Source: Lysobacter capsici (GTDB taxonomy: Bacteria; Pseudomonadota; Gammaproteobacteria; Xanthomonadales; Xanthomonadaceae). From it: a stretch of DNA of 64,000 bases. Both the position numbers and the translations under genes were made by a program. The notes under the pieces were generated by a model. It saw nothing but the letters and a program-made list of their open reading frames with translations. It was not told the DNA's origin and did not search any database. Positions 1-64,000 of the stretch are shown one piece after another; the stretch's first letter is position 1, and the number at the start of each line of letters is the position of its first letter. The DNA lies in contig NZ_CP094357.1 in the NCBI RefSeq assembly GCF_014779555.2, forward strand, positions 3,410,001-3,474,000. The letters are read 5' to 3'.

Positions 1-759
1 GAGCTGGCTGCCGACGGCTTCCTTGAGCGCGCCGATCAGCGCCTGGTTCTTGGCCGGAGCTTCCCACGACGACGGCTTGGTGCCGGCTTCGACGACCAGC
101 TCGTTGATGATGTTGATGACCTTCTGCATTTCGCGATGGCCGAACATCACCGCGCCGAGCATGACCTCTTCGGACAGCATCTTGGCTTCGGATTCGACCA
201 TCAGCACCGCGTTGGAGGTACCGGCGACGACGAGCTCGAGCTCGGAGTCGGCCAGTTCGGTCGCGGTCGGGTTGAGCAGGTACTGGCCGTTCTTGTAACC
301 GACCTTGGCCGCGCCGATCGGGCCCTGGAACGGGGTGCCGGCCAGCGCGAGCGCGGCGGACGCGCCGATCAGCGCCGGGATGTCGCCGTCGACTTCCGGA
401 TTCATCGACATGACGGTCGCGATGATCTGGACTTCGTTCTTGTAGTCTTCCGGGAACAGCGGACGGATCGGACGGTCGATCAGACGCGAGATCAGCGTCT
501 CCTTCTCGGTCGCGCGGCCTTCACGCTTGAAGAAGCCGCCCGGGATGCGACCGCCGGCGTAGAACTTCTCCTGGTAATCCACGGTCAGCGGGAAGAAGTC
601 CTGGCCCTCGCGCGCGCTCTTGGCGGCGACGGCGGCCACCAGCAATACGGTGTCGTCCATCTTGACGATCACGGAACCGCCGGCCTGACGGGCGATTTCG
701 CCGGTCTCCAGGGTTACCTGATGGTTGCCGTACTGGAAGGTCTTGGTAATTTTTGCCAC
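1..759 (-). CDS. pnp: polyribonucleotide nucleotidyltransferase (PNPase), N-terminal 253 codons
   Basis: 3'-5' exoribonuclease that phosphorolytically degrades mRNA in the degradosome. Only the 5' part lies in the window; the second RNase PH core and the KH and S1 domains are beyond base 1. The visible protein begins [11 protein letters not shown] and carries the typical first RNase PH domain ([27 protein letters not shown]). The start is a GTG at 757-759, chosen because it gives the family N-terminus and has an AAGGAA ribosome binding site just upstream. It lies 260 bp downstream of rpsO, the usual rpsO-pnp order, with a hairpin terminator between them. In enterobacteria pnp is autoregulated through its leader; that is not tested here. 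Confidence 0.96.
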
Positions 760-973
760 GTTGGGTTCCTTCGGTATCTATGCGTTCCGGTCGGGGCCCT
801 TGCCCCGCTCCGGTCGGCCGCCGGCGCAGCGACCTAGGGTTGGTGTGTCTCGCGCGCGTTCCGGTGCGCGGCGTCGCACGTGGCCTCGTGGGGCCGGTCC
901 AGTTCGACGGTCGCGCTTGCGTACCGGCGCTGGCGGCGCTGCATCCTGCAGAGCCTGCGGACTTTCATGCCCG

Positions 974-1009
974 CCAAAACAAACCGCGGCGCATCGCTGC
1001 GCCGCGGTT
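974..1009 (-). terminator. rho-independent terminator after rpsO
   Basis: A perfect 12-bp stem (982-993 pairing with 998-1009, loop TCGC) is followed on the minus strand by TTTGTTTT at 981-974. It lies 11 bp after the rpsO stop and before pnp. In the homologous operon this gap holds an attenuating terminator and an RNase processing site, so partial read-through into pnp is likely (inference). Confidence 0.85.
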
Positions 1010-1019
1010 GGGTGTCCGA

Positions 1020-1280
1020 TTAACGGCGCAGACCGAGCTTCTCGATCAGGGCCTTGTAACGCTCGGCATCTTTACGCTTGAGGTAGTCGAGCAGGCTGCG
1101 ACGGCGGTTGACCATCATCAGCAGGCCACGACGGCTGTGGTGATCCTGCTTGTGCTGCTTGAAGTGACCGGTGAGCTGCTCGATGCGAGCGGTGAGCAGA
1201 GCGACCTGGACTTCCGGCGAACCGGTGTCGTTGGCGCCGCGCTTGTTGTCTTCAATAACCTTGCTGGTGTCGATCGACAT
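1020..1280 (-). CDS. rpsO: 30S ribosomal protein S15
   Basis: Primary 16S rRNA binding protein of the small-subunit platform. The 86-residue product has normal S15 length and the conserved stretch [23 protein letters not shown] near residues 21-43, followed by [22 protein letters not shown]. The start is ATG at 1278-1280. It lies between truB and pnp on the same strand and is followed at once by a strong terminator. S15 commonly represses its own translation; no leader structure was modelled here. Confidence 0.98.
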
Positions 1281-1549
1281 GACTTATGTTCTCTGTAGAT
1301 GCGGGGCCCGCAGAAGCGAATCGGTCGCGGAATTACCGCCCCGACGCACCGCCTGGCCCGCCGCTTGCTTTAAGTGAGGATTGCCGTCCAAGCGGCCTTC
1401 GAACCGAGGGCCGGTGCGAAGTGCTTGAAAAGCGGCGGAATTGTAACAGCCCGTGGCTGCGATTGCGACCGTGGTTTGGTGCGCATCGGCTATCGCGGGC
1501 GTGTATCGCGACGACTCGCGTCATGCCGACCGCCCCCGTTCAGGACCGC

Positions 1550-2482
1550 TCAACCGCCCTGCGCGGCCCAGCGGAACAGGCGCTGTGGCTGCAGCCGGCC
1601 ATCGGCCTGGCGCAGGCCCAGGCCGAGGCAGCGCCCGGCTTCGCCGAAGATCGCCACCTGACCCGGCTCGCCGGCCTCGCAGGCCACCGCCTGGCCCTGA
1701 CCGAGCCGGTGCGCGGCGGCCAGGTCGATCGAGACCCGGGCGAATTCGCTCAGGCCGGCTTCGATCGGCAGCAGATGGGCGTCGAGGGCGACGTCGCTGC
1801 CCTGTTCGGCCAGTGCGCGCAGTTGTTCCAGGGTGATCATGCGCGGCTGCATGAACGGCTCGACCCACAGCCGCCGCAGCACGCTGACATGGGCGCCGCA
1901 GCCCAGGGTCTCGCCGAGGTCGCGGACCAGGCTGCGCACGTAGGTGCCCGAGCCGCATTCGATGTGCAGTTGCAGACGCGGGCCGTCGCGGCCGGTCAGG
2001 CTCAGCCCGTGCACGACCACGTCGCGTTCGGGCGCCTCGATCGCTTCGCCGCGGCGGGCCTTGGCGTACAGCGGTTCGCCGCCCTGCTTGAGCGCGGAAT
2101 AGATCGGCGCGCGCTGGCGGATCGGGCCGCGCAGCGGCGCCAATGCGGCTTCGATCGCGGCCTCGTCGAGGTCGGGCACGGGGCGTTCGAGCAGCGGCGC
2201 GCCGTCGGCGTCGTCGCTGTCGGTGGTCAGGCCGAGCACCGCGGTGGCGGTGTAGGCCTTGCGCGCGCCGAGCAGCAGGCCGGCGATCTTGGTCGCCTCG
2301 CCGAAGCACAGCGGCAACAGGCCGGTGGCCAAGGGATCGAGACTGCCGGTATGGCCGCCCTTCTCGGCGCGGAACAGGTGGCGCGCCTGTTGCAGGGCCT
2401 GGTTGGAACTCAGGCCCTGGGGTTTGTCGAGCAGCAAGATGCCGTCGACGTTGCGCCAATTGCGTTTACGCGTCGTGTTCAA
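1550..2482 (-). CDS. truB: tRNA pseudouridine(55) synthase
   Basis: Makes pseudouridine 55 in the T-loop of tRNAs. The 310-residue product shows the TruB opening [17 protein letters not shown] and the catalytic loop [12 protein letters not shown], whose Asp is the nucleophile, then the RNA-binding segment [20 protein letters not shown]. The start is taken as TTG at 2480-2482, giving [16 protein letters not shown] with GGACGAG about 5 nt upstream. No ATG lies near the conserved N-terminus; upstream in-frame codons to 2734 are not TruB-like. The first 17 bases overlap the end of a GlcG-like remnant in another frame. Confidence 0.93.
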
Positions 2483-2738
2483 GCAGCTCGTCCGCCCGTG
2501 CCTGCGCGATTTGCGCGTCCTGTACCGATTGCATGCCGGACACTCCGAAGGCGCCGATGAGGTCGCCGCCAACGGCAGCGGATTTGTCCATCCCGAGCCG
2601 CCGCATGCCCAGTCCGCCGACGGCGACCGTGTTCTCGAACGATCGGATCGGGCGAGGCGACGCCAGCGCCGTCCGGCCTCGGCCCGCGTCATGGAGATGC
2701 TGCCATATTGCGCCCGATCGGGCGTGTGCGGCATCGCC
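2466..2738 (-). pseudogene. fragment of a GlcG/HbpS-type heme-binding protein (DUF336)
   Basis: An open frame of about 90 codons with no good start codon. Its last 35 residues, including [20 protein letters not shown], follow the C-terminal signature of the GlcG/HbpS family (G-x-I-G-A-x-G-V-S-G-x6-QD), and the upstream part ([14 protein letters not shown]) resembles the preceding helix. The normal family length is about 135-150 residues; here the N-terminal half is missing and a TAG lies just upstream of 2738. An internal ATG at 2589-2591 could give a 41-residue peptide. It fills the rbfA-truB gap and its TAA lies inside truB. Most likely a decayed gene; a short expressed remnant is possible. 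Confidence 0.5.
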
Positions 2739-2826
2739 CTATGGCCGCCACTGCGGCCGATAGCGATCGCCTTCGGCCAGGGCCCTCGACGGGACTGTCG
2801 GTCCGCTCAGACCGACGAGCGGCCGG

Positions 2827-3228
2827 TCACTCCGGCTTGCCGCCGCCCTCGCCTTCGCCGCCGTCTTCGCGATCGACCAGATCGGGATGATCGCGCAACA
2901 GGTTGTCGATGCTTTCGCCGCGGTCGACCGAGTCGTCGTAATGGAAGTGCAGCTCCGGCACATGCCGCAGCTTCATCGCCTTGCCGAGCTGGTAACGCAG
3001 GTTCGGCGCGAGTTCCTTGAGGTCCTTGACCGCCTCGAGCGAACGCTCGGGCTGCAGCGCGGTGACGAAGACCTTGGCATGAGCCAGGTCGCGCGAGATT
3101 TCCACGTCGGACACGCTGACCGACGGCAGGCCGTGCTCGCGCACGGCTTCGTGCACGATCTTGCCCAGCTCGCGACGCAGCTGGGCGGAAACGCGATCGG
3201 TGCGGTGGAACGATTTACTGCTAGGCAT
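2827..3228 (-). CDS. rbfA: 30S ribosome-binding factor A
   Basis: Late 30S maturation factor needed for 16S rRNA 5' end processing and cold growth. The 133-residue product has the RbfA KH-type fold pattern: FHRTDRVSAQLRRELGKIV near the start, SVSDVEISRDLAHAKVFVT, and LRYQLGKAMKLRHVPELHFHYD. The tail is acidic and glycine rich (GGEGEGGGKPE). The start is ATG at 3226-3228. No Shine-Dalgarno sequence precedes it: a pyrimidine-rich palindromic repeat ends only about 7 bases upstream. It lies downstream of infB in the usual order. Confidence 0.96.
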   Translation of the reverse strand: MPSSKSFHRTDRVSAQLRRELGKIVHEAVREHGLPSVSVSDVEISRDLAHAKVFVTALQPERSLEAVKDLKELAPNLRYQLGKAMKLRHVPELHFHYDDSVDRGESIDNLLRDHPDLVDREDGGEGEGGGKPE

Positions 3229-3234
3229 TGGTGT

Positions 3235-3333
3235 CCGGGAATCGGGAATCGGGAGTCGGGAATCGTAAAAAGCAGGGAGAGAGTCGGAGAAATGGGAAAC
3301 CGCCTTCGGCGATTCCCCATTCCCGATTCCCGG
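3235..3333 (-). repeat. GGGAATCGGGAAT palindromic element, copy 1
   Basis: Arms of repeated GGGAATCGGGA(A/G)T at 3237-3265 and their inverted form at 3311-3333 flank about 45 bp. The element fills almost the whole gap between the infB stop (3336) and the rbfA start (3228). Related copies lie at 21379-21512, 34775-34883 and 43980-44070. Transcribed, it should fold into a long hairpin. Confidence 0.85.
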
Positions 3334-3335
3334 CC

Positions 3336-5978
3336 TTACAGCGTGCGCTGAACCTCGATGCGCTCGAAGCACTCGATCTGGTCGCCCGGCTTGACGTCGT
3401 TGTAGGCCTTCACGCCGATACCGCATTCGGTGCCGTTGCGGACTTCGTCGACGTTTTCCTTGAAGCGGCGCAGCGATTCGAGTTCGCCTTCGAACACGAC
3501 CGCGTTGTCGCGCAGCACGCGGATCGGCTTGGAGCGCTTGACCACGCCCTCGACCACCATGCAGCCGGCGACCGCGCCGAACTTGGAGCTGCGGAACACG
3601 TCGCGAACCTCGGCGATGCCGATGATCTCTTCGCGGATTTCCACGCCGAGGATGCCCGATGCCACCTGCTTCACCTGGTCGATCACGTCATAGATGATCG
3701 AGAAGTAGCGCAGGTCGACGCCGTTGCCTTCGATGATCCGGCGAGCGGACGCGTCGGCGCGGACGTTGAAGCCGATCACCGTGGCCTTGGCGGTCGCCGC
3801 GGCGTTGGCGTCGGACTCGGTGATGCCACCGACGCCCGAGCTGATCACGTTGATGCGGATCTGATCGTTGGACAGCGCGACCAGGGCCTGACGCAGCGCC
3901 TCGACCGAACCTTGCACGTCGGCCTTGATGACCAGGTTGAGGCTCAGCTGGCCCTCGCCCTTGCCCATCTGGGCCATGATGTCTTCCATGCGGTTGCCGG
4001 CGGCGGCGACCAGGCGCGATTCGCGGCGCTTGGCGTCGCGCTGCTGCGCCACGTCCTTGGCCAGACGCTCGTCCTCGACCACGACGAAGTCATCGCCGGC
4101 ATCGGGCACGCCCGACAGACCGAGCACCTGCACCGGAATCGACGGACCGGCTTCTTCGACCTGCTTGCCGGTTTCGTCGAACAGCGCGCGCACGCGGCCG
4201 TACTGCACGCCGCACACGAGGTAGTCGCCCTTCTTGAGCTGGCCCTGCTGGACCAGCACGGTGGCGACCGGGCCGCGGCCCTTGTCGAGCGAGGATTCGA
4301 TCACCGTGCCGATGGCGCGGCCGACCGGCACCGCGCGCAGTTCCAGCACTTCGGCCTGCAGCGAGATCGCGTCGAGCAGATCGTCGACGCCGTCGCCGGT
4401 CTTGGCCGACAGCTCGACCATCTGGGTGTCGCCGCCGAAATCCTCGGCGACCACTTCCTCGGCCAGCAGTTCGTTCTTGACCCGCAGCGGATCGGCGCCG
4501 GACTTGTCGATCTTGTTGATCGCCACGATCAGCGGAACGCCGGCCGCCTTGGCGTGCTGCACGGCTTCGCGGGTCTGCGGCATGACGCCGTCGTCGGCGG
4601 CGACCACCAACACGACGATGTCGGTCAGCTTGGCGCCGCGCGCGCGCATCGAGGTGAACGCCGAGTGGCCCGGGGTGTCGAGGAAGCTGATCACGCCGCG
4701 AGCGGTTTCGACGTGGTACGCGCCGATGTGCTGGGTGATGCCGCCGGCTTCGCCGGAGGCGACCTTGGTGCGGCGGATGTAATCCAGCAGCGAGGTCTTG
4801 CCGTGGTCGACGTGACCCATGATCGTGACCACCGGCGGACGAGCGACCTTCTCGCCCTGCACTTCCTCGGCGTGCGCGATCAGCGCGTCCTCGGCGGCAT
4901 TGGCGTTGGTGCGGACCACGGTGTGGCCGAGTTCCTCGGTGACCAGCGCGGCGGTGTCGAAGTCGATGCTCTGGTTGATGGTCGCCATGACGCCCATCTT
5001 GAACAGCGCCTTGACCACGTCGCCGCCCTTGAGCGCGAGCTTCTGCGCCAGATCGGCGACCGTGACGGTGTCGCCGATCGCGACGTCGCGCACGATCGGC
5101 GCGGTCGGACGCGAGAAGCCGTGCTGACCGCCGCCGGAACGCGCCTGCTCGTTGGAGCGACGCTGCTGCGGACGGTTGCCGCCCTTGCCGCGCGAATTGG
5201 TGGTGCGACGCGCGCGATCCGACGGGCTCAGGTGCAACTGGCCGGCGAAGCGGTTGGCCGCATCGTCGTCCTCGACCCCGGCGACCATCGCGTGCGAGCC
5301 GCGGGTCTTGTTACGCGGCGCATTGTGGTCGACGCGGGCCGGCGTGGCCGGCGCGGGCGGCTTGGGATGGCCGTGACCGTGCGTCGGCGCGGGCTTGCGC
5401 ACCGCCGCCGGCGTCGCCGCCGTCGGCGCATCGCTGACGCTCGGCGCGACCGCGCTGGCGTCGGCCAGCTTGAGCTTGAGCTCTTCCTCGGCCTTGGCGC
5501 GCGCGGCGTCTTCGGCCGCCTGTCGCACCGCCGCGGCGGCATCGGCGCGACGCTTGTCGTCGGCGGCCAGTTTTTCCTGCTCGGCGAGGTTGCGCTGCTT
5601 GGACTCTTCGAGCTTGCGCAGGATGTCGGCGCGCTCATCGCTCGGCGACATGGGGCCGTCGTTCGGCTTGACCAGCGTCACCTTCTTGCGCACGACCACA
5701 TCGACGGTGGTGCGGTTCTTGCCGCCACCGACGGTGATTTCCTGCTTGCGGCTGCGATTGAGCGTGATCTTCTTCGCCGCTTCGTCGGTTTCGGCCGGTT
5801 TATCGGCCTTGCCATGCGAGCGCTTGAGGAAGCCGAGCAGCTTGACTTTCTCGATACTGGTCACGACCTGATCGGGGCCGCTGAACTTCATGCCGGCCTC
5901 GGCCAGCTGTTCCAGCAACTTCTCGACCGGCGTGTTCACCAGTTCGGCCAGCTTGCGGATGGTGGTTTGCTGCGACAT
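3336..5978 (-). CDS. infB: translation initiation factor IF-2
   Basis: GTPase that brings fMet-tRNA to the 30S subunit and promotes subunit joining. The 880-residue product begins [20 protein letters not shown] (first IF2_N domain), continues through a charged Ala/Lys/Glu-rich linker (about 100-290), a second IF2_N-like segment near 310-365, and the G domain with GHVDHGKT (about 386-393), DTPGH (about 433) and NKID (about 485), followed by the beta-barrel and fMet-tRNA-binding domains. The start is ATG at 5976-5978; the 59 in-frame codons upstream are arginine-rich and not IF-2-like. It lies between nusA and rbfA. Confidence 0.97.
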
Positions 5979-6190
5979 TCGGTTTTCCGTGTCCTTCTTG
6001 GCGTGGGACGCATCCCGCGCGTGATGGCGCCATTCTAGCCCCGCGCGCGCCCTTGCACCGGCTCGCGCAAGCCTTCCGGCCTGCCCGCGGACCGGGCCGA
6101 TGCCCGATCCTGCGAATCCGGGGCCGGCCCAAGACCGTCCCCCGGTTTGCCGCAAGACGCCTCGCCGGGCCTCTTGCGACGCATCTCACC

Positions 6191-7678
6191 TCATTCGAAC
6201 CAGTGCTTGCGCGCTTCCATGATCAGGGCGGCGGCACGTTCCTCGTCCACGCCTTCGATATCGGTCAACTCGTCGGTCGCCAGATCGGCCAGGTCGTCGC
6301 GCGTGACCACGCCGCGCGCCGCCAGGGTGAAGGCCAGCGCCTCGTCCATGCCTTCCAGCGACAACAGGTCGGCGGCCGGCTGGTGCTCGTCGAGCTCTTC
6401 CTCGGCGGCCAGCGCCTCGTTGAGCAGGGCGTCGCGGGCGCGGGCGCGCAGTTCCTCGACGATGTCCTCGTCGAAGCCCTCCACCGCCAGCAGCTCGCCG
6501 ACCGGCACGTAGGCGATTTCCTCGACCGTGCTGAAGCCTTCCGAGACCAGGATGCCGGCGATTTCCTCGTCGACCTCGAGCTTGTCCTGGAACAGCTGAC
6601 GGGCCGAATTCTGCTCGGCTTCCGACTTGGCCGTCACCTGGTCCTGGGTCATCACGTTGAGCTGCCAGCCCGACAGGCGGCTGGCCAGGCGCACGTTCTG
6701 CCCGCCCTTGCCGATCGCCTGGGCCAGACGGTCCTCGGCGACCGCCAGGTCCATCGAGTGCTTTTCTTCATCGACGATAATCGACTGCACTTCCGCCGGC
6801 GCCATCGCGTTGATCACGAACTGGGCCGGATTGTCCGACCACAGCACGATATCGACGCGCTCGCCGTTGAGTTCGTTCGACACCGCCTGCACGCGCGAAC
6901 CGCGCATGCCGATGCAGGCGCCGATCGGATCGGTGCGGTTGTCGTGCGCGAGCACGGCGATCTTGGCGCGGTCGCCCGGATCGCGCGCGCAGGCCTTGAT
7001 CGAGACCAGGCCCTGGCCGACTTCCGGCACTTCGAGCTTGAACAGCTCCATCATGAATTCCGGGGCGGCGCGGCTGATGAACAGCTGCGGGCCGCGCGGC
7101 TCGGTGCGCACGTCGAACAGGAAACCGCGCACGCGGTCGCCGGCGCGCAGCACGTCGCGCGGAATGCCCTTGTCCTTCGGGATGATCGCCTCGGCGTTGC
7201 CGCCCAGGTCGACGTAGATGTTGCCGCGCTCCACGCGCTTGACGATGCCGGTGACCAGTTCGCCGACGCGATCCTTCCAGCCGTCGACGACCTGCGCGCG
7301 CTCGGCTTCGCGTACGCGCTGCACGATCACCTGCTTGGCGGCCTGCGCGGCGATACGGCCGAAATCGGGGTTTTCGATCTGCTCTTCGATGTAGTCGCCG
7401 ACTTCCACGCCCTCGACTTCGTCGATCGCGTCCATCAGGCGGATCTGCCGGTCCGGCGATTCCATGACCACGTCGTCGGCGACGACTTCCATGCGGCGGA
7501 AGGTTTCGTAGTTGCCGTCTTTCTGGTCGATGCTCACGCGCACCAGCACGTCTTCGTCGTGATAGCGCTTCTTCGCGGCCGACGCCAGCGCCGCTTCGAT
7601 GGCTTCGAAGATGACCTCGCGCGGCACGCCCTTTTCGTTGGCGACCGCATCCACCACCAGCAACAGTTCCTTGCTCAT
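6191..7678 (-). CDS. nusA: transcription termination/antitermination protein NusA
   Basis: RNA polymerase-binding elongation factor acting in pausing, termination and rRNA antitermination. The 495-residue product has the N-terminal polymerase-binding domain (MSKELLLVVDAVANEKGVPR), an S1 domain near 135-200, KH1 with GMRGSRVQAVSNELNGE near 253, KH2 with IGKGGQNVRLASRL near 318, and two C-terminal helix-hairpin-helix acidic repeats. The start is ATG at 7676-7678 with GGAG about 8 bases upstream; an in-frame ATG at 7693 is less likely. It lies in the order rimP-nusA-infB. Confidence 0.97.
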   Translation of the reverse strand: MSKELLLVVDAVANEKGVPREVIFEAIEAALASAAKKRYHDEDVLVRVSIDQKDGNYETFRRMEVVADDVVMESPDRQIRLMDAIDEVEGVEVGDYIEEQIENPDFGRIAAQAAKQVIVQRVREAERAQVVDGWKDRVGELVTGIVKRVERGNIYVDLGGNAEAIIPKDKGIPRDVLRAGDRVRGFLFDVRTEPRGPQLFISRAAPEFMMELFKLEVPEVGQGLVSIKACARDPGDRAKIAVLAHDNRTDPIGACIGMRGSRVQAVSNELNGERVDIVLWSDNPAQFVINAMAPAEVQSIIVDEEKHSMDLAVAEDRLAQAIGKGGQNVRLASRLSGWQLNVMTQDQVTAKSEAEQNSARQLFQDKLEVDEEIAGILVSEGFSTVEEIAYVPVGELLAVEGFDEDIVEELRARARDALLNEALAAEEELDEHQPAADLLSLEGMDEALAFTLAARGVVTRDDLADLATDELTDIEGVDEERAAALIMEARKHWFE

Positions 7679-7780
7679 TTCGTCACTCCGCACGGGTCGG
7701 CTCGCGGCCGCCGGCTATTCGGGTTGGTAATAGGCTGAAGCTTGGTACCGCTCTAAATTCTCGTACTTCTGAATTCGTGT

Positions 7781-8401
7781 TTACTTCTTTCGCGAAGCAC
7801 CCGGCTTCGAGGGTTTGTTCTTGCCCGGCCGGGCTTTGGGCTTGGGCTTGTCGGCGCGGGCCGGCGGCGGTTCGCCCTTGCTCGGCGCGAAACCCAGCGC
7901 GGCCCAGTCCGGCACGATGCGGCCCTTGTCGATATTGCTGAACGGCACGGTGAAATGGCTGCCGTCCGGCGTGCCTTCGATCGCGAACGTCACTTGCTCG
8001 CCTTCCACCGCGACGATCTCGCCCTGCAGGCGGCGGCGGTTTTCGTGCGGCAGCTTCAGCGTGACCTTGGCGGTCTCGCCGACGAAGCGGCGGTAGTGCT
8101 CGAGCGTGAACAGCGGGCGGTCGATGCCGGGCGAGGACACTTCGAGGGTGTAGTTGCTGCTGATCGGGTCTTCGACGTCGAGCTGGGCCGACACTTCGCG
8201 ACTGACCGCTTCGCATTCCTCGATGGTGACCGAGCGCGGCGGCTCGCCTTCGGCGTCGACATGCGCGGCCGGCACATCAATGTAGATGCGCAAGGTCGCG
8301 TTGCCCGCCGCCGGCAGATATTCGATGCCGAGCAATTCCACGCCCAGCGACTCGACCGTCGGGGCCAGCAATGCGGCGATTTGCGTTGCCTTGTCCGTCA
8401 C
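7781..8401 (-). CDS. rimP: ribosome maturation factor RimP
   Basis: Needed for 30S subunit assembly. The 206-residue product carries the RimP core ([71 protein letters not shown]). After about residue 175 it has a basic Pro/Lys-rich tail ([19 protein letters not shown]) absent from many homologues and plausibly RNA-binding. The start is GTG at 8399-8401 with GGAGAG about 8 bases upstream, giving [12 protein letters not shown]. It is the first protein gene after tRNA-fMet. Confidence 0.94.
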
Positions 8402-8542
8402 TCGCCAGCTCTCCGTTAGCGTTTGTAGGTAGGGGTGCGACTGGTGCAGCCGATCTTCGGTACGCGAGGTTTCCGCAAATGGTTGCGTGCTCCGGCGCGA
8501 TAAGAAAAGCCAGCGCGCGGCACGTAGCGAATCGCGGAAACC

Positions 8543-8574
8543 GAAAAACAACAAGGGGCCCATTGGGCCCCTTG
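8543..8574 (-). terminator. strong hairpin with T-rich tail upstream of rimP
   Basis: A perfect 10-bp stem (8552-8561 with 8565-8574, loop of three) is followed on the minus strand by TTGTTTTT. It is the second terminator-like hairpin after tRNA-fMet, about 140 bp before rimP. It could end tRNA transcription or act as an attenuator for the rimP operon. Confidence 0.7.
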
Positions 8575-8641
8575 TCCGTACAACTGGATTTCGGTGTGTT
8601 CGCGCGAGCAGAGCGCGATCACAAAGCCCAAGCCGGCGGCC

Positions 8642-8668
8642 AAAAAAGAAAGCCTCGTGAGAGGCTTT
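8642..8668 (-). terminator. rho-independent terminator of the tRNA-fMet gene
   Basis: Stem of 8 bp (8649-8656 with 8661-8668, loop of four) followed on the minus strand by CTTTTTT. It starts 15 bp after the CCA end of the tRNA. Confidence 0.88.
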
Positions 8669-8682
8669 CCATCAGCCGAAGC

Positions 8683-8759
<77 letters not shown>

Positions 8760-9036
8760 TCAGGCCGACCACTATAACGGCCGGCGGAACTTCCTGCAAG
8801 CGTTTAATCAGATTTACTTGATTCTCGCCTGCCGCTTCGAGACCGTTTATTTCCGCCGGAAACTGCGCGGAAACGATGTCATTGCGTGAGCCCGCAATAA
8901 TAGAGCGTGTTCAAAATATTTCAAGTCTTTTTTCGGTAATGGCATGACGCGCGAATACCAGCGAGGCGCTGGGCGTGTCAGGCGCGTGCATAGCCGCCAA
9001 CGCGACGGTCGTTGCATCTGCGCTGCGACAGCCACG

Positions 9037-9134
9037 GGTAGGAGCGGCGTGAGCCGCGACCGTGGGGTGACCGGTCGCGCCGCAACCTGCGCCGCAAGCG
9101 TGGTGTCGTGGTCGCGGCTTACGCCGCTCCTACA
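9037..9134. repeat. GTAGGAGCGGC palindromic element, copy A1
   Basis: Forward arm GTAGGAGCGGCGTGAGCCGC at 9038-9057 and reverse arm ending GCCGCTCCTACA at 9134, about 50 bp apart. Same family as the array at 63142-63950. Confidence 0.85.
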
Positions 9135-9184
9135 ACGGCTGCCCCACTACGATTGCGGCTCGCCACACGGCATTTCGGCGGCCC

Positions 9185-9281
9185 TGTAGGAGCGGCGCAA
9201 GCCGCGACCGCGGGGTGTCCAGTTGCGTCGAACCTGCGCCGCGAGCGTGGTATCGCGGTCGCGGCTTACGCCGCTCCTACA
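9185..9281. repeat. GTAGGAGCGGC palindromic element, copy A2
   Basis: Second unit, 148 bp after the first, with TGTAGGAGCGGCGCAAGCCG and its inverted arm ending CTCCTACA. Together the two copies occupy much of the 594-bp gap between tRNA-fMet and nuoN. I see no gene in the rest of the gap (8760-9036), which is relatively AT-rich near 8800-8940 and may contain the tRNA promoter. Confidence 0.85.
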
Positions 9282-9294
9282 GGTTAGGGCCTCT

Positions 9295-9329
9295 AAAACG
9301 CATCGGGCCGGCATAAAGCCGGCCCGATG
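9295..9329 (-). terminator. terminator of the nuo operon
   Basis: A perfect 12-bp stem (9301-9312 with 9318-9329, 5-nt loop) followed on the minus strand by CGTTTTAG, 24 bp after the nuoN stop. Confidence 0.88.
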
Positions 9330-9353
9330 GCGAATCGATATGGTCGGCCCGGA

Positions 9354-10799
9354 TCAGGCCTGGAACGCGCGCAGGCACCATTCCATGATCGGATTCCAGG
9401 TCAGGCCCAGGGTCAGCAGCGCGAGCGCGTTGACCGCGAAGACCACCCGCAGCGGACGGTCCTCGCTCGGCGCCGGCATCTTGCCCTCGGGCTCGTCGAA
9501 GTACATCGCCTTGATCACGCGCAGGTAGTAGAACGCACCGACCACCGCGAACACCACGCCGACGATCGCCAGCCACAGCATGTCGCCGTGCAGCGCGGCC
9601 TTGAGCACCGCCAGCTTGGCCCAGAAGCCCAGGAACGGCGGCAGACCGGCCAGCGAAGCCATCACGCACAGGATCATCGCGGCCAGCCACGGGTTGCGCG
9701 CGTTGAGGCCCTTGTAATCGTCGATCTTGTCAGCCTCGAAGCCGCGGCCCGACATCACGATGATCGCGCCGAACGCCGCCGCGGTCATCAGCGAATAGCT
9801 GATCACGTAGAACATCGCCGCGGCGAAGCCCTGCGGGCCGCCGCCGGCCATGCCGATGAACAGGAAGCCCACGTGCGAAACGGTCGAATACGCGAGCAGT
9901 CTCTTGATATTGGTCTGCACCAGCGCGCTGAGGTTGCCGATCGCCAGCGAGATCACCGCCAGCCCGGCCAGCAGCAGGCGCCAGTGGGCGTCGAGGCCGG
10001 CGGCGCCGACATCGAGCAAGCGGTAGGTCATGCCGAACGCGGCCAGCTTGGGCGCGGCGCCGATGAACAAGGTGATCGGAGTCGGCGCGCCCTGGTAGAC
10101 GTCGGGCAGCCACATGTGGAACGGCGCGGCGCCGAACTTGAAGGCGATGCCGGCGACCACGAACACCACGCCGGTGACCATCATCAGCGAGGACGGACCG
10201 ACCGAGCCGGCGACCGCGATCTGGTCGAGCATCAGGCTGCCGGTGGCGCCGTAGATCAGCGACAGGCCGTACAGCAGCAGGCCCGAGGCCAGCGCGCCGA
10301 GCACGAAGTACTTGATCGCCGCTTCCGAGGCCAGCGGGCTGTCGCGGTCCACCGCGACCAGCGCGTAGGAACACAGCGCCAGCATTTCCAGGCCGACGTA
10401 GACCATCACCAGGCTGCCGGCGGAGACCAGGAACATCATGCCGGCGATCGCGAACAGCATCAGCACCGCGACCTCGCCCTTGTACAGGTTGCGCGCGCGC
10501 AGGTACGGCCAGGTGTAGATCAGCGACAGGATGCCGACCACGCCGATGCCGAGCTTGAGCCCGTCGGCGGCGGTGTCGCGCACGAACATGCCGCTGAGCA
10601 CCGTGCCCTGCCCGCCCACGTCGAAGGCGATCAGCGCGGTCGCGATGGCGACCACGACGATCGAGGCGACGTGGGTGATGACGCGATTGCGCTCCTCGAC
10701 GAACAGATCGAGCATCAGCAGCGCGAACGCGCCGATGACCACCACCAGTTCGGGCAGCAGGGGCATCAGGTCGGCGAAGGTCCGTACGGGCATGTTCAT
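9354..10799 (-). CDS. nuoN: NADH-quinone oxidoreductase subunit N
   Basis: Antiporter-like membrane subunit of respiratory complex I. The 481-residue product is hydrophobic throughout and shows the proton-channel core of the family (AIKYFVLGALASGLLLYGLSLIYG; FKFGAAPFHMWLPDVYQGAPTP; NIKRLLAYSTVSHVGFLFIG). The start is ATG at 10797-10799; ATG at 10793 is an alternative two codons later. It is the last nuo gene, separated from nuoM by 148 bp holding a palindromic repeat, and followed by a strong terminator. Confidence 0.96.
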   Translation of the reverse strand: MNMPVRTFADLMPLLPELVVVIGAFALLMLDLFVEERNRVITHVASIVVVAIATALIAFDVGGQGTVLSGMFVRDTAADGLKLGIGVVGILSLIYTWPYLRARNLYKGEVAVLMLFAIAGMMFLVSAGSLVMVYVGLEMLALCSYALVAVDRDSPLASEAAIKYFVLGALASGLLLYGLSLIYGATGSLMLDQIAVAGSVGPSSLMMVTGVVFVVAGIAFKFGAAPFHMWLPDVYQGAPTPITLFIGAAPKLAAFGMTYRLLDVGAAGLDAHWRLLLAGLAVISLAIGNLSALVQTNIKRLLAYSTVSHVGFLFIGMAGGGPQGFAAAMFYVISYSLMTAAAFGAIIVMSGRGFEADKIDDYKGLNARNPWLAAMILCVMASLAGLPPFLGFWAKLAVLKAALHGDMLWLAIVGVVFAVVGAFYYLRVIKAMYFDEPEGKMPAPSEDRPLRVVFAVNALALLTLGLTWNPIMEWCLRAFQA

Positions 10800-10839
10800 T
10801 AGTGAATCTCTTGGCGGATCAGGCCCGGTTCGAGCCTTG

Positions 10840-10929
10840 CTCTAGGAACGAGTGGAGAGGAGTGAGAAGTGAGCTGCGGTGCCCGCGCTTGCCTCTCGTT
10901 CCTCACTGCTCGCTTCTACTCACTTCTGC
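10840..10929. repeat. GAGTGAGAAGTGAG-type palindromic element
   Basis: The stretch 10844-10872 (GGAACGAGTGGAGAGGAGTG...) is matched in inverted form by 10891-10927 (CTCTCGTTCCTCACTGCTCG...). It fills the nuoM-nuoN gap. It differs in sequence from the other repeat families here but has the same architecture and type of location. Confidence 0.7.
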
Positions 10930-10947
10930 GCGGGCGAGGCCCGCGCC

Positions 10948-12465
10948 TTACAACTTGCTGGCGACGATCTGGGTGGCGAGATTGGCGATCGCCGGCTCCA
11001 TCAGGTCGGTCAGCGGCTTGGGCCACAGGCCGAGCACCAGCACGCCGGCGGCGAACACGCCCAGCACGAAGGCTTCGCGCGGGTTGATGTCTTCCAGCTC
11101 GGCGACGTGCGCGTTGCCCACTTCGCCCCAGATCACCCGCTTGACCAGCCACAACGTGTAACCCGCGCCGACGATCAGCGTGGTCGCCGCGCCGAAGGCG
11201 ATCAGCGGATGGGCCTGGAACGAGGCCAGGATCACCATGAACTCGCCGACGAAACCCGAGGTGCCCGGCAGACCGGAGTTGGCCATCGCGAACAACACCA
11301 CGAACGCGGCGAACCACGGCATGACATTGGCCACGCCGCCGTAATCCTTGATCATGCGGCTGTGCATGCGGTCGTACAGCACGCCGACGCAGGTGAACAT
11401 CGCGCCCGACACGAAGCCGTGGCTGATCATCTGCACCATCGCGCCCTGCAGGCCCAGGCGCGCGGCATCGCTGCCGTGGACGTCGCCGTTGTGCACCAGG
11501 GTGAAGGCGATGAAGGTGCCCAGGGTGACGAAGCCCATGTGCGAGACCGACGAATACGCGATCAGCTTCTTCATGTCTTCCTGGACCAATGCGACCAGGC
11601 CGACGTAGATGATCGCGATCAGGCTCAGGCCGATCACCAGCCCGGCGTACTCGTGGCCGGCGTCGGGCACGATCGGCAGGACGAAGCGCAGGAAACCGTA
11701 GCCGCCGATCTTCAGCATGATCGCCGCCAGGATCACCGAACCGGCGGTCGGCGCCTCCACGTGCGCGTCCGGCAACCAGGTGTGGACCGGGAACATCGGC
11801 ACCTTGACCGCGAACGCGATCAGGAAGCCGAAGAAGATCCACATCTGCTCGGTCGCGGTGAGCTGCAGCGCGTACATGTCCGCCAGCTGCCAGCTGCCGC
11901 CCTTGAGGTACAGGTAGATCAACCCGACCAGCATGAACACCGAGCCGAGGAAGGTGTACAGGAAGAACTTCACCGACGCGTACACGCGGCGCGGGCCGCC
12001 CCACACGCCGATGATGATGAACATCGGGATCAGCATGCCTTCGAAGAAGACATAGAACAGCAGCGAGTCCAGCGCCGAGAACACGCCGACCATCAGGCCT
12101 TCGAGGATCAGGAACGCGGCGTAGTACTGGCTCACGCGCTTGTCGATCGAGGTCCAGGCGCTGATCAGCACCAGGGTCGAGGTCAGCGTGGTCAGCGCGA
12201 TCAGCGCCGCCGAGATGCCGTCCGCGCCGAGGTGGTAGCGGATGTCGTAACTGGGAATCCACGCGCGCTGCTCGACCAGTTGCATCGAGGCGCTGGTGAA
12301 GTCGCCGTGGGTGAACATCGTCAGGCTCAGGCCGAAGGTGACGATGGCCACGATCAGCGCGAACCAGCGCGCGGCGTTGGCGCGTTCGTTGCCGAACGCG
12401 AGGGTGGCGAAGCCGCCGAGAATCGGCAGCCAGATCAGGAGGCTAAGCAAGGGCACGGGGCTCAC
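10948..12465 (-). CDS. nuoM: NADH-quinone oxidoreductase subunit M
   Basis: Antiporter-like proton-pumping subunit of complex I. The 505-residue hydrophobic protein has the conserved Glu region in FEGMLIPMFIIIGVWGG, VKVPMFPVHTWLPDAHVEAPTAGSVILA, and DMKKLIAYSSVSHMGF. The start is GTG at 12463-12465, with AGGA about 9 bases upstream, because the protein then begins at the first membrane segment (SPVPLLSLLIWLPILGGF); in-frame codons upstream to 12522 are polar. It lies 19 bp after nuoL. Confidence 0.95.
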   Translation of the reverse strand: MSPVPLLSLLIWLPILGGFATLAFGNERANAARWFALIVAIVTFGLSLTMFTHGDFTSASMQLVEQRAWIPSYDIRYHLGADGISAALIALTTLTSTLVLISAWTSIDKRVSQYYAAFLILEGLMVGVFSALDSLLFYVFFEGMLIPMFIIIGVWGGPRRVYASVKFFLYTFLGSVFMLVGLIYLYLKGGSWQLADMYALQLTATEQMWIFFGFLIAFAVKVPMFPVHTWLPDAHVEAPTAGSVILAAIMLKIGGYGFLRFVLPIVPDAGHEYAGLVIGLSLIAIIYVGLVALVQEDMKKLIAYSSVSHMGFVTLGTFIAFTLVHNGDVHGSDAARLGLQGAMVQMISHGFVSGAMFTCVGVLYDRMHSRMIKDYGGVANVMPWFAAFVVLFAMANSGLPGTSGFVGEFMVILASFQAHPLIAFGAATTLIVGAGYTLWLVKRVIWGEVGNAHVAELEDINPREAFVLGVFAAGVLVLGLWPKPLTDLMEPAIANLATQIVASKL

Positions 12466-12484
12466 GTCTCGGGTCCTTGTGTGG

Positions 12485-14662
12485 TTATTGCCAGAACCGG
12501 ATGACGACGGCCAGAAGCACAATCAGGCCGATAATCATCGCGAAGGCGTAGTGGTAGAGGTAACCGGACTGGACCCGGCGGGTCAGGTTGGCGACGAAGC
12601 CGACCAGACCGGCGCTGCCGTTGACGATCGCGCCGTCGATCAGCTTGCTGTCGATCGCGCGCGAGGCCTTGCCGACCTGCACGCCGCCGCCGGCGAAGCC
12701 GTCGATCCAGAGATTGTCCATGCCGTATTTGTTTTCCAGGATGCGGATCGGCAGCTTGAACAGCTTGGCGGCCTTGGCCGGAAGTTCCGGTTTCCACAGG
12801 TACATGATCGTGGCCAGCGCGAAGCCGGAGAAGGCGAGCCAGAACGCCGGCGCGGTGAAGCCGTGCAGCGCGAACTTGATCGGGCCGTGCCAGGCTTCTT
12901 CGCCGACCTGGGCGATGGTGTCGCGCGCGGCCGACAGGTCGATCGCGCCGAGGAAGAACGGCAGCTGCTTGTGGTGACCGAGCCAGTCGGTGCCGAACAG
13001 CATCGGACCTGCGGTGAAGAAACCGATCAGCACCGACGGGATCGCCAGCAGGATCAGCGGCAAGGTCACCACCCACGGCGATTCGTGCGGCTCGTGCGCG
13101 CCATGGTGGCCGTGATCGTCGTGGGCGCCGCCGTCGTGGGCATGATCGTCGTGCTTGTGCCCGTCATGCGCATGCGCATCGTGCGCATGATCGTCATGGC
13201 CGTGCTCGGCATGCGCGTCGCGGAAACGCTCCTTGCCGTGGAAGGTCATGTACAGCAGGCGGAAGCTGTAGAACGCGGTCACGAAGGCGCCCAGCAGCAC
13301 CGCCCAGTAGGCGTACTGCGAGATCCAGCTGGCATGTTCGCCATGCGCGGCATGCGCGGCGGCTTCGATGATGGTGTCCTTCGAATAGAAACCGGCGAAG
13401 AACGGCGTGCCAACCAGAGCCAGGGTGCCGAGCAGGCTGGTCCAGTAGGTGATCGGCATGTACTTGCGCAGGCCGCCCATCTTGCGCATGTCCTGCTCGT
13501 GGTGCATGCCGATGATGACCGAGCCGGCGGCCAGGAACAGCAGCGCCTTGAAGAAGGCGTGGGTCATCAGGTGATACACCGCCGCCGAGTACGCCGACAC
13601 GCCGAGCGCGACGGTCATGTAGCCCAACTGCGACAGGGTCGAATACGCGACCACGCGCTTGATGTCGTTCTGCACGATGCCGATCAGGCCGGTCCAGAAC
13701 GCGGTGGTGGCGCCGATGAACAGCACGAAGTTCAGCGCGGTCTGCGACAGCTCGAACAGCGGCGACATGCGCGCGACCATGAAGATGCCCGCGGTCACCA
13801 TCGTCGCGGCGTGGATCAGCGCCGAGATCGGGGTCGGGCCTTCCATCGAGTCGGGTAGCCACACGTGCAGCGGGACCTGCGCCGACTTACCCATCGCACC
13901 GATGAACAGACAGATGCAGATCGCGGTCGGCGCCGACCATTCGACCGGCTGGTCGAGCAAGGTCCAGGTGTGGCCGAACAGGCTCAGGCTGCCGCTCCAC
14001 ACCGGAATGGTCTTGTCGGCCAGCGTGCCGGCGTTGGCGAACACGATGCCGTAGTCCAGCGAACCCAGGATCGACAGCACCCCGGCGATGCCGAGCAGGA
14101 AGCCGAAGTCGCCGACGCGGTTGACCAGGAACGCCTTCATGTTGGCGAACACCGCGGTCGGCTTCTTGAACCAGAAGCCGATCAGCAGGTACGACACCAG
14201 GCCCACCGCTTCCCAGCCGAAGAACAGCTGCAGGAAGTTGTTGCTCATGACCAGCATGAGCATCGAGAAGGTGAACAGCGAGATGTAGCTGAAGAAGCGC
14301 TGGTAACCCGGGTCCTCGGCCATGTAGCCGATGGTGTAGATGTGCACCAGCAGCGAGACGAAGGTGACGACCACCATCATCATCGCGGTCAGCTTGTCGA
14401 CCATGAAGCCGACGTGGGCCTCGTAGCCGCCGATCTGGAACCAGGTGTAGATGTTTTCGTTGAACGGGACGGCGCCCTGCCCGACCAGCTGCCACAGCAC
14501 GAACATCGACATCGCGCAGCTCGCCGCGACGCCGAGGATGGTGATGCTGTGCGAGCCGGCGCGGCCGACCTTGCGTCCGAACAGGCCGGCGATGATGGCG
14601 CCGAGCAACGGCGCAAGCACGATCGCGAGCAGGAGGGACTTGGAGAGTACGACGGGTTGCAT
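12485..14662 (-). CDS. nuoL: NADH-quinone oxidoreductase subunit L
   Basis: Distal antiporter-like subunit of complex I with the long lateral helix. The 725-residue product contains the family core (FFGWEAVGLVSYLLIGFWFKKPTA, GKSAQVPLHVWLPDSMEGPTPISALIHAATMV, DIKRVVAYSTLSQLGYM). Near residues 480-525 it has a cytoplasmic-type insertion made almost only of His, Asp, Ala and Gly (for example HDDHAHDAHAHDGHKHDDHA), which probably binds divalent metal or is just a low-complexity loop. The start is ATG at 14660-14662. nuoK ends 5 bp upstream. Confidence 0.96.
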   Translation of the reverse strand: MQPVVLSKSLLLAIVLAPLLGAIIAGLFGRKVGRAGSHSITILGVAASCAMSMFVLWQLVGQGAVPFNENIYTWFQIGGYEAHVGFMVDKLTAMMMVVVTFVSLLVHIYTIGYMAEDPGYQRFFSYISLFTFSMLMLVMSNNFLQLFFGWEAVGLVSYLLIGFWFKKPTAVFANMKAFLVNRVGDFGFLLGIAGVLSILGSLDYGIVFANAGTLADKTIPVWSGSLSLFGHTWTLLDQPVEWSAPTAICICLFIGAMGKSAQVPLHVWLPDSMEGPTPISALIHAATMVTAGIFMVARMSPLFELSQTALNFVLFIGATTAFWTGLIGIVQNDIKRVVAYSTLSQLGYMTVALGVSAYSAAVYHLMTHAFFKALLFLAAGSVIIGMHHEQDMRKMGGLRKYMPITYWTSLLGTLALVGTPFFAGFYSKDTIIEAAAHAAHGEHASWISQYAYWAVLLGAFVTAFYSFRLLYMTFHGKERFRDAHAEHGHDDHAHDAHAHDGHKHDDHAHDGGAHDDHGHHGAHEPHESPWVVTLPLILLAIPSVLIGFFTAGPMLFGTDWLGHHKQLPFFLGAIDLSAARDTIAQVGEEAWHGPIKFALHGFTAPAFWLAFSGFALATIMYLWKPELPAKAAKLFKLPIRILENKYGMDNLWIDGFAGGGVQVGKASRAIDSKLIDGAIVNGSAGLVGFVANLTRRVQSGYLYHYAFAMIIGLIVLLAVVIRFWQ

Positions 14663-14667
14663 GCCGG

Positions 14668-14994
14668 TCAGCCCTTCATCGTGTCGATTTCAGCGACGTT
14701 GATCGTGCGCCGGTTGCGGAACAGCGTGACCAGGATCGCCAGGCCGATGGCGGCCTCGGCGGCGGCGACGGTGAGGATGAAGAACACGAACACCTGACCG
14801 GCCGGATCGGCCAACTGGCGCGAGAACGCGACGAAGTTGATGTTGACCGCGAGCAGCATCAGCTCGATCGACATCAGCAACACGATCACGTTCTTGCGAT
14901 TGAGGAAGATGCCGGCGACGCTGATGCAGAACAGCACCGCGCCCAAGGCCAGATAGTGGCCGAGGGCTAAGCCCGACCCGATGAATTCGTTCAT
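14668..14994 (-). CDS. nuoK: NADH-quinone oxidoreductase subunit K
   Basis: Small three-helix membrane subunit of complex I. The 108-residue product has the conserved helix Glu in [20 protein letters not shown] and a second acidic position in [19 protein letters not shown]. It is a few residues longer than the common ~100. The start is ATG at 14992-14994, overlapping the nuoJ stop by 4 bp (ATGA type), which implies translational coupling. Confidence 0.96.
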
Positions 14995-15635
14995 GGCTTG
15001 GCCTCCTGCGCGGCGGGCTCGGCGGGCGTGGGTTCGACCACGGCGGGCTTCGTCGCGTCCATCTTGATCATGCGCACGCGGTCGCTGGCGCGGACCCGCG
15101 ACTGCTCGCTCGGATTCTGGTGCTTGGCGCCGGGACGGCGACGCAGGGTCAGCATCACCGCGGCGATCACCGCCACGGTCAGGATCACCGCGGCGACCTC
15201 GAACGGCAGCAGGAAGTCGGTGAACAGCGCCATCGCCAGCCACTTGGTGTTGGAGCCGCCGGAGGCGTCGGCGGTCAGCGGCGCGACGATGCTGGCCTTG
15301 ACCCCGATCAGGGTGACCATCTCCACCAGCATCACCACCGCGACCAGCAGGCCGACCGGCAAATATCTGACGTAGCCCTCGCGCAGCGGCGCGACGTCGA
15401 TATCGAGCATCATCACCACGAACAGGAACAGCACCATCACCGCGCCGACGTAGACCAGGATCAGGGCCACGCCGAGAAATTCGGCGCCGGCGATGATCCA
15501 CACGCAGGCGACCGAGAAGAACGTCAGCACCAAGCTGAGCGCGGCATGGACCGGGTTCTTGACGCTGATCACGGCCACGGCCGATAGCGTGGCCGCGGCG
15601 GCGAAGACGAAGAAGGCGATCTGGGCGAGATCCAT
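14991..15635 (-). CDS. nuoJ: NADH-quinone oxidoreductase subunit J
   Basis: Five-helix membrane subunit of complex I that carries the pi-bulge helix of the coupling region. The 214-residue product begins [20 protein letters not shown], and [21 protein letters not shown] is the characteristic third helix. After about residue 165 there is a polar tail ([16 protein letters not shown]...) with an Ala/Pro/Glu-rich end, not part of the membrane core. The start is ATG at 15633-15635, 8 bp after nuoI. Confidence 0.95.
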
Positions 15636-15643
15636 ATCAGTAC

Positions 15644-16132
15644 TCAGCGGAAGGCGGCGTCGGCGGCGCGGCGCTCGGCGATCTCGGTCTCGAGACGGTC
15701 GCCGATCGCCAGCAGCTGCGGTTTGGTGACGATGTTCTGTCCGCGCTGTTCGAAGTGGTATTCGTGGATATGCGTTTCCACGATCGAGTCGACCGGGCAC
15801 GACTCCTCGCAGAACCCGCAGAAAATGCACTTGAACAGGTCGATGTCGTAACGCGTGGTGCGGCGGGTGCCGTCGGCGCGCTTTTCCGAGTCGATCGTGA
15901 TCGCCAGCGCCGGACACACCGCTTCGCACAATTTGCAGGCGATGCAGCGCTCTTCGCCGTTGGGATAACGGCGCAGCGCGTGGATGCCGCGGAAACGCGG
16001 CGATTGCGGGGTCTTCTCCATCGGGTACATCAGCGTGTACTTGGGCTTGAACAGGTACTTGAGCGTCAGCCCGAGGCCCTGCATCAGCTCGATCAGGAGC
16101 AGACTCTTGAAATAGGAAACGATGCGATTCAT
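15644..16132 (-). CDS. nuoI: NADH-quinone oxidoreductase subunit I
   Basis: Ferredoxin-like peripheral-arm subunit carrying iron-sulfur clusters N6a and N6b. The 162-residue product has two CxxCxxCxxxCP motifs, [12 protein letters not shown] (Cys63-Cys73) and [12 protein letters not shown] (Cys102-Cys112), enough for two 4Fe-4S clusters. An N-terminal amphipathic stretch ([18 protein letters not shown]) likely lies on the membrane. ATG at 16130-16132, 17 bp after nuoH. Confidence 0.97.
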
Positions 16133-16149
16133 GTCGAGGATGCCTGTCC

Positions 16150-17226
16150 TTACACGTTCGGCAGGAACACTTTGTAGTACGCCATGACGGCGACTACGCA
16201 GATCCAGGCGATGGTCAGCGGGATGAAGACCTTCCAGCCCAGCCGCATGATCTGGTCATAGCGGTAGCGCGGGAACGAAGCACGGAACCAGATGAAGCAG
16301 CTGGCGAAGAAGAACACCTTGGCGAACAGCCACCACCAGCCGTCGACCGACAGCAGCGGAATGCCCAGGCCCTGGAACGGGCTCAGCCAGCCGCCGAGGA
16401 AGAAGATCGCGGTCAGGAAGCTGATCAGGATCATGTTGGCGTATTCGGCCAAGAAGAACAGCGCGAACGCCGAACCCGAATACTCGACCATGTGACCGGC
16501 GACGATTTCCGACTCGCCCTCGACCACGTCGAACGGCGCGCGGTTGGTCTCGGCCACGCCGGAAATGAAATACACCACGAACAGCGGCAGCATCGGCAGC
16601 GCGAACCATTCCAGCGCGCCGGCGTTGCCCGACTGCGCCATCACGATGTCGGTGAGATTCAGGCTGCCGGCGCCGACCATCACGCCGACCATGGCGAAGC
16701 CCATGGCGATTTCGTAGGACACGACCTGCGCGGCGGCGCGCATCGCGCCGAGGAAGGCGTACTTCGAGTTCGACGCCCAACCGGCGAGGATGATGCCGTA
16801 CACGCCCAGCGAGGTCATCGCCAGCAGATACAACAGGCCGGCGTTGGCGTTCGACAACACCGCTTTCGCATCGAACGGCACCACCGCCCAGGCCGCGAAC
16901 GCCGGCGCCAGGGTCAGCAGCGGCGCGAGCTTGTACAGGAACGACTCGGCCTTGGTCGGCTGGATCACTTCCTTGAACAGCAGTTTGAACACGTCGGCGA
17001 AGGCTTGCAGGACGCCCATGCCGACGTACATCGGACCGCGGCGCACGTGCATCCAGCCGATCAGCTTGCGTTCCCAGACCACGTAGAACGCGACGGTGAT
17101 GATCACCGGCATCGCGATCAGCAGGATCTTGAGCACGATCCAGGCCACCGCGCCGGCCATGCCGAACGACAGGAACCATTCGCGCGTCGGGTCGACGACC
17201 TGGGTGAAGAACATTCCGTCGGCCAT
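16150..17226 (-). CDS. nuoH: NADH-quinone oxidoreductase subunit H
   Basis: Membrane subunit that forms part of the quinone chamber. The 358-residue product contains the signature [20 protein letters not shown], the charged quinone-site loop ([24 protein letters not shown]) and C-terminal [24 protein letters not shown] at 17224-17226, 3 bp after the nuoG stop. Confidence 0.97.
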
Positions 17227-17229
17227 GGT

Positions 17230-19461
17230 TTAAGCCCTCCCCGCCTGCACGCGGCCGGCACCCAGCGGTGCGGTGGCGCCATGCCCGCTTTCGATCCATA
17301 CCGTGCCCGGCGCGACCTGCGCGCTGAGCACGACCGGCAACGTCGCCGTGCCGGCGTCGGCGCTGAACTTGCCGACCATGCCGTCGCCGAAACCGAGCGC
17401 GGCCGCATCGTTGGGATTGAGCACGGCGCGCGGTTCCAGATTGAGCGGATGCGATTGCAGCGCCGGCGCGCGGCGCACGGTCGCGTCGCTGCGGTAGATC
17501 GCGGTCGACACCGCGACTTCGAGCCCCTCGCCCGCCACCGTGGGCGCGCGGCCCGCGGCCGGCGTGACGGCGCGCGGCGCGATGCCGGCGCGCAGACCGG
17601 CCAGATCGGTGAAGGCGAAGCCATCGGCGTTCAACTCGCCGCCGAGCGCGCGCAGCACGCGCCAGCCCGGACGCGCTTCGCCCGGCAGCTTGCCGCCGGC
17701 CGACGCGTTCTGGGCGATGCCGTCGAGATTGGTCAAGGTCGCATCGACCTCGGGCAGCAGGCCGATCGGCAGGATCACGTCGGCGACGGCCTTGGTCGAA
17801 CGACAGGCGTAATGACTGAAGGCCACGACCTGGGCCGCGCCGAGCGCGCGCAGCGCGCTTTGGGTGTCGGCGAAATCCAGACCCGGCTCGATGCCGTAGA
17901 TCACATAGGCGCTGCGCGCATCGCTGAGCATGCCGCCGGCGTCGCGCGAACTCGGCAGCACGCCGTACTGGGCGAGACCGACCGCGTTGGCGCCCTGCGG
18001 AATGCGGCACAGCTTGGCGCCTGTCGCAGCGGCCAGCGACTTCGCGGCGGCGCGGATCGACGCGGCGTACGGGCCGTTCTCGGCCAGCGCGCCGACGATG
18101 ATCGCGGCGTGATTACCGGCCTTGGCGACTTCGCGCAGCGCCTCGTCGCCGAGCGCGGCGGCGAGCTGCGACGGCGCGACGATGCGCTTGCTGGCGATGT
18201 CGAAGGTGAAGTCAAAATCGACCGGGTTGACTACGTGAATCTTGGCGCCGCGGGTGAACGCCTTGCGGATGCGCTGATGCACCAGCGGCAGCTCGTGACG
18301 CAGGTTGCTGCCGACGATCACCACCACATCGGCCTTGTCGAGCTCGGCGACCGGCATGGCGAAGGTTTCGGCGACCGCGGCGTCGGACAGATCGTGCTGC
18401 GAGATGCGGTGATCGATATTGCCGGTGCCGAGCGCTTCGGCCAGGCGCGCGAGCAGCGCGCCCTCTTCGTTCGAAGTCGCCGGATGCGCGAGCACGCCGA
18501 GATTGTCGCCGGCGTTGTCGCGCAGGATCTTCGCCGCGCGCGCCAGCGCTTCGTCCCACGAAGCCTCGCGCCATTCGCCGTTGTCCTTGACCAGCGGACG
18601 CTGCGCGCGATCTTCCGCGTACAGGCCCTGGTGCGAGTAGCGGTCGCGATCCGACAGCCAGCACTCGTTGACCGCTTCGTTGTCGCGCGGCACGGTGCGC
18701 AGCACGTCGCCGCGGCGCAGATGCAGGAACAGGTTGCTGCCGAGCGCGTCGTGATAACCCAGCGACTCGCGCGCGGTCAGTTCCCACGGACGCGCCTTGA
18801 ACTGGAACACCTTGTTGGTCAGCGCGCCGACCGGGCACACGTCGATGACGTTGCCCGACAGCTCGGTGGTCAACGGCTTGCCGTCGAAGGTGCCGATCTG
18901 CAGATTCTCGCCGCGGTACATGCCGCCGAGTTCGTAGGTACCGGCGATTTCGGCGGTGAAGCGGACGCAGCGCGTGCACTGGATGCAGCGGGTCATCTCG
19001 GTCGCGACCAGCGGACCGATATCCTCGTCGGGCACCACGCGCTTGCGCTCGGAGAAACGGCTGACCGAACGGCCGTAGCCCATCGACAGGTCCTGCAGCT
19101 CGCACTCGCCGCCCTGATCGCAGATCGGGCAGTCGAGCGGATGGTTGACCAGCAGGAACTCCATCACGTTGCGCTGCGACTTCAACGCCTTTTCGCTGCG
19201 GGTGACGACCTTCATGCCGTCCATGACCGGCGTGGCGCAGGCCGGCGCCGGCTTGGGCATCTTCTCGACTTCGACCAGGCACATGCGGCAGTTCGCCGCG
19301 ATCGCCAGCTTGTCGTGATAGCAAAAACGCGGGATCGGAATGCCGGCCTTGTCGGCGGCCTGGATGATCATCGAACCCTTCGGCGCGGCCATCTCGACGC
19401 CGTCGATGAAGACGGTGACGTGATCGGGCGGCAGGTTGGGGTTTACCGGTTGGGCGCTCAT
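17230..19461 (-). CDS. nuoG: NADH-quinone oxidoreductase subunit G
   Basis: Largest peripheral-arm subunit, carrying a 2Fe-2S and several 4Fe-4S clusters in a molybdopterin-oxidoreductase-like scaffold. The 743-residue product has the ferredoxin domain (FCYHDKLAIAANCRMCLVEVEK near residue 46), the His-ligated segment HPLDCPICDQGGECELQD, then CIQCTRCVRF, followed by a long domain without a visible cofactor site. It is shorter than the ~900-residue enterobacterial form. The start is ATG at 19459-19461, overlapping nuoF by 4 bp. Confidence 0.96.
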   Translation of the reverse strand: MSAQPVNPNLPPDHVTVFIDGVEMAAPKGSMIIQAADKAGIPIPRFCYHDKLAIAANCRMCLVEVEKMPKPAPACATPVMDGMKVVTRSEKALKSQRNVMEFLLVNHPLDCPICDQGGECELQDLSMGYGRSVSRFSERKRVVPDEDIGPLVATEMTRCIQCTRCVRFTAEIAGTYELGGMYRGENLQIGTFDGKPLTTELSGNVIDVCPVGALTNKVFQFKARPWELTARESLGYHDALGSNLFLHLRRGDVLRTVPRDNEAVNECWLSDRDRYSHQGLYAEDRAQRPLVKDNGEWREASWDEALARAAKILRDNAGDNLGVLAHPATSNEEGALLARLAEALGTGNIDHRISQHDLSDAAVAETFAMPVAELDKADVVVIVGSNLRHELPLVHQRIRKAFTRGAKIHVVNPVDFDFTFDIASKRIVAPSQLAAALGDEALREVAKAGNHAAIIVGALAENGPYAASIRAAAKSLAAATGAKLCRIPQGANAVGLAQYGVLPSSRDAGGMLSDARSAYVIYGIEPGLDFADTQSALRALGAAQVVAFSHYACRSTKAVADVILPIGLLPEVDATLTNLDGIAQNASAGGKLPGEARPGWRVLRALGGELNADGFAFTDLAGLRAGIAPRAVTPAAGRAPTVAGEGLEVAVSTAIYRSDATVRRAPALQSHPLNLEPRAVLNPNDAAALGFGDGMVGKFSADAGTATLPVVLSAQVAPGTVWIESGHGATAPLGAGRVQAGRA

Positions 19462-20828
19462 GCAGCCACCTTCTTCTCGACCACGGTGCCCGCGGCCTGA
19501 TCGTCCACCAGGAATCGCTTATTGACGATCGCGTACTCGAACTCGTCCCAGAAGTGATGCAGGAAGCCCTGCACCGGCCACGCCGCGGCTTCGCCGAACG
19601 CGCAGATGGTGTGGCCTTCGATCTGGCCGGCGGCGGCGCGCAGCATCTGCAGGTCTTCCAAGGTCGCGTGCTTGTCGACGATGCGGGTCAGCATGCGGTA
19701 CATCCAGCCGGTGCCTTCGCGGCACGGCGTGCACTGGCCGCAGCTTTCCTTGAAATAGAACCGCGCGATGCGCTGACACGCGCGCACCATGCAGGCGGTT
19801 TCGTCCATCACGATGACCGCGCCCGAGCCCAGACCGGAACCGGCCTTCTGCAGCGAGTCGTAGTCCATCGTGCAGGCCAGCATCTGTTCGGCCGGCAGCA
19901 CCTTCATCGACGAACCGCCGGGAATCACGGCCTTGAGCTTGTTGCCGTTGCGCACGCCGCCGGCCATCTGCAGCAGATCGGCGAACGGGGTGCCCAGGCG
20001 GATTTCGAAATTGCCCGGATTATTGACGTGACCGGAGACCGAGAAGATCTTCGGACCGCCGTTGTTGGGCTTGCCCAGGTTCAAGAACCACTCCGCGCCG
20101 TTGCGCAGGATCGCCGGCACCGAGGCATAGGTCTCGGTGTTGTTGATCGTGGTCGGCTTGCCGAACAGGCCGAAATTCGCCGGGAACGGCGGCTTGTAGC
20201 GCGGCTGGCCCTTCTTGCCTTCCAGCGATTCCATCAGCGCGGTTTCTTCGCCGCAGATGTAGGCGCCGGCGCCGAGCGCGCCGTAGATGTCGATGTCCAC
20301 GCCGCTGCCGAGCACGTTCTTGCCCAGCCAGCCGTTCTCGTAGGCTTCCTTCAGCGCCTGCTCGAAATGCTCGAACGGCTCGTGATGGAATTCGCCGCGC
20401 AGATAGTTGTAGGCCACGGTCGAGCCGGTCGCGTAGCAGGCGATCGCCATGCCTTCGACCACCGAATGCGGGTTGAAACGCAGGATGTCGCGATCCTTGG
20501 CGGTGCCCGGCTCGGATTCGTCCGAGTTGCACAGGATGTACTTCTGGGTGCCGCTGCCCTTGGGCATGAAGCTCCACTTCAGGCCGGTCGGGAAACCCGC
20601 GCCGCCGCGGCCGCGCAGGCCCGAGGCCTTGACCGCGTTGATGATCTCGTCCTGCGGGGTTTTCTCGGTCAGGATCTTGCGCAGCGCGCTGTAGCCGCCG
20701 GTCTTCAAGTAGTTATCGTACGACCACGGCGTGTCGTAGTGCAGCGTCGTATAGACGACCTGGTGCTCCTGCGGAGCCGGGCCGACCGGGCCGTAGCCCT
20801 TGGAATAGTCGTGGTGACCGTGAGCCAT
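19458..20828 (-). CDS. nuoF: NADH-quinone oxidoreductase subunit F
   Basis: NADH-binding, FMN-containing subunit where electrons enter complex I. The 456-residue product shows the NADH/FMN loop GLRGRGGAGFPTGLKW, the FMN region ICGEETALMESLEGKKGQPR and the N3 cluster ligands SCGQCTPCREG. The start is ATG at 20826-20828 (MAHGHHDYSKGYGPVG); the in-frame upstream codons overlap nuoE and are not NuoF-like. It sits 11 bp after nuoE. Confidence 0.97.
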   Translation of the reverse strand: MAHGHHDYSKGYGPVGPAPQEHQVVYTTLHYDTPWSYDNYLKTGGYSALRKILTEKTPQDEIINAVKASGLRGRGGAGFPTGLKWSFMPKGSGTQKYILCNSDESEPGTAKDRDILRFNPHSVVEGMAIACYATGSTVAYNYLRGEFHHEPFEHFEQALKEAYENGWLGKNVLGSGVDIDIYGALGAGAYICGEETALMESLEGKKGQPRYKPPFPANFGLFGKPTTINNTETYASVPAILRNGAEWFLNLGKPNNGGPKIFSVSGHVNNPGNFEIRLGTPFADLLQMAGGVRNGNKLKAVIPGGSSMKVLPAEQMLACTMDYDSLQKAGSGLGSGAVIVMDETACMVRACQRIARFYFKESCGQCTPCREGTGWMYRMLTRIVDKHATLEDLQMLRAAAGQIEGHTICAFGEAAAWPVQGFLHHFWDEFEYAIVNKRFLVDDQAAGTVVEKKVAA

Positions 20829-20839
20829 CTCGCCCGACC

Positions 20840-21367
20840 TCACTTCAAACCATCGAGCAGCTCGTCGACTTTCGTCGCGTCGAGCTTCTCGTGGTAATGA
20901 CCGTTGACGACGACCACCGGCGCGCCGCAGCACGCGGCCAGGCATTCTTCCTCGCGCTTGAGGAAGACCCGGCCATCGGCGGTGGATTCGCCGAGCTTGC
21001 AGCCCAGCTTCTTCTCGGCGTGGCGGACCAGGTCTTCCGCGCCGTTGAGCCAGCAGCTGATATTGGTGCAGAACGCGACGTTGTTGCGGCCGACCTTTTC
21101 GGTCTCGAACATCGAGTAGAAGCTCGCGACCTCGTAGGCCCACACCGGCGGCAGGCTCAGGTACTTGGCGACCGCGGCGATCAGCTCATCGGTCAACCAG
21201 CCGCCGTTCTGCTCCTGCGCCGCATGCAGGCCCTGCAACACGGCCGAGCGCTTGCGGTCCGGCGGGAACTTGGCCAGCCAGTGGTCGATGTGCGCGCGCG
21301 TGCCGTCCGACAGTGCCACCATCGGATCGACGTGCTGTGCGGCCTCGAAATTGCCTGTCGCTTTCAT
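20840..21367 (-). CDS. nuoE: NADH-quinone oxidoreductase subunit E
   Basis: Thioredoxin-like 2Fe-2S (N1a) subunit that docks on NuoF. The 175-residue product has the four ligand cysteines at about 100, 105 (CTNISC) and 142, 146 (ECLAACCGAP). ATG at 21365-21367. No Shine-Dalgarno sequence is visible upstream (GGCTTTACCCCT): the end of a palindromic repeat lies about 12 bases away. Confidence 0.96.
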   Translation of the reverse strand: MKATGNFEAAQHVDPMVALSDGTRAHIDHWLAKFPPDRKRSAVLQGLHAAQEQNGGWLTDELIAAVAKYLSLPPVWAYEVASFYSMFETEKVGRNNVAFCTNISCWLNGAEDLVRHAEKKLGCKLGESTADGRVFLKREEECLAACCGAPVVVVNGHYHEKLDATKVDELLDGLK

Positions 21368-21378
21368 AGGGGTAAAGC

Positions 21379-21512
21379 CGGGAATCGGGAATTGGGAATC
21401 GGGAATCGGTTGGAGCGGGACGCAGGAACTTGGGATATCCGCAGCGATCGATGCTCGGCGCGTTGCGCAGCCTCAGCTTTATCGATTCCCGACTCCCTGT
21501 TCCCGATTCCCG
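21379..21512. repeat. GGGAATCGGGAAT palindromic element, copy 2
   Basis: Forward arms at 21379-21414 (GGGAATCGGGAATTGGGAAT...) and inverted arms at 21484-21512. It fills the 148-bp gap between the nuoD stop and the nuoE start. Confidence 0.85.
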
Positions 21513-21515
21513 TCT

Positions 21516-22826
21516 TCACCGATCGATCTCGCCGAACACGATGTCGTAGGTACCGATCATCGCCACGACGTCGGCCAGCATGTGGCCCTTGACGACTTCG
21601 TCCATCGACGACAGATGCGCGAAGCCCGGCGCACGCAGCTTGCAGCGGAACGGCTTGTTGGCGCCGTCGGAAACCAGGTAGCAGCCGAACTCGCCCTTGG
21701 GCGCTTCGACCGCGGCGTAGGTCTCGCCGGCCGGCACGCAATAGCCTTCCGAGAACAGCTTGAAGTGATGGATCAGGGCTTCCATGTCGTCCTTCATCTC
21801 CTCGCGCTTGGGCGGGGCGACCTTGAAGTTGTCGACGATCACGGGGCCGGGATTGGCACGCAGCCACTTCACGCACTGCTTGATGATGCGGGTGGATTCG
21901 CGCATTTCCGCGATGCGCACCAGATAGCGGTCGTAGCAGTCGCCGTTGACGCCGACCGGGATGTCGAAATCGACTTCCGCGTACTTGGCGTAGGGCTGCT
22001 TCTTGCGCAGATCCCAGGCGATGCCCGAACCGCGGATCATCGGGCCGGTCATGCCCCAGGCCAGTGCCTGCTCCGGCGGAATCACGCCGATGCCGACGGT
22101 GCGCTGCTTCCAGATGCGGTTGTCGGTCAGCAGGGTCTCGTATTCGTCGACGCGCTTGGGGAAGTCGTCGGCGAAGGCGTCGAGGTAATCGAGCATCGAG
22201 CCTTCGCGCCAAGCGTTGAAGCGCTTGAGGCCGGCGCCCTTCTTCCACGGCGATTCCTTGTACTGCGGCATGCGCTCGGGCAGGTCGCGGTAGACGCCGC
22301 CGGGGCGGTAATACGCCGCGTGCATGCGCGCGCCGGAGACCGCTTCGTAGCAGTCCATCAGCTCTTCGCGCTCGCGGAACGCGTACAGGAACACCGCCAT
22401 CGCGCCCAGGTCGAGCGCGTTGGAACCGACCCACATCAGATGATTGAGGATGCGGGTGATCTCGTCGAACATCGTGCGGATGTACTGCGCGCGCTCGGGC
22501 GCTTCGATCCCCAACAGGGTCTCGATCGCGCGCACGTAAGCGTGCTCGTTGCACATCATCGACACGTAGTCCAGCCGATCCATGTAACCGATCGACTGGT
22601 TGAACGGCTTGGACTCGACCAGCTTCTCGGTACCGCGATGCAGCAGACCGATATGCGGATCGGCGCGCTGCACCACTTCGCCGTCCATCTCCAGGATCAG
22701 GCGCAGCACACCGTGCGCGGCCGGATGCTGGGGACCGAAGTTGAAGGTGTAGTTGCGGATCTCGGCGTTGTTGAGGCCGGAGGTGCCGCTGTTGACCAGC
22801 GGCATGTCGGTCGCGGGATTGCTCAT
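21516..22826 (-). CDS. nuoD: NADH-quinone oxidoreductase subunit D
   Basis: Quinone-site subunit descended from the [NiFe]-hydrogenase large subunit, without the nickel ligands. The 436-residue product has [23 protein letters not shown] near the N-terminus (the His is at the quinone head-group site) and [14 protein letters not shown]. The start is ATG at 22824-22826; the TGA of nuoC overlaps it (TGATG), so translation is coupled. A GTG one codon earlier is possible. Confidence 0.96.
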
Positions 22827-23563
22827 CACTTCACCTCGCCACGCTGGGCGGTTTCGCCCTGGGCGGTCTGGTAGCGCGCGTCGTCGCGGATCACGCGCGG
22901 CACGCCGACGCGGGGATCGATCGACACGGGCTCATACACCACGCGGCGCTTTTCGGCGTCGTAACGCACTTCGACGTTGCCGATCAGCGGGAAATCCTTG
23001 CGGAACGGATGGCCGACGAAGCCGTAATCGGTGAGGATCCGACGCAGGTCCGGATGGCCTTCGAACACGATGCCGTACAGGTCGAACGCTTCGCGCTCGA
23101 ACCAATTCACGCCGGGCCAGATGTGGCACAGCGAACCGACCACCGGCAGATCGTCGTCGGCGGCGAAGGTCTTCAGTCGCACGCGCTGGTTGTGCTGGCA
23201 CGACAGCAGATGCGCGACCGCGGCGAAACGACGCGCCGGCAGCGAATCGGCGGCGCCGTTGGGCGACTCGCCCCAACGGAAACGGCCGGCGCTCTTGCCT
23301 TCCACGCCACGCGAGAAGCCTTCCGAGGACACGTCGGTGTCCCATTCGTCGCTGCCGTAGCTCAGGTAGTCCACGCCGCTGACGTCGACGCACTGTTCGA
23401 AACCGAACTCGTCGCGCAGCGCGAGCGCCGCGGCGAGCCATTCGGTGGGCGCGACTTCCAGGGTGATCTCGCCGCGCGGCTGCGCCACGATGACCGAAGC
23501 GCCGGCGAAGCGTTCGTTCAAGCGCTGGGCGAGCTGCGCGCTGCTCGGAGCAACGCCGCTCAT
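22826..23563 (-). CDS. nuoC: NADH-quinone oxidoreductase subunit C
   Basis: Peripheral-arm 30-kDa subunit that packs on NuoD. The 245-residue product carries the signature [24 protein letters not shown] and [13 protein letters not shown]. Between the two halves there is a less conserved loop (about residues 80-110, [20 protein letters not shown]). ATG at 23561-23563, overlapping the nuoB stop by 4 bp. Confidence 0.96.
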
Positions 23564-24147
23564 TCGCGCACGCCCTGCTTGTTGTCGCCGAAGTTGGTGC
23601 CGCGACGGATCTTGCGCTGCAGCTGCAGGATGCCGTAGACCAGCGCTTCGGCGGTCGGCGGGCAGCCCGGCACGTAGACGTCGACCGGGACCACGCGGTC
23701 GCAGCCGCGCACCACGGCGTAGGAGTAGTGATAGTAGCCGCCGCCGTTGGCGCAGCTGCCCATCGAGATCACCCACTTCGGGTCGGGCATCTGGTCGTAG
23801 ACCTTGCGCAACGCCGGGGCCATCTTGTTGACCAGGGTGCCGGCCACGATCATCACGTCGGACTGGCGCGGCGACGGGCGGAACACCACGCCGTAACGGT
23901 CCAGGTCCAGGCGCGAGGCGCCGGCGTGCATCATCTCGACCGCGCAGCAGGCCAGGCCGAAGGTCATCGGCCACATCGACCCGGTACGCGCCCAGTTCCA
24001 CAGCGTGTCCAGGTTGGTGGTGACGAAACCCTGCTGCAGCAGCGGGTTTTCGCCTTCCGGTCGCAGGATGTCGTCGAGGCGTCCTTCCGGAATCGGGTTA
24101 TGCATCAGGCCCGACACGGTGTCGCTGACGGTTTGGATCACTCCCAT
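23560..24147 (-). CDS. nuoB: NADH-quinone oxidoreductase subunit B
   Basis: Carries cluster N2, the last iron-sulfur centre before quinone. The 195-residue product has the ligands Cys67-Cys68 (LACCAVEMM), Cys132 (GSCANGGG) and Cys162 ([11 protein letters not shown]). ATG at 24145-24147, overlapping nuoA by 10 bp. Confidence 0.97.
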
Positions 24148-24494
24148 TCGAGCGCTCCCTTCTTCCAGACGTAAACGAAGCCGAGCAGGAGCATGCTGGC
24201 GAAAATGCCCATCTCGATGAGCCCGACCGGACCGAGATCGCGGAACACGGTGGCCCAGGGCACGATGAAGATGATTTCCAGATCGAAGATGATGAACTGG
24301 ATGGCGATCAGGTAGTAGCGCACGTCGAATTGCATGCGCGCGTCTTCGAAGGCTTCGAAGCCGCATTCGTAGGGAGACAATTTCTCCGCGGTCGGGCGCT
24401 TGGGCCCGAGCACATTGCCTACCACCAACAGGGCGACGCCGATACCACCGGCGACGATCAGGAACAGCAGAGTCGGCAGGTATTCGGCCAGCAC
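24138..24494 (-). CDS. nuoA: NADH-quinone oxidoreductase subunit A
   Basis: Small three-helix membrane subunit and first gene of the nuo operon. The 118-residue product has the conserved loop [36 protein letters not shown]. The start is GTG at 24492-24494, with a GAGAG sequence about 9 bases upstream. A 168-bp leader separates it from tRNA-Leu; no convincing promoter could be singled out in it. Confidence 0.95.
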
Positions 24495-24662
24495 GCGGTG
24501 TTCTCTCGGCTACTTGTTCGGCTACATGGGCGCGTTTCCGCGACCTTGGCTTGGCGCCACAGCGCCCAGTCGTGTGGACACGCGGCGCGGCCCGCCGTGC
24601 GTGCCGCACCTGCGTACCGTGGTGCGAGTTGCGAATAACTCGATAAAGCTGACAGTTGGATG

Positions 24663-24747
24663 TGGTGCCCAAAGGGGGACTCGAACCCCCACGACCTAAG
24701 TCGCTACCACCTCAAGGTAGTGCGTCTACCAATTCCGCCATCTGGGC
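24663..24747 (-). tRNA. tRNA-Leu (GAG)
   Basis: 85-nt class II tRNA with a long variable arm and encoded CCA. Acceptor GCCCAGA pairs with TTTGGGC; the anticodon loop TTGAGGT gives GAG. It lies between secG and nuoA, the same neighbour (secG) as leuU has in enterobacteria. No terminator follows it, so it may be co-transcribed with secG or with nuo. Confidence 0.95.
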
Positions 24748-24872
24748 ACTGCTACCAACCTGCGGCCATCCTGGCCTGGACTTCGTAAGCGCTTTGCGAA
24801 GCCGCCTGGTCATCGCTGACCGATCCTGCCATCCGAAGCAGGATACTGGAACTCTATTTTAACCTGTTTATC

Positions 24873-25409
24873 TCAGCCGCCAGTAGCCGGCTGCTTTGCC
24901 GGGACTGCCTGCTGAGCCGGCGCCTGCGCGGGCGTCGCCGACGGCGCGGCCGGAACCGTGCCCGTGGGCGCCGGAGCAGCCTGACCCGTCGGAGCCTGCG
25001 GGGTCGCGCCGGCCGGAGCGGTGCCGGCCGGAGCGGTGCCGGCCGGAGCCGTACCCGTCGGAGCGGCCGGGACGCCAGTCGCGGGCGCGGCCGGCGTACC
25101 GGTCGCCGGCGCGGGCTGGGTCGCCGGGATCTGCTGATTCATCAGGCTCTGATCGAGCGCCTTCGGCGCGGCGGTGGTGACGCGACTCGCCTGCCAGGCC
25201 ATGAACAGGCTGATCACGAAGAACGCGATCGCCAGCCACTTGGTGGCCTTGGACAGGAAGTTGGACGAGCCACGGGCGCCGAACACGGTCGCCGAGGCAC
25301 CGCCGCCGAAACCCGAGCCCGCCTGCGCTCCCGCGCCGCGTTGCATCAGGATCAGCGCGATCATGGCGATCGCGATCAACACATAGATGACGTTGAGGAA
25401 CAACAGCAT
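24873..25409 (-). CDS. secG: preprotein translocase subunit SecG
   Basis: Small accessory subunit of the SecYEG channel. Two membrane segments are visible (LLFLNVIYVLIAIAMIALILM and ATKWLAIAFFVISLFMAW) flanking the conserved loop QRGAGAQAGSGFGGGASATVFGARGS. The core ends near residue 78; the remaining 100 residues are a Pro/Ala/Thr/Gly-rich tail with PAGTA-type repeats, making this protein (178 aa) much longer than the ~110-residue enterobacterial SecG. ATG at 25407-25409. tpiA lies 73 bp upstream. Confidence 0.95.
   Translation of the reverse strand: MLLFLNVIYVLIAIAMIALILMQRGAGAQAGSGFGGGASATVFGARGSSNFLSKATKWLAIAFFVISLFMAWQASRVTTAAPKALDQSLMNQQIPATQPAPATGTPAAPATGVPAAPTGTAPAGTAPAGTAPAGATPQAPTGQAAPAPTGTVPAAPSATPAQAPAQQAVPAKQPATGG
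25012..25061. repeat. 15-bp tandem repeat in the secG tail
   Basis: About three copies of a 15-bp unit (GGCCGGAGCGGTGCC and variants) encode repeated PAGTA in SecG. Such repeats usually vary in number between strains. Confidence 0.75.
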
Positions 25410-25482
25410 CGTTAGGGATTCTTCGCTGGGTGGAACTCGTTACGACCGCGTCGGCCCGGACAGGTTCGCCGGAACGTCGCGA

Positions 25483-26235
25483 TCAGGGTGCCGCCGCTGC
25501 CGCGATGGCGTTGAAGTCCGCTGCGACCAAGGAGGCGCCGCCGACCAGGCCGCCATCGACGTCGGGCTGGGAAAACAGCGCGGCGGCATTGTCGGCTTTC
25601 ACGCTACCGCCATAAAGGATCGGTAGCGAGCCAGCAATTCTAGCATCGTGCGCCGCGATTTCGCTACGGATGAATGCGTGCATTTCCTGGGCCTGCTCGG
25701 GGCTGGCGGTTTTGCCGGTGCCGATCGCCCAGACCGGTTCGTAGGCGAGGATCGCGCCGTCCAGACCGAGCACGCCGACCAGTTCGAAGATCGGCGCGAG
25801 CTGTTCCTGCAGGCGCCATTGCGCCTTGCCGTCCTCGCGTTCGCTCAAGGTCTCGCCCACGCACAGGATCGGCACCAGCCCCGCGGCCTTGGCCGCGGCG
25901 AACTTGCGCGCGACCAGTTCGCTGCTTTCGCCGTGGTACTGGCGGCGCTCGGAATGGCCGACCAGGCCATAGACCGCGCCGACTTCCTTAAGCATCGCCG
26001 CGGAGACTTCGCCGGTGTAGGCGCCCTTGACGTTGCAGCTCACGTCCTGCGCGCCGAAGTTCAGGCCGCGCTCGCCGTAGTGCTCGACCAGCTCGCCCAG
26101 ATACGGCAGCGGCGGCAGGATCACCCGCTCGACCCCGGCCGGCGGCGTTTGCGCCGCGACTTCATCGAGCAGGGCGAATGCGAATTCGCGGCTGCCATGC
26201 AGCTTCCAGTTTCCGGCGACGATCCTGCGGCGCAT
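25483..26235 (-). CDS. tpiA: triosephosphate isomerase
   Basis: Interconverts dihydroxyacetone phosphate and glyceraldehyde 3-phosphate in glycolysis. The 250-residue TIM barrel has the catalytic Lys in GNWKLHG, the His in GLVGHSERR, and the Glu in ILAYEPVWAIGTGKTA, with the phosphate loop YGGSVKADN. The start is ATG at 26233-26235 with AAGGGAG well placed upstream; a GTG two codons earlier (26241) would place the ribosome binding site too close. It is upstream of secG on the same strand. Confidence 0.97.
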   Translation of the reverse strand: MRRRIVAGNWKLHGSREFAFALLDEVAAQTPPAGVERVILPPLPYLGELVEHYGERGLNFGAQDVSCNVKGAYTGEVSAAMLKEVGAVYGLVGHSERRQYHGESSELVARKFAAAKAAGLVPILCVGETLSEREDGKAQWRLQEQLAPIFELVGVLGLDGAILAYEPVWAIGTGKTASPEQAQEMHAFIRSEIAAHDARIAGSLPILYGGSVKADNAAALFSQPDVDGGLVGGASLVAADFNAIAAAAAP

Positions 26236-26425
26236 GGCCACTCCCTTGGTGCGAAGACGGCGCAGTCTAGCGGCTGGGCGGCGTTTGGGCTAACCCGGTC
26301 GCCGCGCGGCGACGCGAGCGAATTGCGGCGCGGGCACCTTGCGCGCCGCGCGATCGGCGTCACGAACGGAGCCGTTCGCCCCACTCCGCCTTTGCCGGAC
26401 GCGGTTCCGCCCCCATTGCATCGGC

Positions 26426-26968
26426 ATGGCCACGACCTCCAACTCAGCCGTGCTGCACAGCTTCGCCCCGATCCAGTCGCCACGGGCGCGGGTGCTGATC
26501 CTGGGCAGCATGCCCGGCGCGGCTTCGCTCGCCGCCGCTCGTTATTACGCGCATCCGCAGAACCGGTTCTGGCCGATCATGGGCGCGCTGATCGGCGCCG
26601 GGCCGGAACTGGAGTACCCGCGGCGGATCCAGGCCCTGCGCGCGGCAGGGATCGCGCTGTGGGACGTGCTCGCCCAATGCGAGCGCGAAGGCAGCCTGGA
26701 TTCGGCGATCCGCGACGACACCGCGGTGGCCAACGACTTCGCCGGTTTCTTCGCCGGCCACCCGCGGGTCGCCACGGTGCTGTTCAACGGCGCCAAGGCC
26801 GAGGCCAGCTTCCGCCGGTTCGTGCTCAAGCCGCTGGCGCGCCCGGACTTGACCTTGCTGCGCCTGCCCTCGACCAGCCCGGCCAATGCCTCGCAGCGTT
26901 ACGAGGCCAAGCTGTCGGCCTGGCGCGAGGCCTTGCGCGCGGCCGGGGTGGCGGTGCGCGAGGCCTGA
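26426..26968 (+). CDS. DNA-deoxyinosine glycosylase, uracil-DNA glycosylase superfamily (family 6-like)
   Basis: Predicted base-excision repair enzyme removing hypoxanthine (deaminated adenine) from DNA. The 180-residue product shows LILGSMPGAASLAAARYYAHPQNRFWPIMG near residues 22-50, where the Asn after PQ is the conserved catalytic-loop position, then ALWDVLAQCEREGSLDSAIRDD, the hallmark of the hypoxanthine-DNA glycosylase branch, and the C-terminal motif LPSTSPANA. The start is ATG at 26426 because the family core begins soon after; in-frame codons upstream (from 26339) are arginine-rich. It is divergent from tpiA. No strong ribosome binding site is visible. Confidence 0.85.
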   Translation: MATTSNSAVLHSFAPIQSPRARVLILGSMPGAASLAAARYYAHPQNRFWPIMGALIGAGPELEYPRRIQALRAAGIALWDVLAQCEREGSLDSAIRDDTAVANDFAGFFAGHPRVATVLFNGAKAEASFRRFVLKPLARPDLTLLRLPSTSPANASQRYEAKLSAWREALRAAGVAVREA

Positions 26969-27520
26969 GGGCGCAGATCGCCCGCAACCATCCCGCGATT
27001 TGGGTTGCCGATGACGGCTTGCCGGACCCGAGCTGCGTGACGGCTCAGCGCAAAGCACCAGGGCTGAAGTCCCGCGCGAGCCGTCGCCCACATCGGCCCA
27101 ATCTCGCATCGGCACCCCGAAATCGCGTTGCATCGATGAAACACCGCGACCCCGCGTCGCGGTCCGGAGCGCCGCACTCAAACCCTTGCCGGCCAAGGCT
27201 TTGCGGCCGATGAACCGGTGCCCGGCGGCGGCCCGGCGCGGCCGCGCTCGCCGCTTTTCTTCGCTGCCGCGCTGTCCTGCGACCGCGCGCACCGCCGTTT
27301 CCTGGGGTTAGCCGCCCGCAAGGGGGCCGCCCATCACCGAACGATCGCTTGCGCCGCGCTTGAGGCGGCGTGGGAGGCCGGGCTGTTGCCCGCCACCTGG
27401 CGATCGCTCGTGGATCGGAGTTTCAACGCCGGCGCGCCGCTCGGGTCGAGCGCGCCGGACGCCACAGTCGTCGACCCGTCAATCGCCAATGGAAGCGATA
27501 CCACAAGGAGCTCCACCATC
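26969..27520. other. 552-bp stretch without a recognisable gene
   Basis: Between the glycosylase and the protease. The open frames that cross it are arginine/proline-rich shadows with no family features. It must hold the promoter of the protease, but no clear -35/-10 pair stands out; CAAGGAG at 27505-27511 is the protease ribosome binding site. Confidence 0.6.
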
Positions 27521-28684
27521 ATGAAGTCGCATCGCATCAATCCCCCGTGCCGTCTTTCGCGCAAGCTCGCCTTGCTCAGCGGCATCGCGCTGCTCTCCTC
27601 CGCCGCCCTCGCGATGGCCGGCGAAAAAGTGATCCGCACCGCCTACGGCGACGTCGCTTCGATCGACGCCCCCAAGTCGCAGCAGCTCAACGCCAAGAAC
27701 GCCCAGGCCCACCCGTTCGCGACCGCGCGCCAGCGCGCCGCGGCCAAGCCGGTGATCTGGGTCGACCGCGACAGCAAGGCCGGCCCCGCCGCTTCGGCCG
27801 AACTGACCGACAAGCTGGTCCGCACCGCCGGCAGCGCGCCGGGCGGCGACGCGCCGGCGTTCGGCAACTACCTCGCCCGCACCCATTTCCGTGCCACCTG
27901 GGACAAGCTCGACGCGCTGGACGCGCGCCAGGGCGCCGCCCCGGACGTCTCGATCTCGCAGGAGAAGGACGGCGCGCACTACGGCTACACCCGCACTCTG
28001 GGCAACTACTACACCACCCAGTGGAAGGCGGCGCCGTGGAACAAGATCGGCAAGCTGTACTTCACCAAGCCCGACGGCAGCGGTTCGTACTGCACCGCGC
28101 AGGTCTCCAGCGGCACCGCGGTGCTGACCACCGCGGCGCATTGCGTCTACACCTTCGGCTCGGGCTGGAACTCGAACTTCCTGTTCGTGCCGGCCGAGCG
28201 TTACGGCGAGGCGCCGTACGGCAAGTTCGGCTGGAGCACCGCGCGCGTGCCGACCAACTGGATCAACCAGGGCACCCGCCGCTGGGACGTGGCGGTGATC
28301 AAGCTCACCGGTGAACAGGTCAGCGGGATTCCGGTGACCAGCTATGTCGGTTGGCTCGGCCGCGCCTGGAACCAGCCGTATTCGCTGTTCACCTACTCGC
28401 ACGGCTACGCCAGCAATCTGAGCACGCAGTACACCAACATCTGCGCCGGCCAGACCTACGACTCGGTGTCGGAAGGCACCAACGTGGTGGTTCAGGGCTG
28501 CGACATGACCTACGGCGCCAGCGGCGGCGCGTGGCTGATCAACTACACGCCCAACTCCAGCGCCGGCAATCAGGTCAACAGCGTGGTCAGCGGCCCGCAC
28601 ATCGGCGCCTTCGGCACCGCCTGGGTGGGCGCGCGCTTCAACGACGACAACATCGTCGCGCTGTGCACCGCGATCGGTTGCTGA
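27521..28684 (+). CDS. secreted trypsin-like serine protease (S1 family)
   Basis: Predicted extracellular endopeptidase. The 387-residue preproprotein has a signal peptide (RLSRKLALLSGIALLSSAALAMA, about 11-33), a propeptide-like region to about 170, and a chymotrypsin-fold domain with the triad His207 (TAAHC), Asp256 (RRWDVAVIKL) and Ser334 (YGASGGAW), plus paired cysteines (Cys191/Cys208, Cys308/Cys327 are candidates). The arrangement resembles V8/glutamyl-endopeptidase-like S1 proteins. ATG at 27521 with AAGGAG about 10 bases upstream. No cognate inhibitor or secretion gene lies next to it. A role in predation or nutrient release is inferred from the genus, not shown. Confidence 0.9.
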   Translation: MKSHRINPPCRLSRKLALLSGIALLSSAALAMAGEKVIRTAYGDVASIDAPKSQQLNAKNAQAHPFATARQRAAAKPVIWVDRDSKAGPAASAELTDKLVRTAGSAPGGDAPAFGNYLARTHFRATWDKLDALDARQGAAPDVSISQEKDGAHYGYTRTLGNYYTTQWKAAPWNKIGKLYFTKPDGSGSYCTAQVSSGTAVLTTAAHCVYTFGSGWNSNFLFVPAERYGEAPYGKFGWSTARVPTNWINQGTRRWDVAVIKLTGEQVSGIPVTSYVGWLGRAWNQPYSLFTYSHGYASNLSTQYTNICAGQTYDSVSEGTNVVVQGCDMTYGASGGAWLINYTPNSSAGNQVNSVVSGPHIGAFGTAWVGARFNDDNIVALCTAIGC

Positions 28685-29084
28685 TCGCGGCGTGACCGCC
28701 TCGTGGCGGCGGGCGCGAGGGAGCGTGCCCACCGCCATCGCGGTGATCGCGCTTGCGGCCGAGGGATCGGCCGACTCATCGGGCTCCGGAGACGGGCTCG
28801 CCGCGCGGCCCACTATCGAGGCCGCGGGCTGGGGCAAGGACGCCCGCGATACCTCGACGAAGCCGGCCATGCGCCGGCTTCGTCATGTCCGCGGCGGTGA
28901 AGTCCGGTGCCTCGCGGTCCGTGCCCGACCATCGGCAAGCGCACCTGGTCAGCGACGATCCGCACACCGGACACGCCCGAGGCCGAGGTTACGTACAAAG
29001 GATGCGGCGCTACGTCGCAATATCGGTGCAAATAGAATGCCGCCGTGGCGAGCGGCGGCAGGCGGCGTGGTTAGAGTGGGCACC
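28685..29084. other. 400-bp stretch without a recognisable gene
   Basis: Lies between the protease and the DUF6445 gene. Apart from the hairpin at 28856-28884 nothing structured is seen; it should contain the promoter of the downstream gene. Confidence 0.55.
28856..28884 (+). terminator. GAAGCCGGC hairpin downstream of the protease
   Basis: A perfect 12-bp stem (28856-28867 with 28873-28884, 5-nt loop) but without a T tract, 172 bp after the protease stop. A similar hairpin lies at 29801-29823. It may be a weak terminator or a dispersed repeat. Confidence 0.45.
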
Positions 29085-29762
29085 ATGAAACCGATCCCGC
29101 CCCGCCCGCTGCTGCCGATCCTGCCGTATCGCAAGCCGACACCGGGCCGCGACTACTGGGTCGTCGACGATGTCCTGCCCGACCCCGACGGCGTGCGCGC
29201 CCGTTTCCTGGCCAAGACCGACTGGAGCCAGGGCTACCCGTACAAACCCGAAAGCTGGCCCGGGCAGCGCGCCATGCCCGGCCTGAGCGAGGAGGAACTG
29301 GCGATCGTCGAGACCCGGGTGCGCGAGGCGCTCGGCGCCACCCGCCTGTGGGTCGGCGCCGCGCCGGACGGGCAGACCCTCAATCACAACTGCGTGCAGG
29401 TGGTCGGCATCGACGAATGCGAACCGCGCCCGCATACCGACTCACGCACGATGTGCCGCTACGCCGCGGTGCTGTACCTGAACCCTTCGGTGCCGGATCA
29501 CTGCGGCACCGGTTTCTATCGCCAGCGTCTGGGCAACGGCCAGCGCGGCGGCAATACCGTGTCGCCGCCGCACGCCAATCTGGTCGAAGCCCTGGGCACC
29601 CGGTTCGTCGCGCCCGACGCCTTCGTCGAGGACGTGGTGGTCCCGCACCGCTACAACCGCCTGCTGCTGTACCGCGCCAACCTGATCCACAGCGCCAGCG
29701 GCTACTGGGGCCGGACCCTGGACACCATGCGCATGGCCGCGGTGTTCTTCTGGATGGTCTGA
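29085..29762 (+). CDS. DUF6445-like protein, probable Fe(II)/2-oxoglutarate oxygenase fold
   Basis: Function unknown. The 225-residue product has an HxD pair in EPRPHTDSRTMCRYAAVLYLNP, a distal His in YRANLIHSASGYWG and an Arg-containing end (TLDTMRMAAVFFWMV), the layout of the double-stranded beta-helix iron oxygenases; GTGFYRQR lies between them. The family name is given from recall of DUF6445 proteins and should be checked. ATG at 29085, eight codons before the first conserved residues. It is convergent with the isopenicillin-N-synthase-like gene. Confidence 0.65.
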   Translation: MKPIPPRPLLPILPYRKPTPGRDYWVVDDVLPDPDGVRARFLAKTDWSQGYPYKPESWPGQRAMPGLSEEELAIVETRVREALGATRLWVGAAPDGQTLNHNCVQVVGIDECEPRPHTDSRTMCRYAAVLYLNPSVPDHCGTGFYRQRLGNGQRGGNTVSPPHANLVEALGTRFVAPDAFVEDVVVPHRYNRLLLYRANLIHSASGYWGRTLDTMRMAAVFFWMV

Positions 29763-29800
29763 GCCGGGCGCGTGCGGTTTCGCACGAGGCCCGACAAGAC

Positions 29801-29823
29801 GAAGCCGGCGCAAGGCCGGCTTC
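29801..29823. terminator. bidirectional hairpin between convergent genes
   Basis: A 9-bp perfect stem (GAAGCCGGC with GCCGGCTTC, 5-nt loop) lies between the stops of two converging genes (29762 and 29850). No clear T tract on either side. Confidence 0.5.
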
Positions 29824-29849
29824 GCGACGAACGCAAGCGCTGCGGACGC

Positions 29850-30785
29850 TTACTTCAGCTTGATCTCGCGCAGGCGTTCTTCCAGATAACCCTGAGCGGT
29901 GATCGGCTCGGGATAGCGGCTGGGGTTGTCGGCGCTGATCGTCGAGGGCAGCACGTCGATCAGGAAATCCGGATTCGGGTGCAGGAAGAACGGGGTCGAA
30001 TAGCGCGGCTGGCGCGCCTTCTCGCCGGGCGGGTTGACCACGCGGTGGGTGGTCGACGGGTACACGTGGTTGGTCAGGCGCTGCAGCATGTCGCCGATGT
30101 TGACCACGATGGTGTCGGCGTCGGCGGTGAACGGCACCCACTCGCCCTTGCGCGATTTCACTTCCAGGCCGGCGGCGCTGGCGCCGACCAGCAGGGTGAT
30201 CAGGTTGATGTCCTCGTGCGCGCCGGCGCGCTCGTTGGGGATGTCGTCGGCGGTGATCGGCGGGTAGTGGATCGGGCGCAGGATCGAATTGCCGAAATCG
30301 GTCTTGTCGGCGAAATAGGTCTGCGGCAGGCCGATGTGCAGGGCCAGCGCGCTGAGCACGCGCGAACCCAACTGGTCCAGGGTGGTGTACAGGCCGTAGG
30401 CCTGCTCGCGGAACTCGGGGATCTCGTCGGGCCACAGGTTGGCCGGCATCTCGGCGGCGTACTTGGAGTCGCGCGGGATCTCGCGGCCGACGTGCCAGAA
30501 CTCCTTGAGGTCGAAGTGCTTGGCGCCCTTGGCGGTCTCGACCCCGAACGGGGTGTAGCCGCGCGCGCCGCCGCCGCCGGGCACGTGGTACTTGCGCTTG
30601 ACCTCCTCGGGCAGGGCGAAGAAGCGCTTGAACACGTCGTAGGACTGATCGATCTGCTCGGCCGGGATGCCGTGGCCGTTGATGCCGGCGAAGCCCCATT
30701 CGCGGTAGGCCGCGCCGAGTTCGGCGACGAACGCCTCGCGGTCGGTGTCGAAGCGGCGAATGTCCAGGGTGGGAATCTGACTCAC
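29850..30785 (-). CDS. isopenicillin N synthase-like 2-oxoglutarate/Fe(II) oxygenase
   Basis: Soluble non-heme iron oxygenase of unknown substrate. The 311-residue product has the N-terminal DIOX_N domain (IPTLDIRRF, GFAGINGHGIP, FFALPEEVKRKY) and the catalytic domain with HxD in AGAHEDINLITLLVG, a distal His in STTHRVVNPP and the co-substrate-binding RxS in QPRYSTPFF. The start is GTG at 30783-30785 with AGGA about 10 bases upstream; other starts further upstream lie in a low-quality arginine-rich extension. No penicillin-type peptide synthetase is nearby, so a beta-lactam role is not supported. Confidence 0.85.
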   Translation of the reverse strand: MSQIPTLDIRRFDTDREAFVAELGAAYREWGFAGINGHGIPAEQIDQSYDVFKRFFALPEEVKRKYHVPGGGGARGYTPFGVETAKGAKHFDLKEFWHVGREIPRDSKYAAEMPANLWPDEIPEFREQAYGLYTTLDQLGSRVLSALALHIGLPQTYFADKTDFGNSILRPIHYPPITADDIPNERAGAHEDINLITLLVGASAAGLEVKSRKGEWVPFTADADTIVVNIGDMLQRLTNHVYPSTTHRVVNPPGEKARQPRYSTPFFLHPNPDFLIDVLPSTISADNPSRYPEPITAQGYLEERLREIKLK

Positions 30786-31065
30786 GTGGGATGTCCTGTT
30801 GGTGTCTCGTCCGAATAGGCCGCTATCTTCGCTCAAAGCCGCCATCGGCGCGCAAGCCCGCCGGTGGCACATCGAAAGCCGCCGGCGCGGTGGCCCTGGG
30901 GATGAACGAAACCGCCCCAGCCTGAACCACTTGGCACACAAGCCGTGAACAGATCGACCGGCCCGTCCAAAGGTGGTGTTTTAGCGCTGTGCGACAGGCT
31001 AAAGTCGCGCCCCCGACCCGGCGATGTCCGCCGGTTGCAGCACTGCCCGCCGAGGCCCGTACCGC

Positions 31066-32925
31066 ATGCAAGACCCCGCCGCTCGCCCCGCCACCCCGGC
31101 ACGCCGTGCCCTGGCCTGGTTGACCGGCTTCACCCTGGGCAATGCGGCGGTCGCGATCGCGATCGCCGCCTCGAACATTCCCTTCGCCCACCTGGCCGCG
31201 CACTGGAAGGCGGCGTTCTTCCTGACCCTGGCCCTGCCCGGCCACTTCGTGTTCTTCGGGGCCCTGCTCGGCCTGATCCCGTCGCTGCTGGGCCGCCTGA
31301 GCCGGCGCGCGAGCTGGATGACGGTCGCCGCGGTCGTGTTGCAGACGGCTTGGCTATGTCTGTTGGTCGCCGACGCCAAGGTGTTCGCGCTGTACCGCTT
31401 CCACCTCAACGCGATGGTCGCCAACATGGTGTTCGGCGGCGCGATGCAGGACCAGGTGGTGTTTTCCGGCACGGTCTGGGGCCTGATCGCGCTGGCGATC
31501 GCCACCGTGCTGGCCCTGGAAATCGCCGCGGCCTGGCTGTGCTGGCGCTGGATCGAGCGGCGCCCGGGCGCGGTCAAGATCCTGCGGGCCTGGTGGGTCG
31601 CGCTCGCGGTGATGCTGTTCGGCCAGGCCATGATCGCCTACTACGATGCGCGCGGCGATCGCGCGGTGTTGTCGCAACTGCCGTACATCCCGTGGGCGCA
31701 GCCGATCACGCTGAAGGATTCGCTGCACCGCTTCGGGGTCAAGAACAACCCCAACTCCGCCCTGCCCGTGCTCGGCTCGGGCCTGCTGGCGTATCCGCGC
31801 AAGCCGCTGGACTGCGAGGCCGCGCCCAAGCTCAACGTGGTGGTGATCCTGCTCGAATCGCTGCGCCACGACGCGCTCGATCCGACCGTCATGCCCAACA
31901 CCTGGCGTTACGCCCAGCAATCGCAGTGGTTCGACGACCACTACAGCACCGGCAACGCGACCCGCTTCGGCCTGTTCGGCCTGCTGTACGGCCTGCCCGG
32001 CGGTTACTGGCACCCGATGCTGGCCGAACAGCGCGGCTCGGCCTTCATCGGCCAGATGAAGAAAGACGGCTACGCGATGCACATCTACGGCAGCGCGCCG
32101 CTGTACAACCCCGAGTTCGACCGCACCGTGTTCTCGGAGGTGCGCAATCACGTCGTCAACGGCCCGCGCGAACGCCACAGCGCCGAGCGCGACCGCGCGA
32201 TCATCGACCGCCTGCGCGGCGACCTCGCCGCGACCCGGCCCGACCAGCGCTTCTTCGGCTTCGTGTTCCTGGACTCGCCGCACCAGCCCTACTACATGCC
32301 CAAGGGCTACCCGCCGCTGTTCAAGCCGATGGCCGATTCGATCAATCCGCTGGAATTCGGCCCGGACCACGACCCGATCCCGGACTTCAACCGCTACCGC
32401 ACCGCGGTGCATTACAGCGATTCGCTGATCGGCGATTTCCTGGCCAGCCTGCGGGCCAGTCCCTTCGCCGACAACACCGTGGTGCTGATCACCGGCGATC
32501 ACGGCGAGGAGTTCAACGACCTCAAGCAGAACTACTGGGGCCACAACGGCAATTTTTCCGACTACCAGCTGCGCACGCCGTTCGTGCTGCACTGGCCGGG
32601 CAAGCCGCCGCGCAAATTCATCCACACCACCTCGCACCAGGATTTCGTGCCGACCGTGATGCAGCATGCCTTGGGTTGCCGCAACGATCCCAACGACTAC
32701 AGCACCGGCCGCGACCTGTTCGGCCCGGCCCAGACGGCGCGTCCGCTGCTGGTCGAAAGCTGGTCGCAGCGCGGCATCCGCCAGGGCGACCGGATCTACC
32801 TGTTCGACAACTACGGCGCGGCGACGGTGGTGGATCGCAACTACCGGCCGCTGCCGGACGCGAAAGTCGACCCGGCGGCGGTGAGTCAGTCGTGGGAGAT
32901 GTTGACGCGGTTTCAGCAGCGGTGA
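31066..32925 (+). CDS. YejM-like inner-membrane sulfatase-fold protein (DUF3413 + sulfatase)
   Basis: Predicted inner-membrane protein with five N-terminal helices (about residues 10-200) and a periplasmic alkaline-phosphatase-like domain (LNVVVILLESLRHDALDP near 258, VVLITGDHGEEFND near 475, GHNGNFSDYQLRTPF). The 619-residue length and layout match the YejM/PbgA/LapC group, which in enterobacteria controls LPS synthesis through LapB rather than hydrolysing sulfate. ATG at 31066; the upstream in-frame start at 31024 lacks support. It stands alone; no lapB or lpxC is in view. Confidence 0.85.
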   Translation: MQDPAARPATPARRALAWLTGFTLGNAAVAIAIAASNIPFAHLAAHWKAAFFLTLALPGHFVFFGALLGLIPSLLGRLSRRASWMTVAAVVLQTAWLCLLVADAKVFALYRFHLNAMVANMVFGGAMQDQVVFSGTVWGLIALAIATVLALEIAAAWLCWRWIERRPGAVKILRAWWVALAVMLFGQAMIAYYDARGDRAVLSQLPYIPWAQPITLKDSLHRFGVKNNPNSALPVLGSGLLAYPRKPLDCEAAPKLNVVVILLESLRHDALDPTVMPNTWRYAQQSQWFDDHYSTGNATRFGLFGLLYGLPGGYWHPMLAEQRGSAFIGQMKKDGYAMHIYGSAPLYNPEFDRTVFSEVRNHVVNGPRERHSAERDRAIIDRLRGDLAATRPDQRFFGFVFLDSPHQPYYMPKGYPPLFKPMADSINPLEFGPDHDPIPDFNRYRTAVHYSDSLIGDFLASLRASPFADNTVVLITGDHGEEFNDLKQNYWGHNGNFSDYQLRTPFVLHWPGKPPRKFIHTTSHQDFVPTVMQHALGCRNDPNDYSTGRDLFGPAQTARPLLVESWSQRGIRQGDRIYLFDNYGAATVVDRNYRPLPDAKVDPAAVSQSWEMLTRFQQR

Positions 32926-32992
32926 GGTTGGGTGTTTGAGGGCTTGAGGGTTTGAATCGCGCCTGTTGCGTACCCGAGTGATGGCGGCGATA

Positions 32993-33170
32993 CGCGAACC
33001 CCATCGCCCACTTTGGAAAAGGGGGCGCGCGCCCGGCGCCGGTTCGTTTCGATGCGAACAATTGGAGCGCGGGGGATTCGCTTTTCCGCATGACGCAGTG
33101 TGCTTGGAGGAAAAGCAAATCCCCCTGCCCCCTTTTTCAAAGGGGGGGAGTGCATTCCGGTGATCTGGAT
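32993..33170. repeat. GGGGGATTCGCTTTT palindromic element, single copy C1
   Basis: Outer arms CCACTTTGGAAAAGGGGGC (33008-33026) and CCCCCTTTTTCAAAGGGGGG-like (33129-33147); inner arms GGGGGATTCGCTTTT (33072-33086) and AAAAGCAAATCCCCCTG (33111-33127). Located after the sulfatase-fold gene. The rest of the 341-bp gap to glmM shows no gene. Confidence 0.85.
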
Positions 33171-33266
33171 GGGTTGCCAGATACATCGCTCCGTTATGAA
33201 AGGAGCGATGCATCCAGGTGCTTTAGGGGAACGCCGCTGTTCTGCCTAAACCCGCCACCGCGCAAC

Positions 33267-34607
33267 TCAAACCGCCGCGCGCACCGCCGCCGCAAGACTG
33301 TCGAGCGTGTTCTGCATCAGCGTCGCATCGTCGGCTTCGACGGTGACGCGCACCACCGGCTCGGTGCCGGAGGGACGCAGGAAGGCGCGGCCATGGCCGG
33401 CGACGGCCGCTTCGGCTTGCTTCAGCGCGTCTTTGACCGAAGCCGCTTCGGTGGGCTTGGACGTGCCTTCGAAACGCACGTTGACGGTCTTCTGCGGTAC
33501 CCGGCTCAATCCGTCCAGCGCCTGGCGCAGGGTCAGGCCGGTGCGGCCCAGCACTTCCAGCACCTGCAGCGCGCTGACGATGCCGTCGCCGGTGCTGGTG
33601 CGGTCCAGACACAGCAGATGACCGGAAGCTTCGCCGCCGAGGGTGCCGCCGTGCGCGATCAGTTGCTGGTGCACGTAGCGGTCGCCGACCTTGGCGCGCA
33701 GGAAACCGATGCCGCGTTGTTCGAACGCGCGCTCCAGGCCGTAATTGGTCATCAAGGTGCCGACCACCGGGCCCTGCAGGCGTCCGCTGCGCTGCCAGTC
33801 GGTCGCCAGCACGTACAGCAGATCGTCGCCGTCGCAGATGCGGCCTTCGCCGTCGACGAACAGCACCCGGTCGCCGTCGCCGTCGAAGGCGATGCCCAGG
33901 TCCGCGCCGGTGGCCTGCACGCGTTCGACCAGGGTCTGCGGATGGGTCGAGCCCACGCCGTCGTTGATGTTCAAGCCGTTGGGATCGATGCCGATCGCAT
34001 CGACCCGTGCGCCGAGTTCGCGCAACACCAGCGGGCCGGTCTGGTAGGTCGCGCCGTTGGCGCAATCCATCGCGATGCGCATGCCGCTGAGGTCGAAACC
34101 GCGCGGCACCGAGTTCTTGCACGCTTCCAGATAACGGCCGATCGCGTCGCGGGTGCGCACGGCCTTGCCGAGGCGTTCGGACTCGACGGTGCGGAACGGT
34201 TCTTCCAGCGCGGCCTCGATCGCCAGCTCGGTTTCGTCGTCGAGCTTTTCGCCCTCGGCCGAGAAGAACTTGATGCCGTTGTCGTAATGCGGATTGTGCG
34301 AGGCCGAGATCACGATGCCGCCATCGGCGCGCAATGACCGGGTCAGGTGCGCGACCGCCGGGGTCGGCATCGGCCCCATCAGCTGCACGTCCACGCCGGC
34401 GGCGACCAGGCCGGCTTCGAGCGCGGCCTCGAACATGTAGTTCGAGATGCGCGTGTCCTTGCCGATGATGACCATCGGGTTGCGCCAGCCGCGCCGGATC
34501 AGCGCGTGGCCGTATGCGTTGCCAAGGCGCAGGACGAAATCGGCGGAAATCGCGCCTTCGCCCACGCGTCCGCGGATGCCGTCGGTACCAAAATATTTAC
34601 GAGTCAT
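33267..34607 (-). CDS. glmM: phosphoglucosamine mutase
   Basis: Converts glucosamine 6-phosphate to glucosamine 1-phosphate for UDP-GlcNAc synthesis. The 446-residue product begins [10 protein letters not shown], has the phosphoserine loop SASHNP (active Ser at about 103), the metal loop DGDGDR (about 240) and the phosphate-binding RPSGTEP near the C-terminus. ATG at 34605-34607. The 5' leader is part of a GGGAAT repeat (TTCCCATTCCCCATTCCCG) and has no Shine-Dalgarno sequence. It lies downstream of accD on the same strand. Confidence 0.97.
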
Positions 34608-34611
34608 GTGT

Positions 34612-34637
34612 TCGGTTCGGGAATGGGGAATGGGAAA
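34612..34637. repeat. half copy of the GGGAAT element before glmM
   Basis: TTCGGGAATGGGGAATGGGAAAT lies 5 bp upstream of the glmM start and pairs potentially with arms of the full copy at 34775-34883. The 137 bp between the two hold no gene. Confidence 0.65.
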
Positions 34638-34774
34638 TCAAAGCCACGCGGCGTGGTACGGCGCGGTGCCGTCGGGGGATCGCCGCAGCCCGAGTTTGCC
34701 GCATGCCGCATGCGCTACGGTGCCGCGCAGCTGAACGACGCCGCGTAGCGCTTCCGGGTTCACAGTTCCGTAAA

Positions 34775-34883
34775 GCGGGAATGGAGAATCGGGAATGGAG
34801 AATCGAAAAAGCCAAAGCGCGCGCCGCGGCTTTGGCTTTGGTTTTGGTTTTTCCGATTCCCGATTCCCCACTCCCGATTCCCG
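34775..34883. repeat. GGGAATCGGGAAT palindromic element, copy 3
   Basis: Arms 34776-34803 and 34857-34883 surround an inner inverted repeat (AAAGCCAAAGC / GCTTTGGCTTT). It ends 13 bp after the accD stop. Confidence 0.85.
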
Positions 34884-34896
34884 TCGAAGCGGCCGC

Positions 34897-35784
<888 letters not shown>

Positions 35785-35917
35785 GCGTTGGGGGTTTCCT
35801 ATTCAAACGTGTTCAGGCGGTCCCGATGCTGCGGACCGGAGCGCCGCGAGCCATGCTCGCCGGCACGTGATGGGTTGAGTCTAACGCAGCCGGCCGCGGC
35901 GCCCGCCGCGCCCGCGT

Positions 35918-36730
35918 TCAGCCGGCGGCGCCGTCCAGGGCCTGGCGCAGCGGCGCGAGGAAGGCGCCGGCCGCCTGCGCGGCCGCCGCGGCATCGGCGG
36001 TTTCGGCCAGCACCGCGACCAGCGCGCTGCCGACCACCACGCCATCGGCCTCGCGCGCCATGGTCGCGGCGCTGGCAGCGTCCTTGATCCCGAAACCGGC
36101 CACCACCGGCACCTTGCTGCGCGCGCGGATGCGGAGCAGGCGGTCGTTGGCGGCGCCGGTGTCGAGCAGGTCTGCCGCGCCGGTCACGCCGGCGAAACTG
36201 ACGTAATACAGATAGCCCTGCGCGTCGTCGCACAGCAAGGCGATGCGTTCTTCGGTGGTGGTCGGCGAGGCCAGCAGGATCAGCGCCAGTCCGGCGGCGG
36301 CGAAGGCCGCGCGCAGTTCGGCGGCTTCTTCCGGCGGCAGGTCGACCAGCAGCACGCCGTCGACGCCGGCCGCGACCGCGTCGGCGGCGAAGCGGGTCGA
36401 ACCGCGGATCTCGATCGGATTCAGATAGCCCATCAGCACCACCGGCGTATCGGCGTCGCGGCCGCGGAACTCACGCACCGCTTCGAGCACCCAGCTCAAT
36501 CCGGCGCCGCGCGCGATCGCGCGCTCGGAGCTGCGCTGGATGGTCGGGCCGTCGGCCATCGGATCGGAGAACGGCACCCCGAGTTCGATCACGTCGGCGC
36601 CGGCGGCGACCAGCGCGTGCATGACCGGCACGGTCGCCTCCAGCGACGGATCGCCGGCGGTGACGAACGGGATCAGGGCCTTGCGGCCGGCGGCGTGCAG
36701 GTGTTGGAACTTGGCGTCGATTCGATTCAT
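35918..36730 (-). CDS. trpA: tryptophan synthase alpha chain
   Basis: Cleaves indole-3-glycerol phosphate to indole, which passes to TrpB. The 270-residue TIM barrel has the catalytic Glu in ADVIELGVPFSDPMADGPTIQ and the Asp in VLLVDLPPEEA; the phosphate site is in AGFGIKDAA and VVVGSALV. ATG at 36728-36730. The in-frame upstream codons to 37282 cross trpB and are not TrpA. It is separated from trpB by a 196-bp repeat-filled gap. Confidence 0.97.
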   Translation of the reverse strand: MNRIDAKFQHLHAAGRKALIPFVTAGDPSLEATVPVMHALVAAGADVIELGVPFSDPMADGPTIQRSSERAIARGAGLSWVLEAVREFRGRDADTPVVLMGYLNPIEIRGSTRFAADAVAAGVDGVLLVDLPPEEAAELRAAFAAAGLALILLASPTTTEERIALLCDDAQGYLYYVSFAGVTGAADLLDTGAANDRLLRIRARSKVPVVAGFGIKDAASAATMAREADGVVVGSALVAVLAETADAAAAAQAAGAFLAPLRQALDGAAG

Positions 36731-36756
36731 GCGTAGGTCAAAGCTTCTGCTTTTAA

Positions 36757-36916
36757 GCCCCTCTCCCGCGTGCGGGAGAGGGGTTGGGGTGAGGGACCGG
36801 CGGCGGGCGTGGAGTTCGAAAATTCGAACATTGGAGCAACAATGCCGTGCGTATATCGCAGCTGCGTCGCCCTCATCTGCCCTGCGGGCATCTTCTCCCG
36901 CGAGCGGGAGAAGAAA
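36757..36916. repeat. CCCTCTCCCG palindromic element between trpB and trpA
   Basis: CCCCTCTCCCGCGTGCGGGAGAGG at 36758-36781 plus GGTTGGGGTGAGGG, and a second palindrome TTCTCCCGCGAGCGGGAGAA at 36892-36911 preceded by CCCTCATC. The two ends are in inverted orientation around about 90 bp. Confidence 0.75.
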
Positions 36917-36926
36917 AATCCGACGA

Positions 36927-38153
<1,227 letters not shown>

Positions 38154-38364
38154 CGGCTGGCGTTCGTTCGGCAGACGCCACGCGGCGCGCGGCGGAACCG
38201 CCAGTTTAGGGCATCGCGACGCCGACCGTACGCATCGCGGCGTGTCGGAATGGGCTGCGCGGTTGCGCTGTGATCGGGTGGGCAGGGGCGAATTCCTACC
38301 GACGCCCCTGTTTCAGACTGGGGACGTGTCCAGAAGGACGGCGCAGCTGGCCCGACGCCGCAGC
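38154..38364. other. trpB leader, no gene seen
   Basis: About 210 bp of non-repeated sequence upstream of trpB and downstream of the repeat array. It is the only unique sequence in the trpF-trpB gap and is the probable site of a trpB promoter. No leader peptide with Trp codons or attenuator hairpin was recognised. Confidence 0.5.
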
Positions 38365-38985
38365 CCGCGAACTCCATCGCCCCTTTCCAAAGCGGCAATG
38401 CATTCCGGCGATCAGGGTGGTCCGCGAACTCCATCGCCCACTTTGGAAAAGGGGGCGAGCGCCCGGCGTTTGTATGTTTCGATGCAAAGAATCGGAGTGC
38501 GGGGGATTTGCTTTTATTCGCACGACGCTGGGCGCTTGAGGGCAAAAGCGAATCCCCCCTAGCCCCCCTTTTCCAAAGGGGGGAATGCATTCGGGCGATC
38601 GGGATCGTCCGCGAACTCCATCGCCCACTTTGGAAAAGGGGGCGCGCGCCCGGCGTCGGTATGTTTCGGTGCGAACAATCGGAGCGCGGGGGATTTGCTT
38701 TTATCCGCACGAAGCGGCGCGCTTGAGGGCAAAAGCGAATCCCCCCTAGCCCCCCTTTTCCAAAGGGGGGAACGCATTCCGGCGATCGGGATCGTCCGCG
38801 AACTCCATCGCCCACTTTGGAAAAGGGGGCGAGCGCCCGGCGTCGGTATGTTTCGATGCGAAGAATCGGAGCGCGGGGGATTCGCTTTTATTCGCACGAC
38901 ATGGCGCGCCCCGCAGGACACGGCGCGCTGGGGGCAAAAGCGAATCCCCCCTGCCCCCCTTTTCCAAAGGGGGGGAAAGCATTCA
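38365..38985. repeat. tandem array of 187-bp palindromic elements (C2-C4)
   Basis: The motif CCATCGCCCACTTTGGAAAA starts at 38431, 38618 and 38805, an exact 187-bp period. Each unit carries the outer arms CTTTGGAAAAGGGGGCG and CCCCTTTTCCAAAGGGGGG and the inner arms GGGGGATT(T/C)GCTTTT and AAAAGCGAATCCCCCC. A partial unit precedes the first (38365-38412). The array fills most of the space between trpF and trpB. Confidence 0.92.
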
Positions 38986-38999
38986 TTGCGCCGCGCACC

Positions 39000-39662
39000 T
39001 CAATCGACGTGGCAATCGGCCTTGCGCACTTGTTCGACGAAGTGACGCATCTTGTCGCCGTCCTTCAGGCCCGGCGCGCTCTCGATGCCGCTGGACACGT
39101 CCACGCCCCAGGGCAAGGTCGCCAGGATCGCTTCGAATACGTTGTCCGGGGTGATCCCGCCGGCCAGCACGAAGGGTTTCTGCACGCCGACCGGGATGCG
39201 CTTCCAGTCGAAGGTCTTGCCGCTGCCGCCGCTGCCGCCGTGGGCATGGCTGTCGAACAGGAAGCCGGCCGCGCCCGGGTAGCGCATGTGCAGCGCCGAG
39301 GGGTGCTGGTCGGCCAGTTCGCCGCCCATCGGGATGGCTTTCAGGTATGGCACGCCGAAGCCGCGGCAGAACGCGTCGTCCTCGTTGCCGTGGAATTGCA
39401 GCAGGCTCGGCCGGACCTGGCGCACGACTTCGCGCACCTCGTCGACCGGGTTGTCGCTGAACAAGGCGACCGCGTCGACCAGCGGCGCCAGCGCCTGGCG
39501 CATGGCGCGCGCTTCCTCGGGCGCGACCCGGCGCTTGCTGCCGGCGGCGAACACGAAGCCGATCGCGTCGGCGCCGAGCTCGCAGGCCAGGCGCACGTCG
39601 CCGGGACGGGTAAAACCACAGAACTTGATGCGGGTACGGAACAGGGTACGGGGCTGGCTCAA
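39000..39662 (-). CDS. trpF: phosphoribosylanthranilate isomerase
   Basis: Amadori rearrangement step of tryptophan synthesis. The 220-residue TIM barrel begins [30 protein letters not shown], where the Cys is the general base, and has LLQFHGNE and the end motif [15 protein letters not shown]. The start is taken as TTG at 39660-39662: it overlaps the truA stop (TTGA) and GAGGT lies 6 bases upstream; a GTG at 39689 has no good ribosome binding site. Confidence 0.94.
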
Positions 39663-40501
39663 AGGGTGACCTCGGCAGGCAACTGACACTCGACGGGGTA
39701 GCGCGGCCCGACGAACACCAAGCCCGACGAGGGCGCCGTCGGGCCGGCGACCGTGCGGTCGCGACCGGCCAGCAACTCGGCGATCCAGGTTTCAGGTTGT
39801 TCGCCGCGGCCGACCAGCAGCAAGCTTCCAACAATGTTGCGCACCATATGGTGAAGAAAGGCATTCGCCTGCACCTCCATCTCCACCACCTCGCCGTCGC
39901 GGCGCAGGGCGATGTGCTGCAGGTCACGGCGCGCATGCGGGGCCTGGCAGTGCACGGTGCGGAACGCCGAGAAGTCGTGTTCGCCCAGCAAGGCCTGGGC
40001 GGCGCGGTGCATGGCGTCGGCGTCGAGCGGGCGCCGCTCCCAGGTCAGGTATTGGCGTTGCAACGCCGGCCGCACCGGCCGGTTGAGGATGCGGTAGCGG
40101 TAGCGACGGGCGCGCGCGGAAAAACGCGCATGGAACCCGGGCGCGACCGGCACGCACCAGCGCACGCACACCGACGGCGGCAGGCGCGAGGTGGTGCCCA
40201 GCACCCAGCCGCGCGGCTCGCGTTCGACCGGGCTGTCGAAATGCACGACCTGGCAGGCCGCATGGACCCCCGAATCGGTGCGTCCGGCGCAGGTCACATC
40301 GATCGGCGCGCCGGCGACGAAGCTCAGGGCCTGCTCCAGGGTGGTCTGCACGGTCGCTTCGCCGCGCAGGTCCGGCTCGCCCGGACGCACCAGGCGCTGC
40401 CAGCCGGAGTATTCGCTGCCGTCGTATTCCACGCCCAGGGCGTAGCGCCGCACCGGTGCGGCGCCGTCGCTGGTCTGAGGCTGTTGCTGCTCTACCGCCA
40501 T
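39659..40501 (-). CDS. truA: tRNA pseudouridine(38-40) synthase
   Basis: Modifies U38-U40 in the anticodon stem of many tRNAs. The 280-residue product has [18 protein letters not shown], the catalytic Asp at about 76 in [11 protein letters not shown] and [22 protein letters not shown] at 40499-40501. Its stop overlaps the trpF start, so the two are translationally coupled. Confidence 0.96.
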
Positions 40502-40538
40502 CGGTGGTTGCCCCGCCCGCTCGCCGCGCTGGCGCGCT

Positions 40539-42617
40539 TCAGCTGGACGCCTCGATCTCGCGCAGCAGGCGCGCGGCCTGCTGGCGGGCGGCGTGGTCGC
40601 CGTTGATCAGCACTTCGCCGAGCAACTGGCGGGCGCTGCTTTGATCGCCCAGGTCCAGGTAGGCGCGGGCGAGTTCGATGCGTTCCTGGCCCGGATTGGC
40701 CGGGGCCGGGCTAGCCGGAGCCTGACTGGCTTGAACCGGCGCGGCCGCAGCGGCGACGGCCGCCGCGGGCGCGACCGCCGGTTCGACCCGCGCCGGCGCC
40801 GCGCCGCTGCGCGCCGGGCTGGCGCCGACTTCGCTGGAATGCCAGGTCGGCACCTTGGACTTGGTTTGCGGCTCGGCCTTAGGCGCGGTCCAGAACGGCG
40901 CGCTGGCCGCTTCCTCGGCGACCGCCGCGGCCGGGACCGGTTCGACCGGTTCGACCGGTTTGGCCGGACTGTCGGCCGCGGGTTCGCCGAGCAATTGCGC
41001 GACCGGATCGACCAGCGGCGCGGCCGGCTCGCTGCGGCGACGCAGCGAATCGACCGGATCGGCCAGCGGCGCGGAGCGCTCGCTCGCCGCGTCGGAAGCC
41101 GGCAGCGGCGCGCGGAACGCCGGCTTCTTGGGTTCGCGCCGGCTCATCACCCAACCGCCGACCAGCAACGCCAGCACGCCCAGGCCGCCGAAGATCCACG
41201 GCAGCGGCGAACCGCCGTCGTTGCGCGCCTGCTGTTCGGCCAGGCGCTGCTGGCTCGCGGCCAGCTCGCTGTCCTTCATCGCGATCAGCTTCTGCTGCTT
41301 GCTCTGCAACTGTTCCAGATCGGCGACCTTGCTCTTGAGCTCGGCCAGTTCCTGCTCGCGCGCGGCGAGGGTCTCGGTGGTCTGCTGGATGTCCTGACGG
41401 ACCATGTCGCCCTCGCCTCCGGCGCTGATGCCGGACTGTGCCCCGGCCTGGGTCGCGCGACTGGCGCCCGGCGGAACGATTTCCAAACGTGCGTCGTCGC
41501 TGCGCGCCGCGCTGGCGGCCGCCGGCGCGACCGGCGCCTTGGCGACCGCGTCGGACTCCAGGCCGATCGGCTGCGGCACCGGCGCGCTGGCCACGCCCTG
41601 GCGCCACTGCTGCACCTGGACCCGGACCAGCTCGCTGGCTTCGCGCGGATCGAGCGTGGCCAATTGATTGGTCGGCGGCAGCCGCAGCACCGCGCCCTGC
41701 CTGAGCCGGTTGATGTTGTTGCCGATGAACGCCTCGGGGTTGGCCCGCAGCAAGGCGATCATGGTCTGGTTGAGCGTGTGCGGGCCGCCCAGGCTGGCGG
41801 CGATGCCCGACAGGGTCTGGCCGCCCTGCACGGTGATGTCGCCTTCGGCGGCGACCTTCGGCGCGGCCGCGACCGGGCGCGGTTCGCGCGGCTCGCGTGG
41901 AATCTTGCCGGCGTTGGGACGCTGCGGCGCCGGTTGCACGGGCGCGGCGGGGACCGGAACCGGGTCGGCCTCGACCGCGATCGGCTCGGCCGGCAGCGGT
42001 TGCGCCCGCGGGTCGCCCGGCGCGATCACGCTGCCGGGGTCGTAGCGGTCGAGCTGGTTCTCCACCGCCAGCGGATCGGTCGCCTGCGGCTGGGCGCCGA
42101 ACGGCAGCGGCGCCTCCAGCGGACGTTCGATGGTGTTGGGGTTGGCGCCGGTCGCGGCCTGGATCGGCGGCTGCATCGGCGCGGACACCGTGCGCGGCGC
42201 GTCGATCAGCGCGGAGTATTCGCGGGTCAGGCGGCCTTGGCCCCAGTCGACTTCGATCAGGAAGGTCAGCGCCGGCTGATTGACCGGCTGGGTGCTGGTG
42301 ACGCGGATCACCGGCTTGCCGGCGGCGTCCAGCGCCAGGGTGAAGCGCAGGTCGGTGACGATGCCCTGCGGCGCGTCCAGGCCGATGCGGCGGAAGGTTT
42401 CCGGCGAGGCCAGGCCGGCGCGCAACTGCGCCAGTTCGTCCGGTCCGGTGGAAATCACCGGGATCTCCGCCAGCAAGGGTTGGCCCGCGCGCGACTTGAC
42501 CTCGATCTGGCCCAGACCCAGCGCACAGGCCGCTCCGCTGGCCAGAGCCAGCGCCAGAGCCAGGGCGGTGCGTGCGAAACCCGATCTCACGGACGACATC
42601 TTGCGGACGATCCCCAT
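40539..42617 (-). CDS. fimV: FimV-like type IV pilus assembly/polarity protein
   Basis: Inner-membrane peptidoglycan-binding hub for type IV pili and polar localisation. The 692-residue product has a signal peptide ([18 protein letters not shown]), the FimV N-terminal domain ([22 protein letters not shown]), a LysM-like segment near 240-300, a coiled coil ([24 protein letters not shown], about 415-465), a transmembrane helix ([20 protein letters not shown]), a long Pro/Ala-rich cytoplasmic stretch and a C-terminal TPR-like domain ([22 protein letters not shown]). ATG at 42615-42617. It lies in the conserved order asd-fimV-truA. Confidence 0.93.
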
Positions 42618-42829
42618 TACCTAAAGTCAGGCGGCGACTCTAGCGGTCGGCGGGCGTAATGCGCAACGCGGAGTGAAGATTTCGTTGCGAACGCCGGGCG
42701 ATCCGGGCGCCGGAACGCGGCTTTGTCGCCGCCGATCACGTTATCGAGTCGCGGCTTCATGCGGAGCATCGAAGCCCGCGCTGGCAAGGCGTCGCCATCG
42801 CGCTCATTGAATGAGTGCGCGCCGCAAAC

Positions 42830-42857
42830 AAGATCGGGCCCCGCGGGGCCCGATCTT
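42830..42857 (-). terminator. terminator after asd
   Basis: A perfect palindrome of 28 bp centred on CGCG, followed on the minus strand by GTTTG, 38 bp after the asd stop. The long GC stem suggests termination despite a short T tract. Confidence 0.7.
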
Positions 42858-42894
42858 CAACCGCGACAACCGGCCCCGGCGGGGCCACCGGCGA

Positions 42895-43917
42895 TCAGCG
42901 CTCGTTCCAGACCAGTTCGGCCAGTTGCACGGCGTTGGTCGCCGCGCCCTTGCGGATGTTGTCCGACACCACCCACAGCGACAGCCCGCGCGGATGCGAG
43001 ATGTCCTCGCGGATGCGGCCGACGAACACCGGGTCCTGCCCGGAGGCATGGGTAACCGGGGTCGGATAGCCGCCGTTGACCGGTTCGTCGACCACCACCA
43101 CGCCCGGCGCCTTTTCCAGCAGCGCGCGCGCGTCCGCGGCCGAGAGCTTGTCGCGGGTCTCGATATGCACCGCCTCGGAGTGGCCGTAGAACACCGGCAC
43201 CCGCACCACGGTCGCGTTGACCCCGATGCTGTCGTCGCCGAGGATCTTGCGGGTCTCCCAGACCAGCTTCATTTCCTCGGTGGTGTAGCCGTTGTCGGTG
43301 AAATCGCCGCCGTGCGGAATCACGTTGAAGGCGATCTGCACCGGATACACCTGCGGATCGATCTGCTGGAAACTCAGCAACGCGGCGGTCTGCTTGCCGA
43401 GTTCCTCCATCGCGCGCTTGCCGGTGCCCGACACCGACTGGTAGGTCGCCACGTTGATGCGCTCGATCTTGGCCTGGCGGTGGATCGGCGCCAGCGCGAC
43501 CAGCATCTGCATGGTCGAGCAGTTCGGATTGGCGATGATCCCGCGCGGGCGATTCTTGGCCGCTTCGGGATTGACCTCGCTGACCACCAGCGGGATGTCG
43601 TCGTCGTAGCGGAACGCCGAGGAGTTGTCGATCACCACCGCGCCGGCCGCGGCGAACTTGGGCGCGTATTGCTTCGACACCGAGCCGCCGGCCGAGAACA
43701 GCGCGATGTCCACGCCGGCCGGATCGAACAGCGCCAGATCCTCGACCACGATGGTTTTGCCCTCGTACTCGAGTTTCTCTCCCGCCGAGCGTTCGCTCGC
43801 CAACACATGCAGCTTGCCGATCGGAAATTTGCGCTCGGCCAGCACCTTGAGCATGGTTTCACCGACCGCGCCGGTAGCACCGACCACGGCGACATTGCAG
43901 GACGTCTTGGCGTTCAT
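42895..43917 (-). CDS. asd: aspartate-semialdehyde dehydrogenase
   Basis: Reduces aspartyl phosphate to the semialdehyde in the Lys/Met/Thr and diaminopimelate pathways. The 340-residue product has the NADP loop VAVVGATGAVGETMLKVL, the catalytic Cys133 in IANPNCSTMQ and a substrate region YQSVSGTGKRAMEELGKQ. ATG at 43915-43917 with GAGAA upstream. Confidence 0.97.
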   Translation of the reverse strand: MNAKTSCNVAVVGATGAVGETMLKVLAERKFPIGKLHVLASERSAGEKLEYEGKTIVVEDLALFDPAGVDIALFSAGGSVSKQYAPKFAAAGAVVIDNSSAFRYDDDIPLVVSEVNPEAAKNRPRGIIANPNCSTMQMLVALAPIHRQAKIERINVATYQSVSGTGKRAMEELGKQTAALLSFQQIDPQVYPVQIAFNVIPHGGDFTDNGYTTEEMKLVWETRKILGDDSIGVNATVVRVPVFYGHSEAVHIETRDKLSAADARALLEKAPGVVVVDEPVNGGYPTPVTHASGQDPVFVGRIREDISHPRGLSLWVVSDNIRKGAATNAVQLAELVWNER

Positions 43918-43979
43918 CTGTTCTCAGTTACCTGACTTGTGGGGACCGCCGGACCCATTTCCGGCGGGTGTTGCTATGG

Positions 43980-44070
43980 AGCGGGAATCGGGAATCGGGA
44001 GTCGTAAAAGCGCTGCGTCACTTCGCGGCATTCCGTTTCCCAATCCCGAATCCCTAATCTCGAATCCCGG
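43980..44070. repeat. GGGAATCGGGAAT palindromic element, copy 4
   Basis: Forward arms GGGAATCGGGAATCGGGAG at 43983-44001 and inverted arms at 44036-44070. The inverted arm runs into the 3' end of the 2-hydroxyacid dehydrogenase gene. Confidence 0.85.
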
Positions 44071-45046
44071 CATTCAACAGCGATGGCGGCTTGCCGGCAT
44101 TCGGGCCGTGGCCCAAGGCCGCGATCAGATTGTCGACCGCCAACGAAACCATCGCCCGGCGCGTGGCCAGGCTGCCGCTGGCGATATGCGGGGTCAGCAC
44201 CACCCGGCGCTGCTCGAGCAGGCGCGGGTTGAGCCGGGGCTCGCCTTCGTAGACATCCAGTCCGGCCGCGGCCAAGCGCCCTTGTTCGAGCGCGTCGCAC
44301 AGCGCGTTTTCGTCGACGATGCCGCCGCGCGCGATATTGGTCAGCGTCGCATGCGCCTGCATCTTCGCCAGCGCCGCGGCGTCGATCAGATGATGCGACT
44401 GCGGCGAGTACGGCAGCACCAGGATCAGATGATCGGCGCGGCCCAGCAGTTCGTCGAAGCTCACATAGCGCGCGGCGCATTCGCGCTCGACCGCCTCGGG
44501 CAGCCGGCTGCGGTTGTGATACAGCGTGCGCATGCCGAACCCGGCCGCGCGGCGCGCGATCGCCTGGCCGATCCGGCCCATGCCGAGAATGCCCAGGGTC
44601 GAACCATGCACGTCGCCGCCGAGCAGACTGTCGAAACTCCAGCGCTGCCAGTGGCCCTCGCGCAACCAGCGCTCGGCCTCGGAAATCCGCCGCGCGGTCG
44701 CCATCATCAGCGCCCAGCCGAAATCGGCGGTGGTTTCGGTCAGCACGTCGGGCGTGTTGGTGGCGAGAATGCCGGCCGCGCTCAGCGCCGGCAGGTCGAG
44801 ATTGTTGTAGCCGACCCCGACGTTGGCGATCGCGCGCAGGCGGGTGGCGCCGGCGATCTGCGCCGCGCCGATCGGATCGTTGAGGGTGACCAGCGCGCCG
44901 TCGGCCTCGCGCAGCGCGGCGGCGACGGCCTCGGGCGCGTGCTGGGTCACCGCGGTCGTCGCCGACACCTCGAAATACTCGTCCAGCCGCGCGATCACAT
45001 CGTCGAACAGCGGCTGCGAGACCCACACGCGCGCACGCTCAGACAT
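44054..45046 (-). CDS. 2-hydroxyacid dehydrogenase (glyoxylate/hydroxypyruvate reductase type)
   Basis: NAD(P)-dependent reductase of 2-ketoacids. The 330-residue product has the Rossmann loop [14 protein letters not shown], and the catalytic Arg ([11 protein letters not shown]), Glu (YEGEPRLNP) and His (LTPHIASGS). Close to GhrB/TkrA-type enzymes; the substrate is not settled by sequence. ATG at 45044-45046, overlapping the aroC stop (ATGTCTGA). The last codons (GIRD and the TAG) are written by the arm of a palindromic repeat, suggesting that the original stop was lost or replaced. Confidence 0.9.
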
Positions 45047-46154
45047 CGCCGTCGAACTCCGGCGTGGCGGGAATGCGCGGGGTGATCGTGCCGACATCGC
45101 CGCACTGGGCGCGATGGCGCAGGGCCTGGTCGATCAGCACCAACGCGACCATCGCCTCGCAGATCGGCGTGGCGCGGATGCCGACGCAGGGGTCGTGGCG
45201 GCCGGTGGTGATCACCTCGACTTCGTTGCCGTGGATATCCACGCTGCGGCCCGGCAGACGCAGGCTCGAAGTCGGCTTGAACGCGGTCGAACAACGCAGT
45301 TGCTGGCCGGTGCTGATGCCGCCGAGGATGCCGCCGGCGTGATTGCTGGCGAAGCCTTGCAGGGAAATCTCGTCGCGGTGCGCGCTGCCCTTCGACGCGA
45401 CCGAGGCGAAGCCGTCGCCGATCTCCACGCCCTTGACCGCGTTGATGCTCATCAGCGCCGCGGCGAGTTCGCCGTCGAGCTTGCCGTAGATCGGCTCGCC
45501 CCAGCCCGGCGGCACGTTGTCGGCGATCACGTCGACGCGCGCGCCGACCGAATCGCCGGACTTGCGCAGCGCGTCCATGTAGGTTTCCAGCTCGGCGACC
45601 TGGGCCGCATCGGGCCAGAAGAACGGATTGCTTTCCACCACCGACAAGTCGTATCCGTTCGGCACGACCTCGCCGATCTGCGACATGAAACCGCGCACGA
45701 CCACGCCGAAACGCTCGGCCAGCCACTTCTTGGCGATCACGCCGGCGGCCACGCGCATGGTGGTCTCGCGCGCCGAGGAACGCCCGCCGCCGCGCGGATC
45801 GCGCAGGCCGTACTTCTGCCAATAGCTGTAGTCGGCGTGGCCGGGACGGAATTGTTCGGCGATCGAACCGTAGTCCTTGCTGCGCGCATCGGTGTTGCGG
45901 ATCAGCAGCGCGATCGGGGTGCCGGTGGTACGGCCTTCGTAGACGCCGCTGAGGATTTCGATGTCGTCGGTCTCGCGCCGCGCCGAGGTGTGGCGGGTCT
46001 TGCCGGTGGCGCGGCGGTCCAGATCGTGACGGAAGTCTTCCGGCGCGATCGACAGCCCGGGCGGACAACCGTCGACCACGCACCCGATCGCCGGACCGTG
46101 GCTTTCGCCGAAGGTCGTCACGGTGAAGAGCTTTCCGAAGCTGTTGCTGGACAC
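45039..46154 (-). CDS. aroC: chorismate synthase
   Basis: Last common step of aromatic amino acid synthesis, needing reduced FMN. The 371-residue product has [26 protein letters not shown], the signature [21 protein letters not shown], and [16 protein letters not shown]. The start is GTG at 46152-46154 with AGGAA about 8 bases upstream; the in-frame sequence before it is not conserved. It overlaps the 2-hydroxyacid dehydrogenase by 8 bp. Confidence 0.96.
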
Positions 46155-46825
46155 GACGGGGTTCCTGGTGCGTGCCGGTCGCGGCCGGCGTGTGGGGCAA
46201 GAAGAATGTTCGGTGCTGCGCGTGTGGTTTTTATGAAGTGGGTCGTGGCTTGCGTCGCGCGTATCGCTTCGATGGTATGACGCGGGGTTCGCGAGGGGAA
46301 ATGAGCATTGGTGTGGGCTCGGAACCACGAGTGATGCAGTCGTGGCGGCTTGGCGTTGGCCCTCACCCCAACCCTCTCCCGCAAGCGGGAGAGGGAGCTT
46401 GAGGCGCGGCAAACCCGGATAGGCGCGTCACTACCAAGCGACGATGCACTACTCCCTCTCCCGCTTGCGGGAGAGGGCTGGGGTGAGGGGCCGAAGTCTC
46501 AAGCCATGAACACTCCCGCCAACACCCGCAAACCTTCGTCGCGAACGCACCACCGGCCCAAGCCACGATAGCCGACATGGCCGGTTTCCGCTGTAACGAA
46601 GGCCCGCGCGCATCCGCCACGGAGGGCGAACCCCGCGGGCATTCGACGGAAAAAGTCGCTTCCGGCGCTCACCCGCGTGCGACGGACCCAGCAACAGCGG
46701 GCCCGTCAACAACAGATAAGTTCCGACCGGCTCGGCGCCGGGACGCAGCGCTGGCGATCAGCGCAACGCGCGGCGCTGCGAAAGGCGTGAACCGCCTTTC
46801 GCTACCGGCCGCCGACGCGCGTGGC
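46155..46825. other. 671-bp stretch without a gene, with one repeat pair
   Basis: Between prmB and aroC. Apart from the CCCTCTCCCG pair at 46360-46491 no gene or clear signal is visible; its open frames are short and have no family features. An aroC promoter is expected in 46155-46350. Confidence 0.55.
46360..46491. repeat. CCCTCTCCCG palindromic element between prmB and aroC
   Basis: CCCTCACCCCAACCCTCTCC at 46360-46379 continues into GCAAGCGGGAGAGGG; an inverted copy (CCCTCTCCCGCTTGCGGGAG then GGGGTGAGGGG) lies at 46454-46491. Same family as 36757-36916. Confidence 0.85.
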
Positions 46826-47755
46826 TCAGGCTCGCGCGTCGGCGAGCCGTTTGATGGCGTCGTGGTGTTCGACCAGATCGTGGCGCTGGGCCACGAAGAT
46901 GCCCATCTGGCCGACCTTGAATTCGACCCAGTCCAGCGGCAGCTGCGGCAGCAGTTCGACCAGGGCGCGCTCGGCCTCGCCGACTTCGCAGATCAGCACG
47001 CCGTGCTCACTGAGGTGATCGGGCGCGTCGCGCAGGATCTTCAGTGCCAGGTCCAGGCCGTCGTCGCCGGCGCGCAGGCCCAGCTCGGGCTCGTGCGAAT
47101 ACTCGCGCGGCAGCGCGTCGGTTTCGTCGTTGGTCACGTACGGCGGGTTGGTCACGATCAGATCGAAGACCTCGCCCTGCAGGCCCTGGAACAGGTCGGA
47201 CTTGCGCAGCTCGACGTTGCCGGCGTGCAGGCGTTCCTTGTTCTCGGCCGCCAGCGACAGCGCCGCGTCGTTGATGTCGGCGCCGATCACCTGCCAGTCG
47301 GGATGGTAATGCGCGGTGGCGATGGCGATGCAGCCCGAACCGGTGCACAGGTCCAGCACGCGCTCGACCTCGCCGCCGCCGAGCCAGGGCCCGAAGCCCG
47401 ACTCGATCAGTTCGGCGATCGGCGAACGCGGCACCAGGGCGCGGCTGTCGCTCTTGAAGCTCAGGCCGGCGAACCAGGCCTCGCCGGTCAGGTAGGCGGC
47501 CGGGATGCGTTCGCCGATGCGGCGCTCAAACAGCGCCAGGACCGCGTCCTTCTCTTCGGTGGTGACCTTGCCCTGGCCGTAGACCGGGCTCAGGTCGTGC
47601 GGCAGGTGCAGCGCGTGCAGGACCAGTTGGGTGGCCTCGTCCAGGGCATTGTCGTAGCTGTGGCCGAAGGTCAGCCCGGCCGCGCTGAAGCGGCTGGCGC
47701 CGTAGCGGATCAGGTCGACGAGGGTCAGCGATTCGAAGGAGACGGAAGCGGGCAC
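46826..47755 (-). CDS. prmB: 50S ribosomal protein L3 glutamine methyltransferase
   Basis: SAM-dependent N5-glutamine methyltransferase acting on L3. The 309-residue product has a helical N-terminal domain (TLVDLIRYGASRFSAAGLTFGHSYDNALDEA), motif I LDLCTGSGCIAIATA and the catalytic NPPY in LIVTNPPYVTNDE; the length and the GHGTDNA-like HSYDNALDEA segment favour PrmB over PrmC. The start is GTG at 47753-47755; nothing better lies near the conserved N-terminus. Confidence 0.92.
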   Translation of the reverse strand: MPASVSFESLTLVDLIRYGASRFSAAGLTFGHSYDNALDEATQLVLHALHLPHDLSPVYGQGKVTTEEKDAVLALFERRIGERIPAAYLTGEAWFAGLSFKSDSRALVPRSPIAELIESGFGPWLGGGEVERVLDLCTGSGCIAIATAHYHPDWQVIGADINDAALSLAAENKERLHAGNVELRKSDLFQGLQGEVFDLIVTNPPYVTNDETDALPREYSHEPELGLRAGDDGLDLALKILRDAPDHLSEHGVLICEVGEAERALVELLPQLPLDWVEFKVGQMGIFVAQRHDLVEHHDAIKRLADARA

Positions 47756-47914
47756 GGTGGGTCCAGGGCGAAACAAGGCGCGCAGTATACCGGCGGCGCG
47801 GGCGTTATCGCAGGGATTGCGCGGTTTTCGGGTGGGTTGGCTTGCGTTTGCGATGGATGCCGCAGGGCCGCGGGGCGCGAACTCGCGGCTCCTGGTTGAA
47901 CCCACCCGAAGGGT

Positions 47915-48029
47915 TCCTCCCTTTGGAAAGGGGGACCAGAGGGGGATTCGCTTTTGGCTCGGAGCACGTCGTTTCTACGGAGCTAAAAGCGAATCCCCCC
48001 TGCCCCCCCCTTTTGCAAAGGGGGGAAAA
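47915..48029. repeat. GGGGGATTCGCTTTT palindromic element, copy C5
   Basis: TCCCTTTGGAAAGGGGGACC near 47918 and CCCCTTTTGCAAAGGGGGG at 48007-48025, with inner arms GGGGGATTCGCTTTTGGCTC and AGCTAAAAGCGAATCCCCCC. It lies between divergent prmB and sco1. Confidence 0.85.
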
Positions 48030-48087
48030 GCACGGGCCGTTGGGGTGATCGCCGGTATCATGGCCCGGCACACACGCTGGAACCGCC

Positions 48088-48732
48088 ATGTTCAATCGCA
48101 CCACCGCCATCGTCCTCATCGCCGCGCTCGCCGCCGCGCTCGGCCTGTGGGCCTCGCAGAAGTATTTCGGCAGCGTGCGCCACGCCTCGCTGCCGCAGAC
48201 CGAAGCGGTCCGCCTGATCGAACCGCGCCGCACCCTGCCCGCGTTCTCGCTGCGCCAGTCCGACGGCACCCAGCTGATCCCCGGCGAACTCAAGGGCCAC
48301 TGGACCCTGGTGTTCCTCGGCTTCACCCACTGCCCCGACGTGTGCCCGACCACCCTGGCGCAGATGTCGGTCGCGCAGAAGGCCTGGGAATTGATTCCCG
48401 AAGCGACCCGGCCGCGGGTGCTGTTCGTCTCGGTCGACCCCGAGCGCGACACGCCCGACAAGATCGGCGAGTACGCCCACGGCTTCCATAAGGACACCCT
48501 GGCCGCCACCGCCGATGTCCCGGCGCTGGAGAGCTTCGCCAAGTCGCTGAGCATGGTGTTCGCCAAGGTGCCGGCGCCCGACGGCGCCCCGGCCGACCAG
48601 TACACGCTCGATCACAGCGCCAGCATGGTCGTGCTCGATCCGCAGGGCCGCATGGCCGGGCTGCTGCGTCCGCCGTTCGACCCGAACGTGATCGCCAAGG
48701 ACATGGCCGTGCTGACGGAGGCCGCGCCTTGA
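48088..48732 (+). CDS. SCO1/SenC-family copper chaperone
   Basis: Predicted periplasmic, membrane-anchored thioredoxin-fold protein delivering copper to the CuA site of cytochrome oxidase. The 214-residue product has an N-terminal membrane anchor ([19 protein letters not shown]), the copper ligands CPDVCP (Cys82, Cys86) and a distal His in [16 protein letters not shown] at 48088. Its TGA overlaps the TTG of psd. Confidence 0.92.
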
Positions 48733-49577
48733 GCCTCGTCACCACCCTGACCTACGTCCTGCCGCATCGCCTGATGTCGTCGCTCGCGCGCGCGCTGGCC
48801 TATTCCGAACGTCCCGGCGTCAGCCGCTGGCTGATCGACACGGTGACGCGCAAGTTCGGCGTCGACCTGGGCGAGGCGGCCAACTCCGATCCGCGCTCGT
48901 ACCCGACCTTCAATGCCTTCTTCACCCGCGCGCTCAAGCCCGGCGCGCGCGTGCCCGATCCCGATCCGCGCGTGCTGCTGATGCCGGCCGACGGCCGCAT
49001 CAGCCAGTGCGGGCCGATCCGCGACGGCGAGATCTTCCAGGCCAAGGGCCAGTCGTTCACCGCCACCGAACTGCTCGGCGGCGACGAAGCGGCGGCCGCG
49101 CCGTTCCGCGACGGCGTGTTCGCCACCGTGTACCTGTCGCCGAAGGACTACCACCGCGTGCACATGCCGTGGGCCGGCACTCTGCGCGAAACCGTGCATG
49201 TCCCGGGCCGCTTGTTCAGCGTCGGCCCCGACGCGGTGCGCAACGTGCCGCGCCTGTTCGCGCGCAACGAACGCCTGGTCTGCCATTTCGACACCGAGTT
49301 CGGGCCGATGGCGATGGTGATGGTCGGCGCGCTGCTGGTCTCGGGCGTGGAAACGGTCTGGAGCGGCGTGGAGATTCCGCGCTACGGCGACATCGTCACC
49401 ACCAAGGACTATCGCGGCGAAGCCGTCACCCTGGAGCGTTTCGCCGAAATGGCCCGCTTCAACTACGGCTCGACCGTGATCGTGCTGTTGCCGCCGGGCG
49501 TGGCCGCGCTGGACCCGGGCCTGGGCGCGGAAACCGCGGTGCGCCTGGGCCAGGCGCTGGCCCGGCGCAGCGACTGA
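48729..49577 (+). CDS. psd: phosphatidylserine decarboxylase proenzyme
   Basis: Makes phosphatidylethanolamine; self-cleaves to create a pyruvoyl group. The 282-residue product has [11 protein letters not shown] (Asp about 88), [16 protein letters not shown] (His about 142 and 145) and the cleavage motif GST at 247-249 in [12 protein letters not shown] (most homologues have LGST). The start is TTG at 48729, overlapping the sco1 stop (TTGA), which implies coupling. Confidence 0.95.
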
Positions 49578-49608
49578 ACCTTATCAACGCTTTCCTAAGG
49601 AAGGGACC

Positions 49609-50676
49609 ATGCCATCGACCCACCGCCCGGCGCTGCGCCGGGCTTGCCTGAGCGCGACCGTCGCGCTGCTCACGTTCGCCCTGGCCGCGTGCGGCAGCAA
49701 GAGCGAAACCGAACAACTGGCCGAACTGCGCGACGGAATCGCCTACACCCAGTACCGCCGATTGTCCGAAAACGGCCTGCCCGGCGGCTTGGCCGCGTAC
49801 CAGAAAGGCCTGCGGTGGACCGGCGAAAACTGGGCGTCCAAGAATCCTGTCGCCGACCTGCCCAAGGGCGATTTCAGCGAAGCCGACCTGTGCGTGGTGC
49901 ATGTGCTGATGGCCTACGGCGCGCTGATCGCCAACAAGAACACCATCGCCCTGGCCGAAAGCGACATCGTCGAAGGCCAGTCGTGCAGCGCGTTCAATCG
50001 CGCCGCGGCGACCTCGCTGCGCGCGGTGGTGTTCCAGCGCGAACAATGGCCGGGACTGGCCAAGCTGGAGGGTCAGAAGGCCTGGGCGCTGCCGAAGCAG
50101 GCCGGCGAGGATCTGCCTCCGGCCGAACACATGCTGGTGCTGCACGCGGCGCTGGCGTATTTCGCCGCCAGCGAGCAGGAATGGGAACGCGCCCAGGTGC
50201 ATTTCGACGCGCTCGGCCATTTGCTGGGACAGCCGTGGTTCGCGCAGATACCGCCGGTCGGCATCGCGTTCAAGGAAGGCCGCACCCGCGACGGCCTGAG
50301 CGCGCTGAAGAAACTCAGCGTCGATCCGAGCGCGCCGGCGGAAGTGCGCAAGGAACTGGTCGCGCTGATCGCGAAGGTCGAAGCCAAGGGCGGCGATGTC
50401 GACTCGGCGATCTTCATGCCGCGCCTGGTCGCGACCTTGACCTGGGAAATGATCGCCGCCGAAGGCCCGCAACTGCTGCGCACCGCGACCGGTTTCGCCG
50501 AGGAGCAGGCCGACTGGGCGGCGCTGAGCGACTCGGTCAAGGACGGCACCGGCAAGGCCAAGGCCACCGCGGCGCAATGGTGGAACAAGGCGCGCGAGGC
50601 GGTGTCCTCGCCGAACCAAACACCCGCGGACGACACCACCGATACTCCGGCCGAAACCGACGCCCGTTCCAGATAG
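49609..50676 (+). CDS. lipoprotein of unknown function
   Basis: Not recognised. The 355-residue product has a lipoprotein signal (ATVALLTFALAAC, lipidated Cys28) and then a mostly alpha-helical sequence without known motifs; helices such as HMLVLHAALAYFAASEQEWERAQVHFDALGHLLG (about 166-199) suggest a TPR-like fold. The tail is acidic and Thr/Pro-rich. ATG at 49609 with AAGGAAGGGA upstream. It follows psd by 31 bp and may be in the same operon. Confidence 0.8.
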   Translation: MPSTHRPALRRACLSATVALLTFALAACGSKSETEQLAELRDGIAYTQYRRLSENGLPGGLAAYQKGLRWTGENWASKNPVADLPKGDFSEADLCVVHVLMAYGALIANKNTIALAESDIVEGQSCSAFNRAAATSLRAVVFQREQWPGLAKLEGQKAWALPKQAGEDLPPAEHMLVLHAALAYFAASEQEWERAQVHFDALGHLLGQPWFAQIPPVGIAFKEGRTRDGLSALKKLSVDPSAPAEVRKELVALIAKVEAKGGDVDSAIFMPRLVATLTWEMIAAEGPQLLRTATGFAEEQADWAALSDSVKDGTGKAKATAAQWWNKAREAVSSPNQTPADDTTDTPAETDARSR

Positions 50677-51179
50677 CCGCGCGGACCCGCGCCGCGGCGA
50701 CGATCGCTAGTGGATGCCGGCGCGGGCGCAGGCCGATGCAATCGCCGCAGGCGTGCGGCGTTGCATCTAGCGATTCCACATCAGCGACGGTTTGCACGGC
50801 GTAACTCGCGACCATGCCGCAACTCGCAGGCACAAGGTGCCTGGTTCGTGCCTGTCAGAAATCACGACCTCTTAAAATCGCACTTATTTTGCGCTTCGAC
50901 GCAATAGAGAAACGTTCGCGCGAAGGGCATTCGCCGCCGGCCCAGCGCTGATTTAGCCGGGATTTGATCCGCTCAAGCTCTCCACGCGTCGGCAACCTGC
51001 ACTGAGTTTCCAATCGCCGCGCCATCAATCACCACGCAGGCACAACCGCCGCGCGCGAACGCCCGACCCATGCACCGACGCGCTTGACCGATCCGGCCGG
51101 CCGCGTACCATCGGGCAAGCTCCGCAATGCGCGTCGATCGAACTCGAGTGCGGGCGCGCAACATACGAAGAGGCGTGGC
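50677..51179. other. 503-bp stretch without a recognisable gene
   Basis: A local AT-rich patch at 50860-50905 (CTCTTAAAATCGCACTTATT) stands out in the GC-rich background and could hold a promoter for the MHYT-GGDEF-EAL gene. No RNA gene or repeat is recognised. Confidence 0.5.
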
Positions 51180-53255
51180 ATGTTGCAGGGGATCTACAGC
51201 GGATACCTGGTGGCGATCTCATACGTCGTCGCGGCGCTCGCCTCGTATGTCGCGCTCCAGTTGGCCGGTCGCGCGACGCATGGCGACGGCGCGGCGCGCT
51301 GGTGGTGGCGCATCGGCGGCGGTTGCGCCATGGGTTTCGGCATCTGGTCGATGCATTTCATCGGCATGCTCGCATTCCATTTGCCGATACCGCTGGGCTA
51401 CGACCTGCCCAAGACCGTCTACTCGCTGATCGCGGCGTGCATCGCCTCGAATTTCGCGCTGTGGCTGGTGACGCAACGCGAACTGCCGCCGCTGCGGCAT
51501 GCGCTGGGCGCCGTGCTCATGGGCGGCGGAATCGCCGCGATGCATTACACCGGCATGGCCGCGATGGAGATGAACCCCGGCATCGTCTGGAATCGATTCT
51601 GGTTCGTCTTGTCCATCGTCGTCGCCGTGGTCGCCGCCGGCACGGCGCTATGGATCGCTTTCAGGTTGCGCGGCGAAAGCCGCGACGCATGGCGCATGCG
51701 CATCGTCGCGGCGATGGTGATGGGCTTGGCCGTGACCGGCATGCACTACACCGGCATGGAGGCGGCGGGGTTCCCGGAAGGCAGCATCTGCACGGCGGCC
51801 GGGCCGAACGGCATGCCGGTGAAATGGCTGGCCACCTTGGTGACGATCGCCGCTTTCGCGATTCTCGCGATCGCGTTGATGACCGCCGTGCTCGATCGGC
51901 GCCTGCAAGAGCGCACCTCGCGGCTGAGGTTCTCGCTCGGCAAGGCCAAGGATCAACTGGTTTTCCTCGCCCTGCACGACAATCTGACCCGGCTGCCCAA
52001 TCGCGTGCTGCTGGAGGACCGCATCGACGAAGCGGTACAGAAGAGCGCCCGTTCCGGCGCCCGCTTCGCTGTGATGTTTCTCGATCTGGACGGCTTCAAG
52101 GCGGTCAACGACGTGTACGGCCATCACATGGGCGACCGCCTCTTGCGCGAGGTCGCCGCGCGCCTCACCGCTGCATTGCGGGCTCAGGACACCGTGGCGC
52201 GCATCGGCGGCGATGAGTTCGTCGTAGTGATGGAACTGGGCGAGCCGGCCGACGCGGCGATCGTGGCCGGGAAACTCATCGGCGTCATGAGCGCGGACTT
52301 CCACATCGACGGCACGCACATCCGCGTGTCGGGCAGCCTTGGCATCGCGATCCACCCGCAAGACGGCGCGGATGGGCGCGAACTGCTCACCAACGCCGAC
52401 GCGGCGATGTACCACGCCAAGGAACACGGCCGCAACGGCTTCAGATTCTTCGAGCCGTCGATGAACGAAGGCGTGCGCGAGCAGCTGAGCCTGATGCAGG
52501 ATTTGCGCCATGCGATGGAGCGCAACGAATTCGCATTGCACTACCAGCCCAAATACGGCGCGCCGAACGGCCCGCTGATCGGCGCCGAAGCGCTGCTTCG
52601 CTGGTATCACCCGACCCGCGGCATCGTGCCGCCGGAGCATTTCATCGTGCTGGCCGAGAAAAGCGGCACCCTCGTCAAGCTCGATGCCTGGGTGCTCAAC
52701 GAGGCCTGCCGCCAACTGCGCGTCTGGCACGATGCCGGATTGGTCCTGGCCGGGATCTCGGTCAACCTGTCGCCGGCGCAATTCGAATCGACCGAACTGT
52801 TCGATCTGGTGCGCGATGTCCTGGCGCGGCACCGGCTGGAACCCGGCGCGCTGACCCTGGAAGTGACCGAATCGACCGCGATGAAAGATCCCGAGTCGAG
52901 CCTGGTGATCCTGCGGCGCCTGAGCGATCTGGGAGTGCGGATATCGATCGACGACTTCGGCACCGGCTATTCCAGCCTGCTTTACCTCAAGCGCCTGCCC
53001 GCGCGCGAACTCAAGATCGATCGCGGCTTCATCCGCGACTTGAGCCAAGGCACCGAAGACGCGGCGATCGTGTCGGCCATCGTCGAACTGGGGCGGATGC
53101 TCGATCTCAAGATCATCGCCGAAGGCGTGGAAACCACCGCGCAGGCCGGGTTGCTGGCCGACCTGGGCTGCGACTCGCTGCAGGGATATCTGTTCAGCCA
53201 TCCCTTGCCGCCGGACGATTTCATGGCGCTGGTCGCTCGCGAAGCGGTGCATTGA
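51180..53255 (+). CDS. MHYT-GGDEF-EAL bifunctional c-di-GMP signalling protein
   Basis: Membrane sensor that could make and break cyclic di-GMP. The 691-residue product starts with an MHYT sensor (about 1-240, hydrophobic) bearing SMHFIGM, AMHYTGM and GMHYTGM, thought to bind a metal and sense a gas such as O2 or NO; then a diguanylate cyclase domain with intact GGDEF (about 343-347), and a phosphodiesterase domain with EALLR (about 469), EVTES, DDFGTGYSSL and AEGVET all present. Both catalytic sites therefore look intact. ATG at 51180 with GAAGAGG upstream; an in-frame upstream start at 51084 adds an arginine-rich stretch and is rejected. Confidence 0.92.
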   Translation: MLQGIYSGYLVAISYVVAALASYVALQLAGRATHGDGAARWWWRIGGGCAMGFGIWSMHFIGMLAFHLPIPLGYDLPKTVYSLIAACIASNFALWLVTQRELPPLRHALGAVLMGGGIAAMHYTGMAAMEMNPGIVWNRFWFVLSIVVAVVAAGTALWIAFRLRGESRDAWRMRIVAAMVMGLAVTGMHYTGMEAAGFPEGSICTAAGPNGMPVKWLATLVTIAAFAILAIALMTAVLDRRLQERTSRLRFSLGKAKDQLVFLALHDNLTRLPNRVLLEDRIDEAVQKSARSGARFAVMFLDLDGFKAVNDVYGHHMGDRLLREVAARLTAALRAQDTVARIGGDEFVVVMELGEPADAAIVAGKLIGVMSADFHIDGTHIRVSGSLGIAIHPQDGADGRELLTNADAAMYHAKEHGRNGFRFFEPSMNEGVREQLSLMQDLRHAMERNEFALHYQPKYGAPNGPLIGAEALLRWYHPTRGIVPPEHFIVLAEKSGTLVKLDAWVLNEACRQLRVWHDAGLVLAGISVNLSPAQFESTELFDLVRDVLARHRLEPGALTLEVTESTAMKDPESSLVILRRLSDLGVRISIDDFGTGYSSLLYLKRLPARELKIDRGFIRDLSQGTEDAAIVSAIVELGRMLDLKIIAEGVETTAQAGLLADLGCDSLQGYLFSHPLPPDDFMALVAREAVH

Positions 53256-53322
53256 GCCACGATGCGCACAGGTTTAACCCGGAAGAGCGTCTTCGCGGCT
53301 TGAGCGCGGCCGCGATGGCCTG

Positions 53323-54006
53323 TCAGGTTCGTCGCTGGCCCGACTGCCGCACGGACGAGCCGATCAACAGCTGGGCGATCCAGTAGGTCGCCAGCACCAC
53401 CGCCGATGCCGCGCCGAACGGCGCGGCGAAGCGGTCGATCGCAAGCGTCGCGTCGGATGCGACGAAGAACGCGCCGCCCAGCGCCGCGAGCGCGGTCGAC
53501 TGCGAGCGCCCGCATCGCCATACCACCGCCGCCTGCGCCGCCATCGCCGCGAGCACCGTCACGTAAACGATCACCGGGATGCGCAAGTCGCCCGGCAGAT
53601 GCGCCCACAGCACGCTCAGCACCGCGCCGGCCAGCAGCGCATAGGCCAGATACGGCCAGCCCCGCGCGAACAGGCGCGCACGCCGCGTCAGCCCGAGCAG
53701 ATAGGCGATGTGCGCGCACAGGAACGAGCCCAGGCCGAACACGAACCAGTCGCCGGGCAGCATCAGGAACACGTCGCCGCAGGTCGACAGCAGCAGGCCG
53801 ATCACGATCGCGCGGCGATACGCGGGCTCGGCCGCGCCGCCGTGGCGCCAGACCATGGCCACGATCAGCAGCGTGGTCAGCGGTTTGAACAAATAATGCA
53901 GCCACGGCGAGGCGTAGGCGCCGACGATCGCGAGCACGGCCGCAACGGCCACCGTCGCCAGCCATGCGCGCGGCACGGTCACGGCATCGTCGATCGGCTG
54001 ATTCAT
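53323..54006 (-). CDS. YhhN/TMEM86 family membrane protein
   Basis: Polytopic membrane protein of about eight helices. The 227-residue product has the family motifs KPLTTLLIV near residue 41, LSTCGDVFLML near 74-84 and GLGSFLCAHIAYLLG near 91-105, and FFVASDATLAIDRF near 181-194. Animal members are lysoplasmalogenases; the bacterial function is not established. ATG at 54004-54006. The mltD-like gene lies upstream on the same strand. Confidence 0.85.
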   Translation of the reverse strand: MNQPIDDAVTVPRAWLATVAVAAVLAIVGAYASPWLHYLFKPLTTLLIVAMVWRHGGAAEPAYRRAIVIGLLLSTCGDVFLMLPGDWFVFGLGSFLCAHIAYLLGLTRRARLFARGWPYLAYALLAGAVLSVLWAHLPGDLRIPVIVYVTVLAAMAAQAAVVWRCGRSQSTALAALGGAFFVASDATLAIDRFAAPFGAASAVVLATYWIAQLLIGSSVRQSGQRRT

Positions 54007-54162
54007 GCGCCTGCATCCTGGGTGATCGCGACGGGTCCGCGTACCGGCGTCGCGCCGGCTCCGGTATCGGGGCCGATACCGGCTTCGTCGATTATGGCGG
54101 CGATGCGTTCGCGCAAACGTGCTTCGCTCTTCAGCGTCGAAGCGAGGCCCGAGTTATCGGCA

Positions 54163-54191
54163 CCCAAGACTCCGTCGCCGCGACGACGGAG
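54163..54191 (-). terminator. terminator after the lytic transglycosylase
   Basis: Stem CTCCGTCG/CGACGGAG (54170-54177 with 54184-54191), followed on the minus strand by TCTTGGG, about 60 bp after the gene's stop. The T tract is short, so this is tentative. Confidence 0.5.
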
Positions 54192-54252
54192 CCTTCTTCA
54201 TCGGGTCCATGTGCGTGCATGCGTCAGGCCACCGCCCCGCGCGCGGCGCGGA

Positions 54253-55845
54253 TCAGCCCCCGCAGCCGCTCAACTTGAGCGTCTGCCCCGGCTTGACCAT
54301 ATAACGCGGGCCCTTGATGCCGTTGGCCTTGGCCAGCTGCTTGGTGTCGCACTGGAACTTCTGCGCGACGTCGGTCAGGGTCTGGCCGCGCTGGACTTTG
54401 TGAGTGCGCGGCGTGGCGGGCTTCTTGGCCGGCGCCGGCTTGCCGGTGGCCACCGTGGTCGGCACGCCGGTGGCGACGGTGACCGGCACCGTGCCGTCCT
54501 CGCCCGTGGCCTCGGCCGGCAACACGGTCAGCGGGCCGGTGCGCACGATCGCGGTGGTCGCATCGCTCATCACCAGGGTGCGCGCGAGTTCGGCGCGCTT
54601 GCCCTGCACGCACCAGCGGTTGTACAGGCTGACCATCTTCGGCGTGGCGTTGAGCGTGGTGCCCGCGGCCAGGTAGCTTTCGCCCTTGTAGCGCGGATTG
54701 AGGTTGCGCAGCGCGCGCATGTAGCCGTCGCGGCTGCCGCTGCTGCCCATGCAGATGGTCAGCTCGTAGATCGAGGTCGGCTTGACCAGGCGCATCGTCG
54801 CCGCCTTGTTGTCGATCTTCGGAAACTGCAGGCCGTATTCGCGCGGATGCAGGAACAGCCAGGCCGCGGCGATCACCATCGGCACGTAGTCGCGGGTTTC
54901 GGCCGGGAACTGGTTGTAGACCGATTCGTCCCAGAAATTGCGTCCGCCGCTGGCGTTGTTGATGCGCAGCGCGCGGCCTTCGCCGCCGTTGTAGGCGGCC
55001 AGCGACATCTCGATGCTGTTGTTGAGCTGCCCCAGGCGTTCGTTCAAATATTCCGCCGCCGCCTGCGAGGACGCGCGCGGATCGTAGCGGGTATCGAAAC
55101 CGCTGCCGTCGTCGCCCAGGCCGAAGCGCTTGCCGGTGGCGAACATGAACTGCAACGGCCCGGCCGCGCCGGCGCGCGAGGTCGAATGCACGCGGCCGTT
55201 GGATTCCTTGGCCATGATCCCGAACAGCAGCGCCTCGGGCAGGCCTTCGCGCTCGAACGAGGGCCACATCATCTGGCGCATGTACTGATAGTTGTCGTAA
55301 CTCTGCATCAGCGGGCCGCGCATGTCGGTCAGCCAGCGGCGGATGCCGGCCTGCACCGCCGGGTTGTACTGGACCATCTTGACGAAGCGCTGGCCGTCGT
55401 CGCTGAGCAGCGCGGCCGCGCGCGCGGCCTCAGGCACGTCGGCGGCGAAGTTGTCGCTGTCCAGCGCGGTGGCGTCGTCGCTGTCTTCGTTGCTGACCGC
55501 CGAGGCGTCGGCGTTGGCCTTGAGCAGGCGCTTGTAGCCGGCCAGCATGGTGTTGACCTGGCAGCCCTTCTGCTTCAGGCAGACTGCGATCACGTCCTCC
55601 ATGTCCTCCAGCGCGGCGTCGCTGTCCTGGCGGCCGCTGGGATCGGCGTTGCGGATCTTGACCAGGGCCGACTGGTAGCGGGTCTCGGCCGATTGCATGC
55701 GTTGGGTCAGCGCGTCGACCGCGGCCTGATCGCGCTTGGACAACGCGGCGGCTTCGGGAGCGAGACAGCACAGGGCCAGTGCGACGGCGAGCGGCGCGAA
55801 CAAGGCGCGGCCATTGAACGAAGCGAAGCTTAAGGAAACGGGCAT
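54253..55845 (-). CDS. lytic transglycosylase with LysM domain (MltD-like)
   Basis: Predicted peptidoglycan-cleaving enzyme. The 530-residue product has a signal-like N-terminus (LFAPLAVALALCCLAPEAAA), an SLT domain around 195-350 with catalytic Glu214 (FGIMAKESNGRVHSTSRAGAAGPLQFM) and AAYNGGEGRALRIN, and one C-terminal LysM (THKVQRGQTLTDVAQKF, about 480-525). ATG at 55843-55845; a longer in-frame frame to 55998 is arginine-rich and rejected. Typical MltD has two LysM repeats; here one is seen. Confidence 0.88.
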   Translation of the reverse strand: MPVSLSFASFNGRALFAPLAVALALCCLAPEAAALSKRDQAAVDALTQRMQSAETRYQSALVKIRNADPSGRQDSDAALEDMEDVIAVCLKQKGCQVNTMLAGYKRLLKANADASAVSNEDSDDATALDSDNFAADVPEAARAAALLSDDGQRFVKMVQYNPAVQAGIRRWLTDMRGPLMQSYDNYQYMRQMMWPSFEREGLPEALLFGIMAKESNGRVHSTSRAGAAGPLQFMFATGKRFGLGDDGSGFDTRYDPRASSQAAAEYLNERLGQLNNSIEMSLAAYNGGEGRALRINNASGGRNFWDESVYNQFPAETRDYVPMVIAAAWLFLHPREYGLQFPKIDNKAATMRLVKPTSIYELTICMGSSGSRDGYMRALRNLNPRYKGESYLAAGTTLNATPKMVSLYNRWCVQGKRAELARTLVMSDATTAIVRTGPLTVLPAEATGEDGTVPVTVATGVPTTVATGKPAPAKKPATPRTHKVQRGQTLTDVAQKFQCDTKQLAKANGIKGPRYMVKPGQTLKLSGCGG

Positions 55846-56053
55846 GAGGGCGCGCGGCAGGTCCTTGTTGCGGGGGGCCAGGGTAACGGCGCGGGTCCGC
55901 GCGCGGCAAGAACTGCGACGCGATCGGGTTTTCCGTGCGTGGCGAGTGGCTCGGCGGTCTTGACGGCCATCGACACGCCGCCGGCGTTCACGAACCACCC
56001 ACGCCTGCCGCTAGAATCGGCGGCTTGCTCCCACTCGAACCACGGACGCGGAC

Positions 56054-57589
56054 ATGGCCCCGACCCCCGACGCACGCCCGAACGACATCCTGCTCGGCAA
56101 GGCCGTCACCACGCCCGACAGCGGCCTGGTCTACCTGCACACCAAGCTCGGCAATCGTCACGGCCTGGTCGCCGGCGCCACCGGCACCGGCAAGACCGTC
56201 ACCCTGATGACCCTGGCCGAAGGTTTTTCGCGCCAGGGCGTGCCGGTGTTCCTGGCCGACGTCAAAGGCGACGTGGCCGGCCTGGCGATGCCCGGCGCGG
56301 CCAACGACAAGCTGCAATCGCGGCTGACCGAGATCGGCATCGCCGACTGGGCCCCGGGCGCCAGCCCGGTGGTGTTCTGGGATCTGTTCGGCAAGCTCGG
56401 CCATCCGGTGCGCACCACGGTCAGCGAAATGGGCCCGACCCTGCTGGCGCGCATTCTCGAACTCAACGACACCCAGTCCGGCGTGCTCGACATCGTGTTC
56501 AAGCTCGCCGACGACCGCGGCCTGCTGCTGCTCGATCTGGAAGATCTGCGCGCCCTGCTCGGCCTGGTCGCCGACGAGCGCAAGGACATCTCGACCAGCT
56601 ACGGCCTGGTCAGCACCCAGTCGGTCGGCGCGATCCAGCGCTCGCTGCTGCGCCTGGAGCAGGAAGGCGGCGATCATTTCTTCGGCGAACCGGCGCTGCA
56701 GTTGGCCGACCTGATGCGCACCAATACCGACGGCCGCGGCGTGGTCAATGTGCTCGCCGCCGATTCGCTGATCCTCAAGCCGCGCCTGTACTCCAGCTTT
56801 TTGCTGTGGCTGCTGTCGGAACTGTTCGAACAGCTGCCCGAAGTGGGAGATATCGACAAGCCCAAGCTGGTGTTCGTGTTCGATGAGGCGCATCTGTTGT
56901 TCGACGATGCGCCGCCCGCGCTGCAACAGCGGGTCGAACAGGTCGTGCGCATCATCCGTTCCAAGGGCGTGGGCGTGTACTTCTGCTCGCAGTTCCCCGA
57001 CGACATCCCCGACAACATCCTCGGCCAGCTCGGCAACCGGGTGCAGCACGCGCTGCGCGCGTTCACCCCCCGCGACCAGAAGGCGGTCAAGACCGCGGCG
57101 GAAACCTTCGTGCCGAACCCGGCCTTGAACGTGGCCGAGGCGATCTCGCAGCTCGGCACCGGCGAGGCGCTGGTCTCGACCCTGCAGGACAAGGGCGTGC
57201 CGATGCCGGTCGAACGCACCCTGATCGCGCCGCCGCGCTGCCGCATGGGCGCGATCACCGAGGCCGAACGCGCCCAGGTGCGCGCGACCAGCCCGATCGG
57301 GCCGAAGTACGACACCGCGATCAACCGCGAGTCCGCCGCCGAGATGCTGCTGCAGCGCGCCCAGGCCGCGACCGAACAGGCGCAGACGCCGCCGGCCAAG
57401 ACCCGCGAACAGGACGATCAGGAAGAAGGCGGCTTCGGTCAGGCGGTCAAGGACGCGGTGTTCGGCACCAAGCGCCGCCAGGGCATGGTCGAGGCCATGG
57501 CCAAGCAGACCGCGCGCACCGTCGGCAACCAGGTCGGCCGGCAGATCCTGCGCGGCCTGCTCGGCGGCATCTTCGGCGGCAAGCGCTGA
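56054..57589 (+). CDS. HerA-like ATPase, YjgR family (DUF853)
   Basis: P-loop ATPase of the HerA/FtsK group with unknown role. The 511-residue product has Walker A GATGTGKT (41-48), Walker B with KLVFVFDEAHLLFDD (about 275-289), an arginine-rich RIIRSKGVGVYFCSQFPDDIPDNILGQLGNRVQHALR segment and a Gly-rich C-terminus. ATG at 56054. Divergent from the transglycosylase gene; the 208-bp spacer between them holds no gene. Confidence 0.88.
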   Translation: MAPTPDARPNDILLGKAVTTPDSGLVYLHTKLGNRHGLVAGATGTGKTVTLMTLAEGFSRQGVPVFLADVKGDVAGLAMPGAANDKLQSRLTEIGIADWAPGASPVVFWDLFGKLGHPVRTTVSEMGPTLLARILELNDTQSGVLDIVFKLADDRGLLLLDLEDLRALLGLVADERKDISTSYGLVSTQSVGAIQRSLLRLEQEGGDHFFGEPALQLADLMRTNTDGRGVVNVLAADSLILKPRLYSSFLLWLLSELFEQLPEVGDIDKPKLVFVFDEAHLLFDDAPPALQQRVEQVVRIIRSKGVGVYFCSQFPDDIPDNILGQLGNRVQHALRAFTPRDQKAVKTAAETFVPNPALNVAEAISQLGTGEALVSTLQDKGVPMPVERTLIAPPRCRMGAITEAERAQVRATSPIGPKYDTAINRESAAEMLLQRAQAATEQAQTPPAKTREQDDQEEGGFGQAVKDAVFGTKRRQGMVEAMAKQTARTVGNQVGRQILRGLLGGIFGGKR

Positions 57590-57668
57590 GAGCGCCCGCA
57601 CACGCGACCGCATCGCTCGTTTCAACCCGACACCCGTTCGTTTCCACTCATTGCACAGGAAGCCGCAC

Positions 57669-58163
57669 ATGAATCAGAAACTGCTCGCTCTCGCCTGCCT
57701 CGCCGCGCTCGCACTGAGCGCCTGCAACAAGCCCGCCGAAGCGCCGGCCGCGCCGGCCGAAACCGCCAAGGCCGCCGAACCCGCGCCGGCGCCCGAGCCC
57801 GCCCCGGTCGCCGAAGCGCCCAAGCCCGGCTTCGACGTCGCCGCCTTCGCCGGCAGCTTCAGCGGCACCCTGCCCTGCGCCGACTGCAGCGGCATCGACA
57901 CCAAGATCGAATTCAAGGCCGACGGCAGCTACGCCATCGACGAGACCTACCAGGGCAAGAAGGACGGCGCCGCCAAGGGCGACGGCACCTGGACCGCCGA
58001 GGAAGACGGCAAGCGCCTGCGCCTGGATCCGAACAGCAAGACCGATCCCGATCGCCTGTTCGAGGTCGTCTCGCACGAGGAAATCCGCCAGCTCGACACC
58101 GAGGGCAAGGCGATCACCTCGCAGGCCAACCTCAGCCTCAAGCGCGCAAGCGCGGCGCAGTAA
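57669..58163 (+). CDS. NlpE-like lipoprotein (copper-resistance N-terminal domain)
   Basis: Outer-membrane-type lipoprotein. The 164-residue product has a lipobox ending LSAC (Cys19), a Pro/Ala/Glu-rich linker, and the NlpE N-terminal signature [17 protein letters not shown] (CxxC at about 70-73) followed by a small beta-barrel ([18 protein letters not shown]). In E. coli NlpE signals envelope or copper stress to Cpx; no cpx genes are in view. ATG at 57669 with AGGA upstream. greB starts 7 bp after it. Confidence 0.85.
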
Positions 58164-58170
58164 GGCCGAC

Positions 58171-58695
58171 ATGGGTCGCTGGCGTCCTCCCGCCGAACAC
58201 GGCACGGCCCTGATCACGCGGGAGGGCCACGCGCGGCTCAAGCACGAACTCGACGACCTGTGGCGGATACGCCGGCCGGAAGTCGTCAAAGCCCTGGCCG
58301 CCGCGGCGGCCGAGGGCGATCGTTCGGAAAACGCCGAATACACCTATCGCAAGAAGCAGCTCGGCGAAATCGACCGGCGCGTGCGTTACCTGAGCAAGCG
58401 CCTGCCGCTGCTGCGGGTGATCGAGACCACGCCGAGCGACCCGCAGTCGGTGTTCTTCGGCGCCTGGGTCGAGGTGGAGAAAGTCGCCGACGGCGAGCTG
58501 GCGCGGTATCGGATCGTCGGCCCCGACGAAACCGACGCGCGCCTGGGCCATATCAGCATCGATTCGCCGCTGGCGCGGGCGATGCTCAAGCGCCGGGTCG
58601 ACGACGAATTCGAAGCGATGCTGCCCGGCGGCATGGCGCGGTTCGCGATCGTGCAGGTCGACTACAGCGGCCCGGGACCGAACGCGCCGGACTGA
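58171..58695 (+). CDS. greB: transcription elongation factor GreB
   Basis: Rescues backtracked RNA polymerase by stimulating transcript cleavage. The 174-residue product has the N-terminal coiled coil with the acidic tip ([50 protein letters not shown] cut by no gap; tip Asp/Glu in GDRSENAEY) and the C-terminal FKBP-like domain ([15 protein letters not shown]). YRKKQL and the length favour GreB over GreA. ATG at 58171. Convergent with the P450. Confidence 0.93.
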
Positions 58696-58747
58696 GCGCG
58701 GCGCACCGTCGCATCGCGCCAGGCCGATGCACGAGCGCATAAAGCGC

Positions 58748-59968
58748 TCAACGCGGGCGAGGCGAAACCACCCCGACGAAATCGGTCGGCACCGCGAAGC
58801 CTTCCTTGCGCATCCACGGCGCATGCACCGGACTGAGATCGCAGCGGAAGTCGCGGACCATCATCGCGCAGAACAACACCAACTGGGCATGCCCGACCGA
58901 GGCGCCGACGCACGAGCGCGGGCCGAAACCGAACGGCACGTAGGCGCCCTTGGCTTCCTGCCGTCGCGACGACAGCCAGCGGTCGGGATCGAACACTTCC
59001 GGCTCGTCCCAGTACTCCTCGGAGTGATGCAGGATGTACGAGCTCAACTCGTAGATCTGGTCTTTCCTGACCGACACGCCGTCGAGCTCGATGTCGCGCT
59101 GGGCGACCCGCCGGGTCACGAACGGCGTCGTCCACAGCCGCATCGCTTCCTTGATGAAGCGCATGGTGTGCGGGAGTTTGCGGATCGGCAGGGTGTACAA
59201 CTCCTCCCACTCCAGCGCGTCCATTTCCTCCTGCAGGTGCTCGCGCCATTGCGGGTACTGCGACATCGCATACACCAGACAGGCCGCCATCATGCCGGGC
59301 ACGCCGGAGATCGCGATCATTTGCACCGTGACCAAGTAAGTGACGCGATCGACCCCGATGCGATCGACCAACCCGAGCAAGGGCTGAGTGAAGTCGTCGC
59401 GTGATTCGCCACGCGCGACACGTTGTTTGATCTGCCGCGTGATCGCCCGCGTCGCCGCGCGGTGCAGCAGGAAATCCGGAATGCGCCGCCACAACGGCAC
59501 GTGTTGTTCGAGCTGGACGCGAAAACGCAGTTCCTGCTCGGCGATCAGGGTGCGCAGATCGCGGCCGTCGATGCCGTCGATCGCCAGCGGAATCAGCGCG
59601 CGCGACACCGTGCGCCACATCAGCTTGGTCAGGTCTTGCTCGGATCCGGTGTGTTCACCGAGATAGGCCTGCATGCGCTGGTGCAATGCGCGCATCTGTC
59701 CGGGCGTGACCAGGGCGCCGCTGCGCTCGGTCAACAGGGTGCGCACTTCGCGCCAGGTCACCGGTTCGGACTTGCGCATGCCGAGCACGTCGGCGAGCGA
59801 ATCGATGACCTTGAGATCGTCGGAATTGATCTTGTCGACCTTGTTGGCCAGGGCCGGGCTGAAAATGCCGACGACGCCTCCGGGCAACGGAAGCACCGGG
59901 CCTTCGCGACGCACGCGCTCGAGCAGGCGCGCCGCGGGATCGTCCGCGGGATCGGGTTGGGTGGTCAA
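58748..59968 (-). CDS. cytochrome P450, candidate peptide-modifying (RiPP) enzyme
   Basis: Heme-thiolate monooxygenase, soluble (no membrane anchor). The 406-residue product has ExxR at 274-277 (FIKEAMRLW), the heme loop FGFGPRSCVG with axial Cys353, and an I-helix (IAISGVPGMMA, about 218-228) lacking the usual acid-Thr pair, as in many P450s that do radical cross-linking rather than hydroxylation. The start is taken as TTG at 59966-59968 with GAGG 6 bases upstream. A stronger AAGGAGG lies at 60012-60018, 7 bases before an in-frame ATC (60002-60004) that would add 12 residues, so the true start is unsettled. It lies 114 bp after a 32-codon peptide gene on the same strand. Confidence 0.93.
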   Translation of the reverse strand: MTTQPDPADDPAARLLERVRREGPVLPLPGGVVGIFSPALANKVDKINSDDLKVIDSLADVLGMRKSEPVTWREVRTLLTERSGALVTPGQMRALHQRMQAYLGEHTGSEQDLTKLMWRTVSRALIPLAIDGIDGRDLRTLIAEQELRFRVQLEQHVPLWRRIPDFLLHRAATRAITRQIKQRVARGESRDDFTQPLLGLVDRIGVDRVTYLVTVQMIAISGVPGMMAACLVYAMSQYPQWREHLQEEMDALEWEELYTLPIRKLPHTMRFIKEAMRLWTTPFVTRRVAQRDIELDGVSVRKDQIYELSSYILHHSEEYWDEPEVFDPDRWLSSRRQEAKGAYVPFGFGPRSCVGASVGHAQLVLFCAMMVRDFRCDLSPVHAPWMRKEGFAVPTDFVGVVSPRPR

Positions 59969-60020
59969 GGAGCGCCTCTGTCTGAGAGGAAGGCGACCGG
60001 CGATCGGCCGCCCTCCTTGT

Positions 60021-60048
60021 TCACATCGTCCTGATCACATCGTCCTGA
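60021..60048. repeat. 14-bp direct repeat in the peptide-P450 leader
   Basis: TCACATCGTCCTGA occurs twice in exact tandem (60021-60034, 60035-60048), followed by ACGCGTCAGG, which can pair with CCTGA. It lies in the gap between the short peptide gene and the P450, just upstream of the strong AAGGAGG site. Confidence 0.85.
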
Positions 60049-60082
60049 ACGCGTCAGGCAAACGTGCGGATAGAGCCCAGGA

Positions 60083-60181
60083 TCAGAATTCCACCCACAG
60101 CGGCCACGTCTTCCACAGGCTGCTGGTTTCGTTGGGATGGATGTTCATAGCGACACGAGCAGCGCGGAGCAACCTTGCCAT
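60083..60181 (-). CDS. candidate RiPP precursor peptide, 32 residues
   Basis: A very short gene too small for standard tracks. ATG at 60179-60181 is preceded at 7 bases by a strong AAGGAG. The product starts with a basic helix-like segment (MARLLRAARVAM), has a linker with HPNE, and ends SSLWKTWPLWVEF, where Trp23, Trp26, Trp29 and Phe32 are spaced exactly three apart. It has no cysteine. The only nearby enzyme is the P450 114 bp downstream on the same strand, with no transcription terminator between. P450-crosslinked ribosomal peptides (biarylitide, cittilin and tryptorubin-type) use just this layout: short precursor, aromatic C-terminal core, P450. Expression and modification are inferred. 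An internal ATG at codon 12 has no ribosome binding site. Confidence 0.7.
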   Translation of the reverse strand: MARLLRAARVAMNIHPNETSSLWKTWPLWVEF

Positions 60182-60393
60182 CTCTCATCTCCTTGTCTAT
60201 GAGTACGTATCAGTACGCAACGGTGGACTGCGCGGCGAAAACCGCACAGTACCGGCCTTATAGCACCGCGTTTCCGCAAGGGTCTACCTGTCAGAAATAC
60301 GCTTGCCACGACGTGTTGCGACAATGGAAATCTTCGTGCGCATCACAGAAAACCGCTGACGAGGCGACTACTTTTGTCGGCTGTCCGCTCGCC
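60182..60393 (-). promoter_or_regulatory. probable promoter region of the peptide-P450 unit
   Basis: 212 bp between the membrane-protein stop and the peptide start, clearly richer in A and T than its surroundings (for example 60215-60370). CTATAAGG near 60260-60267 and ATAGAC near 60196-60201 could serve as -10 boxes, but no confident -35 pair was found. GTACGTATCAGTAC at 60204-60217 is a near-palindrome that could be an operator. Confidence 0.35.
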
Positions 60394-60801
60394 TCACGCC
60401 GCCTTGAGTTGGCGGCGCAACCCGAAGAACTGCAGCTCGGCGAACACCGCCACCACCGCCGCCTGCGCCAGCACGAAGGTCAGACCCAGCGCGTTCGGCG
60501 CGATCGCCCCCTCGACCAGCACCAACACCGAGCCGGCGACCCAGGCGAGATTCACCCCGATCACCGTCCACGCCAGCGAAGGCGCGATCGGCTTGCGCGT
60601 CGCCACCCAGCCCACGAACAGCATCCAGGCCAGCAGCACCGCGCCGCCGCCGCGCAGCCAGCCCGGATCGATCGCGAGCAAGCGCGACAACGGCGCGGTC
60701 GCGGCGAGCTGCAGCAAGCCGGCGGCGCCGGACACGCCGGCGTCGAGCACCAATGCGCGGCGCAACAAGGTCGAAGCCTGCGATTGGAAGGTAATGGCCA
60801 T
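60394..60801 (-). CDS. small integral membrane protein of unknown function
   Basis: The 135-residue product has four predicted membrane helices (ALVLDAGVSGAAGLLQLA, GAVLLAWMLFVGWVA, AWTVIGVNLAWVAGSVLVLV, LGLTFVLAQAAVVAVFAEL) and short charged loops. ATG at 60799-60801 with AGGAG upstream. It is divergent from the XRE regulator, 132 bp away, so it is the likely target of that regulator. Confidence 0.8.
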   Translation of the reverse strand: MAITFQSQASTLLRRALVLDAGVSGAAGLLQLAATAPLSRLLAIDPGWLRGGGAVLLAWMLFVGWVATRKPIAPSLAWTVIGVNLAWVAGSVLVLVEGAIAPNALGLTFVLAQAAVVAVFAELQFFGLRRQLKAA

Positions 60802-60933
60802 GATCGTTCTCCTGTGGGTGATCGTCGTGATCGTTCGTGTTTGCTTGACGCCATCACACACCCGCGCCCGCGGCCGGTCGATTACGTGCCAGGTAATGCC
60901 AACGCGCACCGCCGCTGGGCTATCGTGGCCGGC

Positions 60934-61770
60934 ATGAACGATCAACGCCCCGTGGGCGAGCTGCTGCGCGATTGGCGCCGCCGCCGCCGTCTGACCCAAT
61001 TCGATCTGGCCGGCCTGGCGCAGATCTCGACCCGCCATGTCAGCTTCATCGAGACCGGCCGTTCGCTGCCGAGCCGGGCGATGCTGCTGCGCCTGGCCGA
61101 CCGCCTCGACGTGCCCTTGCGCGAGCGCAATCAGCTGATGACCGCGGCCGGTCTGGCGCCGATGTATTCCGAACGCAGCCTCGACCATCCGGCCCTGCAC
61201 GAGGCCCATGCCGCGATCGAACTGGTGCTGTACGGGCACGAGCCGCATCCGGCGCTGGCGGTCGACCGGCACTGGAATTTGATCGCGCACAACCGCGCGG
61301 TCGCGCCGCTGCTCGCAGGCCTGCCCGACTTCCTGCTCGCGCGGCCGGCCAACGTACTGCGCGCGAGCCTGCATCCCGAAGGCCTGGCCACGCGCATCGT
61401 CAATCCCGGCGAATGGCGCGCGCACATCCTGCATCGGCTGCGGCATCAGATCGACACCACCGGCGACCCGGTGCTGCAGGCGCTGTACGAGGAACTCGCC
61501 GCCTACCCCGCGCCCGAGGATTACGACGAAACCGAACTGCCGTCGTCACTGCACGTCGCCGTGCCGTTCCGCCTGCGCAGCGAACTGGGCGAACTGGCCT
61601 TCATCAGCACCACCACCGTGTTCGGCACGCCGATGGACGTGACCTTGTCGGAAGTGGCGATCGAATCGTTCTTCCCCGCCGACGCCGCGACCGCGCAGGC
61701 GATGCGCGCGTTCGGCGCCAGCCTGACGCCGGACGATCCGGCGCAAGGCCGCATGCGCGACGGGCACTGA
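60934..61770 (+). CDS. XRE-family transcriptional regulator with MmyB-like ligand domain
   Basis: DNA-binding regulator. The 278-residue product has an N-terminal helix-turn-helix (GELLRDWRRRRRLTQFDLAGLAQISTRHVSFIETGRSLPSRAMLLRLADRLDVP cut here; about 7-62) and a C-terminal MmyB-like domain that is PAS-like and expected to bind a small molecule (VDRHWNLIAHNRAVAPLL, SELGELAFISTTTVFGTPMDVTLSEVAIESFFP). ATG at 60934. A SUKH-like gene follows after 5 bp. Confidence 0.9.
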   Translation: MNDQRPVGELLRDWRRRRRLTQFDLAGLAQISTRHVSFIETGRSLPSRAMLLRLADRLDVPLRERNQLMTAAGLAPMYSERSLDHPALHEAHAAIELVLYGHEPHPALAVDRHWNLIAHNRAVAPLLAGLPDFLLARPANVLRASLHPEGLATRIVNPGEWRAHILHRLRHQIDTTGDPVLQALYEELAAYPAPEDYDETELPSSLHVAVPFRLRSELGELAFISTTTVFGTPMDVTLSEVAIESFFPADAATAQAMRAFGASLTPDDPAQGRMRDGH

Positions 61771-61775
61771 TCGCG

Positions 61776-62240
61776 ATGCACTGGCGGTTCGACCCCGAAA
61801 CCCGCGCCGCGCTGCAGCGTCACGGCTGGCGCGACGATCGCGACGTCGAAGTCGGCGCGATCCAACGCGCCTGGGAGAGCGACGGCTACGACGTGTTCGC
61901 CAGCGGCCTGCGCTTCGCGCGCGCTTTCGCCGGGTTGCGCCTGCGCCATCCGTCGTGGTCCGGCGCCGATACCGATGAGTCCGTCTTCGACCCGATCCTC
62001 GCGGTCGCGCGTTTCGACCGCGCCTGGGCCGGCGAGCGCTACCAGCCGGCGGCGAAGCAGCGCCTGCTGCCGATCGGCCAGGGCTACAGCGCGCATCTGA
62101 CCTATCTGATCGGCGACGACGGCGCGATCTTCGGCGGCTACGACGACAGCCTGCGCCGTTTCGGCGACAGCGTCGAAGATGCGCTCGGGAATATTCTTCT
62201 GCGGCGCAATCAGCGCATCGTCGCGATCGCGCTGGATTGA
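61776..62240 (+). CDS. SUKH-3-like immunity-type protein
   Basis: The 154-residue product resembles SUKH-3 domain proteins: an N-terminal helical part (AIQRAWESDGYDVFASGLRFARAFAGLRLRHP, about 28-59), then the beta-rich pattern QRLLPIGQGYSAHLTYLIGDDGAIFGGYDDSLRRFGDSVEDALGNILL (about 96-143) typical of the family (L-P-I-G, G-x-I-x-G, G-x-S-x-E-A-L). SUKH proteins usually neutralise polymorphic toxins, but no toxin lies next to it. ATG at 61776, 5 bp after the XRE gene. Confidence 0.7.
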   Translation: MHWRFDPETRAALQRHGWRDDRDVEVGAIQRAWESDGYDVFASGLRFARAFAGLRLRHPSWSGADTDESVFDPILAVARFDRAWAGERYQPAAKQRLLPIGQGYSAHLTYLIGDDGAIFGGYDDSLRRFGDSVEDALGNILLRRNQRIVAIALD

Positions 62241-62530
62241 GCAGGGTCTGGCGCGGCGGCGATCGTTCGCGGCGTCGCTGGACGTACGCGACGCGGTACA
62301 TCGCGCCGCCGTGGGCGAGCGCGCATCGCACGATTGCTTCGCGGGCAATCGCTCGACGCGCATCCGATCGGCTCGATCAAGGCGAACGACGGCCGTCGCC
62401 CGCTTCGCCGGCCCCTAGGCAGCAAGCCCTCATCCGCGCGTAGAGCGCGACCACCGAAGCGCTTGCCGAGACCGCGCCGCGCGCTTAACGGCTAAGCTGT
62501 AAACCCGTCATCGCCAAACCGAGGCCGCGC
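62241..62530. other. 290-bp gap, no gene seen
   Basis: Contains the promoter of the FKBP gene by position. No repeat or hairpin of note. Confidence 0.45.
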
Positions 62531-63079
62531 GTGTCCTTCGTTCCTGATCTGTCCGCCGATGCAAACCTGCCGGCCCGCCGTGTGCGCTCGGCGCTGCGCC
62601 GCGGCCTCGCGGCCTTGCCGCTGGCCTTGGCGCTGGCCGCCGCGACCGTGAGCCTGAGCGCCTGCAAGCGTCCGGCCGCGCAAGAAGAGCAAGCCGCCGC
62701 GCCGAAGGTGTTCAGCGGCCGCATCGCCCAGTTCCAGACCATCGACGAACGCCCGGGCACCGGCGCGGTCGCCCAGTCGGGCCAGGAAGTGATCGTGCAG
62801 TACACCGGCTGGTTCTACGACGAAAAGGCCGTGAACAAGCGCGGCAGCAAGTTCGACAGCTCCTACGACCACGGCAAGCCTTTCAGCTTCCTGCTCGGCG
62901 CCGGCCGGGTGATCCGCGGCTGGGACGACGGCGTGGCCGGCATGCGCGTCGGCGGCAAGCGCGTGCTGATGGTCCCGCCGGACATGGCCTACGGCCGCGA
63001 CGGCGCCGGCGGCGGCGTGATCCCGCCCGACGCCTCGCTGGTGTTCGAGGTCGAATTGCTGGGCGTGCAGGCGCATTGA
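62531..63079 (+). CDS. FKBP-type peptidyl-prolyl isomerase, probable lipoprotein
   Basis: Proline isomerase expected in the periplasm or on the outer membrane. The 182-residue product has a long n-region and a lipobox ending LSAC (Cys45), then an FKBP domain of about 115 residues with VIVQYTGWFYD, KFDSSYDHGKPFSFLLGAGRVIRGWDDGVAGMRVGGKR and the end motif IPPDASLVFEVELLGV. The start is GTG at 62531; with no other good start the signal is unusually long (about 44 residues), so a different start cannot be excluded. Confidence 0.88.
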   Translation: MSFVPDLSADANLPARRVRSALRRGLAALPLALALAAATVSLSACKRPAAQEEQAAAPKVFSGRIAQFQTIDERPGTGAVAQSGQEVIVQYTGWFYDEKAVNKRGSKFDSSYDHGKPFSFLLGAGRVIRGWDDGVAGMRVGGKRVLMVPPDMAYGRDGAGGGVIPPDASLVFEVELLGVQAH

Positions 63080-63141
63080 GTCGGCGCACGGGCCCGGCCC
63101 GCTAGCCGGCCAATCGAATCGCCGGATGCGATGTTCGCGAC

Positions 63142-63950
63142 TGTAGGAGCGGCGTAAGCCGCGACCACGACACTTCATCTGCATCGATACCAGCGCCGAA
63201 GGCGTTGTCCCGCGGTCGCGGCTCACGCCGCTCCTACAGGGGGCGGCCCTGAATCACCGCGACCGGGGTGCGAGGTTCGCGACTGTAGGAGCGGCGCAAG
63301 CCGCGACCGCGACACTTCATCTGCATCGATACCCGCGCCGAAGGCCTGATGCCGCGGTCGCGGCTCGCGCCGCTCCTACAGGGGGCGGCCCTGAATCACG
63401 ACGACTGGGCTGCGACGTTCGCGACTGTAGGAGCGGCGTAAGCCGCGACCGCGACACTTCATCGACATCGATACCGGCGCCGAAGGCCTGATGCCGCGGT
63501 CGCGGCTCGCGCCGCTCCTACAGGGGGCGGCCCTGAATCACGGCGACCGGGATGCAACGTTCGCGACTGTAGGAGCGGCGCAAGCCGCGACCACGACACT
63601 TCATCTGCATCGATGCCCGCGCCGAAGGCGTGGTCCCGCGGTCGCGGCTCGCGCCGCTCCTACAGGGGGCGGCCCTGAACCACGGCGACCGGGCTGCGAC
63701 GCTTGCGACTGTAGGAGCGGCGCAAGCCGCGACCGCGACACTTCATCTGCATCGATACCCGCGCCGAAGGCCTGATGACGCGGTCGCGGCTCGCGCCGCT
63801 CCTACAGGGGGCGGCCCTGAATCACGGCGATCCGGATGCAACGTTCGCGACTGTAGGAGCGGCGCAAGCCGCGACCGCGACACTTCATCTGCATCGAGAC
63901 CCGCGCCGAAGGCCTGATGCCGCGGTCGCGGCTCGCGCCGCTCCTGCAGG
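63142..63950. repeat. tandem array of six 142-bp GTAGGAGCGGC palindromic units
   Basis: TGTAGGAGCGGCG(T/C)AAGCCGC begins at 63142, 63284, 63426, 63568, 63710 and 63852: an exact 142-bp period with no length drift. Each unit has the forward arm, a ~50-bp centre (CGACACTTCATCTGCATCGA), the inverted arm (GGTCGCGGCTCGCGCCGCTCCTACA) and a linker GGGGGCGGCCCTGAATCACG. The last inverted arm has a mismatch (CTCCTGCAG). The array reaches the end of the window region and no gene is seen inside it. Confidence 0.95.
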
Positions 63951-64000
63951 GAGCATCCCCAAAGCCAGCGCTCGCGCGACTCGAACCGCCCCAGCACCAA

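Follow-up and report, generated by a model that had tools for sequence, protein, structure and literature searches.

A short aromatic-ended peptide gene and its neighbouring cytochrome P450 as a candidate two-gene RiPP cluster in Lysobacter

Does a gene of 32 codons, lying directly upstream of a cytochrome P450 gene on the chromosome of Lysobacter capsici, encode the substrate of that enzyme, and would the enzyme join aromatic side chains of the peptide? The locus lies in the window, by which we mean the whole stretch of 64,000 nucleotides analysed (contig NZ_CP094357.1, positions 3,410,001 to 3,474,000), within a genome of 6.24 Mb assembled as one contig. An initial annotation made from the sequence alone had proposed a candidate minimal P450 RiPP cluster, and this proposal is supported by the conservation of the gene pair at all 24 P450 loci compared and by a P450 tree that matches the peptide type. 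We consider it probable that the pair constitutes a two-gene P450 RiPP cluster with putative aromatic crosslinking. The elements concerned are the following.

60189..60194, minus strand: Shine-Dalgarno site AAGGAG, 7 bases 5' of the ATG (sequence)
60083..60181, minus strand: precursor peptide gene of 32 codons with the type A core SSLWKTWPLWVEF (reading frame, conservation in eight type A loci, coding signal)
60122..60181, minus strand: precursor leader, residues 1-20 (alignment and a leader-only match to NF053510 below its cut-off; boundary estimated)
60083..60121, minus strand: putative core SLWKTWPLWVEF and stop codon (W23, W26, W29, E31 and F32 invariant; boundary estimated)
59987..60017, minus strand: GC-rich hairpin with a 13-bp stem (G-U allowed) and a 5-base loop, between precursor and P450 (stem search and folding)
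58748..59968, minus strand: gene for a cytochrome P450 of 406 aa that starts at TTG and is the putative crosslinking enzyme (Pfam p450, 6.8e-36; ExxR and haem Cys353 present)

Re-reading of the sequence confirmed the 99-bp minus-strand frame (60181-60083) and its strong AAGGAG site 7 bases ahead of the ATG. The frame translates as MARLLRAARVAMNIHPNETSSLWKTWPLWVEF followed by a stop, with Trp23, Trp26, Trp29 and Phe32 at the positions claimed for them, and the P450 is indeed the next minus-strand gene, 114 bp past the precursor.

Among the 75 frames of the window that encode 20-50 aa behind a Shine-Dalgarno-like site, one has such an aromatic C-terminal core, namely the precursor frame itself, and none of the 2,139 comparable frames in 20 order-3 Markov windows has one; because the core pattern for this count was composed after the peptides were known, conservation is the stronger test. 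The precursor peptide is identical in three Lysobacter-genus genomes, with two variable nucleotide sites that are both synonymous, and the P450s of the same genomes differ pairwise by 50-60 synonymous and 22-27 non-synonymous sites. Two synonymous sites among three close genomes are insufficient alone as proof of selection. The W-W-W-E-F frame of the peptide is, in addition, preserved in two more genera, and the differences from precursors of other genera, counted by codon position, are 7, 3 and 15 (G119), 6, 4 and 16 (G179 and G434) and 7, 4 and 17 (G389); against G410 they are 8, 9 and 17, so that the third-position excess is less clear there. In the codon-by-codon comparison that had been proposed as a check, changes between genera fall mostly at third positions and those among close relatives are synonymous only, and this combination indicates that the frame is coding. 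A chance open frame is ruled out by conservation. The five distinct peptides of type A are fixed at W23, W26, W29, E31 and F32 and vary at residues 24-25, 27-28 and 30; W29 is unchanged across all 17 aligned family peptides. When the peptide was used as a query against 297 family genomes, matches were obtained in four, each with an adjoining P450. Genes as short as these precursors are likely to be overlooked by routine annotation.

To define the distribution of the pair, we searched for the P450 in several genome samples, obtaining matches in 11 of 100 relatives (1e-40), 20 of 395 family genomes (1e-50, 22 places), 8 of 299 order genomes (1e-60), 28 of 398 phylum genomes (1e-25) and one of five relatives of G640. 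These samples, which reach up to the level of the phylum, overlap and combine to 24 loci in 22 genomes. In the phylum search G000, G179 and G640 matched near full length (E ≤ 1e-100), and the other 25 matches were partial (1e-25 to 1e-31). Five Erythrobacteraceae loci proved to be general P450s (23-29%), with no precursor-like frame among the upstream short frames listed. Plasmid records with a P450 match numbered 53, all below 60% identity, and the 15 listed were at 26-29%.

A short gene with a Shine-Dalgarno-like site lies directly 5' of the P450 in all 24 related loci, which answers the question, set as a check by the initial annotation, of whether the frame is conserved upstream of P450 homologues. 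A leader-only pattern that left the core unconstrained recovered, in the loci examined at that point, only frames beside family P450s and their in-frame inner starts; it missed the G640 precursor, which a plain frame listing showed. The encoded peptides share their leader and fall into three core types: type A, to which the window belongs (eight loci), with SS(L/V)WxxWxxW(V/I)EF; type B (five loci), with STQ(S/C)IRSKYxYWxxF; and type C (11 loci), with WxWxxYH(N/H/T)(I/M) in one to four copies per locus. The total of 24 type C copies was obtained with a pattern that demanded the core and therefore cannot serve as independent proof of it. The WxxWxxWxxF spacing, which had been put forward as a new core motif, is kept in the eight type A loci but is confined to them.

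The enzymes divide in the same way. A maximum-likelihood tree built from the 24 main and two second P450s places types A, B and C in one group each (support 96/92, 100/99 and 99/100) and makes A and B sisters (99/100). The three type labels require two changes on this tree, the minimum possible, and an equally low number was reached in none of 200 shuffles; near-copies favour a test of this kind, and the tree has long branches that join at G640 as well as between type C and types A/B. On the sequence evidence main P450 and peptide type have diverged together. Two genomes, G410 and G434, each carry one type B and one type A cassette about 3.2 kb apart. At the G410 locus (L047, 6275-10880) a LuxR-type gene with an autoinducer-binding domain and a DJ-1/PfpI-type gene lie between the B and A cassettes, and quorum control of these cassettes is possible.

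The types also differ in cluster architecture. A search at E 1e-12 of 11 type A/B neighbourhoods, each reaching about 5.5-8.6 kb to either side (4 kb on one side in the window), gave no second P450, no MATE exporter and no M16 peptidase. Matches to the second-P450 query fell on the main P450, as did its only match in the window genome (E 1e-10). The type C neighbourhoods (L022-L027, L050, L051, L055, L111 and L112), with their one to four precursors ending in WxWxxYH.., contain a second P450 in 11 of 11 cases and MATE and M16 genes in 10 of 11; the exception, G640, has neither MATE nor M16 within the 15 kb covered. Type C is a fuller, hyalucidin-like cluster. Since the second P450 is present in all type C loci and in none of the 11 type A/B neighbourhoods, cores that end in Tyr pair with two P450s and those that end in Phe have one.

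Neighbourhood and Pfam scans bore out the earlier remark that neither a protease nor an exporter adjoins the window pair. A convergent GreA/GreB-type gene lies beyond the P450, and the remaining genes scanned nearby are of ordinary chromosomal kinds (YhhN, a transglycosylase with LysM, HerA-like, NlpE, FKBP and GGDEF/EAL). Upstream of the pair (60394-61770) we observed a divergent HTH/MLTR_LBD regulator and a small frame for which Pfam gave no match, with nothing to tie either to the pair. No sigma-70-like promoter was found in 59900-60420.

The P450 itself retains the general features of its superfamily, the ExxR motif and the haem Cys being present in every aligned row. The I-helix acid/alcohol pair, which serves ordinary P450 oxygenation, is replaced by Pro-Gly in all 24 main P450s (Pro224-Gly225 in the window enzyme); the nine aligned second P450s have GSVG at this position, and two Erythrobacteraceae comparison rows retain HDT. 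Main and second P450s are thus alike in having no usual pair (residues 221-225 of the window P450). Its loss would fit coupling better than hydroxylation. For crosslinking P450s PMC9023744 reports that two one-electron steps have been suggested and describes abstractable phenolic and indolic protons as important. The best NCBIfam P450 model for the window enzyme was that of the RiPP crosslinker ApyO (NF050147), at 79 bits against a cut-off of 525 and over residues 231-379, which is a general P450 region, and a terpene monooxygenase model slightly outscored ApyO in two of four family P450s scanned. PDB sequence searches returned general P450s and no named RiPP enzyme within the top 60 matches, out of 316 in one search and 335 in the other, and an AlphaFold model built on a six-row alignment (mean pLDDT 44.7) was too poor for use.

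Which known system is closest? The initial annotation had pointed to biarylitides, cittilins and tryptorubins; the nearest known relative that we found is instead the hyalucidin A precursor family, through a weak leader match. The NCBIfam model of this family (NF053510, cut-off 35) gave 16.3 bits (E 0.008) for the window peptide and 17.0 bits (E 0.005) for residues 1-20 alone, both below the cut-off, whereas neither the four shuffles nor a control with the core alone matched the model. Whole-length scans of 14 family peptides gave matches for nine (10.2-21.1 bits, all below 35) and none for the other five, two of them type A; the best score was that of the type C peptide of G027 (21.1 bits over full length). 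In a genome search none of 60 genomes exceeded the cut-off, and because weak matches also occurred in 9 of 14 control genomes, such whole-genome matches are meaningless. Hyalucidin A, to judge from the title of Yin et al (Angew. Chem. 2026, cited in PMC13417212), carries a benzofuranoindoline made by tandem P450 catalysis, a structure that would need Trp plus a phenol. The likeness to the present family lies in a short precursor and P450 catalysis besides the leader match, and the words "tandem P450 catalysis" fit type C with its two P450s in 11 of 11 loci and its Trp and Tyr. The window cluster, in contrast, has one P450 and a peptide without Tyr, and is best read as a one-enzyme, Phe-ended relative of the tandem-P450 clusters.

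Other systems share single traits with the pair. ApyO links aromatic residues within a ribosomally made peptide, but the aminopyruvatide cluster has, in the accessible part of PMC13192836, an MNIO enzyme and a YLYD end, whereas the window peptide ends in WVEF, no MNIO was found among the window genes scanned with Pfam, and the P450 stays far below the ApyO cut-off. Biarylitide P450s likewise adjoin a precursor gene so short that annotation overlooks it; their precursors are pentapeptides, with a range of 5-8 residues according to the available text of PMC13417212, against 32 residues here. In cihunamide B (PMC13383641, as far as the text was accessible), also a RiPP, two Trp residues are bonded to each other (Trp N1-Trp C7'), as is predicted for the window peptide. 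No such Lysobacter cluster was found among the literature matches listed, and "undescribed" is a provisional term because most subscription papers, including the main P450-RiPP mining studies, lay outside the scope of the literature search.

As in P450 RiPPs generally, a short precursor gene with a leader and an aromatic core adjoins a P450 gene and is conserved together with it. In the model that we favour, the ribosome would make the 32-residue precursor, its basic leader (about residues 1-20, RLLRAARVAMNI) would dock on the P450, whose gene begins 114 bp further downstream, and thread the aromatic C-terminus into the haem pocket, and the enzyme would couple core side chains via one-electron oxidation of indole. 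It is very probable that the adjoining P450 takes this peptide as its substrate, and a crosslink between aromatic residues of the peptide can be expected with good, if lesser, confidence. On the best reading the P450 would join two or more of Trp23, Trp26 and Trp29, the most likely bond being Trp-Trp at i,i+3 (W26-W29 and/or W23-W26). F32 may serve as a binding element or as a second partner; its conservation is chemically unexplained because Phe is a poor partner in oxidative coupling. A peptidase and an exporter encoded elsewhere would mature and release the product. Three cores occur within this one family, types A and B with one P450 and a Phe end and type C with two P450s, Tyr plus a short tail and mostly an exporter and peptidase of its own. 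Tentatively, types A and B might even form a separate, as yet undescribed one-enzyme P450 RiPP class, in which the type A P450, lacking the I-helix acid/alcohol pair, would make two i,i+3 Trp-Trp bonds in succession (W23-W26-W29), perhaps closed by Phe32, so that two genes would suffice for a laddered peptide with several staples, and in which loss or gain of the second P450 would have tracked the change between Phe and Tyr; we rate this extended version as possible rather than probable.

If the favoured model is true, a single P450 forms at least one Trp-Trp bond in a 32-residue gene product, which would be useful for peptide stapling and in the natural-product mining of Lysobacter. The family also offers a natural experiment, as the second P450 accompanies Tyr-ended and not Phe-ended cores, making the job of the second enzyme directly testable.

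The closest competitor of crosslinking is that the P450 does use the peptide as a substrate but modifies it by hydroxylation, epoxidation or some other oxidation in which no side chains are joined. RiPP P450s perform other reactions too (PMC13192836), nitration by RufO among them (PMC12186263), as the available parts of these papers report, and Phe32 does not suggest itself as a coupling partner; however, the I-helix acid/alcohol pair is missing in 24 of 24 main P450s and the frozen aromatic spacing suits coupling, so that we regard this reading as unlikely. Less likely by a clear distance is an atropopeptide or bitryptide of the tryptorubin type that has lost its leader motif. With tryptorubin A and its relatives the pair shares the two-gene layout with one P450 and the i,i+3 Trp pair, and TWPLWV of the window peptide would fit the xWxxWx core with Trp at core position 2, the core boundary being estimated. 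Moreover, atropopeptide clusters of Xanthomonas combine proteases with xWxxYx cores, a pattern that the type C cores (RWVxYH) fit, with proteases nearby. Yet residues 17-20 of atropopeptides are KSLK or one of its listed variants (this and the preceding traits from the accessible part of PMC11450843), whereas the window peptide has NETS there, none of the family peptides examined, type C included, has KSLK, the leader resembles that of another family, and the window peptide has three Trp and a C-terminal Phe. We rejected atropopeptide membership because residues 17-20 lack the KSLK motif. A KSLK-like DNA pattern matched in 11 of 198 family genomes, and none of the frames at the three loci read (L094, L098 and L103) was a precursor.

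Two further readings detach the short gene from the chemistry of the P450. It might be an attenuator or upstream regulatory frame, its three Trp codons sensing Trp and the hairpin acting as a switch while the P450 acts elsewhere, a reading that the Trp-rich short frame, its strong Shine-Dalgarno site and the hairpin immediately 5' of the P450 would allow. But the leader is preserved at the protein level between genera, type B contains only one Trp, precursors of type C stand in tandem, up to four of them, with a single P450 start following the last, and the peptide type tracks the enzyme tree; an attenuator is highly improbable, and we rejected it on leader conservation, tandem copies and co-divergence. 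Equally, the basic amphipathic N-terminus and Trp-rich C-terminus could suit a peptide with a function of its own, for example at membranes, that neighbours the P450 by accident. The intact pair in 24 of 24 P450 loci and the P450 beside four of four peptide matches leave this reading a probability close to nil. A P450 RiPP cluster with putative crosslinking remains the preferred explanation.

Lastly, the gap between the two genes had been described as having no terminator. This holds for a terminator with a U-tract, but a 13-bp hairpin is present. An unbroken stem of 11-14 bp (G-U allowed) occurs in 22 of the 24 precursor-P450 gaps, and in these 22 gaps the observed stem was reached in 0-2 of 100 shuffles (mean stem of shuffled gaps 5.7-6.9); the exceptions, L011 (8 bp, 9 of 100) and L007 (7 bp, 47 of 100), are unremarkable, and L007 folds with a bulge. 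The fold energy of the window gap is lower than that of its shuffles (z -2.62, 3 of 200 as good), and in several type C gaps the whole-gap energy is not below that of shuffles (z near 0). An Rfam search gave no match. The stems differ in sequence among types A, B and C and are alike in position. Intergenic hairpins in other RiPP operons act in partial termination or message stability, and the hairpin here may have such a role, giving more precursor than enzyme. Within the same gap, TCAGGACGATGTGA occurs twice in tandem (60021-60048, minus strand), in a stretch that differs in two close relatives.
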